The position numbers were made by a program, and so were the translations under genes. From Chthoniobacteraceae bacterium (GTDB taxonomy: Bacteria > Verrucomicrobiota > Verrucomicrobiia > Chthoniobacterales > Chthoniobacteraceae), in contig CANJNZ010000007.1 in the NCBI GenBank assembly GCA_947476045.1, positions 1 through 64,000 of the forward strand: 64,000 nt of DNA, written 5' to 3'. Below are positions 1 through 64,000 of the stretch, one piece after another (position 1 is the first letter of the stretch; every line of letters begins with the position of its first letter). The notes beneath the pieces were generated by a model. That model did no database searches, was not told the DNA's origin, and saw only the letters and a program-made list of their open reading frames with translations.

Positions 1-126
1 ATCATCATGTTCGCCCAAAAACAAACAGCCATTTGCCCTATCGCCGCACTTCTTGCATCCAAAAGTCCAGTCGCCGCCCTCGCTCGTCTGACAAAAACAG
101 CCGCCCAGAAAACTTTCAGACGATCA

Positions 127-474
127 CCTCTTTAATCAGCGTTTCCTTATCTCAAAATACGGCTGACTGGCAGCATGACCTCCGATTCCAAGCCGGACAA
201 ACCGTCGGACGAACCAGCACCGGGAACGCGCTCCAACCGCGACGGCTTGGGAGCTATCGTTCGTGTGAAATGCGGGGCGCTCACGTATTCGCAAGTGAAC
301 GACGGGAAGTCCGGCTATCTTTCGCAGAGCACGCTGCCACTTTATTTCGGCCTCGGGGATGCGGAGAAAGTGGATCAAATCGAAGTAGTCTGGCCATCGG
401 GGAAAAAGACGCTGACTGGCCCGACCGACATCAACAAACTCATCACCATCATTGAAAAAACGAACGAACCCTGA
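127..474 (+). pseudogene. C-terminal ASPIC/UnbV-like domain fragment (CRTAC1-type)
   Basis: Reads ...YLKIRLTGS...RSNRDGLGAIVRV...YLSQSTLPLYFGLGDAEKVDQIEVVWPSGKK, typical of the ASPIC/UnbV domain; an in-frame TAA at about 133-135 precedes it, so the N-terminal part of the family is missing. Confidence 0.6.
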
Positions 475-527
475 CGCGCTCACATTCCGGCGGGCAAAAA
501 ATAGAACTTCCGGCATGTATCGGTAAA

Positions 528-1769
528 ATGCGATTTCGCCTTCACATCACCATTATCCTGATGCTGCTTGCAGCCGCAGCGGGTGCCGTGTTCGGTGTGA
601 TGTGGGCGCGCAGCAGAACATCGGGCACAGCCGCCGATGCTGTATCGCAACCAGCCCGCCCGATTGCCGCCAACCAGACGCCCGACGAACACGGTGTTTA
701 TCACGCGTATCCTGGGAACAACATTCAGGACCTCATCGAACTGGCGGCAAAGGACACTCGTAATAAGACAGTCCGCGTGCATAGCGGCACCTACCGTCCT
801 TTCCAGCACGGTCAGGCGATGATCTGGTTCAATCACAAGCATGATGGCATAACACTGGAGGCTGAGGGGGCGGTCATCTTAACCGCAGCAAATCCTGCCA
901 TCGCCGACTCCTCCCTCGAAACCTATCCGGCGGTCGTGAACCACGTGGTTTACTTTGGCGACGGCATCTCGCGCTCGACAGTGCTGCGCGGTTTCAAGAT
1001 CACTGGTGCCAATAACTTTGTCACACGCCAGACATTGCCGGGTCCCATTCAGCCTGAACGTGAACACGAAAAACTCAAAAACAGGGACTATGTGTTCTAC
1101 AAAGACGGTGGTGGGATCAAGATTTGGGGGCGTTCCTATCCCCTCATAGACCACGTGGAGATTTACGACAACTACACCAGCCCCTGTGGCGCTGCCATTG
1201 CCGTGCAAAACCTGGGCTTCATGGACAATGCTCCGCTCGTCAAAAACTCGATCTTTCGCAACAACCGCTCTCAGATCACCGGCTCAGCTATTGATCTTTT
1301 CTGGTCCGGCAACTCACTCGAACTCGAGAACTGCCTGTTCGTCAGTAACGTCTCCAATCGCGGCATCAATTTTTTCAAATTTCCAGCATACGGTTTCTCC
1401 GAGGAGAACGGATCTGGTGCGCTCACGGTCTTCCCCGGGAGCCGGGTCCGCGTTGAGCGATGCACATTTACTGGCAACTACAACGGCGTGGACGATCTCG
1501 CGAAGGGCAACATCTATCGCGACTGCATTTTCTGGAAGAATGACGCGAAGGGTGGAACCGCCCCTCTAGGACGCTACGAGATGGACACCGACGAAGCGAT
1601 GGTCGTCAATTGCTACTTCGGTGGCGCGACAACTAAAGCCGATCTACGCGGCACAATTGATAGAACCAAGAACACATTTGACGCGCCCGATCCGCAGTTC
1701 GACGTGCAATACGTGCCGCACGCCAAGGAATACGAAAAAGCTGGCTACCGCCCCATCGCACCTAAGTAG
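528..1769 (+). CDS. Membrane-anchored/secreted right-handed beta-helix (pectate-lyase-like) protein
   Basis: 413-aa ORF, N-terminal hydrophobic segment, NNIQDLIELAAKD..TVRVHSGTYR and repeated N-rich beta-helix turns. Confidence 0.75.
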   Translation: MRFRLHITIILMLLAAAAGAVFGVMWARSRTSGTAADAVSQPARPIAANQTPDEHGVYHAYPGNNIQDLIELAAKDTRNKTVRVHSGTYRPFQHGQAMIWFNHKHDGITLEAEGAVILTAANPAIADSSLETYPAVVNHVVYFGDGISRSTVLRGFKITGANNFVTRQTLPGPIQPEREHEKLKNRDYVFYKDGGGIKIWGRSYPLIDHVEIYDNYTSPCGAAIAVQNLGFMDNAPLVKNSIFRNNRSQITGSAIDLFWSGNSLELENCLFVSNVSNRGINFFKFPAYGFSEENGSGALTVFPGSRVRVERCTFTGNYNGVDDLAKGNIYRDCIFWKNDAKGGTAPLGRYEMDTDEAMVVNCYFGGATTKADLRGTIDRTKNTFDAPDPQFDVQYVPHAKEYEKAGYRPIAPK

Positions 1770-1807
1770 CTGCCAATGACGTAGGCTCTAATCGAGTTCC
1801 CGTTGTG

Positions 1808-3298
1808 CTAACCTTTCGCGAACAGACTCATCACCGGTTTTCCGAGGCCGTCCTTGGTTACGTAGAATGGGCGCTCTTCGACGGTGTAGGCGAGCTTTGG
1901 CGAGATGCCCATCGCGCGGTAGAGCGTGGCGTGGAGGTCGGTGATGCTCACGGGATCGCGCACGGTTTTGCACGGGCGCTCGTCCGCTGTCTCACCGAAG
2001 ACGTGCCCACGTTTTATCCCGCCGCCGAAGAGCAGCACGCTGCCGGCTTCCGTGAAGTGTCTGTGCATCCCATAGTGAATGGGCTGCTGGATGCGGTCAG
2101 GCACGCGGGCCTGATCGCGCTGCCTCGCGCCGTCGCGGCCTTCCACCATCATGTCGCGCGAAAATTCGCTCGCAAGCACGACGAGCGTGCGGTCAAGCAG
2201 GCCGCGCTCTTCGAGATCGAGGACGAGCTGTGCGATAGGCGCATCAATCATCTTCTTCATGCTCACGAGCCGCGCGTGTCCGTTCTCGTGCGTGTCCCAA
2301 TTCAGAAACGGAATGTATTCCGTCGTCACCTCGATGAAACGCGCGCCCACTTCCGTCAGTCGACGTGCGAGCAGGCAGCCGAGGCCGAAGCGCCCGATGG
2401 TGTTCGATTCATAGCCGCCCTCGGTGTCGCTCTTTTTGGCTGCATCGAGTTTCATTGGATCGAAACTGGCGGGCACGTATTTCGCGACCGATTCCTTGGG
2501 TTCGAGTGAAAGGTCGAATGCCTTCGCGGCGGGCGAGCTGAGCAGACGGTGCGCGTTGTCCATCGCGCGAAGAAATGAATCGCGCTGATCCGCGCTGCCA
2601 TGCTGGCCGATGGGGCTGGCGTCGAGCAGGCGGCGGTAAAATTTGTCGCGATTTTCAAAGCGGCCGGGCGTCATGCCTGCGGGCGGCTGCACGGCGCGGA
2701 CGGCATCGTGAGGGAAGGGGATGTTGAACGGCCCATGCTCGCTGCCGAGAAACCCCGCCGTCGTGAACGCTTTCAATTCTTCCGACTCACCGAGATCAAA
2801 GCGCTGCCCGATATTGATGAACGCAGGCACCGCCGGATTGCGAGGGCCAAGCGTCTTCGCCATGAACGCGCCGATGTGTGGCGCTGCCACCGACTGCGGC
2901 GGCACGTAGCCGGTGTGCCAGTTGAATTGATGCCGCGAGTGCAGGATGAAACCGAGATCCTCCGCCATCGCCGAGTGGATGACGGTGCCTCGATCCATGA
3001 CCGCTGCGATTTTCTCCAGCCCCTCGGAAAAACGCAGTCCGTCCACCGCAGTCGGGATGCTCGGGAAGGTCGAGAGCACGCTGTTCGGATCCATGCCGCT
3101 TTCAAAAGGTGCATAGCGTTTCGGATCAAACGTCTCCGTATGCGCCATGCCGCCGCCCATCCAGAGCACGATGATCGTATCCGCAGTGGGTGCGATATTT
3201 TCCAGCTCGCCAGCGGCGAAAAGTCGCGGCGCACGAGCGGCGAGAGCGCCGAGTGTGGCGGCGGATGCGGTTTTCAAAAAGTCGCGGCGTGTCGTCAT
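1808..3298 (-). CDS. DUF1501 domain-containing protein (Tat signal)
   Basis: Start reset to MTTRRDFLKTASAATLGALAARAPRLF (Tat motif); contains MGGGMAHTETFDPK and LVVLASEFSRD; follows a PSD1 gene. Confidence 0.88.
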   Translation of the reverse strand: MTTRRDFLKTASAATLGALAARAPRLFAAGELENIAPTADTIIVLWMGGGMAHTETFDPKRYAPFESGMDPNSVLSTFPSIPTAVDGLRFSEGLEKIAAVMDRGTVIHSAMAEDLGFILHSRHQFNWHTGYVPPQSVAAPHIGAFMAKTLGPRNPAVPAFINIGQRFDLGESEELKAFTTAGFLGSEHGPFNIPFPHDAVRAVQPPAGMTPGRFENRDKFYRRLLDASPIGQHGSADQRDSFLRAMDNAHRLLSSPAAKAFDLSLEPKESVAKYVPASFDPMKLDAAKKSDTEGGYESNTIGRFGLGCLLARRLTEVGARFIEVTTEYIPFLNWDTHENGHARLVSMKKMIDAPIAQLVLDLEERGLLDRTLVVLASEFSRDMMVEGRDGARQRDQARVPDRIQQPIHYGMHRHFTEAGSVLLFGGGIKRGHVFGETADERPCKTVRDPVSITDLHATLYRAMGISPKLAYTVEERPFYVTKDGLGKPVMSLFAKG

Positions 3299-3300
3299 GT

Positions 3301-6093
3301 TCAGCGGATGAGTTGGAATTCGGGAAGGTTCACGAGCGACCAGAGGAAGTCTGCGAGCACTTCGGGTGCGGGCTGTGAGCCGAGGAGTTCGAGCGCGATT
3401 TTCCGCTCGGTCGCGCCCGGCGGTCGGCAGAGAGACGAGAGGTAAGTGCGATCCAGCCACGCGCCGGAATCACGTGCGGCGTCGGCTGCGGTTTTGCTGG
3501 CGATGTTTTCCAGCGTGCTGTTGAGCGTCGTGCCGTTGGTGAGTTCCAGCGCCTGCAACGTGGTGGCGACGCTCGCGCGAGCGGGGATGACGATCTCACG
3601 GTTCGGACGGTCGAGCGCTACTTGCAGTGGATTGGCGGCACGGAGCGCAGCGCGGATTTTTCCGGCGTGCGCGGCGGTGCTCACGGCGGGGCTGAGCGAG
3701 CCGCCAAGTTCGACCGGGATGTTTGCGTAATCCTTGCGCGTGATCGGATCGAGTCCGGGGCCTTCGTCCACTGGCGTGACTCCGGGCGGGAGCGGCTGCG
3801 CCGTCGCCCAGTCCGCCTCGGAAACTGTAGTGCCGCCCCACACGCCTTCGGGATTGCGCCGCACGCGCCACGTTTCGTCGCTCACGATCTGGAGCGCGTC
3901 CGCTTTTTCGGGAAACACGCAGCGGAGATAGAATGCGAAGCCGCTTGTCCGGTTGAGGTGAGTTCTCGCACCTGGATATTTGTCCTGCTCGCCGGAACTC
4001 ACGTATTTTCCCGTGTGGCTGGAAACGTTGACGGCGATCAAGTTTTCCCCGGCGACGAGCAGTGGACGGAGATCATACACGGCAACTAGATCGCTGCGGA
4101 AATCGTCGTGCAAAACAGACTTCACCTCCTGCCCGTTGACGCGAACTGAAAATCCCTGACTCGCGAGGGCTGTGGCGAACGCCGTTTGTGGAACTTTCTC
4201 CAAAGTGATCCGTTTACGGAAAATCACACGATGCCGGTCGCTCTCCGGTAGCACATGATTGGTCCCAAGCTCAACCGGCGGACGCGGTGCTGTGGCTGCC
4301 GTTAGTTTTTGCTGCGCCGCCGTGAGCGCTGCCACGGCTGGCTCCAGTGCCGCACGGGCCTGCTCGATTGCCGCGCCACCCTCGGTAATCGCCGCCGCCA
4401 TTTTTGCCTGCGCATCGGCGAGTGTTTTCGTCGCCGTGTCGAGCTGCGTTCGCGCCTCCTTGAGTGCTGCGCGCTGCGGGCCGAGTTCCACCGGTTCGTT
4501 TGTCCAGACCCACTTCGGCATCTGCAAACCGCCAACGATTCCCGAGGCGGCGAAATCAAACTCCAATGAAGATGGCAGCCGCGCCCACTCGCCGCCCAGC
4601 GTGCTGAGCGCATCGCTGAACTGCTCCGCCGTGAGCCGCCGTGTGAGCGGGCCGCGAAAGACGAACTCTTCCTTTTCCCTCGGCCCCTCGACTGTCGGCA
4701 GTTGATACGTGCGCGAAGTGCAGATCGTTTCGATGGTGTGCTTCAAATCGTAGTGATGTGCGACGAGATCCTCCGCGAGCCAGTCGAGCAGGTCACGGTT
4801 CCACGCGGGCTTTTCCATGTCGTCGAGCGGCTCCACGAGTCCGCGCCCCATCAAGCGCGCCCACAAACGATTCACGATGGTGCTCGCGAGCCGTCCGTCC
4901 TTGGGGCTGGTGATGATTTCTGCGAGTCGTTTCAGACGATCGGGCTTCGCGGCCTTTCCATCGAGCGCGCCAATTTCTGGATACAAAAAACGCGCCGCCG
5001 CTTTCTTACCGGTCGGCTTGTCGCAATGGATGAGTTCCATCGTTTCGTCGGCATAAATCGCCGCGAGTCCATAGGCGTCGGCGAGCGACCAGTCGTTGAC
5101 AAAGCTGTCGTGGCAGCTCGCGCATTTCAAATTCACGCCGAGAAAAACCTGCGAGACGTTCTGGGCCGCTTGCATCGGCGGTAGCATGGAGGCGTTCACA
5201 TTTCCGCGCCAGATGATGCCGTGCGTGAAGCCCTCGCTGTCCTGCGTCGGATTCACCAGTTCGGCTACGAAACGGTCATACGGTTTGTTTTCCACCAGCG
5301 CGCGGTGCAGCCATCCGCTGATTTGTTTGCGCCCGCCATCAATGAAGCCCGCACCTTTATAGTCGTTTCGCAGCAGGTCGTTCCAAAACGTGAGCCAGTG
5401 ATCTGCGTAGTTGCTTTTGTCGGCGAGCAGCGTGCCCACGAGTTTTGCGCGCTTGTCCGCTGCGTTGTCGGCGAGAAAGGCGTCCAGTTGTTCCGGCGTC
5501 GGGAGAAGTCCGACGACATCGAGCCACACACGGCGTGCAAACGTGCGGTCGTCTACGGCATTTGGAAAACTCGTGCCCTTTTCCGCAAAGTAGCGCGAGA
5601 GAATATCGTCAATCGGATGCACGCTCGGTCGCTCTGGCAGCGTGACCGTGCGCGGATACAAATTTTGCGGCTGCGGTTTGGCGAAGGTAATCCCCGCCGG
5701 CCACGCCGCACCCTGATCAATCCACGCGCGCAGCAAACCCACCTGCTCAGCAGTCCACTTCGTTCCTTTCTTCGGCATCGCTGTTTCGGGATCGAGCCCC
5801 GACACCGCCTCGACAATCAGACTCTGTGCGCTCTTTCCAGCCACTGCCGCAACGCCCGTGTCGCCGCCTTTCAAAAACGATTCACGCGTCTCGATGCTCA
5901 GCCCGCCCTTGTCCTTCCCCTTAGCGTGGCACTTGATGCACGTGGCTTCGAAAAGAGGTTTGATTTCCTTTTCAAAATCCACCGCGCGTGCGGCTGGTGG
6001 CGGCAGTTTCTCCGCTAGCGTCGGCGATAATTCTGCTAACGCCGGGAGCGCGGACAGCAGGAAAACCGGGAGCAGGACGGAAAGCAGCTTCAT
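3301..6093 (-). CDS. PSCyt1/DUF1549/DUF1553 (PSD1) protein with inserted coiled-coil and jelly-roll-like region
   Basis: 930 aa; signal peptide, CIKCH haem motif, RRVWLDVVGLLPTPEQLDAFL, IVNRLWARLMGRGLVEPLDDM. Confidence 0.9.
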   Translation of the reverse strand: MKLLSVLLPVFLLSALPALAELSPTLAEKLPPPAARAVDFEKEIKPLFEATCIKCHAKGKDKGGLSIETRESFLKGGDTGVAAVAGKSAQSLIVEAVSGLDPETAMPKKGTKWTAEQVGLLRAWIDQGAAWPAGITFAKPQPQNLYPRTVTLPERPSVHPIDDILSRYFAEKGTSFPNAVDDRTFARRVWLDVVGLLPTPEQLDAFLADNAADKRAKLVGTLLADKSNYADHWLTFWNDLLRNDYKGAGFIDGGRKQISGWLHRALVENKPYDRFVAELVNPTQDSEGFTHGIIWRGNVNASMLPPMQAAQNVSQVFLGVNLKCASCHDSFVNDWSLADAYGLAAIYADETMELIHCDKPTGKKAAARFLYPEIGALDGKAAKPDRLKRLAEIITSPKDGRLASTIVNRLWARLMGRGLVEPLDDMEKPAWNRDLLDWLAEDLVAHHYDLKHTIETICTSRTYQLPTVEGPREKEEFVFRGPLTRRLTAEQFSDALSTLGGEWARLPSSLEFDFAASGIVGGLQMPKWVWTNEPVELGPQRAALKEARTQLDTATKTLADAQAKMAAAITEGGAAIEQARAALEPAVAALTAAQQKLTAATAPRPPVELGTNHVLPESDRHRVIFRKRITLEKVPQTAFATALASQGFSVRVNGQEVKSVLHDDFRSDLVAVYDLRPLLVAGENLIAVNVSSHTGKYVSSGEQDKYPGARTHLNRTSGFAFYLRCVFPEKADALQIVSDETWRVRRNPEGVWGGTTVSEADWATAQPLPPGVTPVDEGPGLDPITRKDYANIPVELGGSLSPAVSTAAHAGKIRAALRAANPLQVALDRPNREIVIPARASVATTLQALELTNGTTLNSTLENIASKTAADAARDSGAWLDRTYLSSLCRPPGATERKIALELLGSQPAPEVLADFLWSLVNLPEFQLIR

Positions 6094-6205
6094 GTGGATT
6101 ACCTATTCCGCGAAATCGCTGAAGTATTCCATTTGTTTTTGCGCGCGGCTTTTACTGCACTGCTTGAATTCCTGCGCCGGTTCCGATTAGAAACTCTCAC
6201 TCCAC

Positions 6206-7603
6206 ATGACCAATTCAGGACTCGCGATTCCGGCTCCAAAGATCACTCCCGTTCTTGATGAAGCATTTCGCCCTGCTATTTTGGCGAATCGCGCATTTCT
6301 TGCCGCAGTCAGGGCGTCGGGAAAAGGGCAGGCCATCCTGCTGGCGATTGAGCAGACCGATGGCTCGGTGTTTTATTTTGCGACGGAGATTTTTGCCGAT
6401 GGTGCGCCAGGTGCGGCGGGCAATTTTGTTTATGTCGAGCGGCTGGTGAAGTTCCTTTTGTGGAGTTGGGGCGGTTGGCGTGTTTATCTCGACGGCCCGC
6501 AGGCACTCGGTGATCAACTGGCAAATCACTTTCGCAAAACGGCCGCTGGCAAGTTCGACTCGCACATCATCGGAGAGAAAATTTACGATCATCCCATCGA
6601 GGTCGTCGTCACGCATGAACTGCCGCCGCCACGCGCTGTGACCAAACCGCTCGGGCGTCATCTTGACGGCTGCCGCATCGGTTTCGATCTCGGCGGCAGC
6701 GATCGCAAAGTGGCCGCGGTGATGGATGGCAAGGTGGTGTTCAGCGAAGAGACTGTGTGGGATCCATATTTTCATCCCGACCCGCAGTATCACTTCGACG
6801 GCATCATGGATTCGCTGCGCAAGGCGGCGGTGCATTTGCCGCGTGTGGACGCCATCGGTGGCAGCTCAGCGGGTTGTTACGTGAACAATCGTGTAAAGGT
6901 CGCCTCGCTGTTTCGAGGTGTGCCGGCGGATGTCTTCGGCAAACGCGTGCGCGATATGTTTCTCGATGTTCAAAAGGCGATGGGCGGCGTGCCGCTGGAA
7001 GTCGTCAATGATGGCGAAGTCACCGCGCTTGCAGGCTCGATGTCGCTCGGAAAAAACGCGGTGCTTGGCCTCGCATTCGGCACAAGCCTCGCAGCGGGCT
7101 ACGTCACACGCGACGGCAGCATCACTTCGTGGCTCAACGAACTCGCCTTCTGCCCCGTGGACTACAATCCCGCCGCGACGCGCGATGAGTGGAGCGGCGA
7201 TTACGGAGTGGGCGCGCAGTATTTTTCGCAGCAGGCCGTCGGTCGCCTGATGCCCGCCGCCGGGATCGACGTGGATTCCAAAATACCGCTGCCGGAAAAA
7301 CTGAAGCACGTGCAGTCACTCATGGCTGAGGGCGACGCGCGCGCGCGGAAGATTTACCAGACCATCGGCACGTATCTCGGCTACACCATCGCGCACTACA
7401 CGAGCTTCTATGATTTTGATCACGTGCTCATTCTCGGTCGTGTGACCAGCGGTGAAGGCGGCGATGTCATTCTCTCCGGCGCCAAGGAAGTGCTGGGCGC
7501 AGAGTTCCCGGAACTCGCCGCGCGCATCGCATTCCACACACCGGATGAAAAAGACAAGCGCCACGGCCAGGCAGTAGCCGCAGCAAGCCTGCCGCAAATC
7601 TGA
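6206..7603 (+). CDS. ROK-family (sugar kinase-like) protein with extra N-terminal domain
   Basis: GCRIGFDLGGSDRKVAAVMDGKVVFSEET, VDAIGGSSAG, LGLAFGTSLAAGYV. Confidence 0.75.
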   Translation: MTNSGLAIPAPKITPVLDEAFRPAILANRAFLAAVRASGKGQAILLAIEQTDGSVFYFATEIFADGAPGAAGNFVYVERLVKFLLWSWGGWRVYLDGPQALGDQLANHFRKTAAGKFDSHIIGEKIYDHPIEVVVTHELPPPRAVTKPLGRHLDGCRIGFDLGGSDRKVAAVMDGKVVFSEETVWDPYFHPDPQYHFDGIMDSLRKAAVHLPRVDAIGGSSAGCYVNNRVKVASLFRGVPADVFGKRVRDMFLDVQKAMGGVPLEVVNDGEVTALAGSMSLGKNAVLGLAFGTSLAAGYVTRDGSITSWLNELAFCPVDYNPAATRDEWSGDYGVGAQYFSQQAVGRLMPAAGIDVDSKIPLPEKLKHVQSLMAEGDARARKIYQTIGTYLGYTIAHYTSFYDFDHVLILGRVTSGEGGDVILSGAKEVLGAEFPELAARIAFHTPDEKDKRHGQAVAAASLPQI

Positions 7604-7695
7604 TTGGTGGCGATCTGTTGCGCGCGAGGACGCATCCTTCGTGCTTGTATTGGCCGAGTGCGGGCTTTAGGCAGCGGCGCATGTGCACATCTCCT

Positions 7696-8757
7696 ATGGA
7701 ACTAAAGTCCGTGTCTCGCTTTGCCTCTCTACTCACCCGGGCATCCGCAATTTTTCTAGCACTCCTGGCTCCGTGTGGCTGGGCAGATGAGAAGCCAGCC
7801 GTGGGACTGATTCCGCATGCGCAGCAGGCGCTGGTGATTGATGGGAAACTTGACGAATGGAAGGGCGCATTCGTCACGCCGCTGAATGCGACGCACCCGG
7901 ATGTGATGAACCGGGCGACGCTGGTTTCCTATCTTTGGGACGAGCAGGCGCTCTACGTCGGAGTGCGTGCACTGGATACAAATCCCACGCACACCGCAGG
8001 CGATAATGCGCTCTATGATGGGGACGCGATTGAATTTTATTTCGACACGCGGCAGGGCGAGGAGCTTGGCGGGAAGAGTTGGGCGCCGGGGACGCTGCAC
8101 GCTTTTTTCACCGCGATCACCGGCAAGGAAATCAAACCCCGTTTCCGTGTCCGCGACATGCCCGCGTTTAAGGGTCTCGTTTTGCAAGGAGTGGAACTGG
8201 CTGCTGTGAAAACGGACAACGGCTACACGATGGAATTCAAACTGCCATGGGCAAATTTTCCCAATATGAAACCAAAAGTGGACATGCCGCTCGGCATAGA
8301 CATCGAGATGGGGAGCGCGGACGGTGCGCGACGTGTGCACAGGACGTTTGCCTACAGTTCGCCGACGAGCGTGGGCACGCCATCGACGCATGGCCGCGTG
8401 ATGCTCGTGGACAAAGTGGATACGGCAAATGTGAAAGCATTCAGCCGTGCGCTCATGCCATTCGATGCGCAGGTGCCGGGGAATTACGGACGGATTTACG
8501 GCGTCGCGTGCATTTCGCCGACCATCGCGGACGTGGTGACGAAAGTGGATGCGTTGCTGAAGGATTCCACCGGCAAGACGAGGAAGAAAATCGAGAACGC
8601 AGGAATCAGCACAGTGGGTGATGCCATGCGAATCTGGCGCGGGGAATGGGAGACGTTCGATCTGCCAAACGGAACTTACACACTGTCGCTGACCGCCCGC
8701 GATGCGGAGGGGCACATCATCGTCGAGCGCAGTCTGCCGGTTCTGCTGGAGCAGTGA
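7696..8757 (+). CDS. Secreted CBM9-like (carbohydrate-binding family 9-like) protein
   Basis: ALVIDGKLDEWKGAFVTPL...YLWDEQALYVGVRALD...ALYDGDAIEFYFDTR; start uncertain (open ORF from 7618). Confidence 0.75.
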   Translation: MELKSVSRFASLLTRASAIFLALLAPCGWADEKPAVGLIPHAQQALVIDGKLDEWKGAFVTPLNATHPDVMNRATLVSYLWDEQALYVGVRALDTNPTHTAGDNALYDGDAIEFYFDTRQGEELGGKSWAPGTLHAFFTAITGKEIKPRFRVRDMPAFKGLVLQGVELAAVKTDNGYTMEFKLPWANFPNMKPKVDMPLGIDIEMGSADGARRVHRTFAYSSPTSVGTPSTHGRVMLVDKVDTANVKAFSRALMPFDAQVPGNYGRIYGVACISPTIADVVTKVDALLKDSTGKTRKKIENAGISTVGDAMRIWRGEWETFDLPNGTYTLSLTARDAEGHIIVERSLPVLLEQ

Positions 8758-8773
8758 GGCGTGTCTGCGTGTG

Positions 8774-9232
8774 CTATTTCGCCGCCGCAGCTTCTGGTAA
8801 TTTCGCCGACTGCCACGCAAGGAAGCGCCACTGGCCTTTCTCCTCGCGCCAGACGGCGAGGTAGCTGAGCAGCATTTCCATTTCACCATCAGCCCTCGCG
8901 ACTTTGATGCGTGTGCGTCCGCTCATCAGTGCGATGCCCGGTGCTGGGAAGGAAAAACTCCGTTCCACATACTCCCACGCGATATATTTCAAACGGCCAG
9001 CCGCGAGGGCATCCATGAAGGACGCCTTCGTGTCCACATTGCCGCTGGAGTGCGCGTAGCGGAGTTCATCGGAAAAAAGCGCGTCGAGCTTCGTGCGGTC
9101 GCTCGCGAGTGTGGCGGCTACGCGTGCGTCATCTGCTGTCTGCAAGGTTGCGGTGCGCGTTTCATCCGCGGCGCGGAGCGGGACGAATGCGATGGCGAAG
9201 ACAGACAGCAGACGGAGTAGGATGGATTTCAT
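8774..9232 (-). CDS. Secreted NTF2/SnoaL-like (DUF4440-type) protein
   Basis: LASDRTKLDALFSDELRYAHSSGNVDTKASFMDAL...ALMSGRTRIKV...WREEKGQWRFLAWQSAKL. Confidence 0.8.
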   Translation of the reverse strand: MKSILLRLLSVFAIAFVPLRAADETRTATLQTADDARVAATLASDRTKLDALFSDELRYAHSSGNVDTKASFMDALAAGRLKYIAWEYVERSFSFPAPGIALMSGRTRIKVARADGEMEMLLSYLAVWREEKGQWRFLAWQSAKLPEAAAAK

Positions 9233-9286
9233 GATAGCGACGCTGGCAGGATTTGTGGTGCTGGGGAAATCATTCGCGCCGCGAAG

Positions 9287-9679
9287 TCAGTGAACGATGG
9301 GCGATGTGTTTTGTGGAGGCGCTTGTGACGGAGGGAAGTAGCAGTGAATCGCGTCTTCGGTGAATTTCGTTTTCAATCCGAAATGTGAAAATGCGAAGAC
9401 ACCGAGGGTGAACGCACACAAAGCCAGATAGCGCTTGAGGGATTTCCGGAAATCGTGGGCGCGAATGTAAAAGCCGAACCAAACGGCGACTGAGATCGCG
9501 ATTCCAAATGTCCATGTCTGCGACACATCCCATGAGCAGGAGAAGCAGGTTTTAAAAAACGCGACCAAAACCATGCCGGGACAAAAAATGAAAACTGAGG
9601 CGGCAATCAGAATGAGAACGACAACAAGCAAAAGTTCACCACCAGTGCTGCTTTGCTTCTTTTGGGTTTGTTCGTTCAC
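9287..9679 (-). CDS. Hypothetical membrane protein
   Basis: 130 aa, several hydrophobic segments. Confidence 0.5.
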   Translation of the reverse strand: MNEQTQKKQSSTGGELLLVVVLILIAASVFIFCPGMVLVAFFKTCFSCSWDVSQTWTFGIAISVAVWFGFYIRAHDFRKSLKRYLALCAFTLGVFAFSHFGLKTKFTEDAIHCYFPPSQAPPQNTSPIVH

Positions 9680-9757
9680 AGTGAAATTGTGTTTAGCGGC
9701 TAATCCCGTTCGGAAATCGCGGGCACTCTGGGCTTCGTCTCTCCATATGAGCGAAGG

Positions 9758-10627
9758 CTAAAAGGTGAGCGTCGCACAGTTGAAGACGCCGCCGAATTTG
9801 GCCAGTGCGGTCGCCTTCACAGTCTTGATCGGCAGCGATAGATGTTTCTCAAGGATCGCGAGAGCCTGATTGTCGAGGGGATCATCGAACGTCGGGAGCA
9901 CTGCGCCTTGCGCCGTGAGGATGAAGTTAATGTAGCAACCCACTGCGGACGAGACGCCGTCGTAGTCATCATCAACAAAGCAGGGAAACGGCACGATCTC
10001 ACAGTCGAGCTTTGCGGATTGAAGAACAGCGTCCAGCTTTCGCCGATAGTCGGCGTCGCTGGAATGGCTCACAAGCAGCACTTCGCTTGAAACGAATCGC
10101 ACTATGCCGTCGGCATGACCGATCTCGTCCTCCTTTTCTGCCGGAATGAAGACAACGCGCTCGAAACCGAGGGAAATGATGGCCTTCTCGATCTCGGTTT
10201 TCGACATGCCGGAGTTATGGTCCACTAGCCTGTCCGTTACGATCCCTACGTTGCCGTTGTGAACGAGGTTCCCGCCGTCGAGCTTCAGCGGAAGCGAGTG
10301 CGGTTGGATTCCCGTTCGCTTATCGAGCCCCGCGCGCGCCTTTATGATCGCTTCCGGCGTGTAGTCGTCAGGCGCGTAGGGCGGATCGTATTGAAAGTAG
10401 CAACCTTCGACGAATCCCCAATCGCGGATCCAAATATCCAGCGGTGAATCGGAGCGGGTGAGAACCTCACCCTCGATGCCGAGCGCGCGAAACGCTTCGT
10501 GCAGTTCGGCGAACACCGGTCGAACATCAAAGCCCGGCTTCCGGTAGTCCGGCCAGATACCGGGATCGACGATGTAGAGATGCTCCTTCGCCCAATCCGG
10601 GAGCGGGTTCGATGGTGTAGTTCTCAT
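9758..10627 (-). CDS. Agmatine deiminase / peptidylarginine deiminase-family protein
   Basis: WIRDWGF, LDGGN, GHADGIVRF and FGGVFNCATL match WxRDxG, DGGN, GHxD and catalytic Cys motifs; ATG at 10627 overlaps the upstream TGA (ATGA). Confidence 0.85.
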   Translation of the reverse strand: MRTTPSNPLPDWAKEHLYIVDPGIWPDYRKPGFDVRPVFAELHEAFRALGIEGEVLTRSDSPLDIWIRDWGFVEGCYFQYDPPYAPDDYTPEAIIKARAGLDKRTGIQPHSLPLKLDGGNLVHNGNVGIVTDRLVDHNSGMSKTEIEKAIISLGFERVVFIPAEKEDEIGHADGIVRFVSSEVLLVSHSSDADYRRKLDAVLQSAKLDCEIVPFPCFVDDDYDGVSSAVGCYINFILTAQGAVLPTFDDPLDNQALAILEKHLSLPIKTVKATALAKFGGVFNCATLTF

Positions 10628-11445
10628 TTCCAAGGAATTTTTCCTTTTTCGCCGAGCCGCTCGACCAACTCACTCACCTTCGTCGGCTCGAGGTTGGCGG
10701 GGTCAAACTCGCGGAAACCGAAAGTCATTGGAAGGGCATGCACGTCGCCAAAATCTCCGACCGCAGCGTCAAGTCGTTCTTCAAACCACTGCAACCCGAG
10801 GAAACGCGAGTAGAAGCTGGCCGGAGCGAGAACTCGAAGGTGCGCGTGCTTTGCATTTCGCCATACGTCACCGTTATTTTCGATATCTTCCGAAATGATT
10901 CTGTTTTGCTTATCCACCAATCGCGCCATCGTCAGCATGAGCCCATATTGCACGATTTGAAATGCTGCCGAGATCGGCGTGTTGGACCCAACTTTCAGCT
11001 CAATGAGGACGACGCCACCATCGCCATCACTATGCGCAAAATCGAGTCCACCCGGATCACCGCTGGCACCTTCGCTTAACCCAGAGCCGGTTGGTGTCTC
11101 GTTAGACCAGTGCTTCCCTTGCCCCTCGCTCTCGATGAAGCGGGCGATTCTGCGCTGTAGCCCAACCTCAGCCTGACCTTCGCTTTCACCTTTTTCAGTC
11201 AGTAGCTTCCATCGCCAATTGGATTCGCCGCGCGATTGGCAGCCGCCTTCGACCCAGTTGACCACGATTTGTCGCCACAGCGACTCAACCAACGTCGTCA
11301 GATCTGGAAATGGTTGCTCACGTCGGTTGAGCTCGAGCGCGGTGGTTTTTGAGGCATAGCCTTTTGGTGCAGGGAGGGCATTATTGATCAGGGTGTCGAG
11401 CCCGTCGAGAAGACCGCGTTTTGGTTTGGTGGTAGGAGTGCTCAT
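10624..11445 (-). CDS. PD-(D/E)XK nuclease-like hypothetical protein
   Basis: GGLDFAHSDGDGGVVLIELKVGSNTPISAAFQIVQYG (D-X(n)-ExK plus Q); start MSTPTTKPKRGLL at 11445 overlaps the upstream stop (ATGA). Confidence 0.6.
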   Translation of the reverse strand: MSTPTTKPKRGLLDGLDTLINNALPAPKGYASKTTALELNRREQPFPDLTTLVESLWRQIVVNWVEGGCQSRGESNWRWKLLTEKGESEGQAEVGLQRRIARFIESEGQGKHWSNETPTGSGLSEGASGDPGGLDFAHSDGDGGVVLIELKVGSNTPISAAFQIVQYGLMLTMARLVDKQNRIISEDIENNGDVWRNAKHAHLRVLAPASFYSRFLGLQWFEERLDAAVGDFGDVHALPMTFGFREFDPANLEPTKVSELVERLGEKGKIPWK

Positions 11446-12731
11446 ATTTGGATTACCTCGCCATCGTGGGCGATGCGGACATTCGGCACAAGCTCCCGCA
11501 TCCGTTCGGGGCGTTCGGTGTGCATCGGGATGATGCACCGCGGCGCGAGGTGGCCGATGAGTTTTACCAAATCGTCCACCGTCGCGTGGCCGCTCGTATG
11601 ACATTCGATCAGTTCGCCGCCGCACGCTGCGAGAGCGCGTTCGAACCCGACTTGATCTTTTCGTTTTCGGTAGCCGTTCCATTGAGAATAAAGCGCGCGA
11701 GTTTTTTCCGGCAGGCCTCCGGTGAAGTCATGATCCAACATACTCGCACGGGCGAGCATGAGGAAGCGCCGCGGCTCGGCGGTGATTTCACCAAGCTCGA
11801 TGCGGCTGGCTGCGAAGCGGCGTTCGATATCGCCGATATTCCGCGGTCGGTATGTCGGGAAGAAAACGCGCATCCCCGCCTCTGCGGTGGGCAATGGGAT
11901 TTCCACTTCCGAATGAAGTAGGTGCATGATGAAAGCTGTGTAGAGATCGACGACGAAGATGCGCTTCGTGCGACGGGCGGCTTTGTAGAAAGTGACGAGG
12001 CGGTCGAGATTTTGCGGGGAGAACATCGCGAGTGTCAGTGCGGGTGCGTCGCGCAGGAGGTCGGTAATTGTTGTTTCGAGCTGCCGTTCTTTCACGCACG
12101 GCGAACGCGCATCGCGAGAGAGGTGCGTGCCTTCGAGCAGCAGCGCGTCGAGCGGGCGACCGGCGAGCGCCTTGACCAGAGCGCGGGTCATGCCCTCCTT
12201 GCGACCACGCATACGCAAATCGCCGGAGTAGAGCACGCGGGTATTGCCGTGCTCAATGAGCCATGCCACCGAGCCGTAGATCGAGTGATCCACGGAGTAT
12301 GCCGTCACCGCGAAATCACCTATTTCTTTGCGCTCCCCCGGTTCAACGATCTTCGAGCGTTCTTTCGAGAGATACACCCCAGCAGCGAATTTTTTCCCAG
12401 CGAGCAGCATCTTGCTCGTCCCGCGCGTGAGCCAGACCGGGATTTCTTTTCGCACAAGCGGCAACAGCCCGCTATGGTCTGGATGCGCATGGGAGAGCAG
12501 TAACGCGGCCACTGGTGGCCCGTCTGAAAAAAGCCCCGGCACCACGAGTGGAGCCGCAGACACGCTGGGGTCGAGCGGCGTTCCCGCGTCGAGAATCAAC
12601 CGCGTCGAGTCGCTGGCGATTTCGACGCAACTGCCGCCGATTTGATGGCTGCCGCGATGGATGATGATGCGTAGAGCTGAGGTTGTCTTTGTGGTGCTAC
12701 TCATAAGCAGGATGGGGAGAGAAGGAATCAA
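11442..12731 (-). CDS. MBL-fold/beta-CASP RNase J-like metallo-hydrolase
   Basis: LLLSHAHPDHSGLLP (HxHxDH), VLYSGDLRM, LLLEGTHLSRD, CHTSGHATVDDL, IIPMHTERPERM; start overlaps the previous stop (ATGA). Confidence 0.82.
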   Translation of the reverse strand: MIPSLPILLMSSTTKTTSALRIIIHRGSHQIGGSCVEIASDSTRLILDAGTPLDPSVSAAPLVVPGLFSDGPPVAALLLSHAHPDHSGLLPLVRKEIPVWLTRGTSKMLLAGKKFAAGVYLSKERSKIVEPGERKEIGDFAVTAYSVDHSIYGSVAWLIEHGNTRVLYSGDLRMRGRKEGMTRALVKALAGRPLDALLLEGTHLSRDARSPCVKERQLETTITDLLRDAPALTLAMFSPQNLDRLVTFYKAARRTKRIFVVDLYTAFIMHLLHSEVEIPLPTAEAGMRVFFPTYRPRNIGDIERRFAASRIELGEITAEPRRFLMLARASMLDHDFTGGLPEKTRALYSQWNGYRKRKDQVGFERALAACGGELIECHTSGHATVDDLVKLIGHLAPRCIIPMHTERPERMRELVPNVRIAHDGEVIQI

Positions 12732-13801
12732 TCATGGCGGATGAGAGCTTGAGTGGTTCGAAGCCAGGATTCGACCACTTCTTTCGTAGCAGGCGAGACT
12801 GACTGATTGCGGACGCCGGCAAGTTCTTCGATGCGCCAGTTGGTGATGTGATAAGCGATCAGCAGCGTTGCTCGGTCGGGGTTCAGCACGCGATAAAGGT
12901 AGCATTTACCCTCTGCTACTCGCTTCGCGTAACTGAGCACGCAGTGACCCATGCTGCGGGCCTCCTCAACGAGCGTGCTCCCTGAATTGATCGGACGAAT
13001 GGCGTCTATGCCGGGGAGTGGAGCCGACGGGAATAGGATGTCGTCAAAGTCCGCGTAGTCGTTCGCGGGGTCGAAGCTCTCCAAGTCAACCAGATCGCAC
13101 CATAGACGGTAGTGGCTGCGCCGAACCTGCTGCACAGAACGCAGCCGATGACCATCGGTATGGCGACGATGGGAAAATGCTTCATGTCGCGATGGGGTGG
13201 CCCAATTAAACAACCGGCACTCATTTCGAGGTGGCTGTAGAAGGTTTGCAGTTTGCCTGAGGAGCTTTCTCCATTCGCCAGCGCTTTCTTGGGTGAAGTG
13301 CATCACCAAGTCCGTAAAGAGCCCGACGCTAATATTGGGACAATCACTGAGATCGGCTGCGACGCTGAGTTCCGCCGCGCCGATGGTCGGAAGATGGGAT
13401 AGAATCGCCAAGAGAGAGTGATTGGGAAGAGCGGCCCGAACCCTTGCCAGCAAATCCACATAGCACGCCTGCGGTTGCACCTTTCTGAGGATTCGGACAA
13501 CGCGCTCGCTCGAAGGAAATCCCAAGGTTCCGCAGATTTTCCTTCGGCGCTGCCGCAACAATTCGCCGATGAATTTGCTATCAACTGTTACGAGTCCGAA
13601 GGTGTCCCAGCCATGCGCATTTGCCAGAGCCACGGCAAGCGGCGGATTGGTAAACACGAGATCAAAAGCTTCTGGAAAACAGCCAATGAACGTCCCCAGC
13701 GCGACACGCTCGTCAGGCGGGAAAAGGCTGATTTGCTGGATGGTTGAATCGTAATTTTGAAAAGTGCGCACAACGGTTTGAAGGGGGCAGACCGCAATCA
13801 T
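12728..13801 (-). CDS. PcfJ-like domain protein
   Basis: IRPINSGSTLVEEARSMGHCVLSYAKRVAEGKCYLYRVLNPDRATLLIAYHITNWRIEELAGVRNQSVSPATKEVVESWL resembles the PcfJ-like C-terminus. Confidence 0.65.
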   Translation of the reverse strand: MIAVCPLQTVVRTFQNYDSTIQQISLFPPDERVALGTFIGCFPEAFDLVFTNPPLAVALANAHGWDTFGLVTVDSKFIGELLRQRRRKICGTLGFPSSERVVRILRKVQPQACYVDLLARVRAALPNHSLLAILSHLPTIGAAELSVAADLSDCPNISVGLFTDLVMHFTQESAGEWRKLLRQTANLLQPPRNECRLFNWATPSRHEAFSHRRHTDGHRLRSVQQVRRSHYRLWCDLVDLESFDPANDYADFDDILFPSAPLPGIDAIRPINSGSTLVEEARSMGHCVLSYAKRVAEGKCYLYRVLNPDRATLLIAYHITNWRIEELAGVRNQSVSPATKEVVESWLRTTQALIRHD

Positions 13802-13812
13802 GCCCCTACTAT

Positions 13813-13818
13813 ATTATA
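13813..13818 (-). promoter_or_regulatory. Candidate -10 element (TATAAT) of the 9.76-13.8 kb cassette
   Basis: Reverse complement TATAAT lies 11 nt before the ATG at 13801; no clear -35 at standard spacing. Confidence 0.35.
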
Positions 13819-13883
13819 CGCAAGATTTGGAAATAGCTCCTACGTGCTATCCGTAAGTCGTTTACGAACACGCTGGCGACCTG

Positions 13884-14444
13884 TCATGCTGGATTCCCAC
13901 AAAGTCGCACGGGAGTGACTTCGATGGAGCGGGTGCCGTCGCCGATCCAGATGGCTCCGTCCTGCATGGTGACTTGCAATTCCATGTTGCGCTGCGCCAG
14001 CGCGGAGAGCGCGCGGCTTTGCTCGGCGGGAATCTGCCAGACGGTGAGATTCTGGATGCGGGTGAGTTTTGACTCGATGGCCTTCCACCAAACATTCGTG
14101 CTGGAGGCGAAGCTGTAAACGCTGACCCGGCCCACGCGTGAAGAAACACGGAGCAGGCGTTTTTCGTCAGGCTGGCCGACTTCGATCCAGTGTTCGATTT
14201 GGCCGGTGAGATCCTTTTGGCAGAGCGCCGGTTCGTCCACGTCCCACATATCCCTGGCGAAATCCAGAGCGCCGTGGTCGTTGTTCGGCGGCACGTTCAG
14301 TGCGAAGGCGAGCAGACGAATGATCATGCGTTCGTCTGTCTCGGAAGGGTGGCGCGCGATGGTGAGCGCGTGGTCGCCGTAGATGCCGCGATCAATGTCC
14401 GAGATCTGGATGACTGCTTTGTAGATGATTGCTTTGAGAGCCAT
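13884..14444 (-). CDS. yaeQ: YaeQ family protein
   Basis: MALKAIIYKAVIQISDIDRGIYGDHALTIARHPSETDERMIIRLLAFAL...DDEP-like...WIEVGQPDEKRL...QVTMQDGAIWIGD. Confidence 0.93.
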   Translation of the reverse strand: MALKAIIYKAVIQISDIDRGIYGDHALTIARHPSETDERMIIRLLAFALNVPPNNDHGALDFARDMWDVDEPALCQKDLTGQIEHWIEVGQPDEKRLLRVSSRVGRVSVYSFASSTNVWWKAIESKLTRIQNLTVWQIPAEQSRALSALAQRNMELQVTMQDGAIWIGDGTRSIEVTPVRLCGNPA

Positions 14445-14512
14445 GGATTTTGAGTGCGGGTGGGAGCCTTTGTCATTGCCGGAGCAAAGAAAACCAACTC
14501 CTTTGAGCGTCT

Positions 14513-14791
14513 ATGCCAAAATACATCATCGAGCGCGAAATCCCGGGAGCAGGAAAACTCACCGCCGAGCAGTTGCAGGGAATTTCACAGAAATCATGCA
14601 GCGTCCTCAGCAAACTCGGGCCGCAAATCCAGTGGGTCGAGAGCTACGTGACGGACGACAAGGTTTACTGCGTTTACATTGCGCCAAACGAAGAACTGGT
14701 GCGCGAGCACGCCAGGCAGGGCGGCTTTCCAGCCAATCGCGTATCCGAGGTGAGGACGATCATTGATCCGACGACCTCGGAGGTTGGCTAG
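14513..14791 (+). CDS. DUF4242 domain protein
   Basis: MPKYIIEREIPGAGKLTAEQLQGISQKSCSVLSKLGPQIQWVESYVTDDKVYCVYIAPNEELVREHARQGGFPANRVSEVRTIIDPTT. Confidence 0.85.
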   Translation: MPKYIIEREIPGAGKLTAEQLQGISQKSCSVLSKLGPQIQWVESYVTDDKVYCVYIAPNEELVREHARQGGFPANRVSEVRTIIDPTTSEVG

Positions 14792-14835
14792 ATTCATCGC
14801 AGTTGCGTAGGCGGCTATTTTTTGAGCAAACGCAA

Positions 14836-17100
14836 TTACGGGGTCGTGACTTTCACCCGCATGAATCTGCTCAGGGCGCTGTCCGCAGAAACTGGATCGC
14901 GTGCTTTGAGTAGTGAGGAGGTATCCGTCACGACGGTCGCGGGCAGCCATATTTTTAGGTCGCCTGAGACTTCGATGCTGAGTGTCGCATCGGAGGGCGG
15001 CAGGAAGCGGGCGATGTTGAGAGTGAGATAGTGCTGGCCGTTAAAGCTTTCGAGCACGGGAGTGGTTGAGTCACTTGCGGAAGGAAACTGAGGAGAGAGG
15101 CCCAGCGCATACTCAATGAGATCGGGGATGCCGTCGCCATCGGAATCCAACGATGCAGTGACGGTGCCCACTTTGACGGAAATAATTCCGGCACTGCTGG
15201 AGTCAACATAGCCGCCTGCATCACTAGCGATGTAGGCGAAATTGTCGGGTCCGTTGTAGCCGGGCTCCGCAAAGTAAGTCGCTACGAGCCCATTTAGCGC
15301 GACGGAACCGTGATTTGGCTGCCTGCTGATGCGCACGGTGGAGCCGGTGCCGCTGGCGCTGAGAATGAGCGATGCGCTTTGGTTTGCTGGGACCACGAGT
15401 GTTGCGTTGGCGACTGCGGGCGGAGTGCGGGTGCTTGGGTTGCTGCTGTTCACGCCGTTGTGGCACACGTAGCAGCTCACTTCCGTTCCGCGCGCGAATT
15501 TCTTGGTTCCGTATTTGGTGCTGAAACTACGGTCAGTCGCAGCACGGGAAAGCACTGTGCCGCGATAGTCGGTGCCGTGACATGCCTGACACGTGGCAAG
15601 GCCGACAGCTCGCGCGGAATCGGCGTGGTTGTTTACCCAGTTTGAACTGATCGAGTGCATCCCATGCGGGCCGCCCGTGGTCGTTTTCGGCATCGTGGCA
15701 TGGCATGCTGTGCATTCCATGAGAACTCCTACGTGGCCCTGGATTTGCACGCTCTGGACGTTGTCGTTGCGATGGGCGGAGGGGAATTCGGCATGGGTGG
15801 AGCCGTGGCATGCTTCACATTGCAGGCCACCGTGTCCTTTGGAAAAGCGGTAGAGTGATTTTCCGGGCGCAGGCGTATCGGGGTTCGTCGCGAAAAGGGT
15901 GCTGGCGGGGACGCGGAAGCTGCCCGTGGTATCGAAGGAACTTGTGTAGCGAATCTGGCCGTTGTTCTGCGTTGCGCTGCCCGTATGACAGGTCTGGCAG
16001 CCGGGTTCGTCCAACCATCCTGTGCGATTCAGTGCTCCCACTTGACTCATCGTGCCGTGGCAGCTCTGGCATTGCATGGACATGGATCCGTCCTGCGCCA
16101 CTGCCGCTCCCATCGCACCGCGCAGGCAGCGCGTGGTGGAGCCGGGATGGCATTGGTAGCACGCGCTTCGGTTCGCGATATTATCCATCTTCAAGCCGTT
16201 GCTCGGGTTGGTGACGTTGGCGTGTTTCGCGTGCATCGAACGGGTAAGCGGATCAACGCCCGGCGCACCGGCGGTCCCGAGTGCTTCGGAAGCGTGACAC
16301 TTGGCGCAAAGGATCGGCGTGTTCGTGAGAGTGACTGTCTTAAACAGCCCGTCTGCGCGAAATCCATTCGCTGCGAGCGCTGCTTGATACGCACTCTCTG
16401 TGAGATGTTTCTCGTCGTGAAGTCGCAGGATGTTCAGGCGGTAATCGCGCTTGGCAATCGGGTCGTTCACCCAGCCGCCAGCCGGCTTTGCCTCCGCGCC
16501 AGCGCCGGAGCCGTGGCACGCGCGGCAGTCCATTTCGCCGGATACGGGCAACACCACATCCGTTTTCGCAAGCACGGTGCCGATAGTGTTTTTGGCAACG
16601 AGGCGCATCATCGGGTAGGCGTTTGCGCGACCAACGTCATCAATCGGCGTGATGGGGATACCCACGCCCTCGAACCAATTGAAACCGGTGTTCCATGTCA
16701 GTGGCTGCGGCGTGTTCGCGATTCCGGGCATCGCGGTTCCTGCCAGTCCTGCATTCATCGGCAGCGTTGCGCCATACGCTGCTGGCAGGTAGTCCCAAAA
16801 GTTCGTTTTGCCTGCGGAGGTGCGGTTGATTGAGCCGTCAAGATCAGCGACCGCCTCGTAGGACAGCGACAGGCCAGTTGGCGAAAGCTCCAATTTCCCC
16901 TGAGCATTGATGAGCTGCGCATTCACGGTGTTGAACGGCGGCAGGATCGTAAAAACGGAATAGTCATCGTCCATGCAGTGCATGCCGAGATTGTTCCAGC
17001 CGATGAGCGTCCATTGGCCATTGCCAGCGGGCGCGTTTGAGTGAATGGCGACGAACAGTGCCGCCAGAAGTGCAAACCGAATAGTTTTGAAGGGGCTCAT
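14836..17100 (-). CDS. Multiheme cytochrome c with C-terminal Ig-like region
   Basis: Signal peptide; nine CxxCH motifs counted (CRACH, CAKCH, CYQCH, CQSCH, CQTCH, CEACH, CTACH, CQACH, CYVCH). Confidence 0.9.
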   Translation of the reverse strand: MSPFKTIRFALLAALFVAIHSNAPAGNGQWTLIGWNNLGMHCMDDDYSVFTILPPFNTVNAQLINAQGKLELSPTGLSLSYEAVADLDGSINRTSAGKTNFWDYLPAAYGATLPMNAGLAGTAMPGIANTPQPLTWNTGFNWFEGVGIPITPIDDVGRANAYPMMRLVAKNTIGTVLAKTDVVLPVSGEMDCRACHGSGAGAEAKPAGGWVNDPIAKRDYRLNILRLHDEKHLTESAYQAALAANGFRADGLFKTVTLTNTPILCAKCHASEALGTAGAPGVDPLTRSMHAKHANVTNPSNGLKMDNIANRSACYQCHPGSTTRCLRGAMGAAVAQDGSMSMQCQSCHGTMSQVGALNRTGWLDEPGCQTCHTGSATQNNGQIRYTSSFDTTGSFRVPASTLFATNPDTPAPGKSLYRFSKGHGGLQCEACHGSTHAEFPSAHRNDNVQSVQIQGHVGVLMECTACHATMPKTTTGGPHGMHSISSNWVNNHADSARAVGLATCQACHGTDYRGTVLSRAATDRSFSTKYGTKKFARGTEVSCYVCHNGVNSSNPSTRTPPAVANATLVVPANQSASLILSASGTGSTVRISRQPNHGSVALNGLVATYFAEPGYNGPDNFAYIASDAGGYVDSSSAGIISVKVGTVTASLDSDGDGIPDLIEYALGLSPQFPSASDSTTPVLESFNGQHYLTLNIARFLPPSDATLSIEVSGDLKIWLPATVVTDTSSLLKARDPVSADSALSRFMRVKVTTP

Positions 17101-17252
17101 AGCGCTACCTTGCTGCGACTAAATGAACCCCGAATAAAACGGCGATGAAACTTCCTTAAGAGTTCGTGTGTTCCTCTTAGCCTCCTGGCGGTTCAGACAG
17201 AGCAGAGCTTCTCGCAGCATTGACTTCATCCAGCGCGCGGTGAAGATCCGCC

Positions 17253-18320
17253 ATGCTCATCAAACGCTGGCAGCGATTTTTCGCACGCACCCTCCCCATT
17301 ATCGTCGCGTCCGGTCTGTTTTGTTTCGTTGCACCAGCGGCGGAAAAGTTGGACGAGAATCCTGCATCCGATGGCGATGGAAGTTTCACCGTTGGCCCCG
17401 AATACAAAACAGACCCCGACCTCACGGATCGCGGGAACCCCAAGGGGAAGTCGTTTGTGTTTTCGATGCCGCTGGCCGCGAGCAAGATTTTCCCGGGCAC
17501 CGATAAGACGCTCGAACCCGACAAAAAGCCCGTGCGGGTTGAGCGCAAAATCACGGTCTATGTGCCCGCCGCCTTCAAGGACGGCAGCAAGGCTCCCGTG
17601 CTCATCATTCACGACGGGCCGGGTCAGATTGGTTTTGTGCGCAACGCTCTCGATAATCTGACGATTTCCAAGGACCCGAACCGCACGCTGCCTGCGTTCA
17701 TCGCGGTGGCCGTCGAGAATGGCGGCAACGATGGGAAGAACAGCGAGCGCGGTCTGGAATACGATACGATGTCCGACCGGCTGGCGCGGTTCATTCACGA
17801 CGAAGTCCTGCCTGCGGTGCTGAACAATGTGGAAATCAAAGCCGCCTATCCGCGCATCGCCTTCACGGAAAATCCGTGGGGTCGCGCGGTGATTGGTTGC
17901 AGCTCGGGCGGCGCGGCGGCGCTGACGATGGGATGGTTCCGCCCCGATTGGTTCCGGCGCATCATCGCGTATTCGGGCACTTTCGTGGATCAGCAGGATG
18001 ATGACGCACCGGAGGAGGTAAAGTTTCCGCTCGGCGCGTGGGAATATCACTCCGGGATGAAGCTCATCGAAACCAGCGAGGTGAAGCCGTTGCGCATCTT
18101 CACACACGTCTCCGAGCAGGACCTTCGCGCAAATGACGCAGAGGAAACCAACCACAATTGGGTGATGGCCGGTCAGCGCACTGAGGCCGCGCTTCAAGCC
18201 AAAGGTTACCGCCACCGCTTCATTTTCAGCAAAGGCACCGGCCATTGTGACAAGCGTGTCTTTGAGCAAACACTGGCCGACACGCTCGTGTGGGTGTGGC
18301 GCGGCTACCGCGCGGAGTGA
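17253..18320 (+). CDS. Esterase (enterochelin esterase/IroE-like alpha/beta hydrolase)
   Basis: KITVYVPAAFKDGSKAPVLIIHDGPG...WGRAVIGCSSGGAAALTMGWFRPDWFRRIIAYSG...GTGHCDKRVFEQTL. Confidence 0.82.
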   Translation: MLIKRWQRFFARTLPIIVASGLFCFVAPAAEKLDENPASDGDGSFTVGPEYKTDPDLTDRGNPKGKSFVFSMPLAASKIFPGTDKTLEPDKKPVRVERKITVYVPAAFKDGSKAPVLIIHDGPGQIGFVRNALDNLTISKDPNRTLPAFIAVAVENGGNDGKNSERGLEYDTMSDRLARFIHDEVLPAVLNNVEIKAAYPRIAFTENPWGRAVIGCSSGGAAALTMGWFRPDWFRRIIAYSGTFVDQQDDDAPEEVKFPLGAWEYHSGMKLIETSEVKPLRIFTHVSEQDLRANDAEETNHNWVMAGQRTEAALQAKGYRHRFIFSKGTGHCDKRVFEQTLADTLVWVWRGYRAE

Positions 18321-18356
18321 TTGCCACGTTCATCGCTATTGTGATCGATGCAGATG

Positions 18357-18491
18357 AAACTACAGAGCACGCAGAGCACACGGAGGAGAAGCGGATGATT
18401 TGCACACACGCGGACGGCAAACCAAAAGGCGCGGGCTAACCCTGCAACGGATTCTCTGTTTCTCCGTGCTCTCTGTGCCCTCTGTAGTTTT
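18357..18491. repeat. Imperfect inverted repeat of a purine-rich CAGAG/CACGGAG-type element
   Basis: Left arm AAACTACAGAGCACGCAGAGCACACGGAGG; right arm TCTCCGTGCTCTCTGTGCCCTCTGTAGTTTT is its imperfect reverse complement. Confidence 0.8.
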
Positions 18492-18519
18492 AAACAATTG
18501 CATCATTTCGGCCAAAGCC

Positions 18520-19365
18520 ATGAAACACACGACGACTTCTCTTGCTGCCTTCTTCGCATTCCTTTCGCTGCCGTGTTTGGCGCAGGAGGCGATTCTGGAT
18601 CTAGATGCGGATCGGGGTGTGACCGCCGGGGATGACGGGCATGTTTCGCTCTGGCAAAATCAGGTCGCAGGTTTTTCGGCGAAGGATTTTGTGAGCCGGG
18701 ATGAAGGACGGAAGGAGAAGGGATCGGGACAGCCAACTGTGCGCAAGGCGGTGAAGGAATTGAACGGGCATAACTCGCTCGTCTTTTTGCAGCAGGAACT
18801 CACGTGCATGGATGAGGACGCGTTTGATGTGCTGACGCGGGGCGGCGGTTGCACGTGGGTCACTGTGCTCGCAGCGCACAAGCAGCGCGTCGGTCTGGAG
18901 GACGTGAATTCTTTTTTCGGCAATTTGAAAAACAGCGACAACTTTGAGGGTGTGTGGGGATGCCTCAAGGACGACAACACGGTGTGGTGGGGTGCGCGCA
19001 ACGGCGTCTCGTTCGGGCGCTTTGACAAAAACAATCCGCAACTGCTCGGCCCGAAGCTTGAGACGGGACGTTTCCACATCGTGGTGGGGCGCATGGCGGC
19101 GGGGACGGGCAAGGTGAAGCTGGAACTCTTCGTGAACAGCGCCACGCCCGCAGGGGAGAAGGAAATCCCAGTGAATCCGAAAGCCAATCCATCTAAGATG
19201 TCCATCGGGCAGGAGCGCGACGCGACGAATCATCCGGGACACGAGTCGTTCGATGGTGAAATCGCACGTTTCTTGATCTTCGCGCGCGCTTTGCCGGATG
19301 AGGAATTGAAATCGCTCATCATTTCTCTGCGCGACCGCTACGGGATCGTGTCCGACAAGAAATGA
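18520..19365 (+). CDS. Secreted LamG/concanavalin-like domain protein
   Basis: MKHTTTSLAAFFAFLSLPCLAQEAILDLDADRG...; FDGEIARFLIFARALPDEELKSL. Confidence 0.75.
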   Translation: MKHTTTSLAAFFAFLSLPCLAQEAILDLDADRGVTAGDDGHVSLWQNQVAGFSAKDFVSRDEGRKEKGSGQPTVRKAVKELNGHNSLVFLQQELTCMDEDAFDVLTRGGGCTWVTVLAAHKQRVGLEDVNSFFGNLKNSDNFEGVWGCLKDDNTVWWGARNGVSFGRFDKNNPQLLGPKLETGRFHIVVGRMAAGTGKVKLELFVNSATPAGEKEIPVNPKANPSKMSIGQERDATNHPGHESFDGEIARFLIFARALPDEELKSLIISLRDRYGIVSDKK

Positions 19366-19422
19366 GTTACCGGTGATCGCATCCGGCGATTGCGTCCGCT
19401 GATGATTTCAATCGGGTGTGAA

Positions 19423-19629
19423 TCAGTGGAGGCGTTTGTGGGGAAGGGGAGATGTGCCGAGTGATTGCAGAATATCTTCTTCGAAAAGCTGTGCCTGCTC
19501 GGCGTCAGTGGTTGCGGTGTTGCAATGGCGGGCAGTGTCTTTTTGCACTATGGCGCGGCCCGGCGTGAAGTGACCGCGTCGCAGGTCGGTCTTCGATTTC
19601 CCGGCAGGATGTGGGCGTGGTGATTGCAC
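19423..19629 (-). CDS. Small hypothetical protein downstream of ExeA-like ATPase
   Basis: 68 aa, GTG start 3 bp after the preceding stop; acidic/helical C-terminus. Confidence 0.4.
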   Translation of the reverse strand: MQSPRPHPAGKSKTDLRRGHFTPGRAIVQKDTARHCNTATTDAEQAQLFEEDILQSLGTSPLPHKRLH

Positions 19630-19632
19630 GGA

Positions 19633-20586
19633 TTACATCCGCTTTGCAGCGTCGCGAACGAGTGTTTCGTCGATGAGCGGGCTGCGCCGGTCGGCGGCTT
19701 CGATGAGGCTGAGCATTGCGATTTTGTTTACGCTGCGGCAGATGCCGCCAGAGTATTCGTGGAGCGCGTTGAGTGCGGATTCGGTGAAGAGTTCTTCCAG
19801 GCGACCTGCGGTCATGAGACGAAATCTTACATACTGCGCGACTTCGGCGGGTGTGAGCGGGCTCAGTTCGCAGCGCATGTAGATGCGGTTGCTGAGGGAG
19901 GCGTAGCTGGAGTGTGCGAGGCGATCGGCCAGACGTGATTCGCCGAAGAGCAGGCAGGTGGAGAGTTTTTCCTGCGGTGTCTCGATATTACTAATTGTGC
20001 GGATGATGTGCAGGCAGTCCGAGGAAAGGAGATGGCATTCATCCACGATGATGACGAGACGCTGGCCCTGCTGGTGCATTTCGATGATGTGATTGCTGAG
20101 CAGTTTCACGAGATCCTGCACTCGCGCGATGCCGGCGGGCAGCGCGAGATTAAGTTCGGAAAGAATCTCGCGCAGCAGTCCGGTTTTGCTGAGGCCCGGG
20201 GTGACGAGGACGAGCACTACGCGGTGCTTCGGTTCTTCAAAATGCTGGAGAAGGAGCTGGCTCACGAGTGTTTTTCCAGTGCCGCTGGGCCCGGTGACCA
20301 TGCCGAGCGAGGAACGGAAATCCACCGCGAGTGTCATGTTGCGAAATGCGTTTGCGTGGCTGTCCGTGCGAAAGAAAAACGCGGGGTGAACGGAGTCGGC
20401 GAACGGATTTTCCTTCAGCCCGAATTGGGTGACAAAGTTCCCTGCCGGCGCAAAGGGAACGATGCCCGGAGTGGGAACGGATGGGGCGGGTCCGATGAGA
20501 TCCATGAGAGGATCTGCGGTGGATTGCGATGGTGGTGTTGGAAACGGATTGACTGATGTGTCGAGTGGTTGGGCTTGAGGATTCAT
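19633..20586 (-). CDS. ExeA-like AAA ATPase
   Basis: FGLKENPFADSVHPAFFF, MVTGPSGTGKT (Walker A), RLVIIVDECHLLS (Walker B). Confidence 0.88.
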   Translation of the reverse strand: MNPQAQPLDTSVNPFPTPPSQSTADPLMDLIGPAPSVPTPGIVPFAPAGNFVTQFGLKENPFADSVHPAFFFRTDSHANAFRNMTLAVDFRSSLGMVTGPSGTGKTLVSQLLLQHFEEPKHRVVLVLVTPGLSKTGLLREILSELNLALPAGIARVQDLVKLLSNHIIEMHQQGQRLVIIVDECHLLSSDCLHIIRTISNIETPQEKLSTCLLFGESRLADRLAHSSYASLSNRIYMRCELSPLTPAEVAQYVRFRLMTAGRLEELFTESALNALHEYSGGICRSVNKIAMLSLIEAADRRSPLIDETLVRDAAKRM

Positions 20587-20625
20587 GGCTGTTTTGGTGG
20601 ATGGTTTACGGAAGTGAAATCTGCG

Positions 20626-21399
20626 TCAGGCGGCGGCGTGTTCCTGCGCGTGCGCGTTTGCATGGTAAATTGAGGTTGCGGTTTCTCCTGCCAGTCGCGC
20701 AGCGATTGCGGCGATGCGGAGTGCGTTGGAATTTGCGGGATTGGACATCGTGATCGGCTGGCGGCTTTGATTCGCCTGCTCGATGGAAGGGTCGCGCTGG
20801 AGGAAGCCGAGCGTGCTGAGCGCGGAATGCAGGAAGCGGTTCGAGCAACCAGTGATCCGTTCCATCACGCGGTTGGCTTGCTGTTCATTATCGGCCTGAT
20901 TGATGAGCAAATGCATTCGCGTCGTGAAATGGCTCTCGTGGGCGAGTTTGATGACGCCGTATGCGTCGAGCGTTGAAGCGAGGTTTGGTGTCGCCACCAC
21001 GACGGTGTCCTGCGCGAGTCCGAGGAAATGTGTGACGGAGGACGCGATGCCCGCGCCGGTGTCCAGGATGAGCACGTCAAACTCCGAGGCGACGCGGAGC
21101 AATTCGCGACCGAGAGCGTCCAGCACCTGCGCGCTGAGTTCCGCCATGCGGCCGATCCCCGATGCACCGCAGATCAATTGAACGCCGCACGGGCCGGGCG
21201 TGATGACTGAGTCGAGCGTCGCGCGCCCGTCCACGACATCAAGCAGTGTCGCCTTCGGGTTTACGCCGGCGAAAATATGGACGTTGGCCATGCCGAGGTC
21301 TGCGTCGAAAAGGAGCACCCTGTGCCCGAGTTGCGCGCATGCGACGGCGAGATTGACTGAGAATGTGGTTTTTCCCACGCCGCCCTTGCCGCTCGTCAC
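20626..21399 (-). CDS. MinD/FlhG-family ParA-type ATPase
   Basis: TSGKGGVGKTTFSVNLAVACAQLGHRVLLFDADLGMANVHIFAG; the frame is open upstream to 21435 (LNHSRGRTRIIAV), so the true start may be a non-ATG codon. Confidence 0.88.
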   Translation of the reverse strand: MTSGKGGVGKTTFSVNLAVACAQLGHRVLLFDADLGMANVHIFAGVNPKATLLDVVDGRATLDSVITPGPCGVQLICGASGIGRMAELSAQVLDALGRELLRVASEFDVLILDTGAGIASSVTHFLGLAQDTVVVATPNLASTLDAYGVIKLAHESHFTTRMHLLINQADNEQQANRVMERITGCSNRFLHSALSTLGFLQRDPSIEQANQSRQPITMSNPANSNALRIAAIAARLAGETATSIYHANAHAQEHAAA

Positions 21400-21435
21400 T
21401 GCGATGATGCGCGTGCGTCCGCGCGAATGATTCAG

Positions 21436-21639
21436 TTATGCGCGCACGGTCGCGACGGAAGCGTGCTCCTCAAAAAGCCGGTGATAAATCCATGCGATCA
21501 AATCGTTGCGCCAGAGAGCCAGCGCTGCATCGCCGGGATGGGCCTCGCCGAGGAATTCGCTGAAGGTCTGCTCGATGAACTGAACGTGGGCCTGCCCGAG
21601 CATGACTGGCGCGGGCTGTGACTGTTTAGGACTTGTCAT
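21436..21639 (-). CDS. Small hypothetical protein upstream of MinD/FlhG-like gene
   Basis: 67-aa ORF directly upstream in the same orientation. Confidence 0.5.
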   Translation of the reverse strand: MTSPKQSQPAPVMLGQAHVQFIEQTFSEFLGEAHPGDAALALWRNDLIAWIYHRLFEEHASVATVRA

Positions 21640-21810
21640 TGATAAGAGATGAATACGAAAGGGGGCTCACAGCGGGAGGATGGCTTGCCGAATGGCGGGC
21701 CACAAGATGTGGTGGTGAGAGTTTCATCTTGACCACTACTAATGGACTGTCAGCTTCCAGCAGTCAAGCGCGATACGTGTTGTCCACCACGCAAATCGAG
21801 CTTTTATTCC

Positions 21811-22242
21811 ATGCCTACGATCCGCTTTTTCTGTGTCATCTGCGGGACTGCGCTCAAAGGAAACACCGACTCACCGAATGGCGTGGTCGAGTGCCATTCC
21901 TGCGCGCGACACGTCCCTGTGCCGATGCTTGCAGAAGCGCCCGGGCCTGCAGTGGGATGTGTGCCAGCTTTCCCGCCGGAGATTCTCGCAGTGGAGGTGA
22001 AGTTTCTTTGCACCTCGTGCAAAAGCCGGCTCGGTGCCGATGCTCATTGGGAGGGGCGTGGTGTCATCTGCCCTGTCTGTGGTGATACCACACGGGTGCC
22101 GCGTTGGTCCGGTGGATCGCAGTGGCCACTCACACCGGAGTCTGCAAATGGCACAAAGTTGCCGGGGGCTGTAAAGCTGAGCCCCGAGGAGATCGAATTT
22201 TTAAGCCAGTCGGCACCTGCCAAACCGGGGGCATCGAAATAG
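21811..22242 (+). CDS. Zinc-ribbon (multiple CxxC) hypothetical protein
   Basis: MPTIRFFCVICG...CHSC...FLCTSCK...VICPVCGDTTRVP. Confidence 0.65.
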   Translation: MPTIRFFCVICGTALKGNTDSPNGVVECHSCARHVPVPMLAEAPGPAVGCVPAFPPEILAVEVKFLCTSCKSRLGADAHWEGRGVICPVCGDTTRVPRWSGGSQWPLTPESANGTKLPGAVKLSPEEIEFLSQSAPAKPGASK

Positions 22243-22248
22243 CGGACA

Positions 22249-22959
22249 ATGGTCAAGACCTACATCCCACCTGATAATCGCGAGGTCGTGTGCCCTTCGT
22301 GCGGTGCTGAAATCATGGTCCAGCCTTCGCAGCGCAGCCGGCGCGTCCAGTGCCCGAAGTGCCGCGAAGTGGTGGTGATACCGACCGCACAAGACGCTGA
22401 AAACAGGACAAAGGAAAAAACGGCGCCGGCACCTGCGCCCGAAACATCTGGCGAGCGCGCACGCATCGAAGCACTCGAAGCGCGAGTCGCTGCACTCGAA
22501 ACGGCGCTGACCGCAGCACCAGCCGCCAAGCCCGTGGAGGAGCGCGTTGTTGAAAACAAAAAGCTTCAATGGATCGCCGTCGCAACGAAGCCGGATGAAT
22601 TTTTTTCGCCGGAGCGCGGCAACGCACTTGCACACAATCTTGGCACGGTGTCGCTTCGCGAAATTACGATTCGCACACCCGCCGGCGATACGGTTGCCAT
22701 CGGGCACGCGCTTTGGTTCAAGGAAGTTTTCGAGCGTGCGGGCTGGTCGGTCCACGGTCCGGAGGACGCCGTGCCTGACGCCGTCGGCGTGTCTCTTACC
22801 CTCGCTGTGACGGAGTTGCCTGTCGCAAAGGAAGCTGCGGAAACTTATCTCGCACTCAGGGCCGCAGGCTTTGAGCCAATCCCTGTGCTCGATCCCGCAT
22901 TTGCCGGGCGCAAGGAGACAGCGCTCGCCCTCACGCTTCCATTGGACGGTCACACGTAG
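22249..22959 (+). CDS. Zinc-ribbon/coiled-coil hypothetical protein
   Basis: VVCPSCGAEIMVQPSQRSRRVQCPKCREVVVIP then a coiled coil. Confidence 0.7.
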   Translation: MVKTYIPPDNREVVCPSCGAEIMVQPSQRSRRVQCPKCREVVVIPTAQDAENRTKEKTAPAPAPETSGERARIEALEARVAALETALTAAPAAKPVEERVVENKKLQWIAVATKPDEFFSPERGNALAHNLGTVSLREITIRTPAGDTVAIGHALWFKEVFERAGWSVHGPEDAVPDAVGVSLTLAVTELPVAKEAAETYLALRAAGFEPIPVLDPAFAGRKETALALTLPLDGHT

Positions 22960-23026
22960 CTACTATGGCAGGAGCAAATTGACTCTCCCGTCCGGTAAAT
23001 CCCAAACCTTTGCGGACCCAGGCGGG

Positions 23027-24148
23027 TTATGCTTTCAGCGCTTCCGTAATCGCCACCGCTGCCCGCGCTGCGGCTCCGCGTTCGCCGAGGCTGGCGATGA
23101 CTTCGCGCTGGGCACGCTGCTGGGCTTCGCGCGTGGCGGGGTGTTCGAGGAGCTGGAGAAGTTCGCTGGCGATGGGGCTTGGTTCCGCGTCGCCTTGCAA
23201 AAATTCGCGTGCAATTTCACGGCCTGCGAGGACGTTAGGCAGGCCGAGCCACGGGATTTTCAACAAGCGCCGCCCGATCACGTAGGTGAGCCACGCGACT
23301 TTGTAGAGGATGACCATCGGCAGGCCGAAGTAAGTCGCCTCCAGCGTGGCGGTGCCGCTGCACACCATGCCTGCGCCCGCGCGCTGCATGAGTGAGTGCG
23401 CAGTGCCGATGGTGATGGGGCAGAAGCTGTCGTCCTTTCCACGCGTGCGCAGGATTTCGCGCATCTCGGCGGCGAGCGTCTCGCTGGCGGCGGAGGCTTC
23501 AAAGCGGAGACGGTTGCGCGACATGCGCAGATGCACGGCGGCGTCGAGCATCACGGGGAAAATCTTGCGCACCTCCTTGCTGCGGCTGCCGGGGAGAAGC
23601 GCGACGAGTTGTGCATCGCGGGGCGCGTCGGTGCGCTGGCTCACGAGCGTGTCGAGCAGCGGATGGCCGATGCACACCGCGTGCAGCCCGCTTTGCTCGT
23701 AGAGCGGAATCTCGAAGGGGAAAAGGCACAGCATCAAGTCGAGATAGCGCGCCATTTTCGGGATGCGCCCCCGGTGCCACGCCCACACTTGCGGCGAGAC
23801 GTAGTGGATGATTTTCAGTTTCGGCAGACGTGCCTTCGCCGCCTGTGCGAGGCGCAGATTGAAGCCCGGGTAGTCCACCGTCACCAGCGCATCGGGCGCG
23901 GCAGCGGTGATTTCATCGAGCATCCGTGCAAGCTGGCGGCGGAAGTAACCGTATTTTTTCAACACATCCCACAGCCCGACGACCGCCTCATCCGCCCAGT
24001 CAAAAATCGCATCGCCCGCGAGCGCACGCATCTCCCGCCCGCCCGCGCCGAGAAATTCCACACCCGGCATTTTCTCCCGCAGTGCGCGCATCAGCTCCGC
24101 CCCGCGCGAATCCCCGCTGGCCTCACCGGCTACGATATACAGCTTCAT
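23027..24148 (-). CDS. lpxB: Lipid-A-disaccharide synthase
   Basis: MKLYIVAGEASGDSRGAELMRALREK...YVSPQVWAWHRGRI...LLPGSRSKEV...GTATLEATYFGLPMVILYK; start overlaps upstream TGA (ATGA). Confidence 0.96.
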   Translation of the reverse strand: MKLYIVAGEASGDSRGAELMRALREKMPGVEFLGAGGREMRALAGDAIFDWADEAVVGLWDVLKKYGYFRRQLARMLDEITAAAPDALVTVDYPGFNLRLAQAAKARLPKLKIIHYVSPQVWAWHRGRIPKMARYLDLMLCLFPFEIPLYEQSGLHAVCIGHPLLDTLVSQRTDAPRDAQLVALLPGSRSKEVRKIFPVMLDAAVHLRMSRNRLRFEASAASETLAAEMREILRTRGKDDSFCPITIGTAHSLMQRAGAGMVCSGTATLEATYFGLPMVILYKVAWLTYVIGRRLLKIPWLGLPNVLAGREIAREFLQGDAEPSPIASELLQLLEHPATREAQQRAQREVIASLGERGAAARAAVAITEALKA

Positions 24149-25185
24149 GCGGTCGGCATTTGCGAGGCCTCGATTTGCCTCGTGATTTCGAGGGCGAGTT
24201 CGAGGGCGGCGGTGGCTTGGTGGCCGCTGACTTTTGGCTGGGAACCGGCGCGGGCACATTCGACGAAGGAGACGAGTTCGCGCTTGAGGGGTTCGTCTTT
24301 TTCGATGGGGACTGGCTCGCGCACGAGGCGTTTGCCGGCGAATTCGGTGACGATGGTCCCGCCGCCCGCGAGGCCGAGCAATTTGCCGACGAAGCTGCTT
24401 TCGCGTTCGTCGCTGCGCGCGAGGCGGAGGAGGTAGCCGTCCTGCCGCTGGTAATCGAGCGAGAGGTAGGCGTCGCTTTGAAAGACGCGAATCTTGCGCA
24501 CTTTTTCCTGGCTGATGCGCGATGCGGTGATGTTGGCGACGCAGCCGTTCTCGAAGCGGATGCGGACGTTGGCGATGTCTTCGCGCTTGCTCAAGATGGG
24601 CACGCCGACGGCGTCCACCTGTGTCCACGGGGAGCGGACGAGGTGGAGGATGATTTCGAGGTCGTGGATCATCACGTCGAGCACGACGCCGACATCGAGG
24701 CTGCGACCGGGATACGGCGAGAGGCGCGTGGCTTCGATGAAGCGCGGGGCGTTGAGGCGTTCCTCCAGCGCGGACATGACTGGGTTGAAGCGCTCGATGT
24801 GGCCGACTTGCAGGACGAGGCCGCGGGCCTGCGCGAGGTCGCACAATTCGCGCGCTTGTTCGGGTGTTTCGGTGAAGGGTTTTTCGACGAGCACGTGCTT
24901 GCCGCGTTCGAGCAGTGCCTTCGCGATTTCAAAGTGCGTGACGGTGGGTGTGGCGATGGTGGCGGCGTCCACGAGCGCTGCAAATTCATCAAGCGACGTG
25001 ACGGGTTTCGCACCGTATTTCGCAGCAATCTCGCTGGCGGTCTCGGCGCGTGTGTCGAGGATCGCGGCGAACTTCGCATCCGGCAGCTCGGAGAAAATGC
25101 GCGCATGGTTTTTTCCCATGCTGCCGGTGCCGACAACGCCCAGACGGATTTCGGATTTCGGATTTCGGATTTCAGATTTGGTCAT
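24145..25185 (-). CDS. Gfo/Idh/MocA oxidoreductase in an lpx operon (GnnA-like position)
   Basis: LGVVGTGSMGKNHARIFSELP...LVEKPFTETPEQAREL...VGHIERFNPV; start MTKSEIRNPKSEIR, ATGA overlap with lpxI. Confidence 0.9.
   Translation of the reverse strand: MTKSEIRNPKSEIRLGVVGTGSMGKNHARIFSELPDAKFAAILDTRAETASEIAAKYGAKPVTSLDEFAALVDAATIATPTVTHFEIAKALLERGKHVLVEKPFTETPEQARELCDLAQARGLVLQVGHIERFNPVMSALEERLNAPRFIEATRLSPYPGRSLDVGVVLDVMIHDLEIILHLVRSPWTQVDAVGVPILSKREDIANVRIRFENGCVANITASRISQEKVRKIRVFQSDAYLSLDYQRQDGYLLRLARSDERESSFVGKLLGLAGGGTIVTEFAGKRLVREPVPIEKDEPLKRELVSFVECARAGSQPKVSGHQATAALELALEITRQIEASQMPTA
25146..25179 (+). repeat. GGATTTC heptamer tract inside the N-terminus of the Gfo/Idh gene
   Basis: ggatttcggatttcggatttcggatttcagattt. 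Confidence 0.9.
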
Positions 25186-25997
25186 GCAGTGAGTCCGTAG
25201 AGCGAGATTTTGTGCTGGGTGGTGAGCGCGGCGATTTGGTCGCGGTCGAGGAGGATGGTTTTGCCGGCTTCGATGCCAATGACGCGCACTCCGGCGGCGG
25301 CGCAGGTCTCGATGGTCACGGGGCCGACGACGGGGACATCGAATCGCAAGTCCTGTCCGGGCTTGCTGACTTTCACCATCACTGCATCGCCGCGACCGAG
25401 AGCGCCGCCGCGCTTGATACACTCGTTGGTGCCTTCGAATCCCTCCACTGCGAGCACCGTGCCGTTTTTCACGAGCACGGTCTGCCCGATGTCGAGGCGG
25501 CTGACTTCCTTCGCGATTTCATGGCCGAATCGCAGTTCTTCCTCGATGCGCGGTTTGATCTTCGGGCCGAAAAGAAGACCGCTTCCTGAGAGGTGGTCGT
25601 CCATGAAACTCGTCGCCGGGATGAGCGCGCAGCCGACCTGCTCCATCTCCTCGCCGATTGCGCGGAAGATAGTCTCCGCGTTGCGGCGCTTGAGTTTGGC
25701 GAGCATGAAGAGCGTTTTGAAATCAGGCCGCAGGTCGAAAAGATTCTTCGGAGCGATCTGCCCGGCCATCACAGCGTGCTTTGCGCCGGTTTTTTCGAGA
25801 AAGGCGAGCAGCTTGCCGAGCTGGCCCACACGCATCCATGCGATTTCATCCACTTCATTGGCGAGTGCCTCGTTCGTCTCGCCGGTGAACGCAGCCACCA
25901 CCACGCGTCGCACGCCCGCCTTGCGAGCGCCGCGCGCCATTGCGAACGGGTAGCTGCCGTTTCCGGCGATGATGGCGAGTGTCTCGGGTGTTTCCAA
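25182..25997 (-). CDS. lpxI: UDP-2,3-diacylglucosamine diphosphatase LpxI
   Basis: LAIIAGNGSYPFAMARGARKAG...MAGQIAPKNLF...FMDDHLSGSGLLFGPK...GTNECIKRGG...DVPVVGPVTIETCAAAGVRVIGIEAGKTILLD. Confidence 0.94.
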   Translation of the reverse strand: METPETLAIIAGNGSYPFAMARGARKAGVRRVVVAAFTGETNEALANEVDEIAWMRVGQLGKLLAFLEKTGAKHAVMAGQIAPKNLFDLRPDFKTLFMLAKLKRRNAETIFRAIGEEMEQVGCALIPATSFMDDHLSGSGLLFGPKIKPRIEEELRFGHEIAKEVSRLDIGQTVLVKNGTVLAVEGFEGTNECIKRGGALGRGDAVMVKVSKPGQDLRFDVPVVGPVTIETCAAAGVRVIGIEAGKTILLDRDQIAALTTQHKISLYGLTA

Positions 25998-26105
25998 AGT
26001 GCGCGCAAGCTACGCAACCACCGCCATGCCGGGCAAGCGCGCGCCTCCGTGTGTTTCAATTTGAGCGTGGCGTCGTGAAAACGAACGAGCCCCCTCGATA
26101 CTCAC

Positions 26106-27548
26106 TCACGCCAGAATCTCTTTGATGATTCTGCTTGGCTCGACGCCCGTCAGGCGGTCGTCGAGACCCTGATTTTTGAAAGTGAATCGCTGGTGATCGA
26201 TGCCGAGTAGATGGAGCATCGTGGCGTGCAGGTCACGGACGTGGATGGTGCCCTCGACCACGTTGTAGCCGAAGTCGTCCGTCGCGCCGATGGTGATGCC
26301 CGGCTTGATGCCGCCGCCGGCCATCCAGATCGTGAAGCAGCGCGGGTGATGGTCGCGGCCGTTCAAGTCGTCGCCTTGCGAGTAGGCGGTGCGGCCAAAC
26401 TCTCCGCCCCATACGACGAGCGTGTCTTCCAACATGCCGCGCATTTTCAAATCTTTGATCAGCGCGGCAGACGCCTGATCGCATGAATCAGTCTGACGTT
26501 TCATGTCTTTGCGCAGGCCGGTGTGATGGTCCCACCCGGCGTGGAAAATTTGCACAAAACGCACGTCGCGCTCGGCGAGCCGACGCGCCATGAGGCACTG
26601 GTAGGCGTAGCTGCCGGGCTTCGTCACGTTGGGGCCATACATGGCGAGGACTTCCTTTGGCTCGCTCGCAAAGTCCATGAGTTGCGGCACCGAGGTCTGC
26701 ATGCGGTAGGCCATTTCAAACGAATCCATGCGCGCTTCGATCTCCGGGTCGCCGCTCTGCGCGTGTTGCAGCGCGTTGAGCTGATTGATTGTTCCGATGA
26801 TCTCGCCGCGGTTCTGATGATCGATGCCCGAGGGGTTCGAGAGGAAAAGCACAGGGTCGCCTGCGGACTGAAACTGCACGCCTTGAAAGCGGCTCGGGAG
26901 AAAACCGTTGTGATAGTATCGGCTGAGGATTGGCTGATCGGTGGCGCCGCTGATCATCACGACATACGCAGGCAGATCCTTGCTGGCGTTGCCGAGTCCG
27001 TAGTGCATCCACGATCCAAAGGCCGGGCGTCCCGTGATGGCGCGGCCGGTCTGGATGAAAGTAACGGCGGGGTCGTGGTTGATGGGTTCGGTTTGCAGCG
27101 ATTTGATGAAGCACAGTTCGTCCACCATGCTTGCGGTGTGCGGCATCAACTCGCTGACCCACGCCCGGCTTTCGCCATACTGCGCAAATTTGTAGGGCGA
27201 GCCGAAAGCGCGGCGTCCTTTGTCGCGCGTCATTAGCGACACGCGCTGTGTTCCGAGAATGCTCGCAGGAACGTTCTTGCCGTTCTGCTCGTTCAGCACG
27301 GGCTTGTAGTCGAAAAGATCGATGTGACTCGGGCCGCCGGATTGGAAGAGGTAGATGACGCGTTTTGCCTTCGGTGCGAAATGCGGAGCGCCGAGCACGC
27401 CGTGGGATCGTCCGCCTTGCAGACCGAGTCCTGCGGCGATGGAATCTGTGCCGAGGAGATCGGCCAGCGCCATCATGCCAAAGCCTGTGGCCGTTTGTGA
27501 CAGGAAGCGGCGGCGGGAGAGTTGAAATTGAGTTTTTGCGTCGAGCAT
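26106..27548 (-). CDS. DUF1501 domain-containing protein
   Basis: [67 protein letters not shown]. Confidence 0.93.
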   Translation of the reverse strand: MLDAKTQFQLSRRRFLSQTATGFGMMALADLLGTDSIAAGLGLQGGRSHGVLGAPHFAPKAKRVIYLFQSGGPSHIDLFDYKPVLNEQNGKNVPASILGTQRVSLMTRDKGRRAFGSPYKFAQYGESRAWVSELMPHTASMVDELCFIKSLQTEPINHDPAVTFIQTGRAITGRPAFGSWMHYGLGNASKDLPAYVVMISGATDQPILSRYYHNGFLPSRFQGVQFQSAGDPVLFLSNPSGIDHQNRGEIIGTINQLNALQHAQSGDPEIEARMDSFEMAYRMQTSVPQLMDFASEPKEVLAMYGPNVTKPGSYAYQCLMARRLAERDVRFVQIFHAGWDHHTGLRKDMKRQTDSCDQASAALIKDLKMRGMLEDTLVVWGGEFGRTAYSQGDDLNGRDHHPRCFTIWMAGGGIKPGITIGATDDFGYNVVEGTIHVRDLHATMLHLLGIDHQRFTFKNQGLDDRLTGVEPSRIIKEILA

Positions 27549-27556
27549 GGGGTGTG

Positions 27557-29974
27557 TCAGTTGCGGGTGATCGTCTCGTCGAGATTCAGGATGACATTCG
27601 CTGCGGCAGTCCACGCGGCGTGCTCGGCAGCGTCCAGCGTTTCTGGACGTGGAGCACGGCCTGCGGAACTGAGTGCATTTGCGGCGTTGGTGTCGGCACG
27701 ATAGAGCGCGAGTTGTTTGCCGATAAAGTCGCGCATGACCTGCTGTTCGGGCGGCATCGGAGGACGGGCCAGCGCCAGACGGTAGGCGAGTGCGATGCGC
27801 GCGTCGGTGTCCACCTGACATTCCGTGAGCAGCCGTTGAGCAAGCACGCGCGCAGCCTCAATGAACTGCGGATCGTTCAGCGTCACCAGCGCCTGCAGCG
27901 GCGTGTTGGTGCGCGGACGATCAGCGGTGCATTCCGCGCGATCCGGCGCATCAAAAATCACGAAGGTCGGATACGGCGTCGTGCGCCGCCAGAACGTGTA
28001 GAGGCCACGGCGGTAAAGATCCTCTCCGCTGCTCAGCTTCCATTTCCAACCATCGTTCTTGCCCTTGTAGAAATCCGATGGCTGGTATGGGAACACGGGC
28101 GGGCCGCCCATTTTGTCTGACAGCAATCCGGCAACGGCGAGCGCATTGTCCCGCACCGCCTCCGCCTGCAATCGCACGCGTGGCGCACGCCAGAGCAGTT
28201 TGTTTTGCGGGTCGCGCTCGGCGTAGCGGCGCGTGTCGCTCGATGCCTGGCGATACGTGCGGCTCATCATGATCAACTTCAGTGTGCGCTTCACATCCCA
28301 GCCGGATTCCATGAACTGCACCGCCAGCCAGTCGAGCAACTCCGGGTGCGTGGGAAACGTCCCCTGCATTCCGAAGTCGCCCATCGAGCGCACCAGCCCT
28401 TCGCTAAAAAGCATCTGCCAGAAACGATTCACTTGCACGCGTGCGACGAGCGGTTGATTTGTCTGCATCAGCCAGCGTGCGAGGCCGAGCCGGTTGCGCG
28501 GCTGGTCTGCGGGAAAAGGTGGGAGAAACTTCGGCACGTCGCGCTGCACAGCCTCGCCGCGTGTTTGAAAATCCCCGCGCATCAACACGAAAGCCGGCTT
28601 CGGTTGCGCCATCTCCATGCTGACCATTTGCAGCGGCGTATTCTTGTCGTTTTCGAGACCTGCAATCTCGTCGCGGAGTTTTTTGATTTCCTGCTTCAGC
28701 AACGATACCGCCAGAGTCTCGCCGTCCTTCGCAGGACCGACAATGTTCGAGGGGAAAATCCCTTTTTCCAACTGTCGCTCCGCCTCGCCGAGCTTTACGT
28801 TCACATTTGCGATGGCATCGCGATTTTTCGCTGTCGGCACTTTCATCACGGGCGGCACCGGCATGTTGTGAAACCCCGTCACATCACCTGCGCCGACTTC
28901 CTCCATCGAATTGAAAAACGCGGTGAGCTGGTAAAATTCCTTGTGCGAAATCGGGTCGTATTTGTGCGTGTGGCATTGCGCGCAGTTAAAGGTCATCCCC
29001 AGCCACACACGCCCCATCGTGATGGCGCGATCCGCCGCATACACCGTGAGAAACTCCGCCGGATCCGCGCCGCCCTCCTCGTTAAAGCGCACGTTGCGAT
29101 TGAAGCCCGACGCTATTTTTTGCTCCACCGTCGCGTTCGGCAGCAGGTCACCCGCGAACTGCCATGCCGTAAATTGATCGAACGGCATGTTGCTGTTGTA
29201 GGCGTTCACCACCCAGTCGCGCCACAGCCACACTGGTCGGTCCGAATCATTATGGTAGCCGTTCGTGTCGCCGTAGCGCGCGAGGTCCAGCCAGATCATC
29301 GCCATGCGCTCGCCGTAGCGCGGACTCGCCAGCATCCGATCCACCATCTGCTCGTAGGCCTTTTCGCCCGTGTCATTCGTGAACGCATCAATCTCCGCAA
29401 TCGTCGGCGGCAGCCCGCGCAAATCCAGCGACACACGGCGGATCAACGTCGCGCGATCCGCCTCCGGCGAAGGCGTCATCTGCTTCGCGGAAAGTGTCGC
29501 CGCAACAAACCGATCCACACCATTCACCACCCACGCGGCATCTCCCGCAGCGGGCGGTTCCGTGCCCTGCGGTCCGACGAAAGACCAGTGCTCCTTGTAT
29601 TCCGCGCCCTGCCCAATCCAGCGTTTCAAAAGCGCCTTTTCCTCCGCAGTGAGCGTCTTGTGCGACTTCGGCGGCGGCATCACTTCGTCCGTGTCCGTCG
29701 TCTCGATGCGCTCCACAAGCGCGCTCTTTTCCGGGTGCCCCGGCACGATGGCCATGTCGCCGCTCTTCGCCGGTGAAGTCGCGCTGTCGCGCAAGTCTAT
29801 GCGCAGCTTTCCCTCCAGCGACTTCGCATCCGGCCCGTGACACGCGTAGCACTTGTCCGAAAGAATCGGCCGCACATCGCGGTTAAAATCCACATCCCCC
29901 GCAGCAATGGGCATCCCGCCCGCCAGCGCGAGCACGGCGAAAAATCTCCACGCGAAATAATTGACGGCATTCAT
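27557..29974 (-). CDS. PSCyt1/DUF1549/DUF1553 (PSD1) protein
   Basis: CYACHGPDAKSLEGKLRIDL, CAQCHTHKYDPI, RVSLDLRGLPPTIAEIDAF, NRFWQMLFSEGLVRSMGDFGMQG. Confidence 0.93.
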   Translation of the reverse strand: MNAVNYFAWRFFAVLALAGGMPIAAGDVDFNRDVRPILSDKCYACHGPDAKSLEGKLRIDLRDSATSPAKSGDMAIVPGHPEKSALVERIETTDTDEVMPPPKSHKTLTAEEKALLKRWIGQGAEYKEHWSFVGPQGTEPPAAGDAAWVVNGVDRFVAATLSAKQMTPSPEADRATLIRRVSLDLRGLPPTIAEIDAFTNDTGEKAYEQMVDRMLASPRYGERMAMIWLDLARYGDTNGYHNDSDRPVWLWRDWVVNAYNSNMPFDQFTAWQFAGDLLPNATVEQKIASGFNRNVRFNEEGGADPAEFLTVYAADRAITMGRVWLGMTFNCAQCHTHKYDPISHKEFYQLTAFFNSMEEVGAGDVTGFHNMPVPPVMKVPTAKNRDAIANVNVKLGEAERQLEKGIFPSNIVGPAKDGETLAVSLLKQEIKKLRDEIAGLENDKNTPLQMVSMEMAQPKPAFVLMRGDFQTRGEAVQRDVPKFLPPFPADQPRNRLGLARWLMQTNQPLVARVQVNRFWQMLFSEGLVRSMGDFGMQGTFPTHPELLDWLAVQFMESGWDVKRTLKLIMMSRTYRQASSDTRRYAERDPQNKLLWRAPRVRLQAEAVRDNALAVAGLLSDKMGGPPVFPYQPSDFYKGKNDGWKWKLSSGEDLYRRGLYTFWRRTTPYPTFVIFDAPDRAECTADRPRTNTPLQALVTLNDPQFIEAARVLAQRLLTECQVDTDARIALAYRLALARPPMPPEQQVMRDFIGKQLALYRADTNAANALSSAGRAPRPETLDAAEHAAWTAAANVILNLDETITRN

Positions 29975-30009
29975 GGTGTTGTCCCCATCTTTCTATCCAC
30001 AGAACGCCC

Positions 30010-31476
30010 TCACGCTAGAATCTCTTTTAATACTTTGCTTGGCTCCACACCCGTAAGGCGCATGTCGAGGCCTTGTGTTTTGTAGGTGAGGCGGGTGTGG
30101 TCTATGCCGAGGCAGTGCAGCATCGTGGCGTGGAGGTCGTGTGCTGAGACGGGTTTTTCGACGATGTTGTAGGAAAAGTCGTCGGTCTGTCCGTAGGAGA
30201 TGCCGCCTTTGATGCCGCCGCCGGCGAGCCATGCGGAAAAGCAGCGCGGATGATGGTCGCGGCCATATTGGCTGGCGGTGAGTTTGCCCTGGCAATAGAC
30301 GGTGCGGCCAAATTCACCGCCCCAGACGACGAGGGTTTCGTCGAGCAGGCCGCGCTGGCGCAGATCCTTGAGCAGTGCGGCCTGCGCCTGATCCACGTCC
30401 TGACATTGCATCGGCAAATCTTTCACAACGCTCCCGTGGTGGTCCCATCCGCGATGGTAGAGCTGGATGAAACGCACGCCGCGCTCGGCCATGCGGCGGG
30501 CCATGAGGCAATTGTAGGCGTAGGTGCCGGGCTTGCGGACGGCGGGGCCATACATTTCGAGCGTGGCCTCGGTTTCGTTTTTGAAGTCAGTGAGTTCCGG
30601 CACGCTGGCCTGCATGCGATAGGCCATTTCGTATTGGGCGATGCGGGCGAGCACTTCGCTGTCGCCGTTGTTTTCCGCCTCGCGCCGGTTCAAGTCGGCG
30701 ATCATGTCGAGGACTTTGCGGCGGTCGTCGCGCCTCATGCCCTTCGGGTCATTGAGAAAAAGCACGGGATCGGCGGCGGCGCGAAACTGCACGCCTTGAT
30801 GTTCGCCCGGCAGAAATCCCGCGCCCCACAAGTGCGAGAAGAGCGCCTGCATTTGTCCTCGTCCCTGGCTGATCATGACGACGAACGACGGCAAGTCCGC
30901 GTTTGTGCTGCCGAGGCCATACGAGAGCCACGCGCCGATGGATGGCCTGCCGGGAAGTTGGTGCCCGGTTTGCATGAAGGTCACGCCGGGGCCGTGGTTG
31001 ATCTGCTCGGTCATCATGGATTTTACGACGCAAATTTCACCGGCCATGCTGCCGGTGTGTTTGAGGAGATCGGAAACCCAGAGGCCGTCCTGTTGATTCG
31101 CATACTTGCTGAATCCGAAGATGGACGGAGCAATCGGAAAGCGCGTTTGATTCGCCGTCATGCCCGTGAGTCGCTGCGAGCCACGAACGGACGCGGGCAG
31201 CTCTTTGTCGAACATTTCCTGCAAACCCGGTTTGTAGTCGAAGGTGTCGAGTTGCGATGGAGCGCCTTCCATGTAGAGGTAGATCACGCGCTTCGCCTTC
31301 GACGCAAAGCTCGGGAAACCGGGAAGGCCTGCGCCTTGTTTCGACGCGGCGGCGTTTTCGGAAGCGAGCAGTTGCGAGAGCGCGGTGCTGCCGAGAAAAC
31401 CAAGACCGCCCGCTGCGGTGCCCTTGAGCATTTGGCGGCGGTTGATGTTGAACCAGTGATCGTGGAGAGGTTGCAT
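30010..31476 (-). CDS. DUF1501 domain-containing protein
   Basis: [61 protein letters not shown]. Confidence 0.93.
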   Translation of the reverse strand: MQPLHDHWFNINRRQMLKGTAAGGLGFLGSTALSQLLASENAAASKQGAGLPGFPSFASKAKRVIYLYMEGAPSQLDTFDYKPGLQEMFDKELPASVRGSQRLTGMTANQTRFPIAPSIFGFSKYANQQDGLWVSDLLKHTGSMAGEICVVKSMMTEQINHGPGVTFMQTGHQLPGRPSIGAWLSYGLGSTNADLPSFVVMISQGRGQMQALFSHLWGAGFLPGEHQGVQFRAAADPVLFLNDPKGMRRDDRRKVLDMIADLNRREAENNGDSEVLARIAQYEMAYRMQASVPELTDFKNETEATLEMYGPAVRKPGTYAYNCLMARRMAERGVRFIQLYHRGWDHHGSVVKDLPMQCQDVDQAQAALLKDLRQRGLLDETLVVWGGEFGRTVYCQGKLTASQYGRDHHPRCFSAWLAGGGIKGGISYGQTDDFSYNIVEKPVSAHDLHATMLHCLGIDHTRLTYKTQGLDMRLTGVEPSKVLKEILA

Positions 31477-31490
31477 GTTGGTGTGCGCGG

Positions 31491-33755
31491 TCAGTCGCGG
31501 ACGAGTGTGGCTTCGAGGTTGAGCACAGTGTTGGCGATGAGCATCCACGCGGCGAGTTCCGGGGCATCGAGATCGGCGGGCGCCGGCGTGACGCCCTGCC
31601 GGAGCAACGCAGCGGCGTCATCGGGCGATGTGCGATAGCGCGCGAGGAGGGATTCGAGTCCGTTTTGCAAAGTGCGAAGATCCGCCTCCGCAGGCGTGCG
31701 CGAGGTGACGCGACGATAGATCAGCGCGAGGCGTTCCGGCGTCGTGGGCGCTTCCTTGAGCGTGCGTGCGGCAAGAAGCTTTGCGCATTCGAGGCTTTGC
31801 TCGTCATTCAGCGTGGCGAGCGCTTGCAGCGGTGTGTTTGTAGGCGGACGGCGGACGGCGCAGGCGGTGCGATCCGGCGCGTCGAAGATGGACATGAAAG
31901 GCGGCGGCGCGGTGCGTTTCCAAAATGTATAGAGACTGCGGCGATAGAGCGCCCTGCCTTCGCTGCGTTTGTAAACTTTCGTGTTGCTGCTTTCGTTTGC
32001 GCGCTCCTCCCACAGCCCCGGCGGTTGATACGGAAAAACGGGAGCACCACCGAGTTCCTCCGAAAGCAGACCGGCGACGTAGATGGCCTGATCGCGGATT
32101 TCCTCCGCAGAGAGCCGCTGTCGCGGAAAGCGTGAGAGCAGGCGGTTCTCGGGGTCTTTCGCTGCAACATCCGCGCGCACCCGAGAGGACTGACGGTAAG
32201 TCGCGCTCGTCACGATGAGCTTCACGATGTGGCGCACGCTCCATGGCTTCGCTCCCTCGCGAAATTCCACGGCGAGCCAGTCGAGCAACTCGGGGTGCGT
32301 CGGGTATTCGCCCTGCATTCCGAAGTCATCCACCGACTTCACCAATCCAGTGCCGAAGAACTGCTGCCAGAGCCGGTTCACCGTCACGCGGGCGAGCAGG
32401 GAATTTTGCGGAGAGACCAGCCATTGCGCGAGGCCGAGACGATTTTCGGGCGCGCCCGGAAGTGGTGCGCCGAGGACATGCGGAGGGCGGCGCGACGCAG
32501 GGCGCGTTTTATCCGGCAAGTCGTATTGGCCGCGAGAAAGCACGAAGGTCGGCTTCGGCGTCTCGGCTTCCTGCATGACCATGACTTTCGCTTTTGGCCC
32601 ATCCGGCGCGAGCGGGGAGGCCGCATCGATGTGCGGTGCATATGCGACCGCATTGCTGTTTTCGACGTGCTTTTCCGTGATCGAATTGAAGTAAGCCAGC
32701 AGTCCGTAGAAATCCTCCTGCTTCAGCGGATCAAATTTGTGATCGTGGCAGCGGCAGCAGTTCAACGTGAGTCCAAGAAACGCCGTCCCCATCGTCTGGA
32801 CCCGGTCTGCCGCATACTCATTGAGATACTCAGCCGCGATGGTGCCGCCCTCGACTGTGATGAGATGATTGCGGCAAAAGGAGGTCGCGAGCACCTGCTC
32901 CGGCTTCGCATCGGGAAGGAGGTCGCCCGCGATTTGTTCGATGACAAAACGATCGAAAGGCAAATCGTCATTGTAGGATTTGATCACCCAGTCCCGCCAC
33001 GGCCAGCTCGTGCGCCGATGATCATGCAGGTAGCCATTCGTGTCGCCGTAGCGCGCCACATCCAGCCATCGCACCGCCATCCGCTCTCCGTAGCGCGGCG
33101 AGGCAAGCAGGCGATCCACCTGCCGCTCGTAGGCATCGGGCGTTTTGTCGGCGAGAAACGCGTCCAGTTCCTCCAGCGTCGGCGGCAGTCCAGTGAGATC
33201 AAAAGTCACACGACGGAGTAGGCGCGCCTTTTCCGCCTCCGGCGAAAGCGAAAGCCCTGCCCGCGTCAGACGCTCGACGATGAACGAGTCAATGGGATTG
33301 CGGATTGCAGATTGCGGATTGCGGATTTCCGGCACCGCCGGGCGCACGGGTGGGACAAACGCCCAGTGCTTTTCGTATTTGGCTCCCTGTTCGATCCAGC
33401 GGCGGAGTAAATTCTTCGTCTCCGGTGAAAGCTTCTTGTGCGACTTCGGCGGCGGCATGACCTCTTCGGGATCCGTTTCGTTGATTCGCTTCCACAATTC
33501 GCTGCCCTTGATGTCGCCGGGCTTGATGATCACCGCACCGCTCTCGGCTTTGCCATAGGCTCCCTCGGCAATATCCAGACGCATCTCCGCCTTGCGCTGT
33601 TTCGAATCAAATCCGTGGCAGGAAAAACAATTTTCCGAAAGCACAGGCCGGATGTCGCGATTGAAAGCCAGCTCACGGTCCGCCGCAACTGCCGACAATA
33701 TTCCCGTCGTAATCAGAGCTAAAATGCAACGATTCGTGATGAGTGTCTTGAGCAT
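31491..33755 (-). CDS. PSCyt1/DUF1549/DUF1553 (PSD1) protein
   Basis: [52 protein letters not shown]. Confidence 0.93.
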   Translation of the reverse strand: MLKTLITNRCILALITTGILSAVAADRELAFNRDIRPVLSENCFSCHGFDSKQRKAEMRLDIAEGAYGKAESGAVIIKPGDIKGSELWKRINETDPEEVMPPPKSHKKLSPETKNLLRRWIEQGAKYEKHWAFVPPVRPAVPEIRNPQSAIRNPIDSFIVERLTRAGLSLSPEAEKARLLRRVTFDLTGLPPTLEELDAFLADKTPDAYERQVDRLLASPRYGERMAVRWLDVARYGDTNGYLHDHRRTSWPWRDWVIKSYNDDLPFDRFVIEQIAGDLLPDAKPEQVLATSFCRNHLITVEGGTIAAEYLNEYAADRVQTMGTAFLGLTLNCCRCHDHKFDPLKQEDFYGLLAYFNSITEKHVENSNAVAYAPHIDAASPLAPDGPKAKVMVMQEAETPKPTFVLSRGQYDLPDKTRPASRRPPHVLGAPLPGAPENRLGLAQWLVSPQNSLLARVTVNRLWQQFFGTGLVKSVDDFGMQGEYPTHPELLDWLAVEFREGAKPWSVRHIVKLIVTSATYRQSSRVRADVAAKDPENRLLSRFPRQRLSAEEIRDQAIYVAGLLSEELGGAPVFPYQPPGLWEERANESSNTKVYKRSEGRALYRRSLYTFWKRTAPPPFMSIFDAPDRTACAVRRPPTNTPLQALATLNDEQSLECAKLLAARTLKEAPTTPERLALIYRRVTSRTPAEADLRTLQNGLESLLARYRTSPDDAAALLRQGVTPAPADLDAPELAAWMLIANTVLNLEATLVRD
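33293..33331 (+). repeat. GGATTGC heptamer tract inside a PSD1 CDS (encodes [12 protein letters not shown] on the minus strand)
   Basis: gggattgcggattgcagattgcggattgcggatttccgg. Confidence 0.95.
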
Positions 33756-33767
33756 GGGCTCGTTTCT

Positions 33768-35222
33768 TTACGCCAGAATCTCTTTGATCACCTTGCTCGG
33801 TTCGACGCCGGTGAGGCGCTGGTCGAGGCCTTGGAATTTGTAGATGAAGCGTTCGTGGTCAATGCCGAGGCAGTGGAGGATGGTGGCGTTGAGATCGTTC
33901 AGGTGAACCGGCTTCTCGATGATGTTGTAGGAAAAGTCGTCGGTCTCGCCGTGGCTGATGCCGCCTTTCACTCCGCCTCCGGCCATCCACATGCAGAAGT
34001 TTCGCGGGTGGTGATCGCGTCCGTAGTTGTCCTTGCTCAGCCCGCCTTGTGAATAGACGGTGCGGCCAAATTCTCCGCCCCATACGACGAGCGTTTCATC
34101 GAGCATTCCACGATTTTTCAAATCCTGAATGAGCGCGGCGCAGCCTTGGTCGGTGTCCTTGCATTGATTGCCGAGTTCCTTCGGCAGATTGCCGTGGGAA
34201 TCCCAGCCGCGATGGAAAAGTTGCACGGTGCGCACGCCGCGTTCGACGAGCCGCCGGGCGATCAGGCAGCTCTGTGCGAAGGAACCGGGCTTGTCCACAT
34301 CGGGGCCGTAGAGGTCGAGCGTCGCCTTGGTTTCGCCGCTGAGGTCGGCAAGTTCCGGCACGCTGCTTTGCAGACGAAACGCCATTTCGTATTGCTCGAT
34401 TCTCGTCAGCGTGTCGGGGTCGCGGTGTTGCTTGTGGCGGTGGTGGTTGAGGTCGCCGAGCGCGTCGAGCAATTTGCGGCGGTCATCGCGATCTACGCCC
34501 TGCGGATTGGGCAGATAGAGCACGGGGTCCGCTTCGTTGCGAAAAGCGACGCCGCTGTATTTGCCCGGCAGAAATCCGGAGTTCCAAAGCCGCTGATAGA
34601 TCGCCTGTCCGTTGCTGCCTGCGGGCCATTTGGGAGTGAGCACGACGAAGGACGGGAGGTTTTCCGAAGTGCTGCCGAGTCCGTAGGATATCCATGAACC
34701 GATGCTCGCCTTGCCTGGTATTTCCGATCCGGTGAAAAGAAACGTGCAGGCTGGGTCGTGGTTGATGGCGTTGGTGTGGACGCTCTTGATGACGGCGATC
34801 TCGTCCGCGATTTTTCCAGTGAATGGCAGAAGATCGCTCACCCAGCGTCCACACTCGCCGTATTGCCGGAATTGAAATTTCGACGGAGCGACGAGGAAGC
34901 TTTTCTGACCGGAGGTCATCGTGCTGAGTCGCTGTCCGCCTTGAATCGTGGGCGGCAGATTCTTTCCGAAAAATTCCTGCAAACTCGGCTTGTAGTCGAA
35001 GGTGTCCAGTTGCGACGGGCCGCCGTTCATGTGCAGATAGATCAGCGCCTTTGCCCTTGGGCGAAAGTGTGGCAGGCCGGGCAGGGCCAGTGGCGCGGCT
35101 TGTGTGCGTTGTGCGAGGCCCATCTGCGCGAGCGCGACAACGCCAAGTTTAAATCCTACGTCGCCGAAAAAATTGCGCCGCGTCATCGCGCGGTGAAATG
35201 CGGATTTGAGGATTTCGTTCAT
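33768..35222 (-). CDS. DUF1501 domain-containing protein
   Basis: [64 protein letters not shown]. Confidence 0.93.
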
Positions 35223-35235
35223 GGCTGTGCGTTGG

Positions 35236-38200
35236 TCATGGGCGGACGATGACTTCATCGAGGTTCAATAAAAGATTCGCGACCTGCGTCCATGCTGCGA
35301 GTTCCGGAGTGGGGATGGAGGGGTCGCGTTTGGACTCGCCAACTGTGATGACTTGCAAGGCGACATCCGGCTTGGCCCGGTATTTTTCGAGAAAGGCATT
35401 GAGCACGGTTTGAAGCCGTCCGCTTTCCACAGCATCCGGGCCGCGGTTGAGAGCGCACTGAAATGCGAACGTGAACCGGCTCGCAGTTGTGTCGCCGCCC
35501 TTTGTGATGATGCGTTGCGCGAAAGCGCGCGCGGCTTCGAAAAATTGCACGTCATTGAGCAACTGCAACGCTTGCAGCGGTGTGTTGCCGCGATCCCGTT
35601 TGGTGCAATACGCCTCGCGGGAAGGCGCGTCGAAATTCACCAGAAACGGAGCCGGAGCCGTGCGTTTCAAGAAGGTGTAGATGCTGCGGCGATACAGCGC
35701 CTCGCCGCTGTCCTGCTTGTAAGAACGCGTGTTGCTGCCGACAAATCCCACAGGCTCCCAGATATTCGGTGGCTGATAGATTCGCACGGCCTTGCCACCG
35801 ACTTTTTCAACCAGCAATCCGGATACGAGGAGCGCCTGATCTCGAATCGCCTCCGCGTTCAGGCGCAGTCGTGATGCACGGGCGAGCAGGCGGTTTCCGG
35901 GGTCTTTACCCAACAGAATTTCGTTAGTGTCGGACGACTGCTGATAGACCTGCGACGTCACGATGGTCGTGATGAGCTTCTTCATATCCCATCCGTTTTC
36001 GCGGAATTCGGCGGCCAGAAAATCGAGAAGCTCCGGGTGGCTTGGTGGTTCGCCCTGCGCGCCGAAGTCGCTGGAACTTTTCACCAGACCAAGACCAAAA
36101 AAGTGCTGCCAGAAACGGTTCACTGCCACGCGTGCAGTGAGCGGGTTTTCCGAGCTAACGATCCATTTTGCGAGATCGAGACGGTTTGGTCTCGAAGTGC
36201 CGACGGGCAGGGGAGGCAGGAAAGCCGGCACGTTCGGCTGCACGGGTTCGCCGGGTTTGTCATAGGCACCGCGGAGCATGATGTTCGCCTGCCGCGGCGA
36301 CGGTAAATCGGCCATGATGAATGTGGATGGGATCGTTCCATCGTGTGCTTTCACTTCTTTCTCCGCAGTCGAGATAGCTGCTGTTAGTGGCTGAAGCACG
36401 GGCTGCGTCCTGATGCAGACATTGATGAGATAGTATTCCCTCAGCTTCGCGATCTGCTCCGGCGTGATTTTGTCGTTTGCTGTGGTGAGGAAATTATTGA
36501 TGTCCTTCGGCGCTCCCGGCAGTCCCTGCATTTGATGCTGGCTGCGCCACATTTTGAAGGAAGTGCCAGCGTCGGCAGGCGGATGACTGTCGCCGACGAT
36601 GGAAAGCCTATCCCAATAGACGAGGCCGCCGGACTGCGTGAACGCAAACCCCGTGACGAAATTGCCGCCTTTCAAACCCACCTTTTCCGCCGGCACTTCG
36701 AGTTTCACCCAATCATCCGCCTTTGGCAGCGCGCCTGCGGAAAAACGCTCCGTCGAATTGATGGCACCTTGATTGATCGCATTCACGTCGCCCCACACTG
36801 CGCGATGCTTCCAGCCATCCGTGCGAAATTGCAGCATCACTGCGCTAGGTAGCTGCGCGGAATCCAGCCGCACCATCACTTGAATCACTGCGTTCTGCGG
36901 CACGTAAAGCGGACGCGCGTCGCCTTCGTAGTAATCGCGCACGATGCCGTCGTCCTGACGTTTCAACGCCAGCTTGCCACTCGCCGGTTTGATCTCAGGT
37001 TCACCGACAAATTTCACCGGCGACTTGCCGTTGCCAGTTTTCGCCACGGCCTTTTCGGGAAACGCATCGTCCATCCAGACATCCTCGACGCGCTCGCCGT
37101 TTGCAGGCGCAGGTGCATCGAAGGGATCTTGATAGACCGTGTTCTTCAACGTCGTCTCAAGTTTCTCCCGCGCCTTGTCCAGTTTGTCCTTCAGCGCATC
37201 AAGTTGCTGCCGGTTTTCCGGCGTCATGTATTTTAAGACTGGCTTCGTGAGCAGAACGTTGCCGTCATTCGCCGGGTCGGCGGCGCTGTAGAAGAAGGCA
37301 TACATTTGGTAATAATCCTTCTGCGTGATGGGATCGAATTTGTGATCGTGGCACGCAGCGCACTGCCCGGTGAGGCCCAGCCAGTTTTGCATCGTCGTCG
37401 CCGTGCGCTCGGATGCGTAGCGAAAAAGCTGCTCGGCATCAATCGAACCACCCTCGCCCGTGGTCACGTTGCAGCGGTTGTATCCGCTCGCGATTTTCTG
37501 TTCGTCGGTGCCGTTGAGAATGAGATCGCCCGCGAGCTGCTCGATGGTGAATTGATCAAACGGCTGATTACGATTGAACGCGCCGACCACCCAGTCGCGG
37601 TAAAGCCACATTTGCCGCTCGTTGTCTAAATGCTGACCGTGCGTGTCGCCATAGCGCGCGAGGTCCAGCCACCAATGCGCCATGTGTTCGCCAAAGCGCG
37701 GCGACGCCAGCAGACGTGCGACGATCTTTTGATACGCCTCCGCCGATTCGTCCGCGAGAAAAGCGGACACCTCCTCCGCTGTCGGCGGCAGCCCCGTGAG
37801 ATCGAGCGTCACGCGGCGAATGAGCGTTGCTTTGTCTGCTGGAGGTGAAAATTTGAGTCCCTCCTGTGCCAGCCGGGCCATGATGAAAGTATCAATGGGA
37901 TTGCGGATTGCAGATTGCGGATTGCGGATTTCCGGCAGCGTCGGCTTCACCAATGGCTCAAAGGCCCAGTGCTTTTGATATTTCGCACCCTGTGAGATCC
38001 ACAGCTTCAGTGTCTCCTTTTGCTCGCTCGTCAAAGTCTTGTGTGTCTTCGGCGGCGGCATTACTTCGTCTGGATCCGTTTCGTTGATTCGCTTCCACAA
38101 TTCACTGCCCGCAGGATCGCCCGATTTAATCGCAACACGCCCCTCTTCCAGCGCAGCCTTCGCCCCCGCCTCCTCATCCAGACGCAAGTCCCCCTTGCGC

Positions 38201-38358
38201 TTCTTCGCGTCCGTCCCGTGACACGCAAAACAATTCTCCGAAAGTATCGGCCGGATATCGCGATTAAAAACTAGATCGCTACCAAGCGCCACGCTTGCCG
38301 ATGCACCCATCAACGTGACGGTAAAAAATAGAAAATTCCTGTCAAACATGTGGAGCAT
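35236..38358 (-). CDS. PSCyt1/DUF1549/DUF1553 (PSD1) protein with inserted CBM-like domain
   Basis: [52 protein letters not shown]; insert [34 protein letters not shown]. Confidence 0.93.
37896..37934 (+). repeat. GGATTGC heptamer tract inside a second PSD1 CDS
   Basis: Same gggattgcggattgcagattgcggattgcggatttccgg string as at 33293. Confidence 0.95.
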
Positions 38359-38421
38359 GAAAAGCCTCTAATTAACCTCTCCACGCTTAGGGCGAAGAAG
38401 TATTTCTCCCTTTCCACAATG

Positions 38422-38691
38422 TCAGTCCGCCGAGGAAATATAGTAGAAAACAAAGATTATAAAACAGAGGATCAAAAAAGACAGGGTCCATCCGGTCCAG
38501 TGGCGTGACATGGCACCAGTTGTTATTGCGATGATCCAACATGTTAGAAATAACGCCCCCGGATCTGGTAAATATTGTGCAAAGAAAAACGGGAGGATTG
38601 TGAGAACGAGTGTCGCCCACGGAAGCACGCGCCGATGCAGTTTACGTTGGGGTTCGTTCGGATATTCCTGTGCTGGTTCCTCGTCGTGCAT
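38422..38691 (-). CDS. Small hypothetical membrane protein
   Basis: 89 aa with hydrophobic segments LVLTILPFFFAQYL and LSFLILCFIIFVFYYI. Confidence 0.5.
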   Translation of the reverse strand: MHDEEPAQEYPNEPQRKLHRRVLPWATLVLTILPFFFAQYLPDPGALFLTCWIIAITTGAMSRHWTGWTLSFLILCFIIFVFYYISSAD

Positions 38692-38909
38692 GATTGATGT
38701 CAGTCGGCTCTGTCCAAACTACGTCACTGGTTTTCTGGGCAAAAGAGAGAATCTGTTGAAACGCTGAATTGAGCGGCAACAATTGATTGGGTGCATCCTC
38801 CGCATGGTCCTAACTTTTTTTCATGCGGCGGGTCTTTCCGCGTAGCCAAGAGCGGGCGCGTCGTTCTACGGTGCGCTCTCAATCCTTCGCCAAAACCACA
38901 CATTCACAC

Positions 38910-40253
38910 ATGAACGAACCATCCATCATCCCAGTCAATCGTCGTAGTTTTCTTCGTCGCAGCGGCGGCATCCTCAGCGGCGTCGCTCTTGCCGGCGCAC
39001 TCGATCCCGCGCGCTATGCACACGGCGCTTCTACGAGCGAGGAGTTGAAAATCGCGCTTGTTGGCTGCGGTGGACGCGGTAGCGGTGCGGCGAGTCAGGC
39101 ACTAAATACGAACGGCCTCGGCCCGGTGAAACTCGTCGCGATGGCCGACGTTTTTGAAGACCGCCTGCAAGGTGCGCTCAGCAATCTCAGCAAGCAGCAC
39201 AAGGATCATGTGAAGGTGGACAAGGAGAGCCAGTTCATCGGCTTCGACGCCTACAAAAAAGCCATCGCCATGGCGGATGTCGTCATCCTCACCACGCCTC
39301 CCGGCTTTCGCCCGATGATGTTCGAGGAAGCCATCGCGCAGGGCAAACACGTCTTCATGGAAAAGCCCGTCGCCACCGACGCCGCTGGTGTGAACCGCGT
39401 CCTCGCCGCCGCCAAGATTGCGAAGGAAAAGAACCTCAAAGTTGGTGTTGGCCTCCAGCGTCATCACTCGAAAGGCTACATTGAAACCATCAAGCGCATC
39501 CACGACGGAGCCATCGGCGACATCACCTCCGCGCGCTGCTACTGGAATGGCGCTACGCCGTGGTTGAAGAAACGTGCCGACCTTGAAAAAGCCGCCGGAC
39601 GCAAACTCACCGAAATGGAATACCAGATGCGCAACTGGTATTACTTCTCATGGATCTGCGGCGACCACATCGTCGAGCAGCACATCCACAACATTGACGT
39701 CATCAACTGGGTGAAAAAAGGATTCCCCGTGAAGGCATCGGGCATGGGCGGATGCGAGGTTCGCAAGGGTGAAGACTACGGTGAAATCTTTGACCACCAC
39801 GCCGTCGAATTTGAATACGCAGACGGCAGCCGTTGCTCCAGCTTCTGCCGCCACATCGTCGGCTGCTGGAACTCCGTCAGCGAACACGTCGTCGGAACAA
39901 AGGGGAAGAGCAGTGTGGATCGCCACGTCATCAGCCCCACCGGCGGCGACGCATGGCGCTTCGACGCCCGAGGTGAAAAGGACGCCTACCAAGTCGAACA
40001 CGACGATCTTTTCGACGCCATCCGCAACAACAAGGAATACAACGAAGCAGAACTCGGCGCGATGAGCACCGCCACCGCCATCCTCGGACGCGAGGCCACC
40101 TACAGCGGCGTCGAAGTGGAAATGGCCGCCTTCCTCAAGCGCAGCAGGTCCATCTTCCCGCCGAACCTCGCGTGGGACGCCGACATGCCCGTGAAGCCCG
40201 GCAAAGACGGCATCTACCCCCGCGCCGTCCCCGGACAATACAAGCCCGTCTAA
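38910..40253 (+). CDS. Tat-exported Gfo/Idh/MocA oxidoreductase
   Basis: RRSFLRRSGGILSG Tat motif; IALVGCGGRGSGAASQAL; HVFMEKPVATDAAGV. Confidence 0.92.
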   Translation: MNEPSIIPVNRRSFLRRSGGILSGVALAGALDPARYAHGASTSEELKIALVGCGGRGSGAASQALNTNGLGPVKLVAMADVFEDRLQGALSNLSKQHKDHVKVDKESQFIGFDAYKKAIAMADVVILTTPPGFRPMMFEEAIAQGKHVFMEKPVATDAAGVNRVLAAAKIAKEKNLKVGVGLQRHHSKGYIETIKRIHDGAIGDITSARCYWNGATPWLKKRADLEKAAGRKLTEMEYQMRNWYYFSWICGDHIVEQHIHNIDVINWVKKGFPVKASGMGGCEVRKGEDYGEIFDHHAVEFEYADGSRCSSFCRHIVGCWNSVSEHVVGTKGKSSVDRHVISPTGGDAWRFDARGEKDAYQVEHDDLFDAIRNNKEYNEAELGAMSTATAILGREATYSGVEVEMAAFLKRSRSIFPPNLAWDADMPVKPGKDGIYPRAVPGQYKPV

Positions 40254-40320
40254 AGACGAAGCGCGAAATTCATTCACGCCCCGCGCCAGCCCACGCTGAT
40301 GCGGGGCGTATTGTTTTCCT

Positions 40321-40881
40321 TTATCCCGCCCAGCGGTTTTGGAGTTCGAGGAGGCAGTCGCGTAGATTTCCGCGGTGGCGGTGAAAGATGGTTTCGTCGT
40401 CCGGGAGTTTACCACCTGTGAGGTCGCAGACGAGGGCGTCGAGGAGTTTGCGGGAGGTCTCGAGTTCGAGGGCGACCGGGAGGCGGCTTGTGCGCTGAAC
40501 GGTGACGATGAAGCCGGCGGCGTGGGTGGCTGCGGCGCGGACGGAGAGCCAGTGGCGGGTGGAGAGTTGTTCGCCGCCATCGAGGAGGATGAAGCCCGGG
40601 GCTTCCACTTCGCGGAGTTTATCGGCGAGGCGTTCTTTTTCCCTCATACTGCTTTCGGCGGGCAGGCGGAAGAGGACGGGCTGAAAGCCGCGTGCTTCGA
40701 GGTGGGGGATGAGTTGCTGGAGGAGGGTGGTTTTGCCAGTGCCGCTGCCGCCGACAATGCTGGCGCACCATTGATGAACTTCGATGCGCTGAATGAGGGT
40801 TTCCCAATTTACACCCGATGGAAAATGGAAGGGGAGGCTTTCGAGTTTGGAAGTGGCGAATGGGTTGTCGTTATCGGGCAC
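40321..40881 (-). CDS. Small P-loop (AAA-like) ATPase
   Basis: IVGGSGTGKTTLLQQLIPHLEARG; APGFILLDGGEQLS. Confidence 0.75.
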   Translation of the reverse strand: MPDNDNPFATSKLESLPFHFPSGVNWETLIQRIEVHQWCASIVGGSGTGKTTLLQQLIPHLEARGFQPVLFRLPAESSMREKERLADKLREVEAPGFILLDGGEQLSTRHWLSVRAAATHAAGFIVTVQRTSRLPVALELETSRKLLDALVCDLTGGKLPDDETIFHRHRGNLRDCLLELQNRWAG

Positions 40882-40955
40882 AGTGTAATGGTGACGTGTA
40901 GTGTGGCGATATGGGAGAAGAAAGTGCGGGCTGGTGGGGAGGGTGGTGATTGCGG

Positions 40956-41975
40956 CTACTCGGCGCCGATGGGCCTGGGCTTTGTTTTGGCGTCGAGGGC
41001 TGGCGTGGCGATGATGGCGCTTGCCGGTGTGTTTTTGGAGGGCGTGGGATTTTTTGCGGGGGTGGGGTTTGGTAATGGAGAGGTGGGTTTTTCTGTGACT
41101 GGCTTGGGCTCGGGGAGGAGGGGAGCTTCTTCGGGGAGGTCTGGGATTTTTCTCCGGGTGACGATGAGGGGTTTTGGGGGAGAGAGTGTGGGTTTGGCTG
41201 CGGCGGAGGGTGCAGTTTGTGGAGTTTCGGCTTGCGGCTTTGCGGGCGGTGGATCGGAGGAGAGTTTTAGCGGCGGGGCTGCGATGGGCGCGCTGGGCTC
41301 TTCGAGGATGTGGGGTTTGTTGTCGCGTTTTTCGACGAGGGTCAGTTGCAGTGCGATGACGACTTGGAGTTTCGGGTCCTTAAACTCCGGGGCATCACGC
41401 AGGCTGTGAAAACGTTTACCGGCATCCTCCCAATGCGAGAGGCGTCGCTCGATTTCGCCGCCGAGGAGTGCGGTGTTGATGTAGTGGCGGTCGCCGGGCT
41501 TCATGGTGGAGAATGCGGCGTTGATTTTGTCGAGGGCGCGGGCGAGGTAGCGCAGGTTGAGAGCCTCCTTTTCCTCCACCTGCCACGATGCGCGCAGGTA
41601 GCTCTGGCCGATGAAAAGCGGCGGGGCTTTGAGGAATTCCTGAATTTGTGCGAGGCAGAAATACGTGGGGCTTTTTGCTGCGATCATCTGGTAGTCGGGG
41701 CTGAGGACGAAGGGTTTGATTTTCTCCGCGAGTTGTTCGGGAAATTCGTCGAGGAACATGACGAAGCGGCATTTCGGGCACTGCGGGAGTGTGCGCGGCT
41801 CGACGACGTCGCCGAGTTCCCTGCGGTCGAGGCGCATTCCGCGCGGGTTTGAGGAGGTTTCGATGCGTTGTTTCCAATGGTGTCCGTCAATCGGGCAGGT
41901 GAACTCCTGTTCGAGTGAGTTCACGGCGCGGGCGTTGATGGTGAGTGTAAGGATGAAGACGAGCAGCAACTTCAT
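40956..41975 (-). CDS. Secreted protein with two CPxC/CP-type motifs and proline-rich C-terminus
   Basis: Signal peptide; FTCPIDGHHW...LPQCPKCRFVMFLDEF; P/K-rich tail. Confidence 0.65.
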   Translation of the reverse strand: MKLLLVFILTLTINARAVNSLEQEFTCPIDGHHWKQRIETSSNPRGMRLDRRELGDVVEPRTLPQCPKCRFVMFLDEFPEQLAEKIKPFVLSPDYQMIAAKSPTYFCLAQIQEFLKAPPLFIGQSYLRASWQVEEKEALNLRYLARALDKINAAFSTMKPGDRHYINTALLGGEIERRLSHWEDAGKRFHSLRDAPEFKDPKLQVVIALQLTLVEKRDNKPHILEEPSAPIAAPPLKLSSDPPPAKPQAETPQTAPSAAAKPTLSPPKPLIVTRRKIPDLPEEAPLLPEPKPVTEKPTSPLPNPTPAKNPTPSKNTPASAIIATPALDAKTKPRPIGAE

Positions 41976-42056
41976 ACCGGGACACTGGCAAATGTCGCGA
42001 TGGAGGTAAAGGAAGACGCAGGAGAGATTTTGAAAGCCGGATCTGCCCGTCGCGAT

Positions 42057-42812
42057 TTACGCTGCGCGTCCCTGTATCTCGTCGTGGCTCTGGGCGACCT
42101 CGAGGAGGAGCGACTGCCAGTTGGAGCGGATGCTGCGGGGCGGCGGGGTGCTGTCGTGGACATCGGCCACGCGACCGCTTTTCCAACTGACCATTTCCTC
42201 AAAGGCTTCGTAGCCGATGAGTGTTTCGTCATTTGCTGTGCGGAGGACGGCATGGATGATGTCGCCCTTTTCAAAAAACACGCGACCGGTGCCGCGCGAG
42301 TTGCTGAATTCCAGAATGCTTGTGGAGCCGCTTATGCACTTGAGCTGGATGATGTCCATCGGGGTGAGCCCGCTGAGCGTGGCGCGGAAGTTTGAAATGT
42401 CGGTCGCGGACTGGTCGTCCCAACCCAGCATTTGCTTCACTGAATTGACGAGTTTTTCACGTTGGACCGGCTTGGAAAGGAGCTGGACGATGCCGAGTTG
42501 TTCGGCGCGCGCACGCTGCTCCTCGGTGGGAGTGGCGGTGACGATGATGGCGGTCGCCTGTGGGTGCATGATCGCGGCTTCGCATAGAAAATCAATGCCG
42601 TCGCCGTCGGGCAGACCGATGTCCACAATGAACAGGTCGATGGTCTTGTCCGCGATGATTTCGCGAGCCTGCGCGAGCGAACCAGCTGTGAAGAGCGTGT
42701 AAGGCTTCGGCAGCGAGCAAAGGGCGTTGCGCACGATGAACTGCACTGTCGTCACGTCTTCGAGCAGTAGAATGTTGGCTGGTTTGGCACTCATCGAGAT
42801 TGATAATAGCAT
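42057..42812 (-). CDS. Response regulator REC-DUF4388-type protein
   Basis: ILLLEDVTTVQFIVRNAL...DLFIVDIGLPDGDGIDFL...LLSKPVQREKL; ATLSGLTPMDIIQLKCISGSTSILEF. Confidence 0.88.
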   Translation of the reverse strand: MLLSISMSAKPANILLLEDVTTVQFIVRNALCSLPKPYTLFTAGSLAQAREIIADKTIDLFIVDIGLPDGDGIDFLCEAAIMHPQATAIIVTATPTEEQRARAEQLGIVQLLSKPVQREKLVNSVKQMLGWDDQSATDISNFRATLSGLTPMDIIQLKCISGSTSILEFSNSRGTGRVFFEKGDIIHAVLRTANDETLIGYEAFEEMVSWKSGRVADVHDSTPPPRSIRSNWQSLLLEVAQSHDEIQGRAA

Positions 42813-42872
42813 AGCCCTTGCCAGCGGACTGATCTCGTTGCGTGTTTTTGAAAAAAACTAGAAAATCCCCAG

Positions 42873-43607
42873 CTATGGGATGACGTAACCTTGGTCCGCC
42901 TGACTCGCGTCCATCAAAAGCGACTGCCAGCTCTTGTGAATGGAGCGCTCAATCTTCCCTGCCTGGGGAACTTCGCGCACGTTGCCCGAGCGCCAGCTCA
43001 CGATTGCCGAGAATGCGTCCAGCCCCATGTGGCATCCACCTGCCTGCTCGCACTCGGCGTGGATGACTTCGCCGTCGTCGAACCACACGAGCCCGAACCG
43101 GTCGTCATTGCTGAATTCGATCACGCCCGTCGCGCGGGACATGCATTTGAGTTGGATGATATCTGCGGGGGAGAGACCGCCGATGGTGGCCTCAAAGCCT
43201 TTGTTCTTCTCCGCGCCGTCCTCGGTGCTGCCGGGCGTGAGCAGGCGTGTTACGATGTCGAGCAGTGTTTTCCGCTGGAGAGGCTTTGGCAGGAAATTGA
43301 GCACGCCGAGCGCCCGGGCGCGATCGCGGTAGGATTCGTGTGGCGTGGATGTGATGATGAGTGCGCGCGCCGAAGGATGCACGGCGGACATGGCGCACAG
43401 AAAATCAATGCCGTCGCCATCGGGCAGACCGATATCGACGATGAAAAGGTCAATGATTTCCCTGTCGGCTATGTTCATCGCCTCTTCGACGCGCTTTGCG
43501 ACGAGGAGTTGATGCGGTATTTCCAGCGAGCCCAGAACGTCCCTGATGTAATTTTGAACAGTCCGGGTGTCTTCGAGGAGAAGGATATTTGGATGGTCGG
43601 TGGGCAT
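42873..43607 (-). CDS. Response regulator REC-DUF4388-type protein (paralog of 42057-42812)
   Basis: ILLLEDTRTVQNYIRDVL...DLFIVDIGLPDGDGIDFL; ATIGGLSPADIIQLKCMSRATGVIEF. Confidence 0.88.
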   Translation of the reverse strand: MPTDHPNILLLEDTRTVQNYIRDVLGSLEIPHQLLVAKRVEEAMNIADREIIDLFIVDIGLPDGDGIDFLCAMSAVHPSARALIITSTPHESYRDRARALGVLNFLPKPLQRKTLLDIVTRLLTPGSTEDGAEKNKGFEATIGGLSPADIIQLKCMSRATGVIEFSNDDRFGLVWFDDGEVIHAECEQAGGCHMGLDAFSAIVSWRSGNVREVPQAGKIERSIHKSWQSLLMDASQADQGYVIP

Positions 43608-43622
43608 GGCGAAAGTGATCGG

Positions 43623-46149
43623 TTACGCAGCCTGGGCTGTCGGTGCGGCCAGGAAACGCTCCAGGTTTGTTAGCAAGTCAAATACCGTGCGGAGCAGTTC
43701 CGCCACCTGGTCGGCAAGCAGTTCAGTTTTGCCCTCCCTTGCCGTCTCCTCCACCCGCTTTGCGGCTGCGTAGGCGGCGGGCGCATGGAAAACACCCACG
43801 ATGCCTTTGATGGCGTGTGCGGTGCGGCGGACCTTTTCGCAGTTATCCGAGGAGATACCGTCGGAAAGTGCGGTGATCAGTTCGGGCAGGTCTTCGTCGC
43901 GTGAGTCGCGGAGAAGACCGGCGATGGTGTCGCGATTGCCGTTCACGCTGGCGAGCAATTCGGCGACGTTAAATGGGAGATGGGCATCCGATGCCTGAGT
44001 AGGCCTTACTGCCAGAGGGGTGACTTGCGTGTGTGCGACGGGACGCAGGCCGGGGATGACGCTCTCGATGGTGGAAAGCAGTTCATGTTCGCGGACGGGT
44101 TTGCCGAGGTATCCATCCATTCCGGCGGCGAGGCATTCTTCACGCGCACCCTTGAGCACGTTGGCGGTGATGGCGACGATGGGGATGCGCTTCTCACCGT
44201 TTTCCTTTTTGCGAATGGTCTGTGTGGCGGTGATGCCGTCCATTTTGGGCATTTGCAGATCCATGAAAATCAGATCGAAAGGGTCGCGTGAAACTCTTTG
44301 GACGGCCTCCTCCCCATCTTCAGCACCGACCACGATATGGCCCCATGCTTCGAGATGGGTGCGGACGATGCGTTGGTTGGTCGCATTATCCTCCGCCACG
44401 AGCACGCGCAGACGGCGGCCATGCGGAGCCTCGCCGGGTGCGGAGGCGGCGGGAGCCGATGTGCTGGCCAGTTGCGGATTGAGTGCATTTTCCAGCGCAA
44501 GGCGGAGCTTGCGCGCCCTTGCCGGTTTGATGAGTTGCGCGCAAGCCGCCATCGCGGCGGGCGTTTCCTCGCGCCGTGCGGCGGAGTGCAGCAGCATGAG
44601 TTTCGGCGCACAGGGTGAAAGCGATGGGAGCCTCTGCGCAATCTCGATGCCGCCGCTTGCAGCGTGGAATGTATCGGCGATGACAAAATCAAATGGCGCC
44701 GGGCTCTTTAAAGCGGTCTCGATGTGCAGCAGTGCCGTGGCTGCCTTGTCGGCAGTCTCCACCACCATGCCCCAAGCGAGCAGCGACTCTGCGAGCAGTT
44801 TTGCGTTTCTTTCGCACGCATCCACCACGAGGACGTGCCTGCCGGCAAGCGCCACATTATTATCCACTGAAAGCGCCGGGCCCACACCAAAGCGTGCGCG
44901 GAATTGAAACTCGCTACCCTTGCCCTGCTCGCTCTGCACGCTAATCCAGCCGCCCATGAGCTGCACGAGTTGCTTGCAAATCGCCAGGCCGAGACCCGTG
45001 CCGCCGAAGCGCCGGGTTGTCGAATTATCCGCCTGTGTAAATGCATCGAAAATTGCCTCGCGCTTGCCGCTGTCAATCCCGCAGCCGGTGTCGCTCACCG
45101 TGAATCGAAGCATGGTTTCGATCTCGTTGATTTGAGAAACCTCCGCGCCCACCACGACTTCGCCTTGCGAAGTGAAACGCAGTGCATTGCTCACCAGATT
45201 GAGCACCACCTGCCGGAGCCGGTAGGGGTCGCCGACGAGGGCGTCGGGCACATCGGGACGCACATCCAGCATCAGTTCGATTCCCTTCTGAGTGGCAGCG
45301 CCCTGCATACGTGGCGAGGGCGTCCTCCAGCACGTCGCGCAGGCCGAAATCAATCACTTCCAGCTCCAGCTTGCCGGCTTCGATTTTCGAGAAATCCAGA
45401 ATGTCATTCAGCAAATCCAGCAGTCCTTCCGCAGAACTGTTCACGGTCTCCACGTAGTCACGCTGGGCATCCAGCGATGTCTTGAGCGCTAGCTCCGTCA
45501 TACCGATGATGCCATTGATGGGCGTGCGGATTTCATGGCTCATCACGGCGAGAAAATTGCGCTTGGCGAGGTTTGCAGCGCCTGCCTGTTCCGCGAGATT
45601 GCGCACCTTTGCGCCCGCCGCTTCCAGTTCCATGTTCGTCTGTGCCAGTCGCTCATTGGAGAGCACCAGCGCCATGTTTCCTTGAATCAGTTTTTGCCGG
45701 TCATGTCTGCCTGCCTCCAGCATTTTTTGAAGTGCCGACGCCAGCGCCTCGATTTCATCACTATGCGAATTAAACGAAACAGGTGCGGTGCCATCCGGTG
45801 TCGTAATCGCCCCGACGAGATCGCCGAGGCGGCGTAGGGAGTCGGAAATATCCCTCAAAATCTGACGTCCAATCAAGGCTGCCATCAACAGCCCCAGCAC
45901 CTGGACAATCACGGTCCAGCACATCAGCGAGGTTATCATTCCTCTTTCGATGCTCGCAGGCCCCGTTGGTTTGAGGCGGAGCAGGAGGATGAGAGTCGGC
46001 AGCAGCCCCGCAGCGATACACAGAAGGCCGCACAACCGCAGCTTTTGTTGCACCTTGAGGGCACGCACGACGCGCAGCAGGAACGGCACTTGGGCCGCCT
46101 TGCTCGGTTCTTGCGCCGGCACGGGCTTGGGCTGTGTTTCGTGATCCAA
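43623..46149 (-). pseudogene. Hybrid histidine kinase (TM-HAMP-like-HisKA-HATPase-pseudoREC-REC-HPt) split by a frameshift near 45301
   Basis: 5' ORF 45073-46149 has [20 protein letters not shown]; 3' ORF 43623-45353 has [61 protein letters not shown]. Confidence 0.88.
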
Positions 46150-46202
46150 AATACTCGCGGGTTTCCATTTGTAAGAGCAAAGCCCGCGCCCTCATCCCGG
46201 AA

Positions 46203-46242
46203 GAAAAAAGTGAGGGCGCCCGTGGTTTCCCACGAGCGCCCC
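46203..46242 (-). terminator. Rho-independent terminator of rnpB
   Basis: Minus strand GGGCGCTCGTGG-GAAA-CCACGGGCGCCC (12-bp stem with one G-U) followed by TCACTTTTTTC. Confidence 0.85.
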
Positions 46243-46248
46243 GTTTGT

Positions 46249-46649
46249 GGACGATCCTAAGCCGGATTTTGTGCTCCGGTGCTTGCGCACCGTGCGGCGG
46301 TCATTTCTCTCCCCGACTTGCGCCGGGGCCCCGCCGAAGCGAGGGGCGACTATTACCCGGGGGCTGCCAGCTTTCGCCGGCGGCCAGGCGCCATACCCCC
46401 TGTTCTGTCTTGCACCGCAGGAGGTTTATCGTGCCCCGCGTGTCACCACGCGGGCGGTGGGCTTTTACCCCGCCTTTTCACCCTTACCCGAAGCAGCACG
46501 AGGCTGCGCCGGGCGGTCTATTTTCTGTGACACTGTCTGTCGCCCCCGGCTTTCGCCGGAAACGCCCGCGGCTTCTCCGCGGCCTGCTGCCATGGTGGTG
46601 TCCGGACTTTCCTCTCGCGGGCAATGCCGCGAGCGACCGCCGATCTTCC
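46249..46649 (-). ncRNA. rnpB: RNase P RNA, bacterial type A-like
   Basis: Minus strand has GAGAGGAAAGTCCGGACACCACCATGGCAGCAGG, CACAGAAAATAGACCGCC, AAGGGTGAAAAGGCGGGGTAAAAGCCCACCGC, CGATAAACCTCCTGCGGTGCAAGACAGAACAG and ACAAAATCCGGCTTAGGATC; P1-like pairing GGAAGATC/GATCGTCC sets the ends. Confidence 0.95.
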
Positions 46650-46656
46650 GCCGCCG

Positions 46657-46684
46657 ACTATAAGGGCGCGAACAAATCGCGCAA
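46657..46684 (-). promoter_or_regulatory. Candidate rnpB promoter
   Basis: Minus strand TTGCGC, 16-nt spacer, TATAGT, just upstream of the inferred 5' end. Confidence 0.55.
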
Positions 46685-46812
46685 GCCTGTGCAAAGAAGA
46701 GACGAGACTGTGCACAGGGCGGCGTAGTTCTGACTTTAAAAAACACCATCTATCTGCATCTTCACTTTTGTTTTGGAACAGAAAATGGAACGTTCAAATT
46801 CACTCGGCTCCC

Positions 46813-48894
46813 ATGAATTCCGCACTACGCACGCTGCTTGACCATTCTACGTTTCACCTCGGTGCCCTCCGCGAAGTGGGGGCGCTGCTCCCGGCCTCGG
46901 ATGAGGAACTGAGCACGGTCATCACAGAAACGATCGCGGCGGGGGATCAAATGGGCTTTCTGCTCGTGATCACGGCGGCTCTGGACGCCGGGCGCCGGGT
47001 GGACGCATCGCATTTGGTAAAAGGCACCGCCCTCGCGAATGATCCGAACCGTCTCGGCAATCTCGCATGGAAGATGGAGGGCGATGTGCCGGGCGCGCTC
47101 ATGGCCGCGATCCATCTCGGCGGGATATCTCGCGACATGCACGCGGGGGCACTGTTCATTGTGGCTGCGTGGTGTGCGGAGAGGCGCAGCGGGGAACTGC
47201 CTGCGGAGTTTGCAGCGGAGGCCCGTCAGTTGGCCCGGCATAAAGAGCTGCCGGACGTAGCGCTCGGCTATCTGGGGGCGATCGTGCTGACGGTGCCGGA
47301 CGAAGGCCTTCTCGCCGTGATTTCCAAAAGCTACCCGCGCCTTCTCGATAATGCCATCCAGCCAGCCACAAGAAAAATAGCCGACGCCTTTTTGAGTATG
47401 TTTGCCGGCCCGGTCACGGGCTTCGCACACCCCACGCCACCCAAGGCCGTTGCCCAGGGCCGACCCATGCGCCGCGCGGTGGAAAAGATCAGCCGCAATG
47501 ACCTGTGCCACTGCGGGAGCGGACGGAAATACAAACGCTGCTGCTTTGAAAAGGATCAGGAGCGGTTGCACTTGTCCACGGAGGTCGCGGGACACACACG
47601 CGCCGAGTTGCGTGACGACCCCGAGGCCGGGCTGACGGAGTCGCGCCTCATGAGGCTCCAGCCTTTTGAACTGGTCCGCATCGATCCCCGCAAAGTCCCG
47701 GAAAACCTGCGGAGTTGCTATATCACGCACGCCGTTGGATTCAGGCTATGGGAACGCGCTGTGGAATTTTTCGAGGTGGTCGAGTGGGACGAAGAACGCC
47801 AGGACGACTGGCATTTTCTGACCTACTTCCTCATGCACGAGCAGCTCAAGGATCTCGCCGTGCGTGCAGTCGCAGCGCGGGCCCGGCACGAGCCAGTGGA
47901 CGACCTGCGCCTCGGCATCCAGCTCCTCATCGCTCGCGACGATCCTGCCGAGGAACTGAGGGTGCTCGACGCCACTGCCGATGCCATTCTTCACGAAACA
48001 GACGCGGAGGCGCTCAATAAACTGGGCAACGGCATCCTCTGCTCCCGCCACACCGCGCTCGGCATTCTCATCTGCCGCAGTCTCATCGCCATGCTGCCGC
48101 CTGAGCAATCCAGCTTCCTTCTCAAAGAGATCCTCACAGCGCGCGACAAGCTGAACCTCCCGCCCGACGACCCCTTCAGCGACGTGCATGAACGCCGGCT
48201 TGCCGAGCACACACCGGATGAAGGTGCAGACGCCGCCGCCCTGCGCACCGCCCGCAAACGCCTCGATGCCAAAGCCGCCGAAGTCCGCCAGTTGAACGAA
48301 GAGATTGACCGCCAGCGCCGTGCCATGGAACGTCTGGAAAAGAAAAACGGAGCCGCCCCCGTTCCCGCGCAAACCACATCCACCGACGAAGCCGGGCTGC
48401 GTGAAATGCGGATCAAGCTCGCCGAACTCAAAGTCAACCTTCACGAGCGCACGGCGGAGCGCACCTCCCTCCGGCACGATTTGGAAAAGGCGCAAAAAGA
48501 ACTCGAAACACTCCGCCAGACCCAGAGCGCTCCCGCCCACGCAAGCGACGCAACCACCGACGACGAAGCGGCCCATTACCTGCCCGAACAGCCCGCTGGC
48601 AACCAGCCGCTGCGACTCGTGGAGTTTCCCCACAAGTTCCGCGAAACACTCGAGGACTTCCCCCGGCAGGCCGCCCGAGCCGCGCTCGCCATGATCGGGC
48701 GGCTCGCAGGCGGAGAGCCTGCCGCTTTCGTTGGCGTCGTCCCCCTCAAAGCCTGCCCCGGCATCTTCCGCCAGCGCATCGGCAGCGAACACCGCCTCTT
48801 GTTCCGTCTCCTGCCCGACCGCGTGCAAATCGTGGACCTCATCAACCGCCGCGATCTCGACCGCAAAATCAAGAGCCTTCAGGCCTCAGGATAG
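46813..48894 (+). CDS. SEC-C motif protein with coiled coil and C-terminal RelE/ParE-like domain
   Basis: SRNDLCHCGSGRKYKRCCFEK (SEC-C); C-terminus VPLKACPGIFRQRIGSEHRLLFRLLPDRVQIVDLINRRDLDRKI. Confidence 0.75.
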   Translation: MNSALRTLLDHSTFHLGALREVGALLPASDEELSTVITETIAAGDQMGFLLVITAALDAGRRVDASHLVKGTALANDPNRLGNLAWKMEGDVPGALMAAIHLGGISRDMHAGALFIVAAWCAERRSGELPAEFAAEARQLARHKELPDVALGYLGAIVLTVPDEGLLAVISKSYPRLLDNAIQPATRKIADAFLSMFAGPVTGFAHPTPPKAVAQGRPMRRAVEKISRNDLCHCGSGRKYKRCCFEKDQERLHLSTEVAGHTRAELRDDPEAGLTESRLMRLQPFELVRIDPRKVPENLRSCYITHAVGFRLWERAVEFFEVVEWDEERQDDWHFLTYFLMHEQLKDLAVRAVAARARHEPVDDLRLGIQLLIARDDPAEELRVLDATADAILHETDAEALNKLGNGILCSRHTALGILICRSLIAMLPPEQSSFLLKEILTARDKLNLPPDDPFSDVHERRLAEHTPDEGADAAALRTARKRLDAKAAEVRQLNEEIDRQRRAMERLEKKNGAAPVPAQTTSTDEAGLREMRIKLAELKVNLHERTAERTSLRHDLEKAQKELETLRQTQSAPAHASDATTDDEAAHYLPEQPAGNQPLRLVEFPHKFRETLEDFPRQAARAALAMIGRLAGGEPAAFVGVVPLKACPGIFRQRIGSEHRLLFRLLPDRVQIVDLINRRDLDRKIKSLQASG

Positions 48895-49060
48895 GGCACG
48901 CGGAAAGCGGGCTCGAAAGAACATAGAGGCTGCTCGGCGAAGTGTAGCACACCGCAGATAGTCGAAAGTAAACATCCAGTCGCAGACGGCCTGTATGGGT
49001 GCGGCGATAAACTTTCCCCACACCCTCGTCTTGTATATGTGGGCAGTCATCCGCCTGCGC

Positions 49061-49366
49061 TTAAGGTGCGAGGGTGATGTTGATTCGAAAGAAGGAGCCG
49101 TTTTGGCCGGGGGCGAAGGCGGGATATGGGACGCTGACGATTTGATTGGTGCCGTCGTCGGCGAGCAGGGTGGGAGTGTCGTTGCTGTTGTTCCAAGTGA
49201 TCATGTCCGCGCTGAATTGCGGCGTGTAGGTCAGCCCCGCTGCTGCGGCGTCTTTGCGCCGGATGAAGAGTGCGCGGAGGTCATTGCCGTCCCACATTGG
49301 CACTCGGTTTGGCCTTACGATGCGTTTCATTTTGCTCTTTATGGCCAGCGTGTGAGGGCCAGCCAC
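49061..49366 (-). pseudogene. C-terminal remnant of a large secreted protein
   Basis: ALFIRRKDAAAAGLTYTPQFSADMITWNNSNDTPTLLADDGTNQIVSVPYPAF..GSFFRINITLAP looks like a C-terminal domain; no N-terminal portion upstream. Confidence 0.45.
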
Positions 49367-49566
49367 CCACAGTGAATCAAGAGGAGATCGGGCAAGTTAA
49401 AACCCGCCGCTCAAAATAGAGCTTGGCAGAGTGGAGTGGACGGTCACTCTGGTGAGCAACGTTTGCACGCATGAATCTCGACGTGACCACATCCTGCCTC
49501 GCAAAATCTTCCGTTCGGAGCAGCGTAACTCGCGCATTTCATCCTCTTACCGACCCTCGCTCCCCC

Positions 49567-49619
49567 CAGACCCCCTCACTCCCTGACGCCCGTCCCCGTT
49601 CTAACCGTTTCCGGTGCGG
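49567..49619 (+). repeat. Copy A of 53-bp perfect direct repeat (imperfect similarity to 49640)
   Basis: cagaccccctcactccctgacgcccgtccccgttctaaccgtttccggtgcgg. Confidence 0.97.
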
Positions 49620-49697
49620 CGAGCGCGAAAGCAAATTCCTTACAGTGTAGTCATTTCACCCCGGCACTGAACATTCCGCCCCGCCCCCGCCCCTGTT

Positions 49698-50438
49698 TTG
49701 AAAAACTACCTCCAGCTCAATCTCAGCCTGCTCTACTGGGTTTTCATCGCTCCGTTCAAAGGGCAGTTTTTCAAGCTGTCCCCGATCATCCGGCAGATGG
49801 TGTTCATCGGCGTGCGAGCGGTGCCGATGGTCGCACTCACCGCGCTCACCATCGGCATCACGCTCGCCATGCAGTCAGCACGCTCGCTCCAGCAGCTAGG
49901 CGCGGAGATCTACGTGCCCAATCTCGTGACGGTCGCCTTGCTGCGCGAAATGGGGCCGGTGTTGATCGCGGTCATCGTCATCGGGCGAAGCGGCTCGGCG
50001 GTGGCTGCGGAGTTGGGCACGATGAAAGTCTCCGAGGAAATCGAGGCGCTCGAAGTCATGGCGATCAACCCAGTCCGCTTCCTCATCGTCCCCCGCTTCC
50101 TCGCGATGCTCGTGATGCTCCCCGCCCTCATCATTCTGGGAAACTACGTGGGCATTTTCGGCGGCTGGCTCGTTTGTTGGCTGGCTCTGGATTTCAACGT
50201 CGCGGGCTTCATCCTCGGCGCACTTGAAAGCTCCGATCTTTGGGATCTGTATTCTGGTGTGGTGAAAAGTGTGGTGTTCGCATGGCTCGTCATCACCATC
50301 GCCTGCAACGCCGGGATGCACGTCGAGGGCGGCGCCGAGGGCGTCGGGCAGGCAACGACAAAATCCGTCGTCCACGGGCTGCTCGCCATGCTCGTCTCGA
50401 ACGCATTGCTGACCGTGCTCTTTTTCTTCGGACGATGA
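49698..50438 (+). CDS. mlaE: MlaE-type ABC transporter permease
   Basis: VGVRAVPMVALTALTIGITLAMQSARSLQQLGAEIYVPNLVTVALLREMGPVLIAVIVIGRSGSAVAAELGTMKVSEEIEALEVM; TTG start. Confidence 0.93.
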   Translation: MKNYLQLNLSLLYWVFIAPFKGQFFKLSPIIRQMVFIGVRAVPMVALTALTIGITLAMQSARSLQQLGAEIYVPNLVTVALLREMGPVLIAVIVIGRSGSAVAAELGTMKVSEEIEALEVMAINPVRFLIVPRFLAMLVMLPALIILGNYVGIFGGWLVCWLALDFNVAGFILGALESSDLWDLYSGVVKSVVFAWLVITIACNAGMHVEGGAEGVGQATTKSVVHGLLAMLVSNALLTVLFFFGR

Positions 50439-51286
50439 ACACCACCGCCGACCAGCCCGTCATCGAAGTCGCCGACCTTTACCGGACATTCGGAAAACGC
50501 GCCGTGATCAATCACCTCTCACTCGAGATCTACCGCGGCGAGACGCTCGTCATCATGGGCGGCAGCGGATGCGGAAAGAGCACGCTCCTCCGCCATATCA
50601 TCGGAGTGATGAAGCCGACCTCCGGCTCGATCAAAATCTTCGGCGAGGAAACCACCGCGATGAACGAGCGGGAACTCACAGGCATCCGGCGGCGCTTCGG
50701 GATGCTCTTTCAATCCGGCGCACTGCTCGCCTCGCTCACCGTCGGCGAAAACGTCGCGCTGCCGTTGATCGAGCACACGAAACTCACGCCCGACGAGATC
50801 GAGCAGGTCGTGAAGGACAAACTTGAGATTGTGGGGCTGAAAGGCTTCGAGCGCATGAAGCCCGCCGAGATCAGCGGCGGCATGAAAAAGCGCGTCGGCC
50901 TTGCGCGGGCGCTGGCGCTCGACCCAGAGCTGCTTTTCAGCGACGAACCGACCTCCGGCCTCGATCCCATCATGACCGCCGTCGTGGATCGCCTCACCCT
51001 CGATCTCACCCGCAAGCGCGGCATGACCGCCGTAGTCGTCACTCACGACATGACGAGCGCATTCCGCATCGCCACACGGATGATCATGCTCGGGCGCGGC
51101 TCGATCATCGCGCAGGGCACGCCCGACGAAATCCGCAACTGCGACAACCCCGAGGTGCAGCAATTCATCAACGGCGAAGCCGACGGCCCCGTGCCGCTCA
51201 ACATCTCGCAAGACGAAGACCATCCACACATCGCACCACGTCCGCTCGTCACAGCGCGCGGACGCTTTCACAATAAAACACCATGA
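50435..51286 (+). CDS. mlaF: MlaF-type ABC transporter ATP-binding protein
   Basis: IMGGSGCGKSTLLRHIIG, ISGGMKKRVGLARALALDPELLFSDEPTSGLDP; ATGA overlaps both neighbours. Confidence 0.94.
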   Translation: MNTTADQPVIEVADLYRTFGKRAVINHLSLEIYRGETLVIMGGSGCGKSTLLRHIIGVMKPTSGSIKIFGEETTAMNERELTGIRRRFGMLFQSGALLASLTVGENVALPLIEHTKLTPDEIEQVVKDKLEIVGLKGFERMKPAEISGGMKKRVGLARALALDPELLFSDEPTSGLDPIMTAVVDRLTLDLTRKRGMTAVVVTHDMTSAFRIATRMIMLGRGSIIAQGTPDEIRNCDNPEVQQFINGEADGPVPLNISQDEDHPHIAPRPLVTARGRFHNKTP

Positions 51287-52257
51287 AGAAGAATTTCTCC
51301 GACACTCTCACCGCCTTCGCCGTCATCGCGTGCAGCGCCGTGCTGCTCGGCGCACTCACCTTCGCACTTTCCGGCTACCGGCTGAAGCCGCCGACGCGCA
51401 CACTCCAGGTGGATTACGAGGACGTGACGGGCATCAAGGTCCACTCCGAGGTCCGCTACGCCGGCGCACCCGCCGGGCGCGTGATCGCCATTCGCCACCT
51501 CACACCCGCCGAGCGCCAGACCGCGAAGAACAAAAAGAACGCCGTGCGCGTGACGCTCGAAATCGAGGAAAGCGTCCCACCATTGCCGAGCGACATGCTC
51601 GCATCACTCAGCTCCGACACGATGCTCTCGCAGAAATTCGTCGCATTCAACGCAGGCACGCCGGGCGCGGAAGTGCTGCCCAACAACGCCATACTGGAAG
51701 GCCAGCCCATCTCCGGGCTCGATCAAGTCATCGCCGCAGCAGGCCCGGTGATGACCAACGCAAACAAGCTCCTCGAAAACTTCAACGGCACCGTGACAGC
51801 CGTGAAGGGCGACCTCGGCAGACTCCTGCCCAAGGCAACCATGCTCGTGGACACCGCGAACGGCGGAGTGAAAGACATCGTCATCAGCGCAGAAGGTCTG
51901 CTCGCCCGCGCGACAAAGCTCATTGCGGACAACGAAGCCGGCATCAAAACGGACATAGACGAATTGCAGAAGGTCATTGCTGGTGTGGATACCGCGGCGA
52001 AGAGCCTCAACATCGTCCTCGGCAGCGCAAACGCCTTCGTCAACAACACCGACAAACAGCTCCAGATCCAATTGAAGGAACTGCACATCGCGCTGCTGAA
52101 TCTCAAAGTCATCACCACCCACGCAAAGGCGATCACCGAAGCCCTCGGTGAAAAACCGAACCGCCTCATCTTTAGCGGAAAGCCCAACACGCTGACACCC
52201 GAGGATGAGATTCTGAAAAGCAGCAAAGTCGTCCCGGCGAAAACACCGGTGAAATGA
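51283..52257 (+). CDS. mlaD: MCE/MlaD family protein
   Basis: N-terminal TM then VDYEDVTGIKVHSEVRYAGAPAGRVIAIRHL. Confidence 0.9.
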   Translation: MKKNFSDTLTAFAVIACSAVLLGALTFALSGYRLKPPTRTLQVDYEDVTGIKVHSEVRYAGAPAGRVIAIRHLTPAERQTAKNKKNAVRVTLEIEESVPPLPSDMLASLSSDTMLSQKFVAFNAGTPGAEVLPNNAILEGQPISGLDQVIAAAGPVMTNANKLLENFNGTVTAVKGDLGRLLPKATMLVDTANGGVKDIVISAEGLLARATKLIADNEAGIKTDIDELQKVIAGVDTAAKSLNIVLGSANAFVNNTDKQLQIQLKELHIALLNLKVITTHAKAITEALGEKPNRLIFSGKPNTLTPEDEILKSSKVVPAKTPVK

Positions 52258-52275
52258 CGCGCCACGCAAGCGCGG

Positions 52276-52461
52276 CTACTTCCCGAGCAAGTGCTCGAAC
52301 ACCATCTGGTCGAGCGCCTGATAGTCGAGTTTGCTGACATATTCCTGTGCGCGCGCCTCGTCGAAGGTGCGGCATTTCTCCACGAGGCGGAGGAAAGTGC
52401 GGCGGCTGTTGTCGAGCGCGGCGCTCCAGTGTTCGGGCGTCGTGGTGCGGAAGGGATGCAT
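52276..52461 (-). CDS. Small hypothetical protein (possible truncated C-terminus)
   Basis: MHPFRTTTPEHWSAALDNSRRTFLRLVEKCRTFDEARAQEYVSKLDYQALDQMVFEHLLGK; ATG 12 nt from direct-repeat copy B. Confidence 0.45.
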   Translation of the reverse strand: MHPFRTTTPEHWSAALDNSRRTFLRLVEKCRTFDEARAQEYVSKLDYQALDQMVFEHLLGK

Positions 52462-52472
52462 ATCGAAGCAGA

Positions 52473-52525
52473 CAGACCCCCTCACTCCCTGACGCCCGTC
52501 CCCGTTCTAACCGTTTCCGGTGCGG
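52473..52525 (+). repeat. Copy B of 53-bp perfect direct repeat (imperfect similarity to 52546)
   Basis: Identical to 49567-49619. Confidence 0.97.
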
Positions 52526-52730
52526 AGGGCGCGAAAGCAATTTCCTGCAGATTTACTCAACCGCTATGGGCTGGCTGTGATTTTTTTTGAAAGATTTTTG
52601 AAAGAACCGGGGAGGAGGCTGCGTTCTTTCCCTATGTCAAAATTCAAACCAACATGGAGCTTTGCGCGCGCGGGGATGAACCACGAAGGCGCGAAGGGCA
52701 CGGAGTTGCGGGGCGGGAGGGTGGAGAATT

Positions 52731-52780
52731 TGGGATTGCGGATTGCAGATTGCGGATTGGGTAATGCGGACTTCGGATTG
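52731..52780 (+). repeat. Intergenic GGATTGC heptamer tract (degenerate)
   Basis: gggattgcggattgcagattgcggattgggtaatgcggacttcggattgg. Confidence 0.9.
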
Positions 52781-52802
52781 GTGGAGGTGGGCGCGGGTTT
52801 GG

Positions 52803-52915
52803 GAGCCGAGCGGAGCGAACCGGAGCGCCAGCGGAGGCAGTGCCGTGGGCGGAGGTGGGCGGCACAAACAGCAAGGCAGCCCGAAGGGACGCTGCGGCGG
52901 CAGCGGGCAATGCGG
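52803..52915 (+). repeat. ~113-bp dispersed repeat, copy 1
   Basis: gagccgagcggagcgaaccggagcg...ggcggcacaaacagcaaggcagcccgaagggacgctgcggcggcagcgggcaatgcgg. Confidence 0.93.
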
Positions 52916-52966
52916 TTTTCGGGAAAAGGGGTGTTCTTCCCTGTTGGAGGGATGTCCACGAGCCTC

Positions 52967-53365
52967 GGAGATGAGTCCATGGAAGCGGGAGATGAGTCCA
53001 TGGAGGCGGGAGATGAGTCCATGGAGGCGGGAGATGAGTCCATGGAGGTGGGAGATGAGTCCATGGAGCTGGGAGATGAGTCCATGGAGCTGGGAGATGA
53101 GTCCATGGAGGCGAGAGATGAGTCCATGGAGGCGGGAGATGAGTCCATGGAGCTGGGAGATGAGTCCATGGAGGCGAGAGATGAGTCCATGGAGTTGGGA
53201 GATGAGTCCATGAAGCTGGGATATGAGTCCATGGAGGCGGGAGATGAGTCCATGGAGGCGGGAGATGAGTCCATGGAGGCGGGAGATGAGTCCATGGAGG
53301 CGGGAGATGAGTCCATGGAGGCGGGAGATGAGTCCGTGGAGATGGGAGATGAGTCCATGGAAGGC
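52967..53365 (+). repeat. 21-bp tandem repeat array, 19 units (consensus GGAGATGAGTCCATGGAGGCG)
   Basis: Units counted directly; substitutions only, no indels over 399 bp. Confidence 0.98.
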
Positions 53366-53486
53366 GCAGGGACGCTGCCGCGATCTGCATGGATGTCACT
53401 CCGCTTGCCGCCACCGCTGTGGCGTCCGTCCCTTTCCCTCATGAACACAAAACAAAACAAAACATAACCAAGAAAACAATAAACCA

Positions 53487-54188
53487 ATGAAACGTCTGAA
53501 CTATTACCCGAGCCGCATCGCCGACCAGGTGAGCTGGCTGCAAAACCTCGCAATCAAACTGGCCATCTACGGCCCGAACATGACGATCCCGACCGGCGAG
53601 ATCGGGGCGTGTATTGATGATGCAAAATGGTGCGCTTATGTGCTGGGGCTCTGGCTCGCGGCATTGCGCACTTTTACGCCAGCCACGACGGACAAGGTGG
53701 ATGAGGCGCTGACGGGCACGAGTGACACGGTCATCACTCTGCCCACGTTCAGCGCACCGGCACTGCCCGGCGGTGTGTCTCCGCAAAAAGCGGGGGCGCT
53801 CACGCGCATCTTCACGATGGTGGGGAAGATCAAGCGCGATGCGTCTTACGACGAAGCGGTGGGAACGGACCTCGGCATCATCGGCCCGGTGGAAAGCGGG
53901 GAACACCCCGTGCCGAAGTTCACAATCGAGGCGCTGCCCGGTGTCGGTTCGCAAGTGGTGCGGATCGGGTTCTTCAAATTCACGCACATGGGAGTGGTGA
54001 TCGAATGCCGTCGCAACGGCGGCGCATGGGAGATGCTCGGGATTGATACGGAAAGCCCCTACATGGATGAGCGCGCGCTGCTCGCCCCCACCACGCCCGA
54101 GCTGCGCGAATACCGGATGCGCTTTTGGGACAAGGGCACGCCCAACGGCGATTGGACAGACGTGGCGAAGGTGACGGTCAGCCCGTGA
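53487..54188 (+). CDS. Hypothetical protein of unknown function adjacent to the 21-bp array
   Basis: 234 aa beginning MKRLNYYPSRIADQVSWLQNLAIKLAIYG, ending YRMRFWDKGTPNGDWTDVAKVTVSP; coherent protein-like composition. Confidence 0.75.
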   Translation: MKRLNYYPSRIADQVSWLQNLAIKLAIYGPNMTIPTGEIGACIDDAKWCAYVLGLWLAALRTFTPATTDKVDEALTGTSDTVITLPTFSAPALPGGVSPQKAGALTRIFTMVGKIKRDASYDEAVGTDLGIIGPVESGEHPVPKFTIEALPGVGSQVVRIGFFKFTHMGVVIECRRNGGAWEMLGIDTESPYMDERALLAPTTPELREYRMRFWDKGTPNGDWTDVAKVTVSP

Positions 54189-54191
54189 TTT

Positions 54192-54226
54192 AATTGCGGA
54201 TTGCGGATTGCGGATTTGAGATTGCG
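54192..54226 (+). repeat. Intergenic GGATTGC heptamer tract
   Basis: aattgcggattgcggattgcggatttgagattgcg. Confidence 0.9.
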
Positions 54227-54339
54227 AGCCGAGCGGAGCGAACCGGAGCGTCAGCGGAGATGGTGCCGTGGGCGGAGGTGGGCGGCACAAACAGCAAGGC
54301 AGCCCGGAGGGACGCTGCGGCGGCAGCGGGCAATTGCGG
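54226..54339 (+). repeat. ~113-bp dispersed repeat, copy 2
   Basis: gagccgagcggagcgaaccggagcg...cagcgggcaattgcgg, near-identical to copy 1. Confidence 0.93.
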
Positions 54340-54405
54340 ATTTTTTTCCGCGCAGCGGGGCGCGCTCTTCACGGGGCGCGCTCCGTTTGTTTGTGGGAAT
54401 GGATT

Positions 54406-54517
54406 CGAGCGGAGCGAACCGGAGCGCTAGCGGAGATAGTGCCGTGGGCGGAGGTGGGCGGCACAAAGAGCCTGCCGCAGGCAGCCCGAAGGGGCGCGGC
54501 GGAGGCCGCGAGCAATG
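54406..54517 (+). repeat. ~113-bp dispersed repeat, copy 3 (more diverged 3' half)
   Basis: cgagcggagcgaaccggagcgctagcggagatagtgccgtgggcggaggtgggcggcacaaa... Confidence 0.85.
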
Positions 54518-54601
54518 TAGAATGACGAACGAATGACGGATTGCGGATTGGGGCGCATGGAGATGCACCACGAAAACACGAAGAACACGAAGGGGGAGGC
54601 G

Positions 54602-55846
54602 CTATTTGAGCTGTGCCTCAATGTCCTTGCTGCAAGCGTTGAAGAAGTCGCGGATGCGTTTGATCTCGTTGGGATAATTGCCCCCGGCTCCCGGATCCAC
54701 TTTGGCGATTTCCGGTTGGAGTCTCGCCTGTAGTTCATCGAGCCGCTTGTTCCATTTTTCAGGATCCATCAGCGTCCTGTTGATCTCGGCGAGACGTTTC
54801 ACATATAGCGCCTTGCCTTCCGGCGTCGCAATGACGCCTTGCGCGACGAGACCCTGCGGCGCACTCGGCCCGCCATAGGGATTGGTTCGCGAGGGGCCGA
54901 TGGGCGGATTGTATGAACCTCCGCCGCGCCGGAACTCCTGATCCAGACCCGATGGGATGATGGTGATCTTGTCGCGCTTGGGGTCGTGATAGACGCGGTA
55001 ATTGTTCCGGTTGTAGATGTATCCGTCCCAATCTCCGATGATGGTGAGCACGACGAACACGTTGATGAAGGCGTCCATATCGAGCAGCTTTTCCAGCCGC
55101 TCAAAACGCTTTTGCGGGTCGGGCTCGCGGGCGGCGGCGGTGAGCGCTTTCAAGTCGGCCCAGTCCTTCACGTCCTCCTTGGAGCTTGTGAGTTGGAGCT
55201 GCTGGTCCACGTCGCGGAGGAATCCGCCGTCGTAGAAATTGCCGTCCGCGTTTTTGAAATGCCGCCTCAGAAACTGAGAGTCGTAGCCTTCCTTCAAACA
55301 GTAAAAGCCGCGCACCTGCCCGTTGACGCTCACGACGGCGTGATGGAAGCGCGCGGCTGGCGCACCGGCACCCCGCAGTAATTCGCCGCAGATGAGTTCG
55401 GAAAGGTAGCTGCCGTCCTGCGCGGAGTTGGCGAGATGCCACTTCGACATGCCGTGAAACTTTTCCTTCCCGCCAAATTTCCCCATGCTGATCGTGAACC
55501 CGGCCTTGTCATTGATCTGCTTGAAGCTGCCGGCCCCGCCGCGGAGATGGATGCCGACATCGGGATACACTTTGCCGTCCACTGTGAGCGAGGCTTTGAT
55601 GTATTTGCGTGGCTCGGCGAGCAGCGGGCCGTTGGGTTTGATGAATCCGGGAGTGAGCCCGAGCGTAATCTCAATGTGCGGGATTTTTCCGCTGTTAAAG
55701 AACGCATCGCTTTCGGCTGCCGCCTTGTCCGGCGATTTTTCCGTTCCGTTATTCGGAGCCAGCTTCGTCGGCTCCGGAGCCGCCAGCAAAGTGGCGGTCA
55801 GCAACGGAAACGCGAACAGCAGCGCAGTGCGGGAAGTTACATACAT
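54602..55846 (-). CDS. CotH kinase family protein (secreted)
   Basis: IHLRGGAGSFKQINDKAGFTISM...GFYCLKEGYDSQFLRRHF...GDWDGYIYNRNNYRVYHDP..ITIIPSGLDQEF. Confidence 0.88.
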   Translation of the reverse strand: MYVTSRTALLFAFPLLTATLLAAPEPTKLAPNNGTEKSPDKAAAESDAFFNSGKIPHIEITLGLTPGFIKPNGPLLAEPRKYIKASLTVDGKVYPDVGIHLRGGAGSFKQINDKAGFTISMGKFGGKEKFHGMSKWHLANSAQDGSYLSELICGELLRGAGAPAARFHHAVVSVNGQVRGFYCLKEGYDSQFLRRHFKNADGNFYDGGFLRDVDQQLQLTSSKEDVKDWADLKALTAAAREPDPQKRFERLEKLLDMDAFINVFVVLTIIGDWDGYIYNRNNYRVYHDPKRDKITIIPSGLDQEFRRGGGSYNPPIGPSRTNPYGGPSAPQGLVAQGVIATPEGKALYVKRLAEINRTLMDPEKWNKRLDELQARLQPEIAKVDPGAGGNYPNEIKRIRDFFNACSKDIEAQLK

Positions 55847-56087
55847 TATTTTTGCGGAGTCGTCTTCAACAACCCTCGCCCTATCAGATCAGCAGGAACA
55901 ATATTCCTTCGTTGCTTCGCCACTTCGCGGTTGCATCATGTTCTGTATTTCAGCCGGATTTTACTTGGCGGGGAGGGGCGGTTTTCGTGATTTTGGGATG
56001 GTTCTTTGAACAAGAGGGAAGATTGACCTTGACCAGAAGGGGCATGCCCGCCAGTTTCCCCGCCTCTTTTCACCAAATTATACCTAT

Positions 56088-56354
56088 ATGAGCCGAGTCT
56101 GTGACATTACTGGAGTTAAAGCGCTGCGTGGCAGCAAAATTCACCGCCGTGGTCTGGCCAAGAAGAAGGGCGGTATCGGTCAGCACGTGACCGCGATTAC
56201 ACCGCGCTATTTCAAGCCGAACCTCAAAACGAAGCGCATCTGGGTGCCCGAGTTGAAGAAATTTGTGAGCGTGAAGCTGTCCATGCGGGCGCTCAAGACC
56301 ATCAATAAGAATGGTGCTTACGCCACGCTAAAAAAGGCTGGCATTGTCGTGTAA
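56088..56354 (+). CDS. rpmB: 50S ribosomal protein L28 (single-Cys type)
   Basis: MSRVCDITGVKALRGSKIHRRGLAKKKGG...PRYFKPNLKTKRIWVPELKKFVSVKLSMRALKTINKNG. Confidence 0.95.
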   Translation: MSRVCDITGVKALRGSKIHRRGLAKKKGGIGQHVTAITPRYFKPNLKTKRIWVPELKKFVSVKLSMRALKTINKNGAYATLKKAGIVV

Positions 56355-56408
56355 GGACTGACTACTCTACCCGCGTCCGCTCAACCAAACCACAACCACA
56401 CAAAACTT

Positions 56409-56615
56409 ATGGCATTCTCTGTCGTCTCCAACAAATCCAAGAAAACCTATTTCCTTCACGCCCGCTTGCAGAAGCTCAAGGGCGGTCAGGAAGTCACCCT
56501 CTACTACTTCGGCGGCGAGGCGAAAGCCGGCGCGATTGACGCTCTGCCCGCTGGAATGGAAATCATGGAAAACGAGCGCACCGGTCTTCCGATGCTTCGC
56601 AAGATCAAGAAGTAG
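56409..56615 (+). CDS. Small hypothetical protein
   Basis: MAFSVVSNKSKKTYFLHARLQKLKGGQEVTLYYFGGEAKAGAIDALPAGMEIMENERTGLPMLRKIKK, compact conserved-looking ORF. Confidence 0.75.
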   Translation: MAFSVVSNKSKKTYFLHARLQKLKGGQEVTLYYFGGEAKAGAIDALPAGMEIMENERTGLPMLRKIKK

Positions 56616-56693
56616 GCATTCGCTAATTTTTGAACACTGGCGGCCTGGAGCATGTCTCCGAGCCGCCAGTTTCATTTTCCAAAGCACACACTG

Positions 56694-57647
56694 ATGAGCC
56701 AGAAACGCATTCCCGTCACCATTCTCACCGGCTTCCTCGGAGCCGGAAAGACGACCCTTCTCAATTACATCCTCAAGCAGCAGCACGGTTACAAATTCGC
56801 AGTGATCGTGAATGAAATGGGGAAGATCGGCGTGGATGGCGCGCTGGTGGAGAAGACGGAGGACGACATTCTCGAACTGAACAACGGCTGCGTCTGCTGC
56901 TCGGTGCGCAAGGATCTGGTCGCCGGGGTGCAGAAGCTGATCAAGCGCGGCGGGTTTGATTATCTGCTCATCGAGACGACGGGAGCAGCGGATCCGCAGC
57001 CGGTGGCGCAGACTTTTCTGAACATCCCGCAACTCCAGCAGCATGTGATGCTGGATTCGATCATCACCGTGGTGGATGCGGAGCAGATCGAGAAGCAGAT
57101 GAAGGCGCAGGAAACGGCTCGCGAGCAGATCGTGATGGCGGATTTTATTTTGCTGAACAAGACCGACCTCGTGGATGAGGCGCAGCTTGTGAAAGTGGAG
57201 GGCATCATCCGCGAACTGAACCCGCACTGCACCATCGTGCGCACGAACCAGTCGCAGGCGAACCTGAAGGAGTTGCTCGATATGAACGCCTTCGATCTCG
57301 ATAAGAAGCTCGCGGTGGACCCGGAGTTTCTGAACGAGATGCGCAACCGGCATCACCACGACATCAACTCGTTTTCGTATTCCTACGAGAAGCCGTTCGT
57401 GATCGAGAAACTGGAATTTTTCATCCAGACGATTTCCGAGAAGGAGCAGATTTACCGCAGCAAGGGATTCCTCAACATCGCGGGCAATCCGCGCCGCGCG
57501 ATTTTCCACGGAGTGAACAATCGTTTCACGCTGCTGTGGGATCGGCTTTGGGAAAAGGACGAGAAGCGCCAGAGCCAGCTCGTCTTCATCGGCAAGAATC
57601 TCGACGAGGCAAAAATCCGCCGCGAGCTGGACGGCTGCCTCGCTTAA
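56694..57647 (+). CDS. CobW/COG0523-family GTPase
   Basis: [41 protein letters not shown]-terminal CobW_C-like domain. Confidence 0.95.
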
Positions 57648-57730
57648 GCGGGGCTGGTGCTCTTCATTTACGTCGCCCGCATTTTGTGCCGGCAACGCCA
57701 TCTGCCTGCTGCCACACAGACGAAGCCAGC

Positions 57731-58372
57731 CTACTTTTCCACGGCGGAGTTGCCCGGCGCTGCTTTGTCAGCCTGCTTCTGTTGTGGGCCTGATTTAAGA
57801 ATAATCCATCGAAACATGCTTTTTGTGCCTTCTTCGTGGACGCGATCAAATTCTTTGATGGGAGCATAAATGATGACTGCCAGAGAGTGCTCCGTATCCA
57901 GATTCACAAGGGCGATTGAAGTGGTGAAATCGCGAGCGAGATAGGTGTAGGTGAAAGTCAGTTCGCGGGAGCTCAGCCCTTCGAGCAGGAATGGGCTGGG
58001 GATTTCTTGCACGAAGGCCTGCTTTTGAGCCACGGCAGGGAGGAATGGCTTAATCCACTCAGATGCTGCTTGAGGATCTACCTTTCCGTCCGGTGCCTCG
58101 GCGGCCTTTCGTGGAATGATGCGCAACTCCATACCGGTGTTGGTCTGTTCGGGGACAGTGAGCAGCAGGCTGGATTCCCCGCCGGATATTTTCCAATTCG
58201 CTGGCGGCTGCCACTGAACTCGACGCTCACCATCGTCAAAATAAATGACGGGAATCTTTACTCCCTCCAAGTCACGGAAACCGTAACGTGGCGTAAGTTC
58301 CAGGGCATGTAGCGAGCCAGCCGATAGACTCGCAACAAAGCCAAAGGCGAGAAATCTAAAGATTGCTTTCAT
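57731..58372 (-). CDS. Secreted hypothetical protein
   Basis: Signal peptide; 213 aa; start overlaps upstream stop (TGATG). Confidence 0.65.
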   Translation of the reverse strand: MKAIFRFLAFGFVASLSAGSLHALELTPRYGFRDLEGVKIPVIYFDDGERRVQWQPPANWKISGGESSLLLTVPEQTNTGMELRIIPRKAAEAPDGKVDPQAASEWIKPFLPAVAQKQAFVQEIPSPFLLEGLSSRELTFTYTYLARDFTTSIALVNLDTEHSLAVIIYAPIKEFDRVHEEGTKSMFRWIILKSGPQQKQADKAAPGNSAVEK

Positions 58373-60291
58373 CAGCGAATTACACGAGTTCCACGCTCAT
58401 ACGTCCGTGCGATGTGAAAGCCCGGCGGATTGGCGTCTTGCAGCAGCGTGTCATAATACCAGCGGCGATTTGGCGGGCTGTATCGTGCAGAACTCCAGGT
58501 TCCCTTTGCCTGCTGGCTGTTGTAAAGCGGCGCGAGCGACCCATAGACGGTAAAATAATCACCAGACCAATCTTCGAGGAAGCGAGTGTAGTTTTCAGTG
58601 CCTCCGCTATATGAACTGCTTGTCGTGGGAACGGTGCCGCCGAGTAATGCGCAGTTGACTGTCGTGTTGCTGGCAGCGGGTCCCGCTCCGCCTGGCCCGC
58701 TGGATGTCGAGTTTGTGTCGAGCCATGCATTGGAAAGAATATTGATGGAGTCTCCCATCACCGCAGCGGGAGCGCGTGTATAGCCAGTTACGACAGGACT
58801 TGGTTTATCTGCCGGGGGTGTGTAAGAGGTGGCGGTGTTGGAGGCGGGCTGCGTCGTGCCTGTTGCACCGGTATTGTAATCCCCCTGAATATAAACTGGA
58901 TTCGGTGAGATGACTGAAAATCCAGTGCCGGTCGTTGAGTTATAGGGGAGTTTCGCTCCATTTGTCAGTTTTACCGCGCGGCTTTTACTACTGGTGACTG
59001 TGCCGGTGCCAATCTTTGTGCTGACGATGGTGCCGTAACTGGTGTCCGCAATGTAAAAAGTGAGACCATCGTTCGAATTGTTGTTATCCGTAATTTTCGC
59101 AGCGCTGTATGCCGTGGTAATCGCTCCAACATTGAGTGAAACTGTTCGGACATTGTCCCCCTGACGTTGGTCGTAAAGCGCTGTGTTTGTCGTTAAGGCG
59201 CCGGTGATCGCAATGTAATCCTGGGATGTTGCGGCTAGAGCCGTCGTCGAAGCGCCTTTGTAGATGGTCACTGCGTTCGCGGAGTTTACATAAATGCGGT
59301 AATCAGCAGTGGAAACCAGCCGTTCTGTAAGAGATGGGTCCAATTGAAGAACATCACTGAAACTCGTGTTGGCCTCCTCGAGGATTTCGTGATAGCCGTC
59401 ATTATTGGGGTTTCCATCAGAATTTGTATCATTGCTGATGATATCATCCGTGAAATTGGGATCGAGCGACGTAAATGGGACATCAAACAGCTTCTGCGTT
59501 TGTCCGACGTGTGGTGGGCTTGACAGACTCCAGTTGTCCCCAAGTCCACTGGTCCCGATGGTGGGAGCTGTGGTTCCATAGCGAGGGTCGTTGCTTCTGT
59601 AGTTGGTAGTGTGCGTTCCGGTAAAAGCCACGTCCTGCAAATAATGAAGGCTGTCCGATGCTGTGTAGAGGTCACCGCTGATGAAAACAGGTCCATCCAC
59701 ATACATCGGAGGGCCGGGATGCATTTCGGTGACAGGCTGGGTGCTGAAATAAAAATAGGAAAAGAAACTTTTGCCACCGCGAACAAAATTTCTCTGCACA
59801 GTGAGCGTCGAGTTGTTGCCCAAAGAGGTGCTTTTTACTGTCACGGTCGCCAGATAATTCAGGCGCATGATCAGGCTCGATTTTGTGCCATTTTCAGCGA
59901 GCGGCCGATCTGAGGTGCCGGTCAGCGGAGCAAGGAGCGGAGTTGCAGCCTGAACGCTCCAGCTAACCAGTGTGACATTGGGTGGCGCGGGAAGTTGGGT
60001 GCTTGTCGGTGCAGTGAGAGCACTTTGCAGTGACGAATTGGTGAGCCCCTGTGTGCGGTCGGTATTGTTGTTCACTGCTATCATGGCGCCCCTCCATTGA
60101 TCGTAGAGGCTCTCCATCACACCATCTGCGTAGGAGATCATTTTCGCCCGGTCCACGCTGCGGTTTGCCATGCGTGCATTGAAATTGGTGACGTTGAGGG
60201 ACACTCCGACCAGCATGGAGCCTATCAATAAAGCGACCATAACAACGCCAAGGGCGCTGCCTTGTTTTGTGCGGATAAGTATATTTCTCAT
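58372..60291 (-). CDS. PilX-like/pilus assembly-type hypothetical protein
   Basis: KQGSALGVVMVALLIGSMLVGVSLNVTNFNARMANR N-terminal TM; large extracellular region; ATGA coupled. Confidence 0.65.
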   Translation of the reverse strand: MRNILIRTKQGSALGVVMVALLIGSMLVGVSLNVTNFNARMANRSVDRAKMISYADGVMESLYDQWRGAMIAVNNNTDRTQGLTNSSLQSALTAPTSTQLPAPPNVTLVSWSVQAATPLLAPLTGTSDRPLAENGTKSSLIMRLNYLATVTVKSTSLGNNSTLTVQRNFVRGGKSFFSYFYFSTQPVTEMHPGPPMYVDGPVFISGDLYTASDSLHYLQDVAFTGTHTTNYRSNDPRYGTTAPTIGTSGLGDNWSLSSPPHVGQTQKLFDVPFTSLDPNFTDDIISNDTNSDGNPNNDGYHEILEEANTSFSDVLQLDPSLTERLVSTADYRIYVNSANAVTIYKGASTTALAATSQDYIAITGALTTNTALYDQRQGDNVRTVSLNVGAITTAYSAAKITDNNNSNDGLTFYIADTSYGTIVSTKIGTGTVTSSKSRAVKLTNGAKLPYNSTTGTGFSVISPNPVYIQGDYNTGATGTTQPASNTATSYTPPADKPSPVVTGYTRAPAAVMGDSINILSNAWLDTNSTSSGPGGAGPAASNTTVNCALLGGTVPTTSSSYSGGTENYTRFLEDWSGDYFTVYGSLAPLYNSQQAKGTWSSARYSPPNRRWYYDTLLQDANPPGFHIARTYERGTRVIR

Positions 60292-61199
60292 TGTGGTGTT
60301 TGCAGGGTTGATACAAATGGTGGCTGGTCTCTGACTGAAATTACCGTTTGCAATGTCAGTGCGCCGTTCGGAAAATTGGTGTTTGAATACTTCAAGTCGT
60401 AGGCTTCGAACGAAAGGCGCAGATTCGTGCGCTCAGAGGATGTGCTGGAACTCGTCGCATAGAGGACGGAGAATGGCTTTGGGGATGTGATATTGTAGCA
60501 GACAGCGGCGCAGGTAGAGGGCGCGTTGGAATAGTCGGAATGAAACCTCAAAGTGTTATTGTAAACGGAGTATGCCACCTGCCGGTAAAACATAGCGGTG
60601 GTTACTTTCGGACTGGTGGTGGACAGAGTATAGCCTGTGCCGCTATTATTTACATTAGCGATTGTGACAACTCCAGTTGGGGAGATAACCGTTGGAGCAG
60701 TGACAATAGCACTTATCCGGAACTCTTTATCGATGAGAGGCAGCCAGACTTTATCATTAACTCTTGGTGTATAGCGTAAAGCGCCGCTTACAGCCGGGCC
60801 GAAATTAAAGCTGAGGTTGGTGGCTGTGGCGGCAGCATCAGCATTCAACTGAACGGGCCCTCCCACTTGCATCCAATACCGCACCGCATTCGATCTGGAA
60901 CTGATATATTGCCCCGAGAGCGGGTCTAGATCGGTTGAAACGGTAGTTGTAGAATCGGTGTATGAGGTCCCGTCAAAATTCACCAGGGTGAATATCGAAC
61001 CAGAAGACTGGATGTCTTTTACGAGACGGTTCGCTGCCTGCGTAAAAGCTCCGCTGCCATGATTATAAGCCAGATTCTTAGCGCTGAGACGGGAGGTGGC
61101 CCAACTTAGTGACACCATTCCCAGTGTCACACCTAAACCTATGGTCATCGCCACTACCAACTCGGTGATCGTATATCCGGATTTATTAAGTGATTTCAT
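60288..61199 (-). CDS. Type IV pilin-like (PilW-like) prepilin protein
   Basis: MKSLNKSGYTITELVVAMTIGLGVTLGMVSL prepilin N-terminus. Confidence 0.8.
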   Translation of the reverse strand: MKSLNKSGYTITELVVAMTIGLGVTLGMVSLSWATSRLSAKNLAYNHGSGAFTQAANRLVKDIQSSGSIFTLVNFDGTSYTDSTTTVSTDLDPLSGQYISSRSNAVRYWMQVGGPVQLNADAAATATNLSFNFGPAVSGALRYTPRVNDKVWLPLIDKEFRISAIVTAPTVISPTGVVTIANVNNSGTGYTLSTTSPKVTTAMFYRQVAYSVYNNTLRFHSDYSNAPSTCAAVCYNITSPKPFSVLYATSSSTSSERTNLRLSFEAYDLKYSNTNFPNGALTLQTVISVRDQPPFVSTLQTPQ

Positions 61200-61211
61200 A
61201 TACTGGAAGTC

Positions 61212-61721
61212 TCAGATATTGTCCGTGGTGCGCATACTGTTCATGCTTACGGAATACGTTCTTCCACGATAGGAATAGGTCACGGTAACGACTGCGCTTC
61301 TGACGCGGGCGCTGATACTCGTGACGGTCGTTGTTCGGGTCGCGTTTGCCTGCAGATCCAAATTTGTGAACGCGGTTGAGAGGCCGGTCGCATTATTGAA
61401 GTTATCGTTATCGAGCGGGAGATTGTTTTCTGTCGTGGCTCCCACCACGAGTATTGCGGGAGCTGAGGTTGCGACATCCCATGGCGTTGTCATGAACAAG
61501 TCGATTCGTTGCTGCACAAAAGCCAGTGCCAACGTCCTAAGTCTTGAAACGGCGGCATACCGATTGAGCTGTGTAAGAGCGACTAAAGAGGTGCATGCGA
61601 ATACTGCCATAATGGATGCCGCAATTAAAACCTCCACCATGGTAAAGCCCTGCCTCTGCCTTCTGGCAGGGCCCATGATGGGTAGTTTTTGGCATTGAAC
61701 GGTAAAATCCATAACTGTCAT
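61212..61721 (-). CDS. Type IV pilin-like (PilV-like) prepilin protein
   Basis: RQGFTMVEVLIAASIMAVFACTSLVALTQLNRYAA prepilin cleavage/methylation motif. Confidence 0.82.
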   Translation of the reverse strand: MTVMDFTVQCQKLPIMGPARRQRQGFTMVEVLIAASIMAVFACTSLVALTQLNRYAAVSRLRTLALAFVQQRIDLFMTTPWDVATSAPAILVVGATTENNLPLDNDNFNNATGLSTAFTNLDLQANATRTTTVTSISARVRSAVVTVTYSYRGRTYSVSMNSMRTTDNI

Positions 61722-61870
61722 AAAGCATCAAATGTGCCAGACAACCAAGTAATCAACAGCATTACTGCGTGAAACGATAGGGTGGCGGGTGACTTGCGGA
61801 TGACTCAGGACGAATAGTGCAAATTTCAATCGTGCCAGAATGGAGCGGTTCGCATAAGAGACTCCGCGCT

Positions 61871-63427
61871 ATGTCCGTAATTATCCGCCTGCTCTCCTGC
61901 CTTATATTTCTCACCGCACCACTTTGCGCCGAGGACTCTGGTAAAAAAGCGCCAGCTTCCAAAAAAGCCGATGAAGCGAACGGTGCGACGGATGAGGAAA
62001 AATCCACCAAGGAGGACAAGGACAAAAAGCCGGAGGTGAAGGCCAAGGAAACCAAGGGGAGCGTGAAGATTGCCGGTGCCGATGTCAGCTATCTCGCGAA
62101 GACCGGGACGCTCCCGCTTTTGAAGGACGACGGCACACCGCGCGCGGATGTTTTTTACGTCTATTACGCCGCGACTGATGGGGATGGGAAACCACTCGCC
62201 GCTAAGAACACCGCGCGCCCCATCATGTTTTGCTTTAACGGTGGCCCTGGCAGCAGCGCGGTGTGGCTGCATTTCGGCGGACTTGGGCCGAAGAAAATCG
62301 CTCTCCCGCCGGATGGAAAAACTTTTGAGCCACTCGGTCAGATTGCGGACAACCCGCTGTCCATTCTCGATGTAACCGATCTCGTTTTTCTCGATCCCGT
62401 CGGCACTGGCGCGTCGCGTCCGGCGAAGGGGGAGAAGGGCGAACAGTTCTGGGGCGTGGACGAGGACATCGAGTCGTGCGGCGAATTCATCCGCCTGCTC
62501 ACCACGCGGGAGGGCCGCTGGATGTCGCCAAAATTTCTGTGCGGCGAAAGTTACGGCGGACTCCGTGGCGCGGGCCTCTGCGACCATTTGCAGGAAAAGC
62601 ATGGCATGATGATCGCCGGTTTTGTCTGCGTCAGCGGGGTGTTGAATTTTGCAACTGTCGGAGCCGACCTTTCAAACGATCTTCCGTATATCACCGCACT
62701 TTCCGCGCTCGCCGCGACCGCGCACTACCACGGAAAAATTTCCGGCGACTTGGATAAATTACTCTCGGAATCCCGAGCCTTCGCATTCGGTGAATACGCT
62801 GCCGCTTTGCTGAAAGGACGCACGATTTCCGATGATGAGCGCCATCGTATCGCAGCGAAAATGTCCGCTTTCATCGGCCTCACCGCCGAGCAAATCGAGG
62901 ACAACGATCTCCGCGTGGACACCTCCGTTTTTCGCGAACTCCTGCTGCGCAAAGAAAACAAAATCATCGGTCGTTTCGATGCGCGCCTCACCGCCGAGGA
63001 CGCCGACCGCAGCGAGACGCGCCCGGAATTTGACCCCAGCTTCAACAGCGTCATCGGCCCATTCAGCGCGATGGCCAACGCCTACATTCGCGGCACTCTC
63101 GGCTACGAAAGCGACCAGCCCTACCGCATTCTCACCGGTCTCCCGTGGAACTACACACGCTTCGCCAATCGCTACGCCGGCACCGACGCGCGCCTCGCCA
63201 GCGCGATGAAAAATAATCCACGCCTGCGCCTGCTCATCTGCCACGGCCTCCGCGACCTTGCCGTGCCGCTCGATGCCACGCGCTACTCCATAGACCATCT
63301 GCCCGTCCCCGACAGCATCCGCAAAAACATCACCTACGCCACCTACGAGAGCGGCCACATGATGTATCTCCTCGACAAAGACGCCGCCAAACTCCGCGCC
63401 GACATCGTGGCGTGGATGAGAAAATAG
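61871..63427 (+). CDS. S10-family serine carboxypeptidase-like protein
   Basis: MFCFNGGPGSSAVWLHFGGLGPKKI, FLCGESYGGLRGAGLCDHL, HGLRDLAVPLDATRYSIDHL, ESGHMMYL. Confidence 0.92.
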   Translation: MSVIIRLLSCLIFLTAPLCAEDSGKKAPASKKADEANGATDEEKSTKEDKDKKPEVKAKETKGSVKIAGADVSYLAKTGTLPLLKDDGTPRADVFYVYYAATDGDGKPLAAKNTARPIMFCFNGGPGSSAVWLHFGGLGPKKIALPPDGKTFEPLGQIADNPLSILDVTDLVFLDPVGTGASRPAKGEKGEQFWGVDEDIESCGEFIRLLTTREGRWMSPKFLCGESYGGLRGAGLCDHLQEKHGMMIAGFVCVSGVLNFATVGADLSNDLPYITALSALAATAHYHGKISGDLDKLLSESRAFAFGEYAAALLKGRTISDDERHRIAAKMSAFIGLTAEQIEDNDLRVDTSVFRELLLRKENKIIGRFDARLTAEDADRSETRPEFDPSFNSVIGPFSAMANAYIRGTLGYESDQPYRILTGLPWNYTRFANRYAGTDARLASAMKNNPRLRLLICHGLRDLAVPLDATRYSIDHLPVPDSIRKNITYATYESGHMMYLLDKDAAKLRADIVAWMRK

Positions 63428-63434
63428 AGCCGCG

Positions 63435-64000
63435 TTAGTTTGCTGCGACGGATGTGAGGATCGCGTCTTTCATGCCGTGGACGATCTTTTTGTCGGCAGG
63501 GACAATCGTTGCGAGCGCGCCGCCGAGGTTTGCGTTTCCATCGTTCACAAAGTAGTAGGGGCAGAGGCGGACGCGACCGCGCATGGTGTGCACTTCGCCG
63601 CTTTCGGGATCGAAATAGGGATGCTCGACGATGCGTGTGTGGGCGAAGCGCATGAGCACGTGCGGATGCTCTGAGAAGTCGGTGAGGGCGTGTTCGACTG
63701 CGGCGGCCCATTCGTTTTGCGGAACGTCGGAGCCGACGACGACGCCTCGACTGCCCCACGCTTGCGGGGAGTAGCCGCTGATTTTTAAAACGAGGTCGCG
63801 CTGTTTTTGTGAAAAGGCGGACAGTTCACGCCAGTCGTTGATCTCCAGCCCCGGTAGCACGGCGTGGTGTGGCAGCGGCGCGGGGTCGAGCACCCACGAC
63901 ATGGGGATGTGTTTTTGCAGTTCGAGAAAGTGACGCTCGCTCAATTCGCGCCGCCAAAATTCGCGCAGCGGTCGCGACCAAAACAGCGCGAGCCAGAGTT
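63435..64000 (-). CDS. Partial CDS running off the window end; possible ATP-grasp-like C-terminal region
   Basis: Frame stays open to 64000 (…LWLALFWSRPLREFWRRELSERHFLELQKHIP…); GSRGVVVGSDVPQNEWAAAVEHAL...YFVNDGNANLGGALATI. Confidence 0.6.
   Translation of the reverse strand, partial: LWLALFWSRPLREFWRRELSERHFLELQKHIPMSWVLDPAPLPHHAVLPGLEINDWRELSAFSQKQRDLVLKISGYSPQAWGSRGVVVGSDVPQNEWAAAVEHALTDFSEHPHVLMRFAHTRIVEHPYFDPESGEVHTMRGRVRLCPYYFVNDGNANLGGALATIVPADKKIVHGMKDAILTSVAAN

Follow-up and report, generated by a model that had tools for sequence, protein, structure and literature searches.

Parts of the locus described here resemble several known protein families. RNase J (TIGR00649) and EF2904 (2az4) share with its MBL protein an MBL and a beta-CASP fold, an HxHxDH motif, later H and D ligands, and HxSGH and PxH motifs. 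Cas14 of type VII CRISPR-Cas is likewise a beta-CASP nuclease, and its role in defence would be a further point in common with our protein. The PD-(D/E)XK nucleases NucS, Cas4/RecB, Exo5, CARF-PD-(D/E)XK and Shedu SduA have the motif order E, D, ExK, Q/E..Y of a second protein of the locus and match it weakly in structure, while agmatine deiminase and Porphyromonas-type PAD (PF04371) carry the WxRD, GHxD and GG..C signatures of a third.

Here, we analyzed a gene cassette within a 64,000-nucleotide stretch of DNA (the window) together with its relatives in other genomes. Most loci of the family encode a beta-CASP MBL, its metal ligands intact, either next to a protein bearing PD-(D/E)XK motifs (hereafter the ExK protein; ORF3 in the window) or as a fusion with it. 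Given the sequences, we consider it somewhat more probable than not (roughly 55%) that the cassette is a mobile, defence-type module acting against mobile elements, with a two-nuclease core and an exchangeable specificity subunit.

Gene cassette and encoded proteins

All four cassette ORFs (PcfJ, MBL, ORF3 and deiminase) were confirmed on the minus strand (Table 1). The first-pass annotation had described a four-gene cassette with an ATGA stop/start overlap at every junction. The MBL/ORF3 and ORF3/deiminase junctions are such overlaps, but the PcfJ/MBL junction is a TTGA overlap that depends on the TTG start of MBL; with the alternative ATG start, a gap of ~23 nt follows PcfJ. Overlaps of this type are common in bacterial operons and little informative alone. 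The gene count also has to be extended, as a fifth gene lies inside the inserted segment, with a homologue (58% identical) directly 3' of the ExK gene in locus L113 and a 71-bp DNA remnant in the same position in L052. Scans for sigma-70 promoters and terminators gave sites no more numerous than in shuffles. A TATAAT is visible shortly upstream of the PcfJ start but is unsupported.

Table 1 Features of the cassette and its flanks in the window
Feature	Position	Strand	Remarks
PcfJ-like protein, gene 1	12728..13801	-	357 aa; PF14284 match; orthologues in L050, L051, L113
MBL/beta-CASP nuclease-like protein, gene 2, conserved core	11442..12731	-	start TTG 12731 or ATG 12704; Lactamase_B_2 + RMMBL
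PD-(D/E)XK-like protein with ExK motif (ORF3), gene 3	10624..11445	-	273 aa; conserved, fast-evolving MBL partner
PAD_porph-type guanidino deiminase, gene 4, lineage-restricted	9758..10627	-	289 aa
Fifth gene, small membrane protein	9287..9679	-	130 aa; GTG start; three hydrophobic segments by eye
Inserted segment, about 4.6 kb	9290..13896	.	relative to G006 site
Left flank, outside cassette: YaeQ family gene	13884..14444	-	PF07152 1.2e-67
Right flank, outside cassette: DUF4440 gene	8774..9232	-	PF14534 4.1e-16

Gene 1 was rightly called PcfJ-like: its product passes the PF14284 gathering cut-off (5.4e-8; 33.2 bits against 25) over residues 268-340, in the C-terminal part only, and the orthologues are 60-67% identical to it. 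An ORF in L114 (46-918) with a by-eye likeness to PcfJ was rejected, as neither Pfam nor the PcfJ profile matched it.

The MBL protein exceeds the cut-offs of Lactamase_B_2 (55 bits against 27) and RMMBL (29.6 bits against 21.6). HxHxDH, H140 and D162 are invariant in all 43 aligned rows and H395 in 42 of them, and these features, together with the C-terminal HxSGH / PxH motifs and the RMMBL domain, place the protein in the beta-CASP MBL superfamily. The nearest solved structures are 2az4 and RNase J, and fold and motifs are closest to EF2904, RNase J and CPSF-type enzymes. The earlier designation as an RNase J-like enzyme suits the fold and the HxHxDH motif but not the family, since the protein scores 47.7 bits against the RNase J model, far below its cut-off of 400. 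Such a fold would also be expected if the RNase J-like protein served to mature a cellular RNA, as part of an accessory pathway of RNA processing or repair. We regard this explanation as improbable, because the family MBL has a scattered distribution (10 of 388 genomes of the phylum) and is mobile, its partner changes while the MBL stays, and no Rfam RNA was found in the cassette region.

ORF3 matches no Pfam family above cut-off. It carries a D...ExK...Y arrangement in which D135, E149 and K151 are invariant and Y167 nearly so. This is the pattern of PD-(D/E)XK nucleases, in which an acidic residue on a helix precedes the conserved D and the ExK, and a Y/Q helix comes next; the proteobacterial ExK group has E130, D159, E176, K178, Q197 and Y201. 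The predicted model (pTM 0.73) has an a-b-b-b-a-b order that fits the PD-(D/E)XK topology. A Foldseek search of this model against the PDB returned weak matches, mostly to PD-(D/E)XK enzymes (best Exo5, Can2 and NucS, none below E 0.001), and the profile match to NucS was weak as well (E 0.31). Motif set and predicted core both support the initial assignment of ORF3 as a putative PD-(D/E)XK nuclease. When the profiles of the two ExK clades were compared, the match (E 5.8e-4, probability 29%) was no more than suggestive of a common descent of all ExK partners.

The deiminase passes the PAD_porph cut-off (5.7e-20; 72.2 bits against 25), and D69, D117, H171, D173 and C284 are invariant in the five aligned rows. 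Of the label agmatine-deiminase-like, the family and the catalytic Asp, His, Asp and Cys stand, but a score of 36.7 bits against the AguA model TIGR03380 is far below the cut-off of 381.8. The kept catalytic residues, and the membership of the gene in the cassette at four loci, are what a guanidino-metabolism or protein-citrullination unit with an incidental nuclease pair would show. This is very improbable, as we saw the deiminase in only five of the MBL-family loci read and in one further, more distant case, and the copy in the second cassette of the window's genome has an in-frame TGA.

Co-occurrence of MBL and ExK genes

A blind motif scan found an ExK partner within 2.5 kb at 25 of 35 MBL-family loci, compared with 3 of 267 background ORFs (Fisher p about 2e-25, with loci treated as independent and their relatedness ignored), and at 2 of 16 outgroup MBL loci. 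In a held-out sample of nine new genomes, the partner was adjacent in 7/7 evaluable loci, the other two being cut by contig ends. Five of the first 35 loci have no clear ExK partner (L066 and L075, near contig ends; L106, L111 and L112, not near ends), and the partner in L116 is without a clear ExK. In Shewanella the two proteins are fused (747 aa), while in S. canadensis the genes are split and overlapping. The pair was found in Verrucomicrobiota, Planctomycetota, Omnitrophota, Melainabacteria, Bacillota and Pseudomonadota.

We found the full gene set again in three more loci, its order permuted, so the four families do co-occur elsewhere. Most MBL-family loci, in turn, are without PcfJ and deiminase, and we therefore rejected the four genes as a conserved functional unit. 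PcfJ and deiminase together were found with the pair only in the genus of the window and on one viral contig; one further locus has deiminase and MBL. Judged by sequence, the broadly conserved unit is the MBL (beta-CASP) and ExK protein pair, and PcfJ, deiminase and membrane protein look lineage-restricted.

Mobility, partner exchange and genomic context

In G006, a genome of the same genus, the YaeQ and DUF4440 genes are adjacent, about 72 bp apart, and form a site without the cassette; the YaeQ gene is present in 9/10 genomes of the genus. Within the genus, this one site occurs both with and without the cassette. A closely related MBL occurs in 3 of 147 relatives, and the MBL tree is discordant with phyla. 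Relatives were found on plasmids, with complete MBL/ExK pairs on those of Rhizobium, Sphingomonas and Cereibacter (tblastn gave no plasmid relative of ORF3), further pairs lie on IMG/VR contigs, and one of these, L113, holds the complete cassette. The empty site and the plasmid and viral relatives agree with the mobile-element association proposed at first. Scanning viral sequences with alignments of the deiminase and of PcfJ gave no confirmed relative; the sensitivity of these two scans is low, the MBL scan having found the full cassette in L113.

This viral carriage, together with a copy (L117) between ORFs that read like tail genes (judged by reading), could point to a tool that mobile elements use as a weapon or for their own maintenance, in taking over the host, excluding superinfection or countering its defences, and not to a host defence system. 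We think this unlikely, since most copies are on bacterial contigs, several of them beside WYL, McrBC or AbiE genes, and 50,697 annotated phage genomes contained no MBL or PcfJ relatives.

Between L050 and L113 the MBL proteins are 81% identical, whereas the ExK proteins have no detectable similarity (E=0.52). Similar contrasts were seen in L172/L175, L117/L171 and L077/L081, and a block swap was found between G001 and the second G000 copy, where two draft-genome contigs were joined by a 124-bp overlap. The ExK partner is the faster-evolving of the two and is exchanged between otherwise similar loci. One fast-diverging partner, two or three overlapping genes, and carriage on plasmids and viral contigs would also be found in a selfish, toxin-antitoxin-like stabilisation module, in which one nuclease would be toxic and the other would counteract it or clear away its product, so that the carrier element is kept. 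Among the alternatives this is the least unlikely, but still not probable: catalytic residues are kept in both proteins, the genes exceed the usual size for such pairs, and the ExK partner is absent beside several MBL genes.

Gene neighbourhoods bear on the reading as a defence-type module. WYL-type regulators occur at 11/44 family loci and 0/21 outgroup loci, the latter a small control whose contigs differ in taxon. AbiEi/ii, HmaA/DrmD and IetA-like matches are among 108 neighbours, and McrBC genes lie beside some relatives; the flanks of the window cassette itself are not defence genes. The four window proteins had no match in PADLOC 2.0 (2023) up to E 1, some relatives matched Cas4/CARF-PD-(D/E)XK weakly there, and no paper describing the pair was found in the open-access PMC literature. 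From the earlier proposal of a defence, RNA-processing or nucleoprotein-modifying module, the two putative nucleases and the defence-type context of relatives remain, but not the four-gene set as its unit.

Proposed function and comparison with known systems

We propose that the MBL and ExK proteins form a complex, in which the swappable ExK protein would act as specificity subunit, recognising foreign nucleic acid and then nicking or cutting it, and the conserved MBL subunit as processing effector that degrades the exposed RNA or DNA end. PcfJ, the arginine/guanidine deiminase (with a protein or a small molecule as substrate) and the small membrane protein may have been added in particular lineages and tune the response or widen it. 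Only tentatively do we suggest an undescribed class of bacterial immune system, a heteromer of two unrelated nucleases, PD-(D/E)XK and beta-CASP MBL, with an exchangeable PD-(D/E)XK specificity chain, to which one lineage added an arginine deiminase; if true, this would be the first role for guanidine deimination in such an immune system. A co-encoded beta-CASP MBL and PD-(D/E)XK-like protein, sometimes one polypeptide, would make up an undescribed nuclease system of some size. Where loci are otherwise similar, the exchange of partners offers a direct, cheap route to what sets specificity, and the deiminase variant poses a testable question on protein or guanidine deimination in defence.

Compared with RNase J, the MBL of the window is about 420 aa long, has a PD-(D/E)XK-like protein encoded alongside, and is accessory and mobile. 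Type VII CRISPR-Cas was rejected, as the MBL reaches 24.5 bits against a Cas14 cut-off of 800, the partners are different, and positions 5000-18000 of the window hold no CRISPR-like repeat array. Unlike the known PD-(D/E)XK nucleases, the ExK protein belongs to no Pfam family above cut-off and has a beta-CASP MBL as companion; the deiminase differs from AguA in that DGGN replaces EGG and in its place within a nuclease cassette. Type I restriction-modification systems contain a methylase, a translocase and HsdS, for which the cassette has no similar gene, but in them, too, the catalytic part is conserved and the specificity part can be exchanged, and by analogy only, the MBL/ExK pair may be divided in the same way.

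Gene assignments and the ExK protein

All four open reading frames of the first-pass annotation were found, on the minus strand. Every junction had been described as an ATGA overlap, and two of the three are, but the PcfJ/MBL junction is TTGA and requires a TTG start (an alternative in-frame ATG lies at 12704, 27 nt further on). A Pfam match of 33.2 bits supports the PcfJ-like protein. The supposed RNase J-like protein matched Pfam Lactamase_B_2 and RMMBL, while the RNase J model stayed far below cut-off; similarly, the presumed agmatine deiminase matched PAD_porph (72.2 bits), with the agmatine-deiminase model far below cut-off. The deiminase retains its catalytic residues, with Asp at position 117 instead of the usual Glu. 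The Pfam scan returned no family for ORF3, and PADLOC 2.0 matched none of the four proteins.

In the alignment of ORF3 and its relatives (ExK proteins), D135, E149 and K151 are fully conserved and Y167 almost fully, with an identical residue order in the proteobacterial group. The ORF3 model (pTM 0.73, mean pLDDT 66.8) has a helix-strand-strand-strand-helix-strand order. Its best Foldseek matches were mostly PD-(D/E)XK enzymes (Exo5, NucS, Can2, MspJI, SduA), as were many of the named viral structure matches. These matches are weak, however, and the sole match of the ExK profile among PDB sequences was NucS (E 0.31). Motif residues and predicted fold order agree with the PD-(D/E)XK assignment proposed earlier, which is likely though not proven.

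Features of the cassettes and their surroundings
Feature	Location	Coordinates
PcfJ	window	13801-12728
MBL (beta-CASP)	window	12731 (TTG) or 12704 (ATG) to 11442
ORF3 (ExK protein)	window	11445-10624
Deiminase	window	10627-9758
Fifth gene, 130 aa, inside variable segment	window	9287-9679
Variable segment	window	9290-13896
Full set	G001 (same genus), L050/L061	
Full set, second copy	window's genome (G000), contigs C71 and C64, L051/L052	
Full set	IMG/VR contig, L113	
Second-copy deiminase	G000 contig C71, L051	304-1161
Tandem repeats	G001 contig C59, L152	1400-1700
DUF932-type gene	L050	5830-6981
DUF932-type gene	L051	7207-8229
AAA ATPase	L066	8446-9669
AAA ATPase	L051	11145-12245
Gene with lipase-like motif	L062	5796-6947
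350-aa homologue	L173	2756-3811
350-aa homologue	L082	12178-13230

The conserved MBL-ExK pair

The conserved core of the cassette is the MBL gene together with the ExK gene. The MBL family, gathered by sequence alone from GTDB contigs, plasmids and viral contigs, separates from three outgroup rows as a supported clade, and its branching does not track the phyla. A scripted scan of all ORFs within 2.5 kb, using a fixed D..ExK pattern composed after the first partners had been read, found a partner at 25 of 35 family loci versus 2 of 16 outgroup MBL loci (background, 3/267 ORFs). On reading, a partner is also present at L065 and L117, in the Shewanella fusion L071 and in the window itself, which the ORF caller missed. 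As a stricter, held-out test, 388 genomes of the phylum were later sampled evenly and yielded nine new loci, seven with an adjacent ExK partner (six by pattern, L169 by reading); at L168 and L176 the contig stops 494 and 2 bp 3' of the MBL gene. Three Shewanella genomes encode MBL and ExK as one 747-aa protein, and S. canadensis as two overlapping genes. The MBL protein of L075 carries a C-terminal extension resembling the ExK start, where the contig stops.

Other genes also neighbour MBL or ExK. A protein of ~125-158 aa (motifs GIFW, PRGR, D.HYR; no Pfam family) adjoins MBL in L104, L105, L106, L112 and L062; two of these are plasmid loci that lack an ExK partner. A calcineurin-like phosphoesterase gene adjoins or lies near MBL in L109, L111, L076 and L080. 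In L062, a gene with an N-terminal hydrophobic segment and a lipase-like GHSLGG motif separates MBL from ExK, and 350-aa homologues adjoin ExK in two loci.

WYL-type regulators, detected with a model trained on family loci, occurred at 11/44 family versus 0/21 outgroup loci. PADLOC matches among 108 neighbours include AbiEi/ii, HmaA/DrmD, IetA and TRIP13, and McrBC-like genes were read beside L077 and L079. Plasmid copies occur in Rhizobium, Ochrobactrum, Sphingomonas, Cereibacter, Cupriavidus, Butyrivibrio and Prevotella; the family is patchy (10/388 genomes of the phylum).

Variable segment, further cassettes and partner exchange

Five genes make up the cassette, which is a variable segment: it is missing from G006 (same genus), where the flanking YaeQ and DUF4440 genes stand ~72 bp apart, and this one genome pair fits either gain or loss. 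The fifth gene product has three hydrophobic segments by eye; 3' of ExK, L113 carries a 58% identical homologue and L052 a 71-bp remnant. In G001, short tandem repeats with CTCCGCAAGGTTGTTTTAAGG in their units immediately follow YaeQ, the cassette position in the window.

The synteny check recovered PcfJ, deiminase, MBL and ExK genes together at three further sites (table), in the order PcfJ-deiminase-MBL-ExK, whereas in the window the deiminase lies 3' of ExK; genes overlap or are closely spaced in both orders. The second-copy deiminase has a single in-frame TGA and is otherwise 91% identical to that of G001. A same-subfamily deiminase lies near MBL in L066, and a more distantly related one ~4 kb away in L111. 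A DUF932-type gene adjoins the G001 cassette and lies near the second G000 copy, with none at the window site. Related-looking AAA ATPases lie between deiminase and MBL in L066 and ~10 kb from the second cassette.

L050 and L113 encode MBL proteins with 81% identity but ExK proteins without detectable similarity (E 0.52); L172/L175, L117/L171 and L077/L081 repeat the pattern. When the G001 cassette is compared with the second one of G000 (two contigs joined through a 124-bp overlap, unique in the assembly), identity is 89.5% for PcfJ, 90.8% for the deiminase, 97.7% for the WYL gene and ~92-93% for flanking DNA, while MBL from about codon 80 on and the entire ExK gene appear to be replaced.

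Proposed mechanism and known systems

Given the fusion and the block exchange, the ExK and MBL proteins may be two subunits: the fast-changing ExK protein would choose and cut the target, and the conserved MBL protein would process the ends. PcfJ, the deiminase and the putative membrane protein would be additions in particular lineages. The searchable open-access literature held no paper on the MBL-ExK pair, and PADLOC no model for it. The folds are already known, and the cassette is a variant of nuclease-based mobile modules with a putative function; if a defence role and the subunit logic hold, it would represent a new class.
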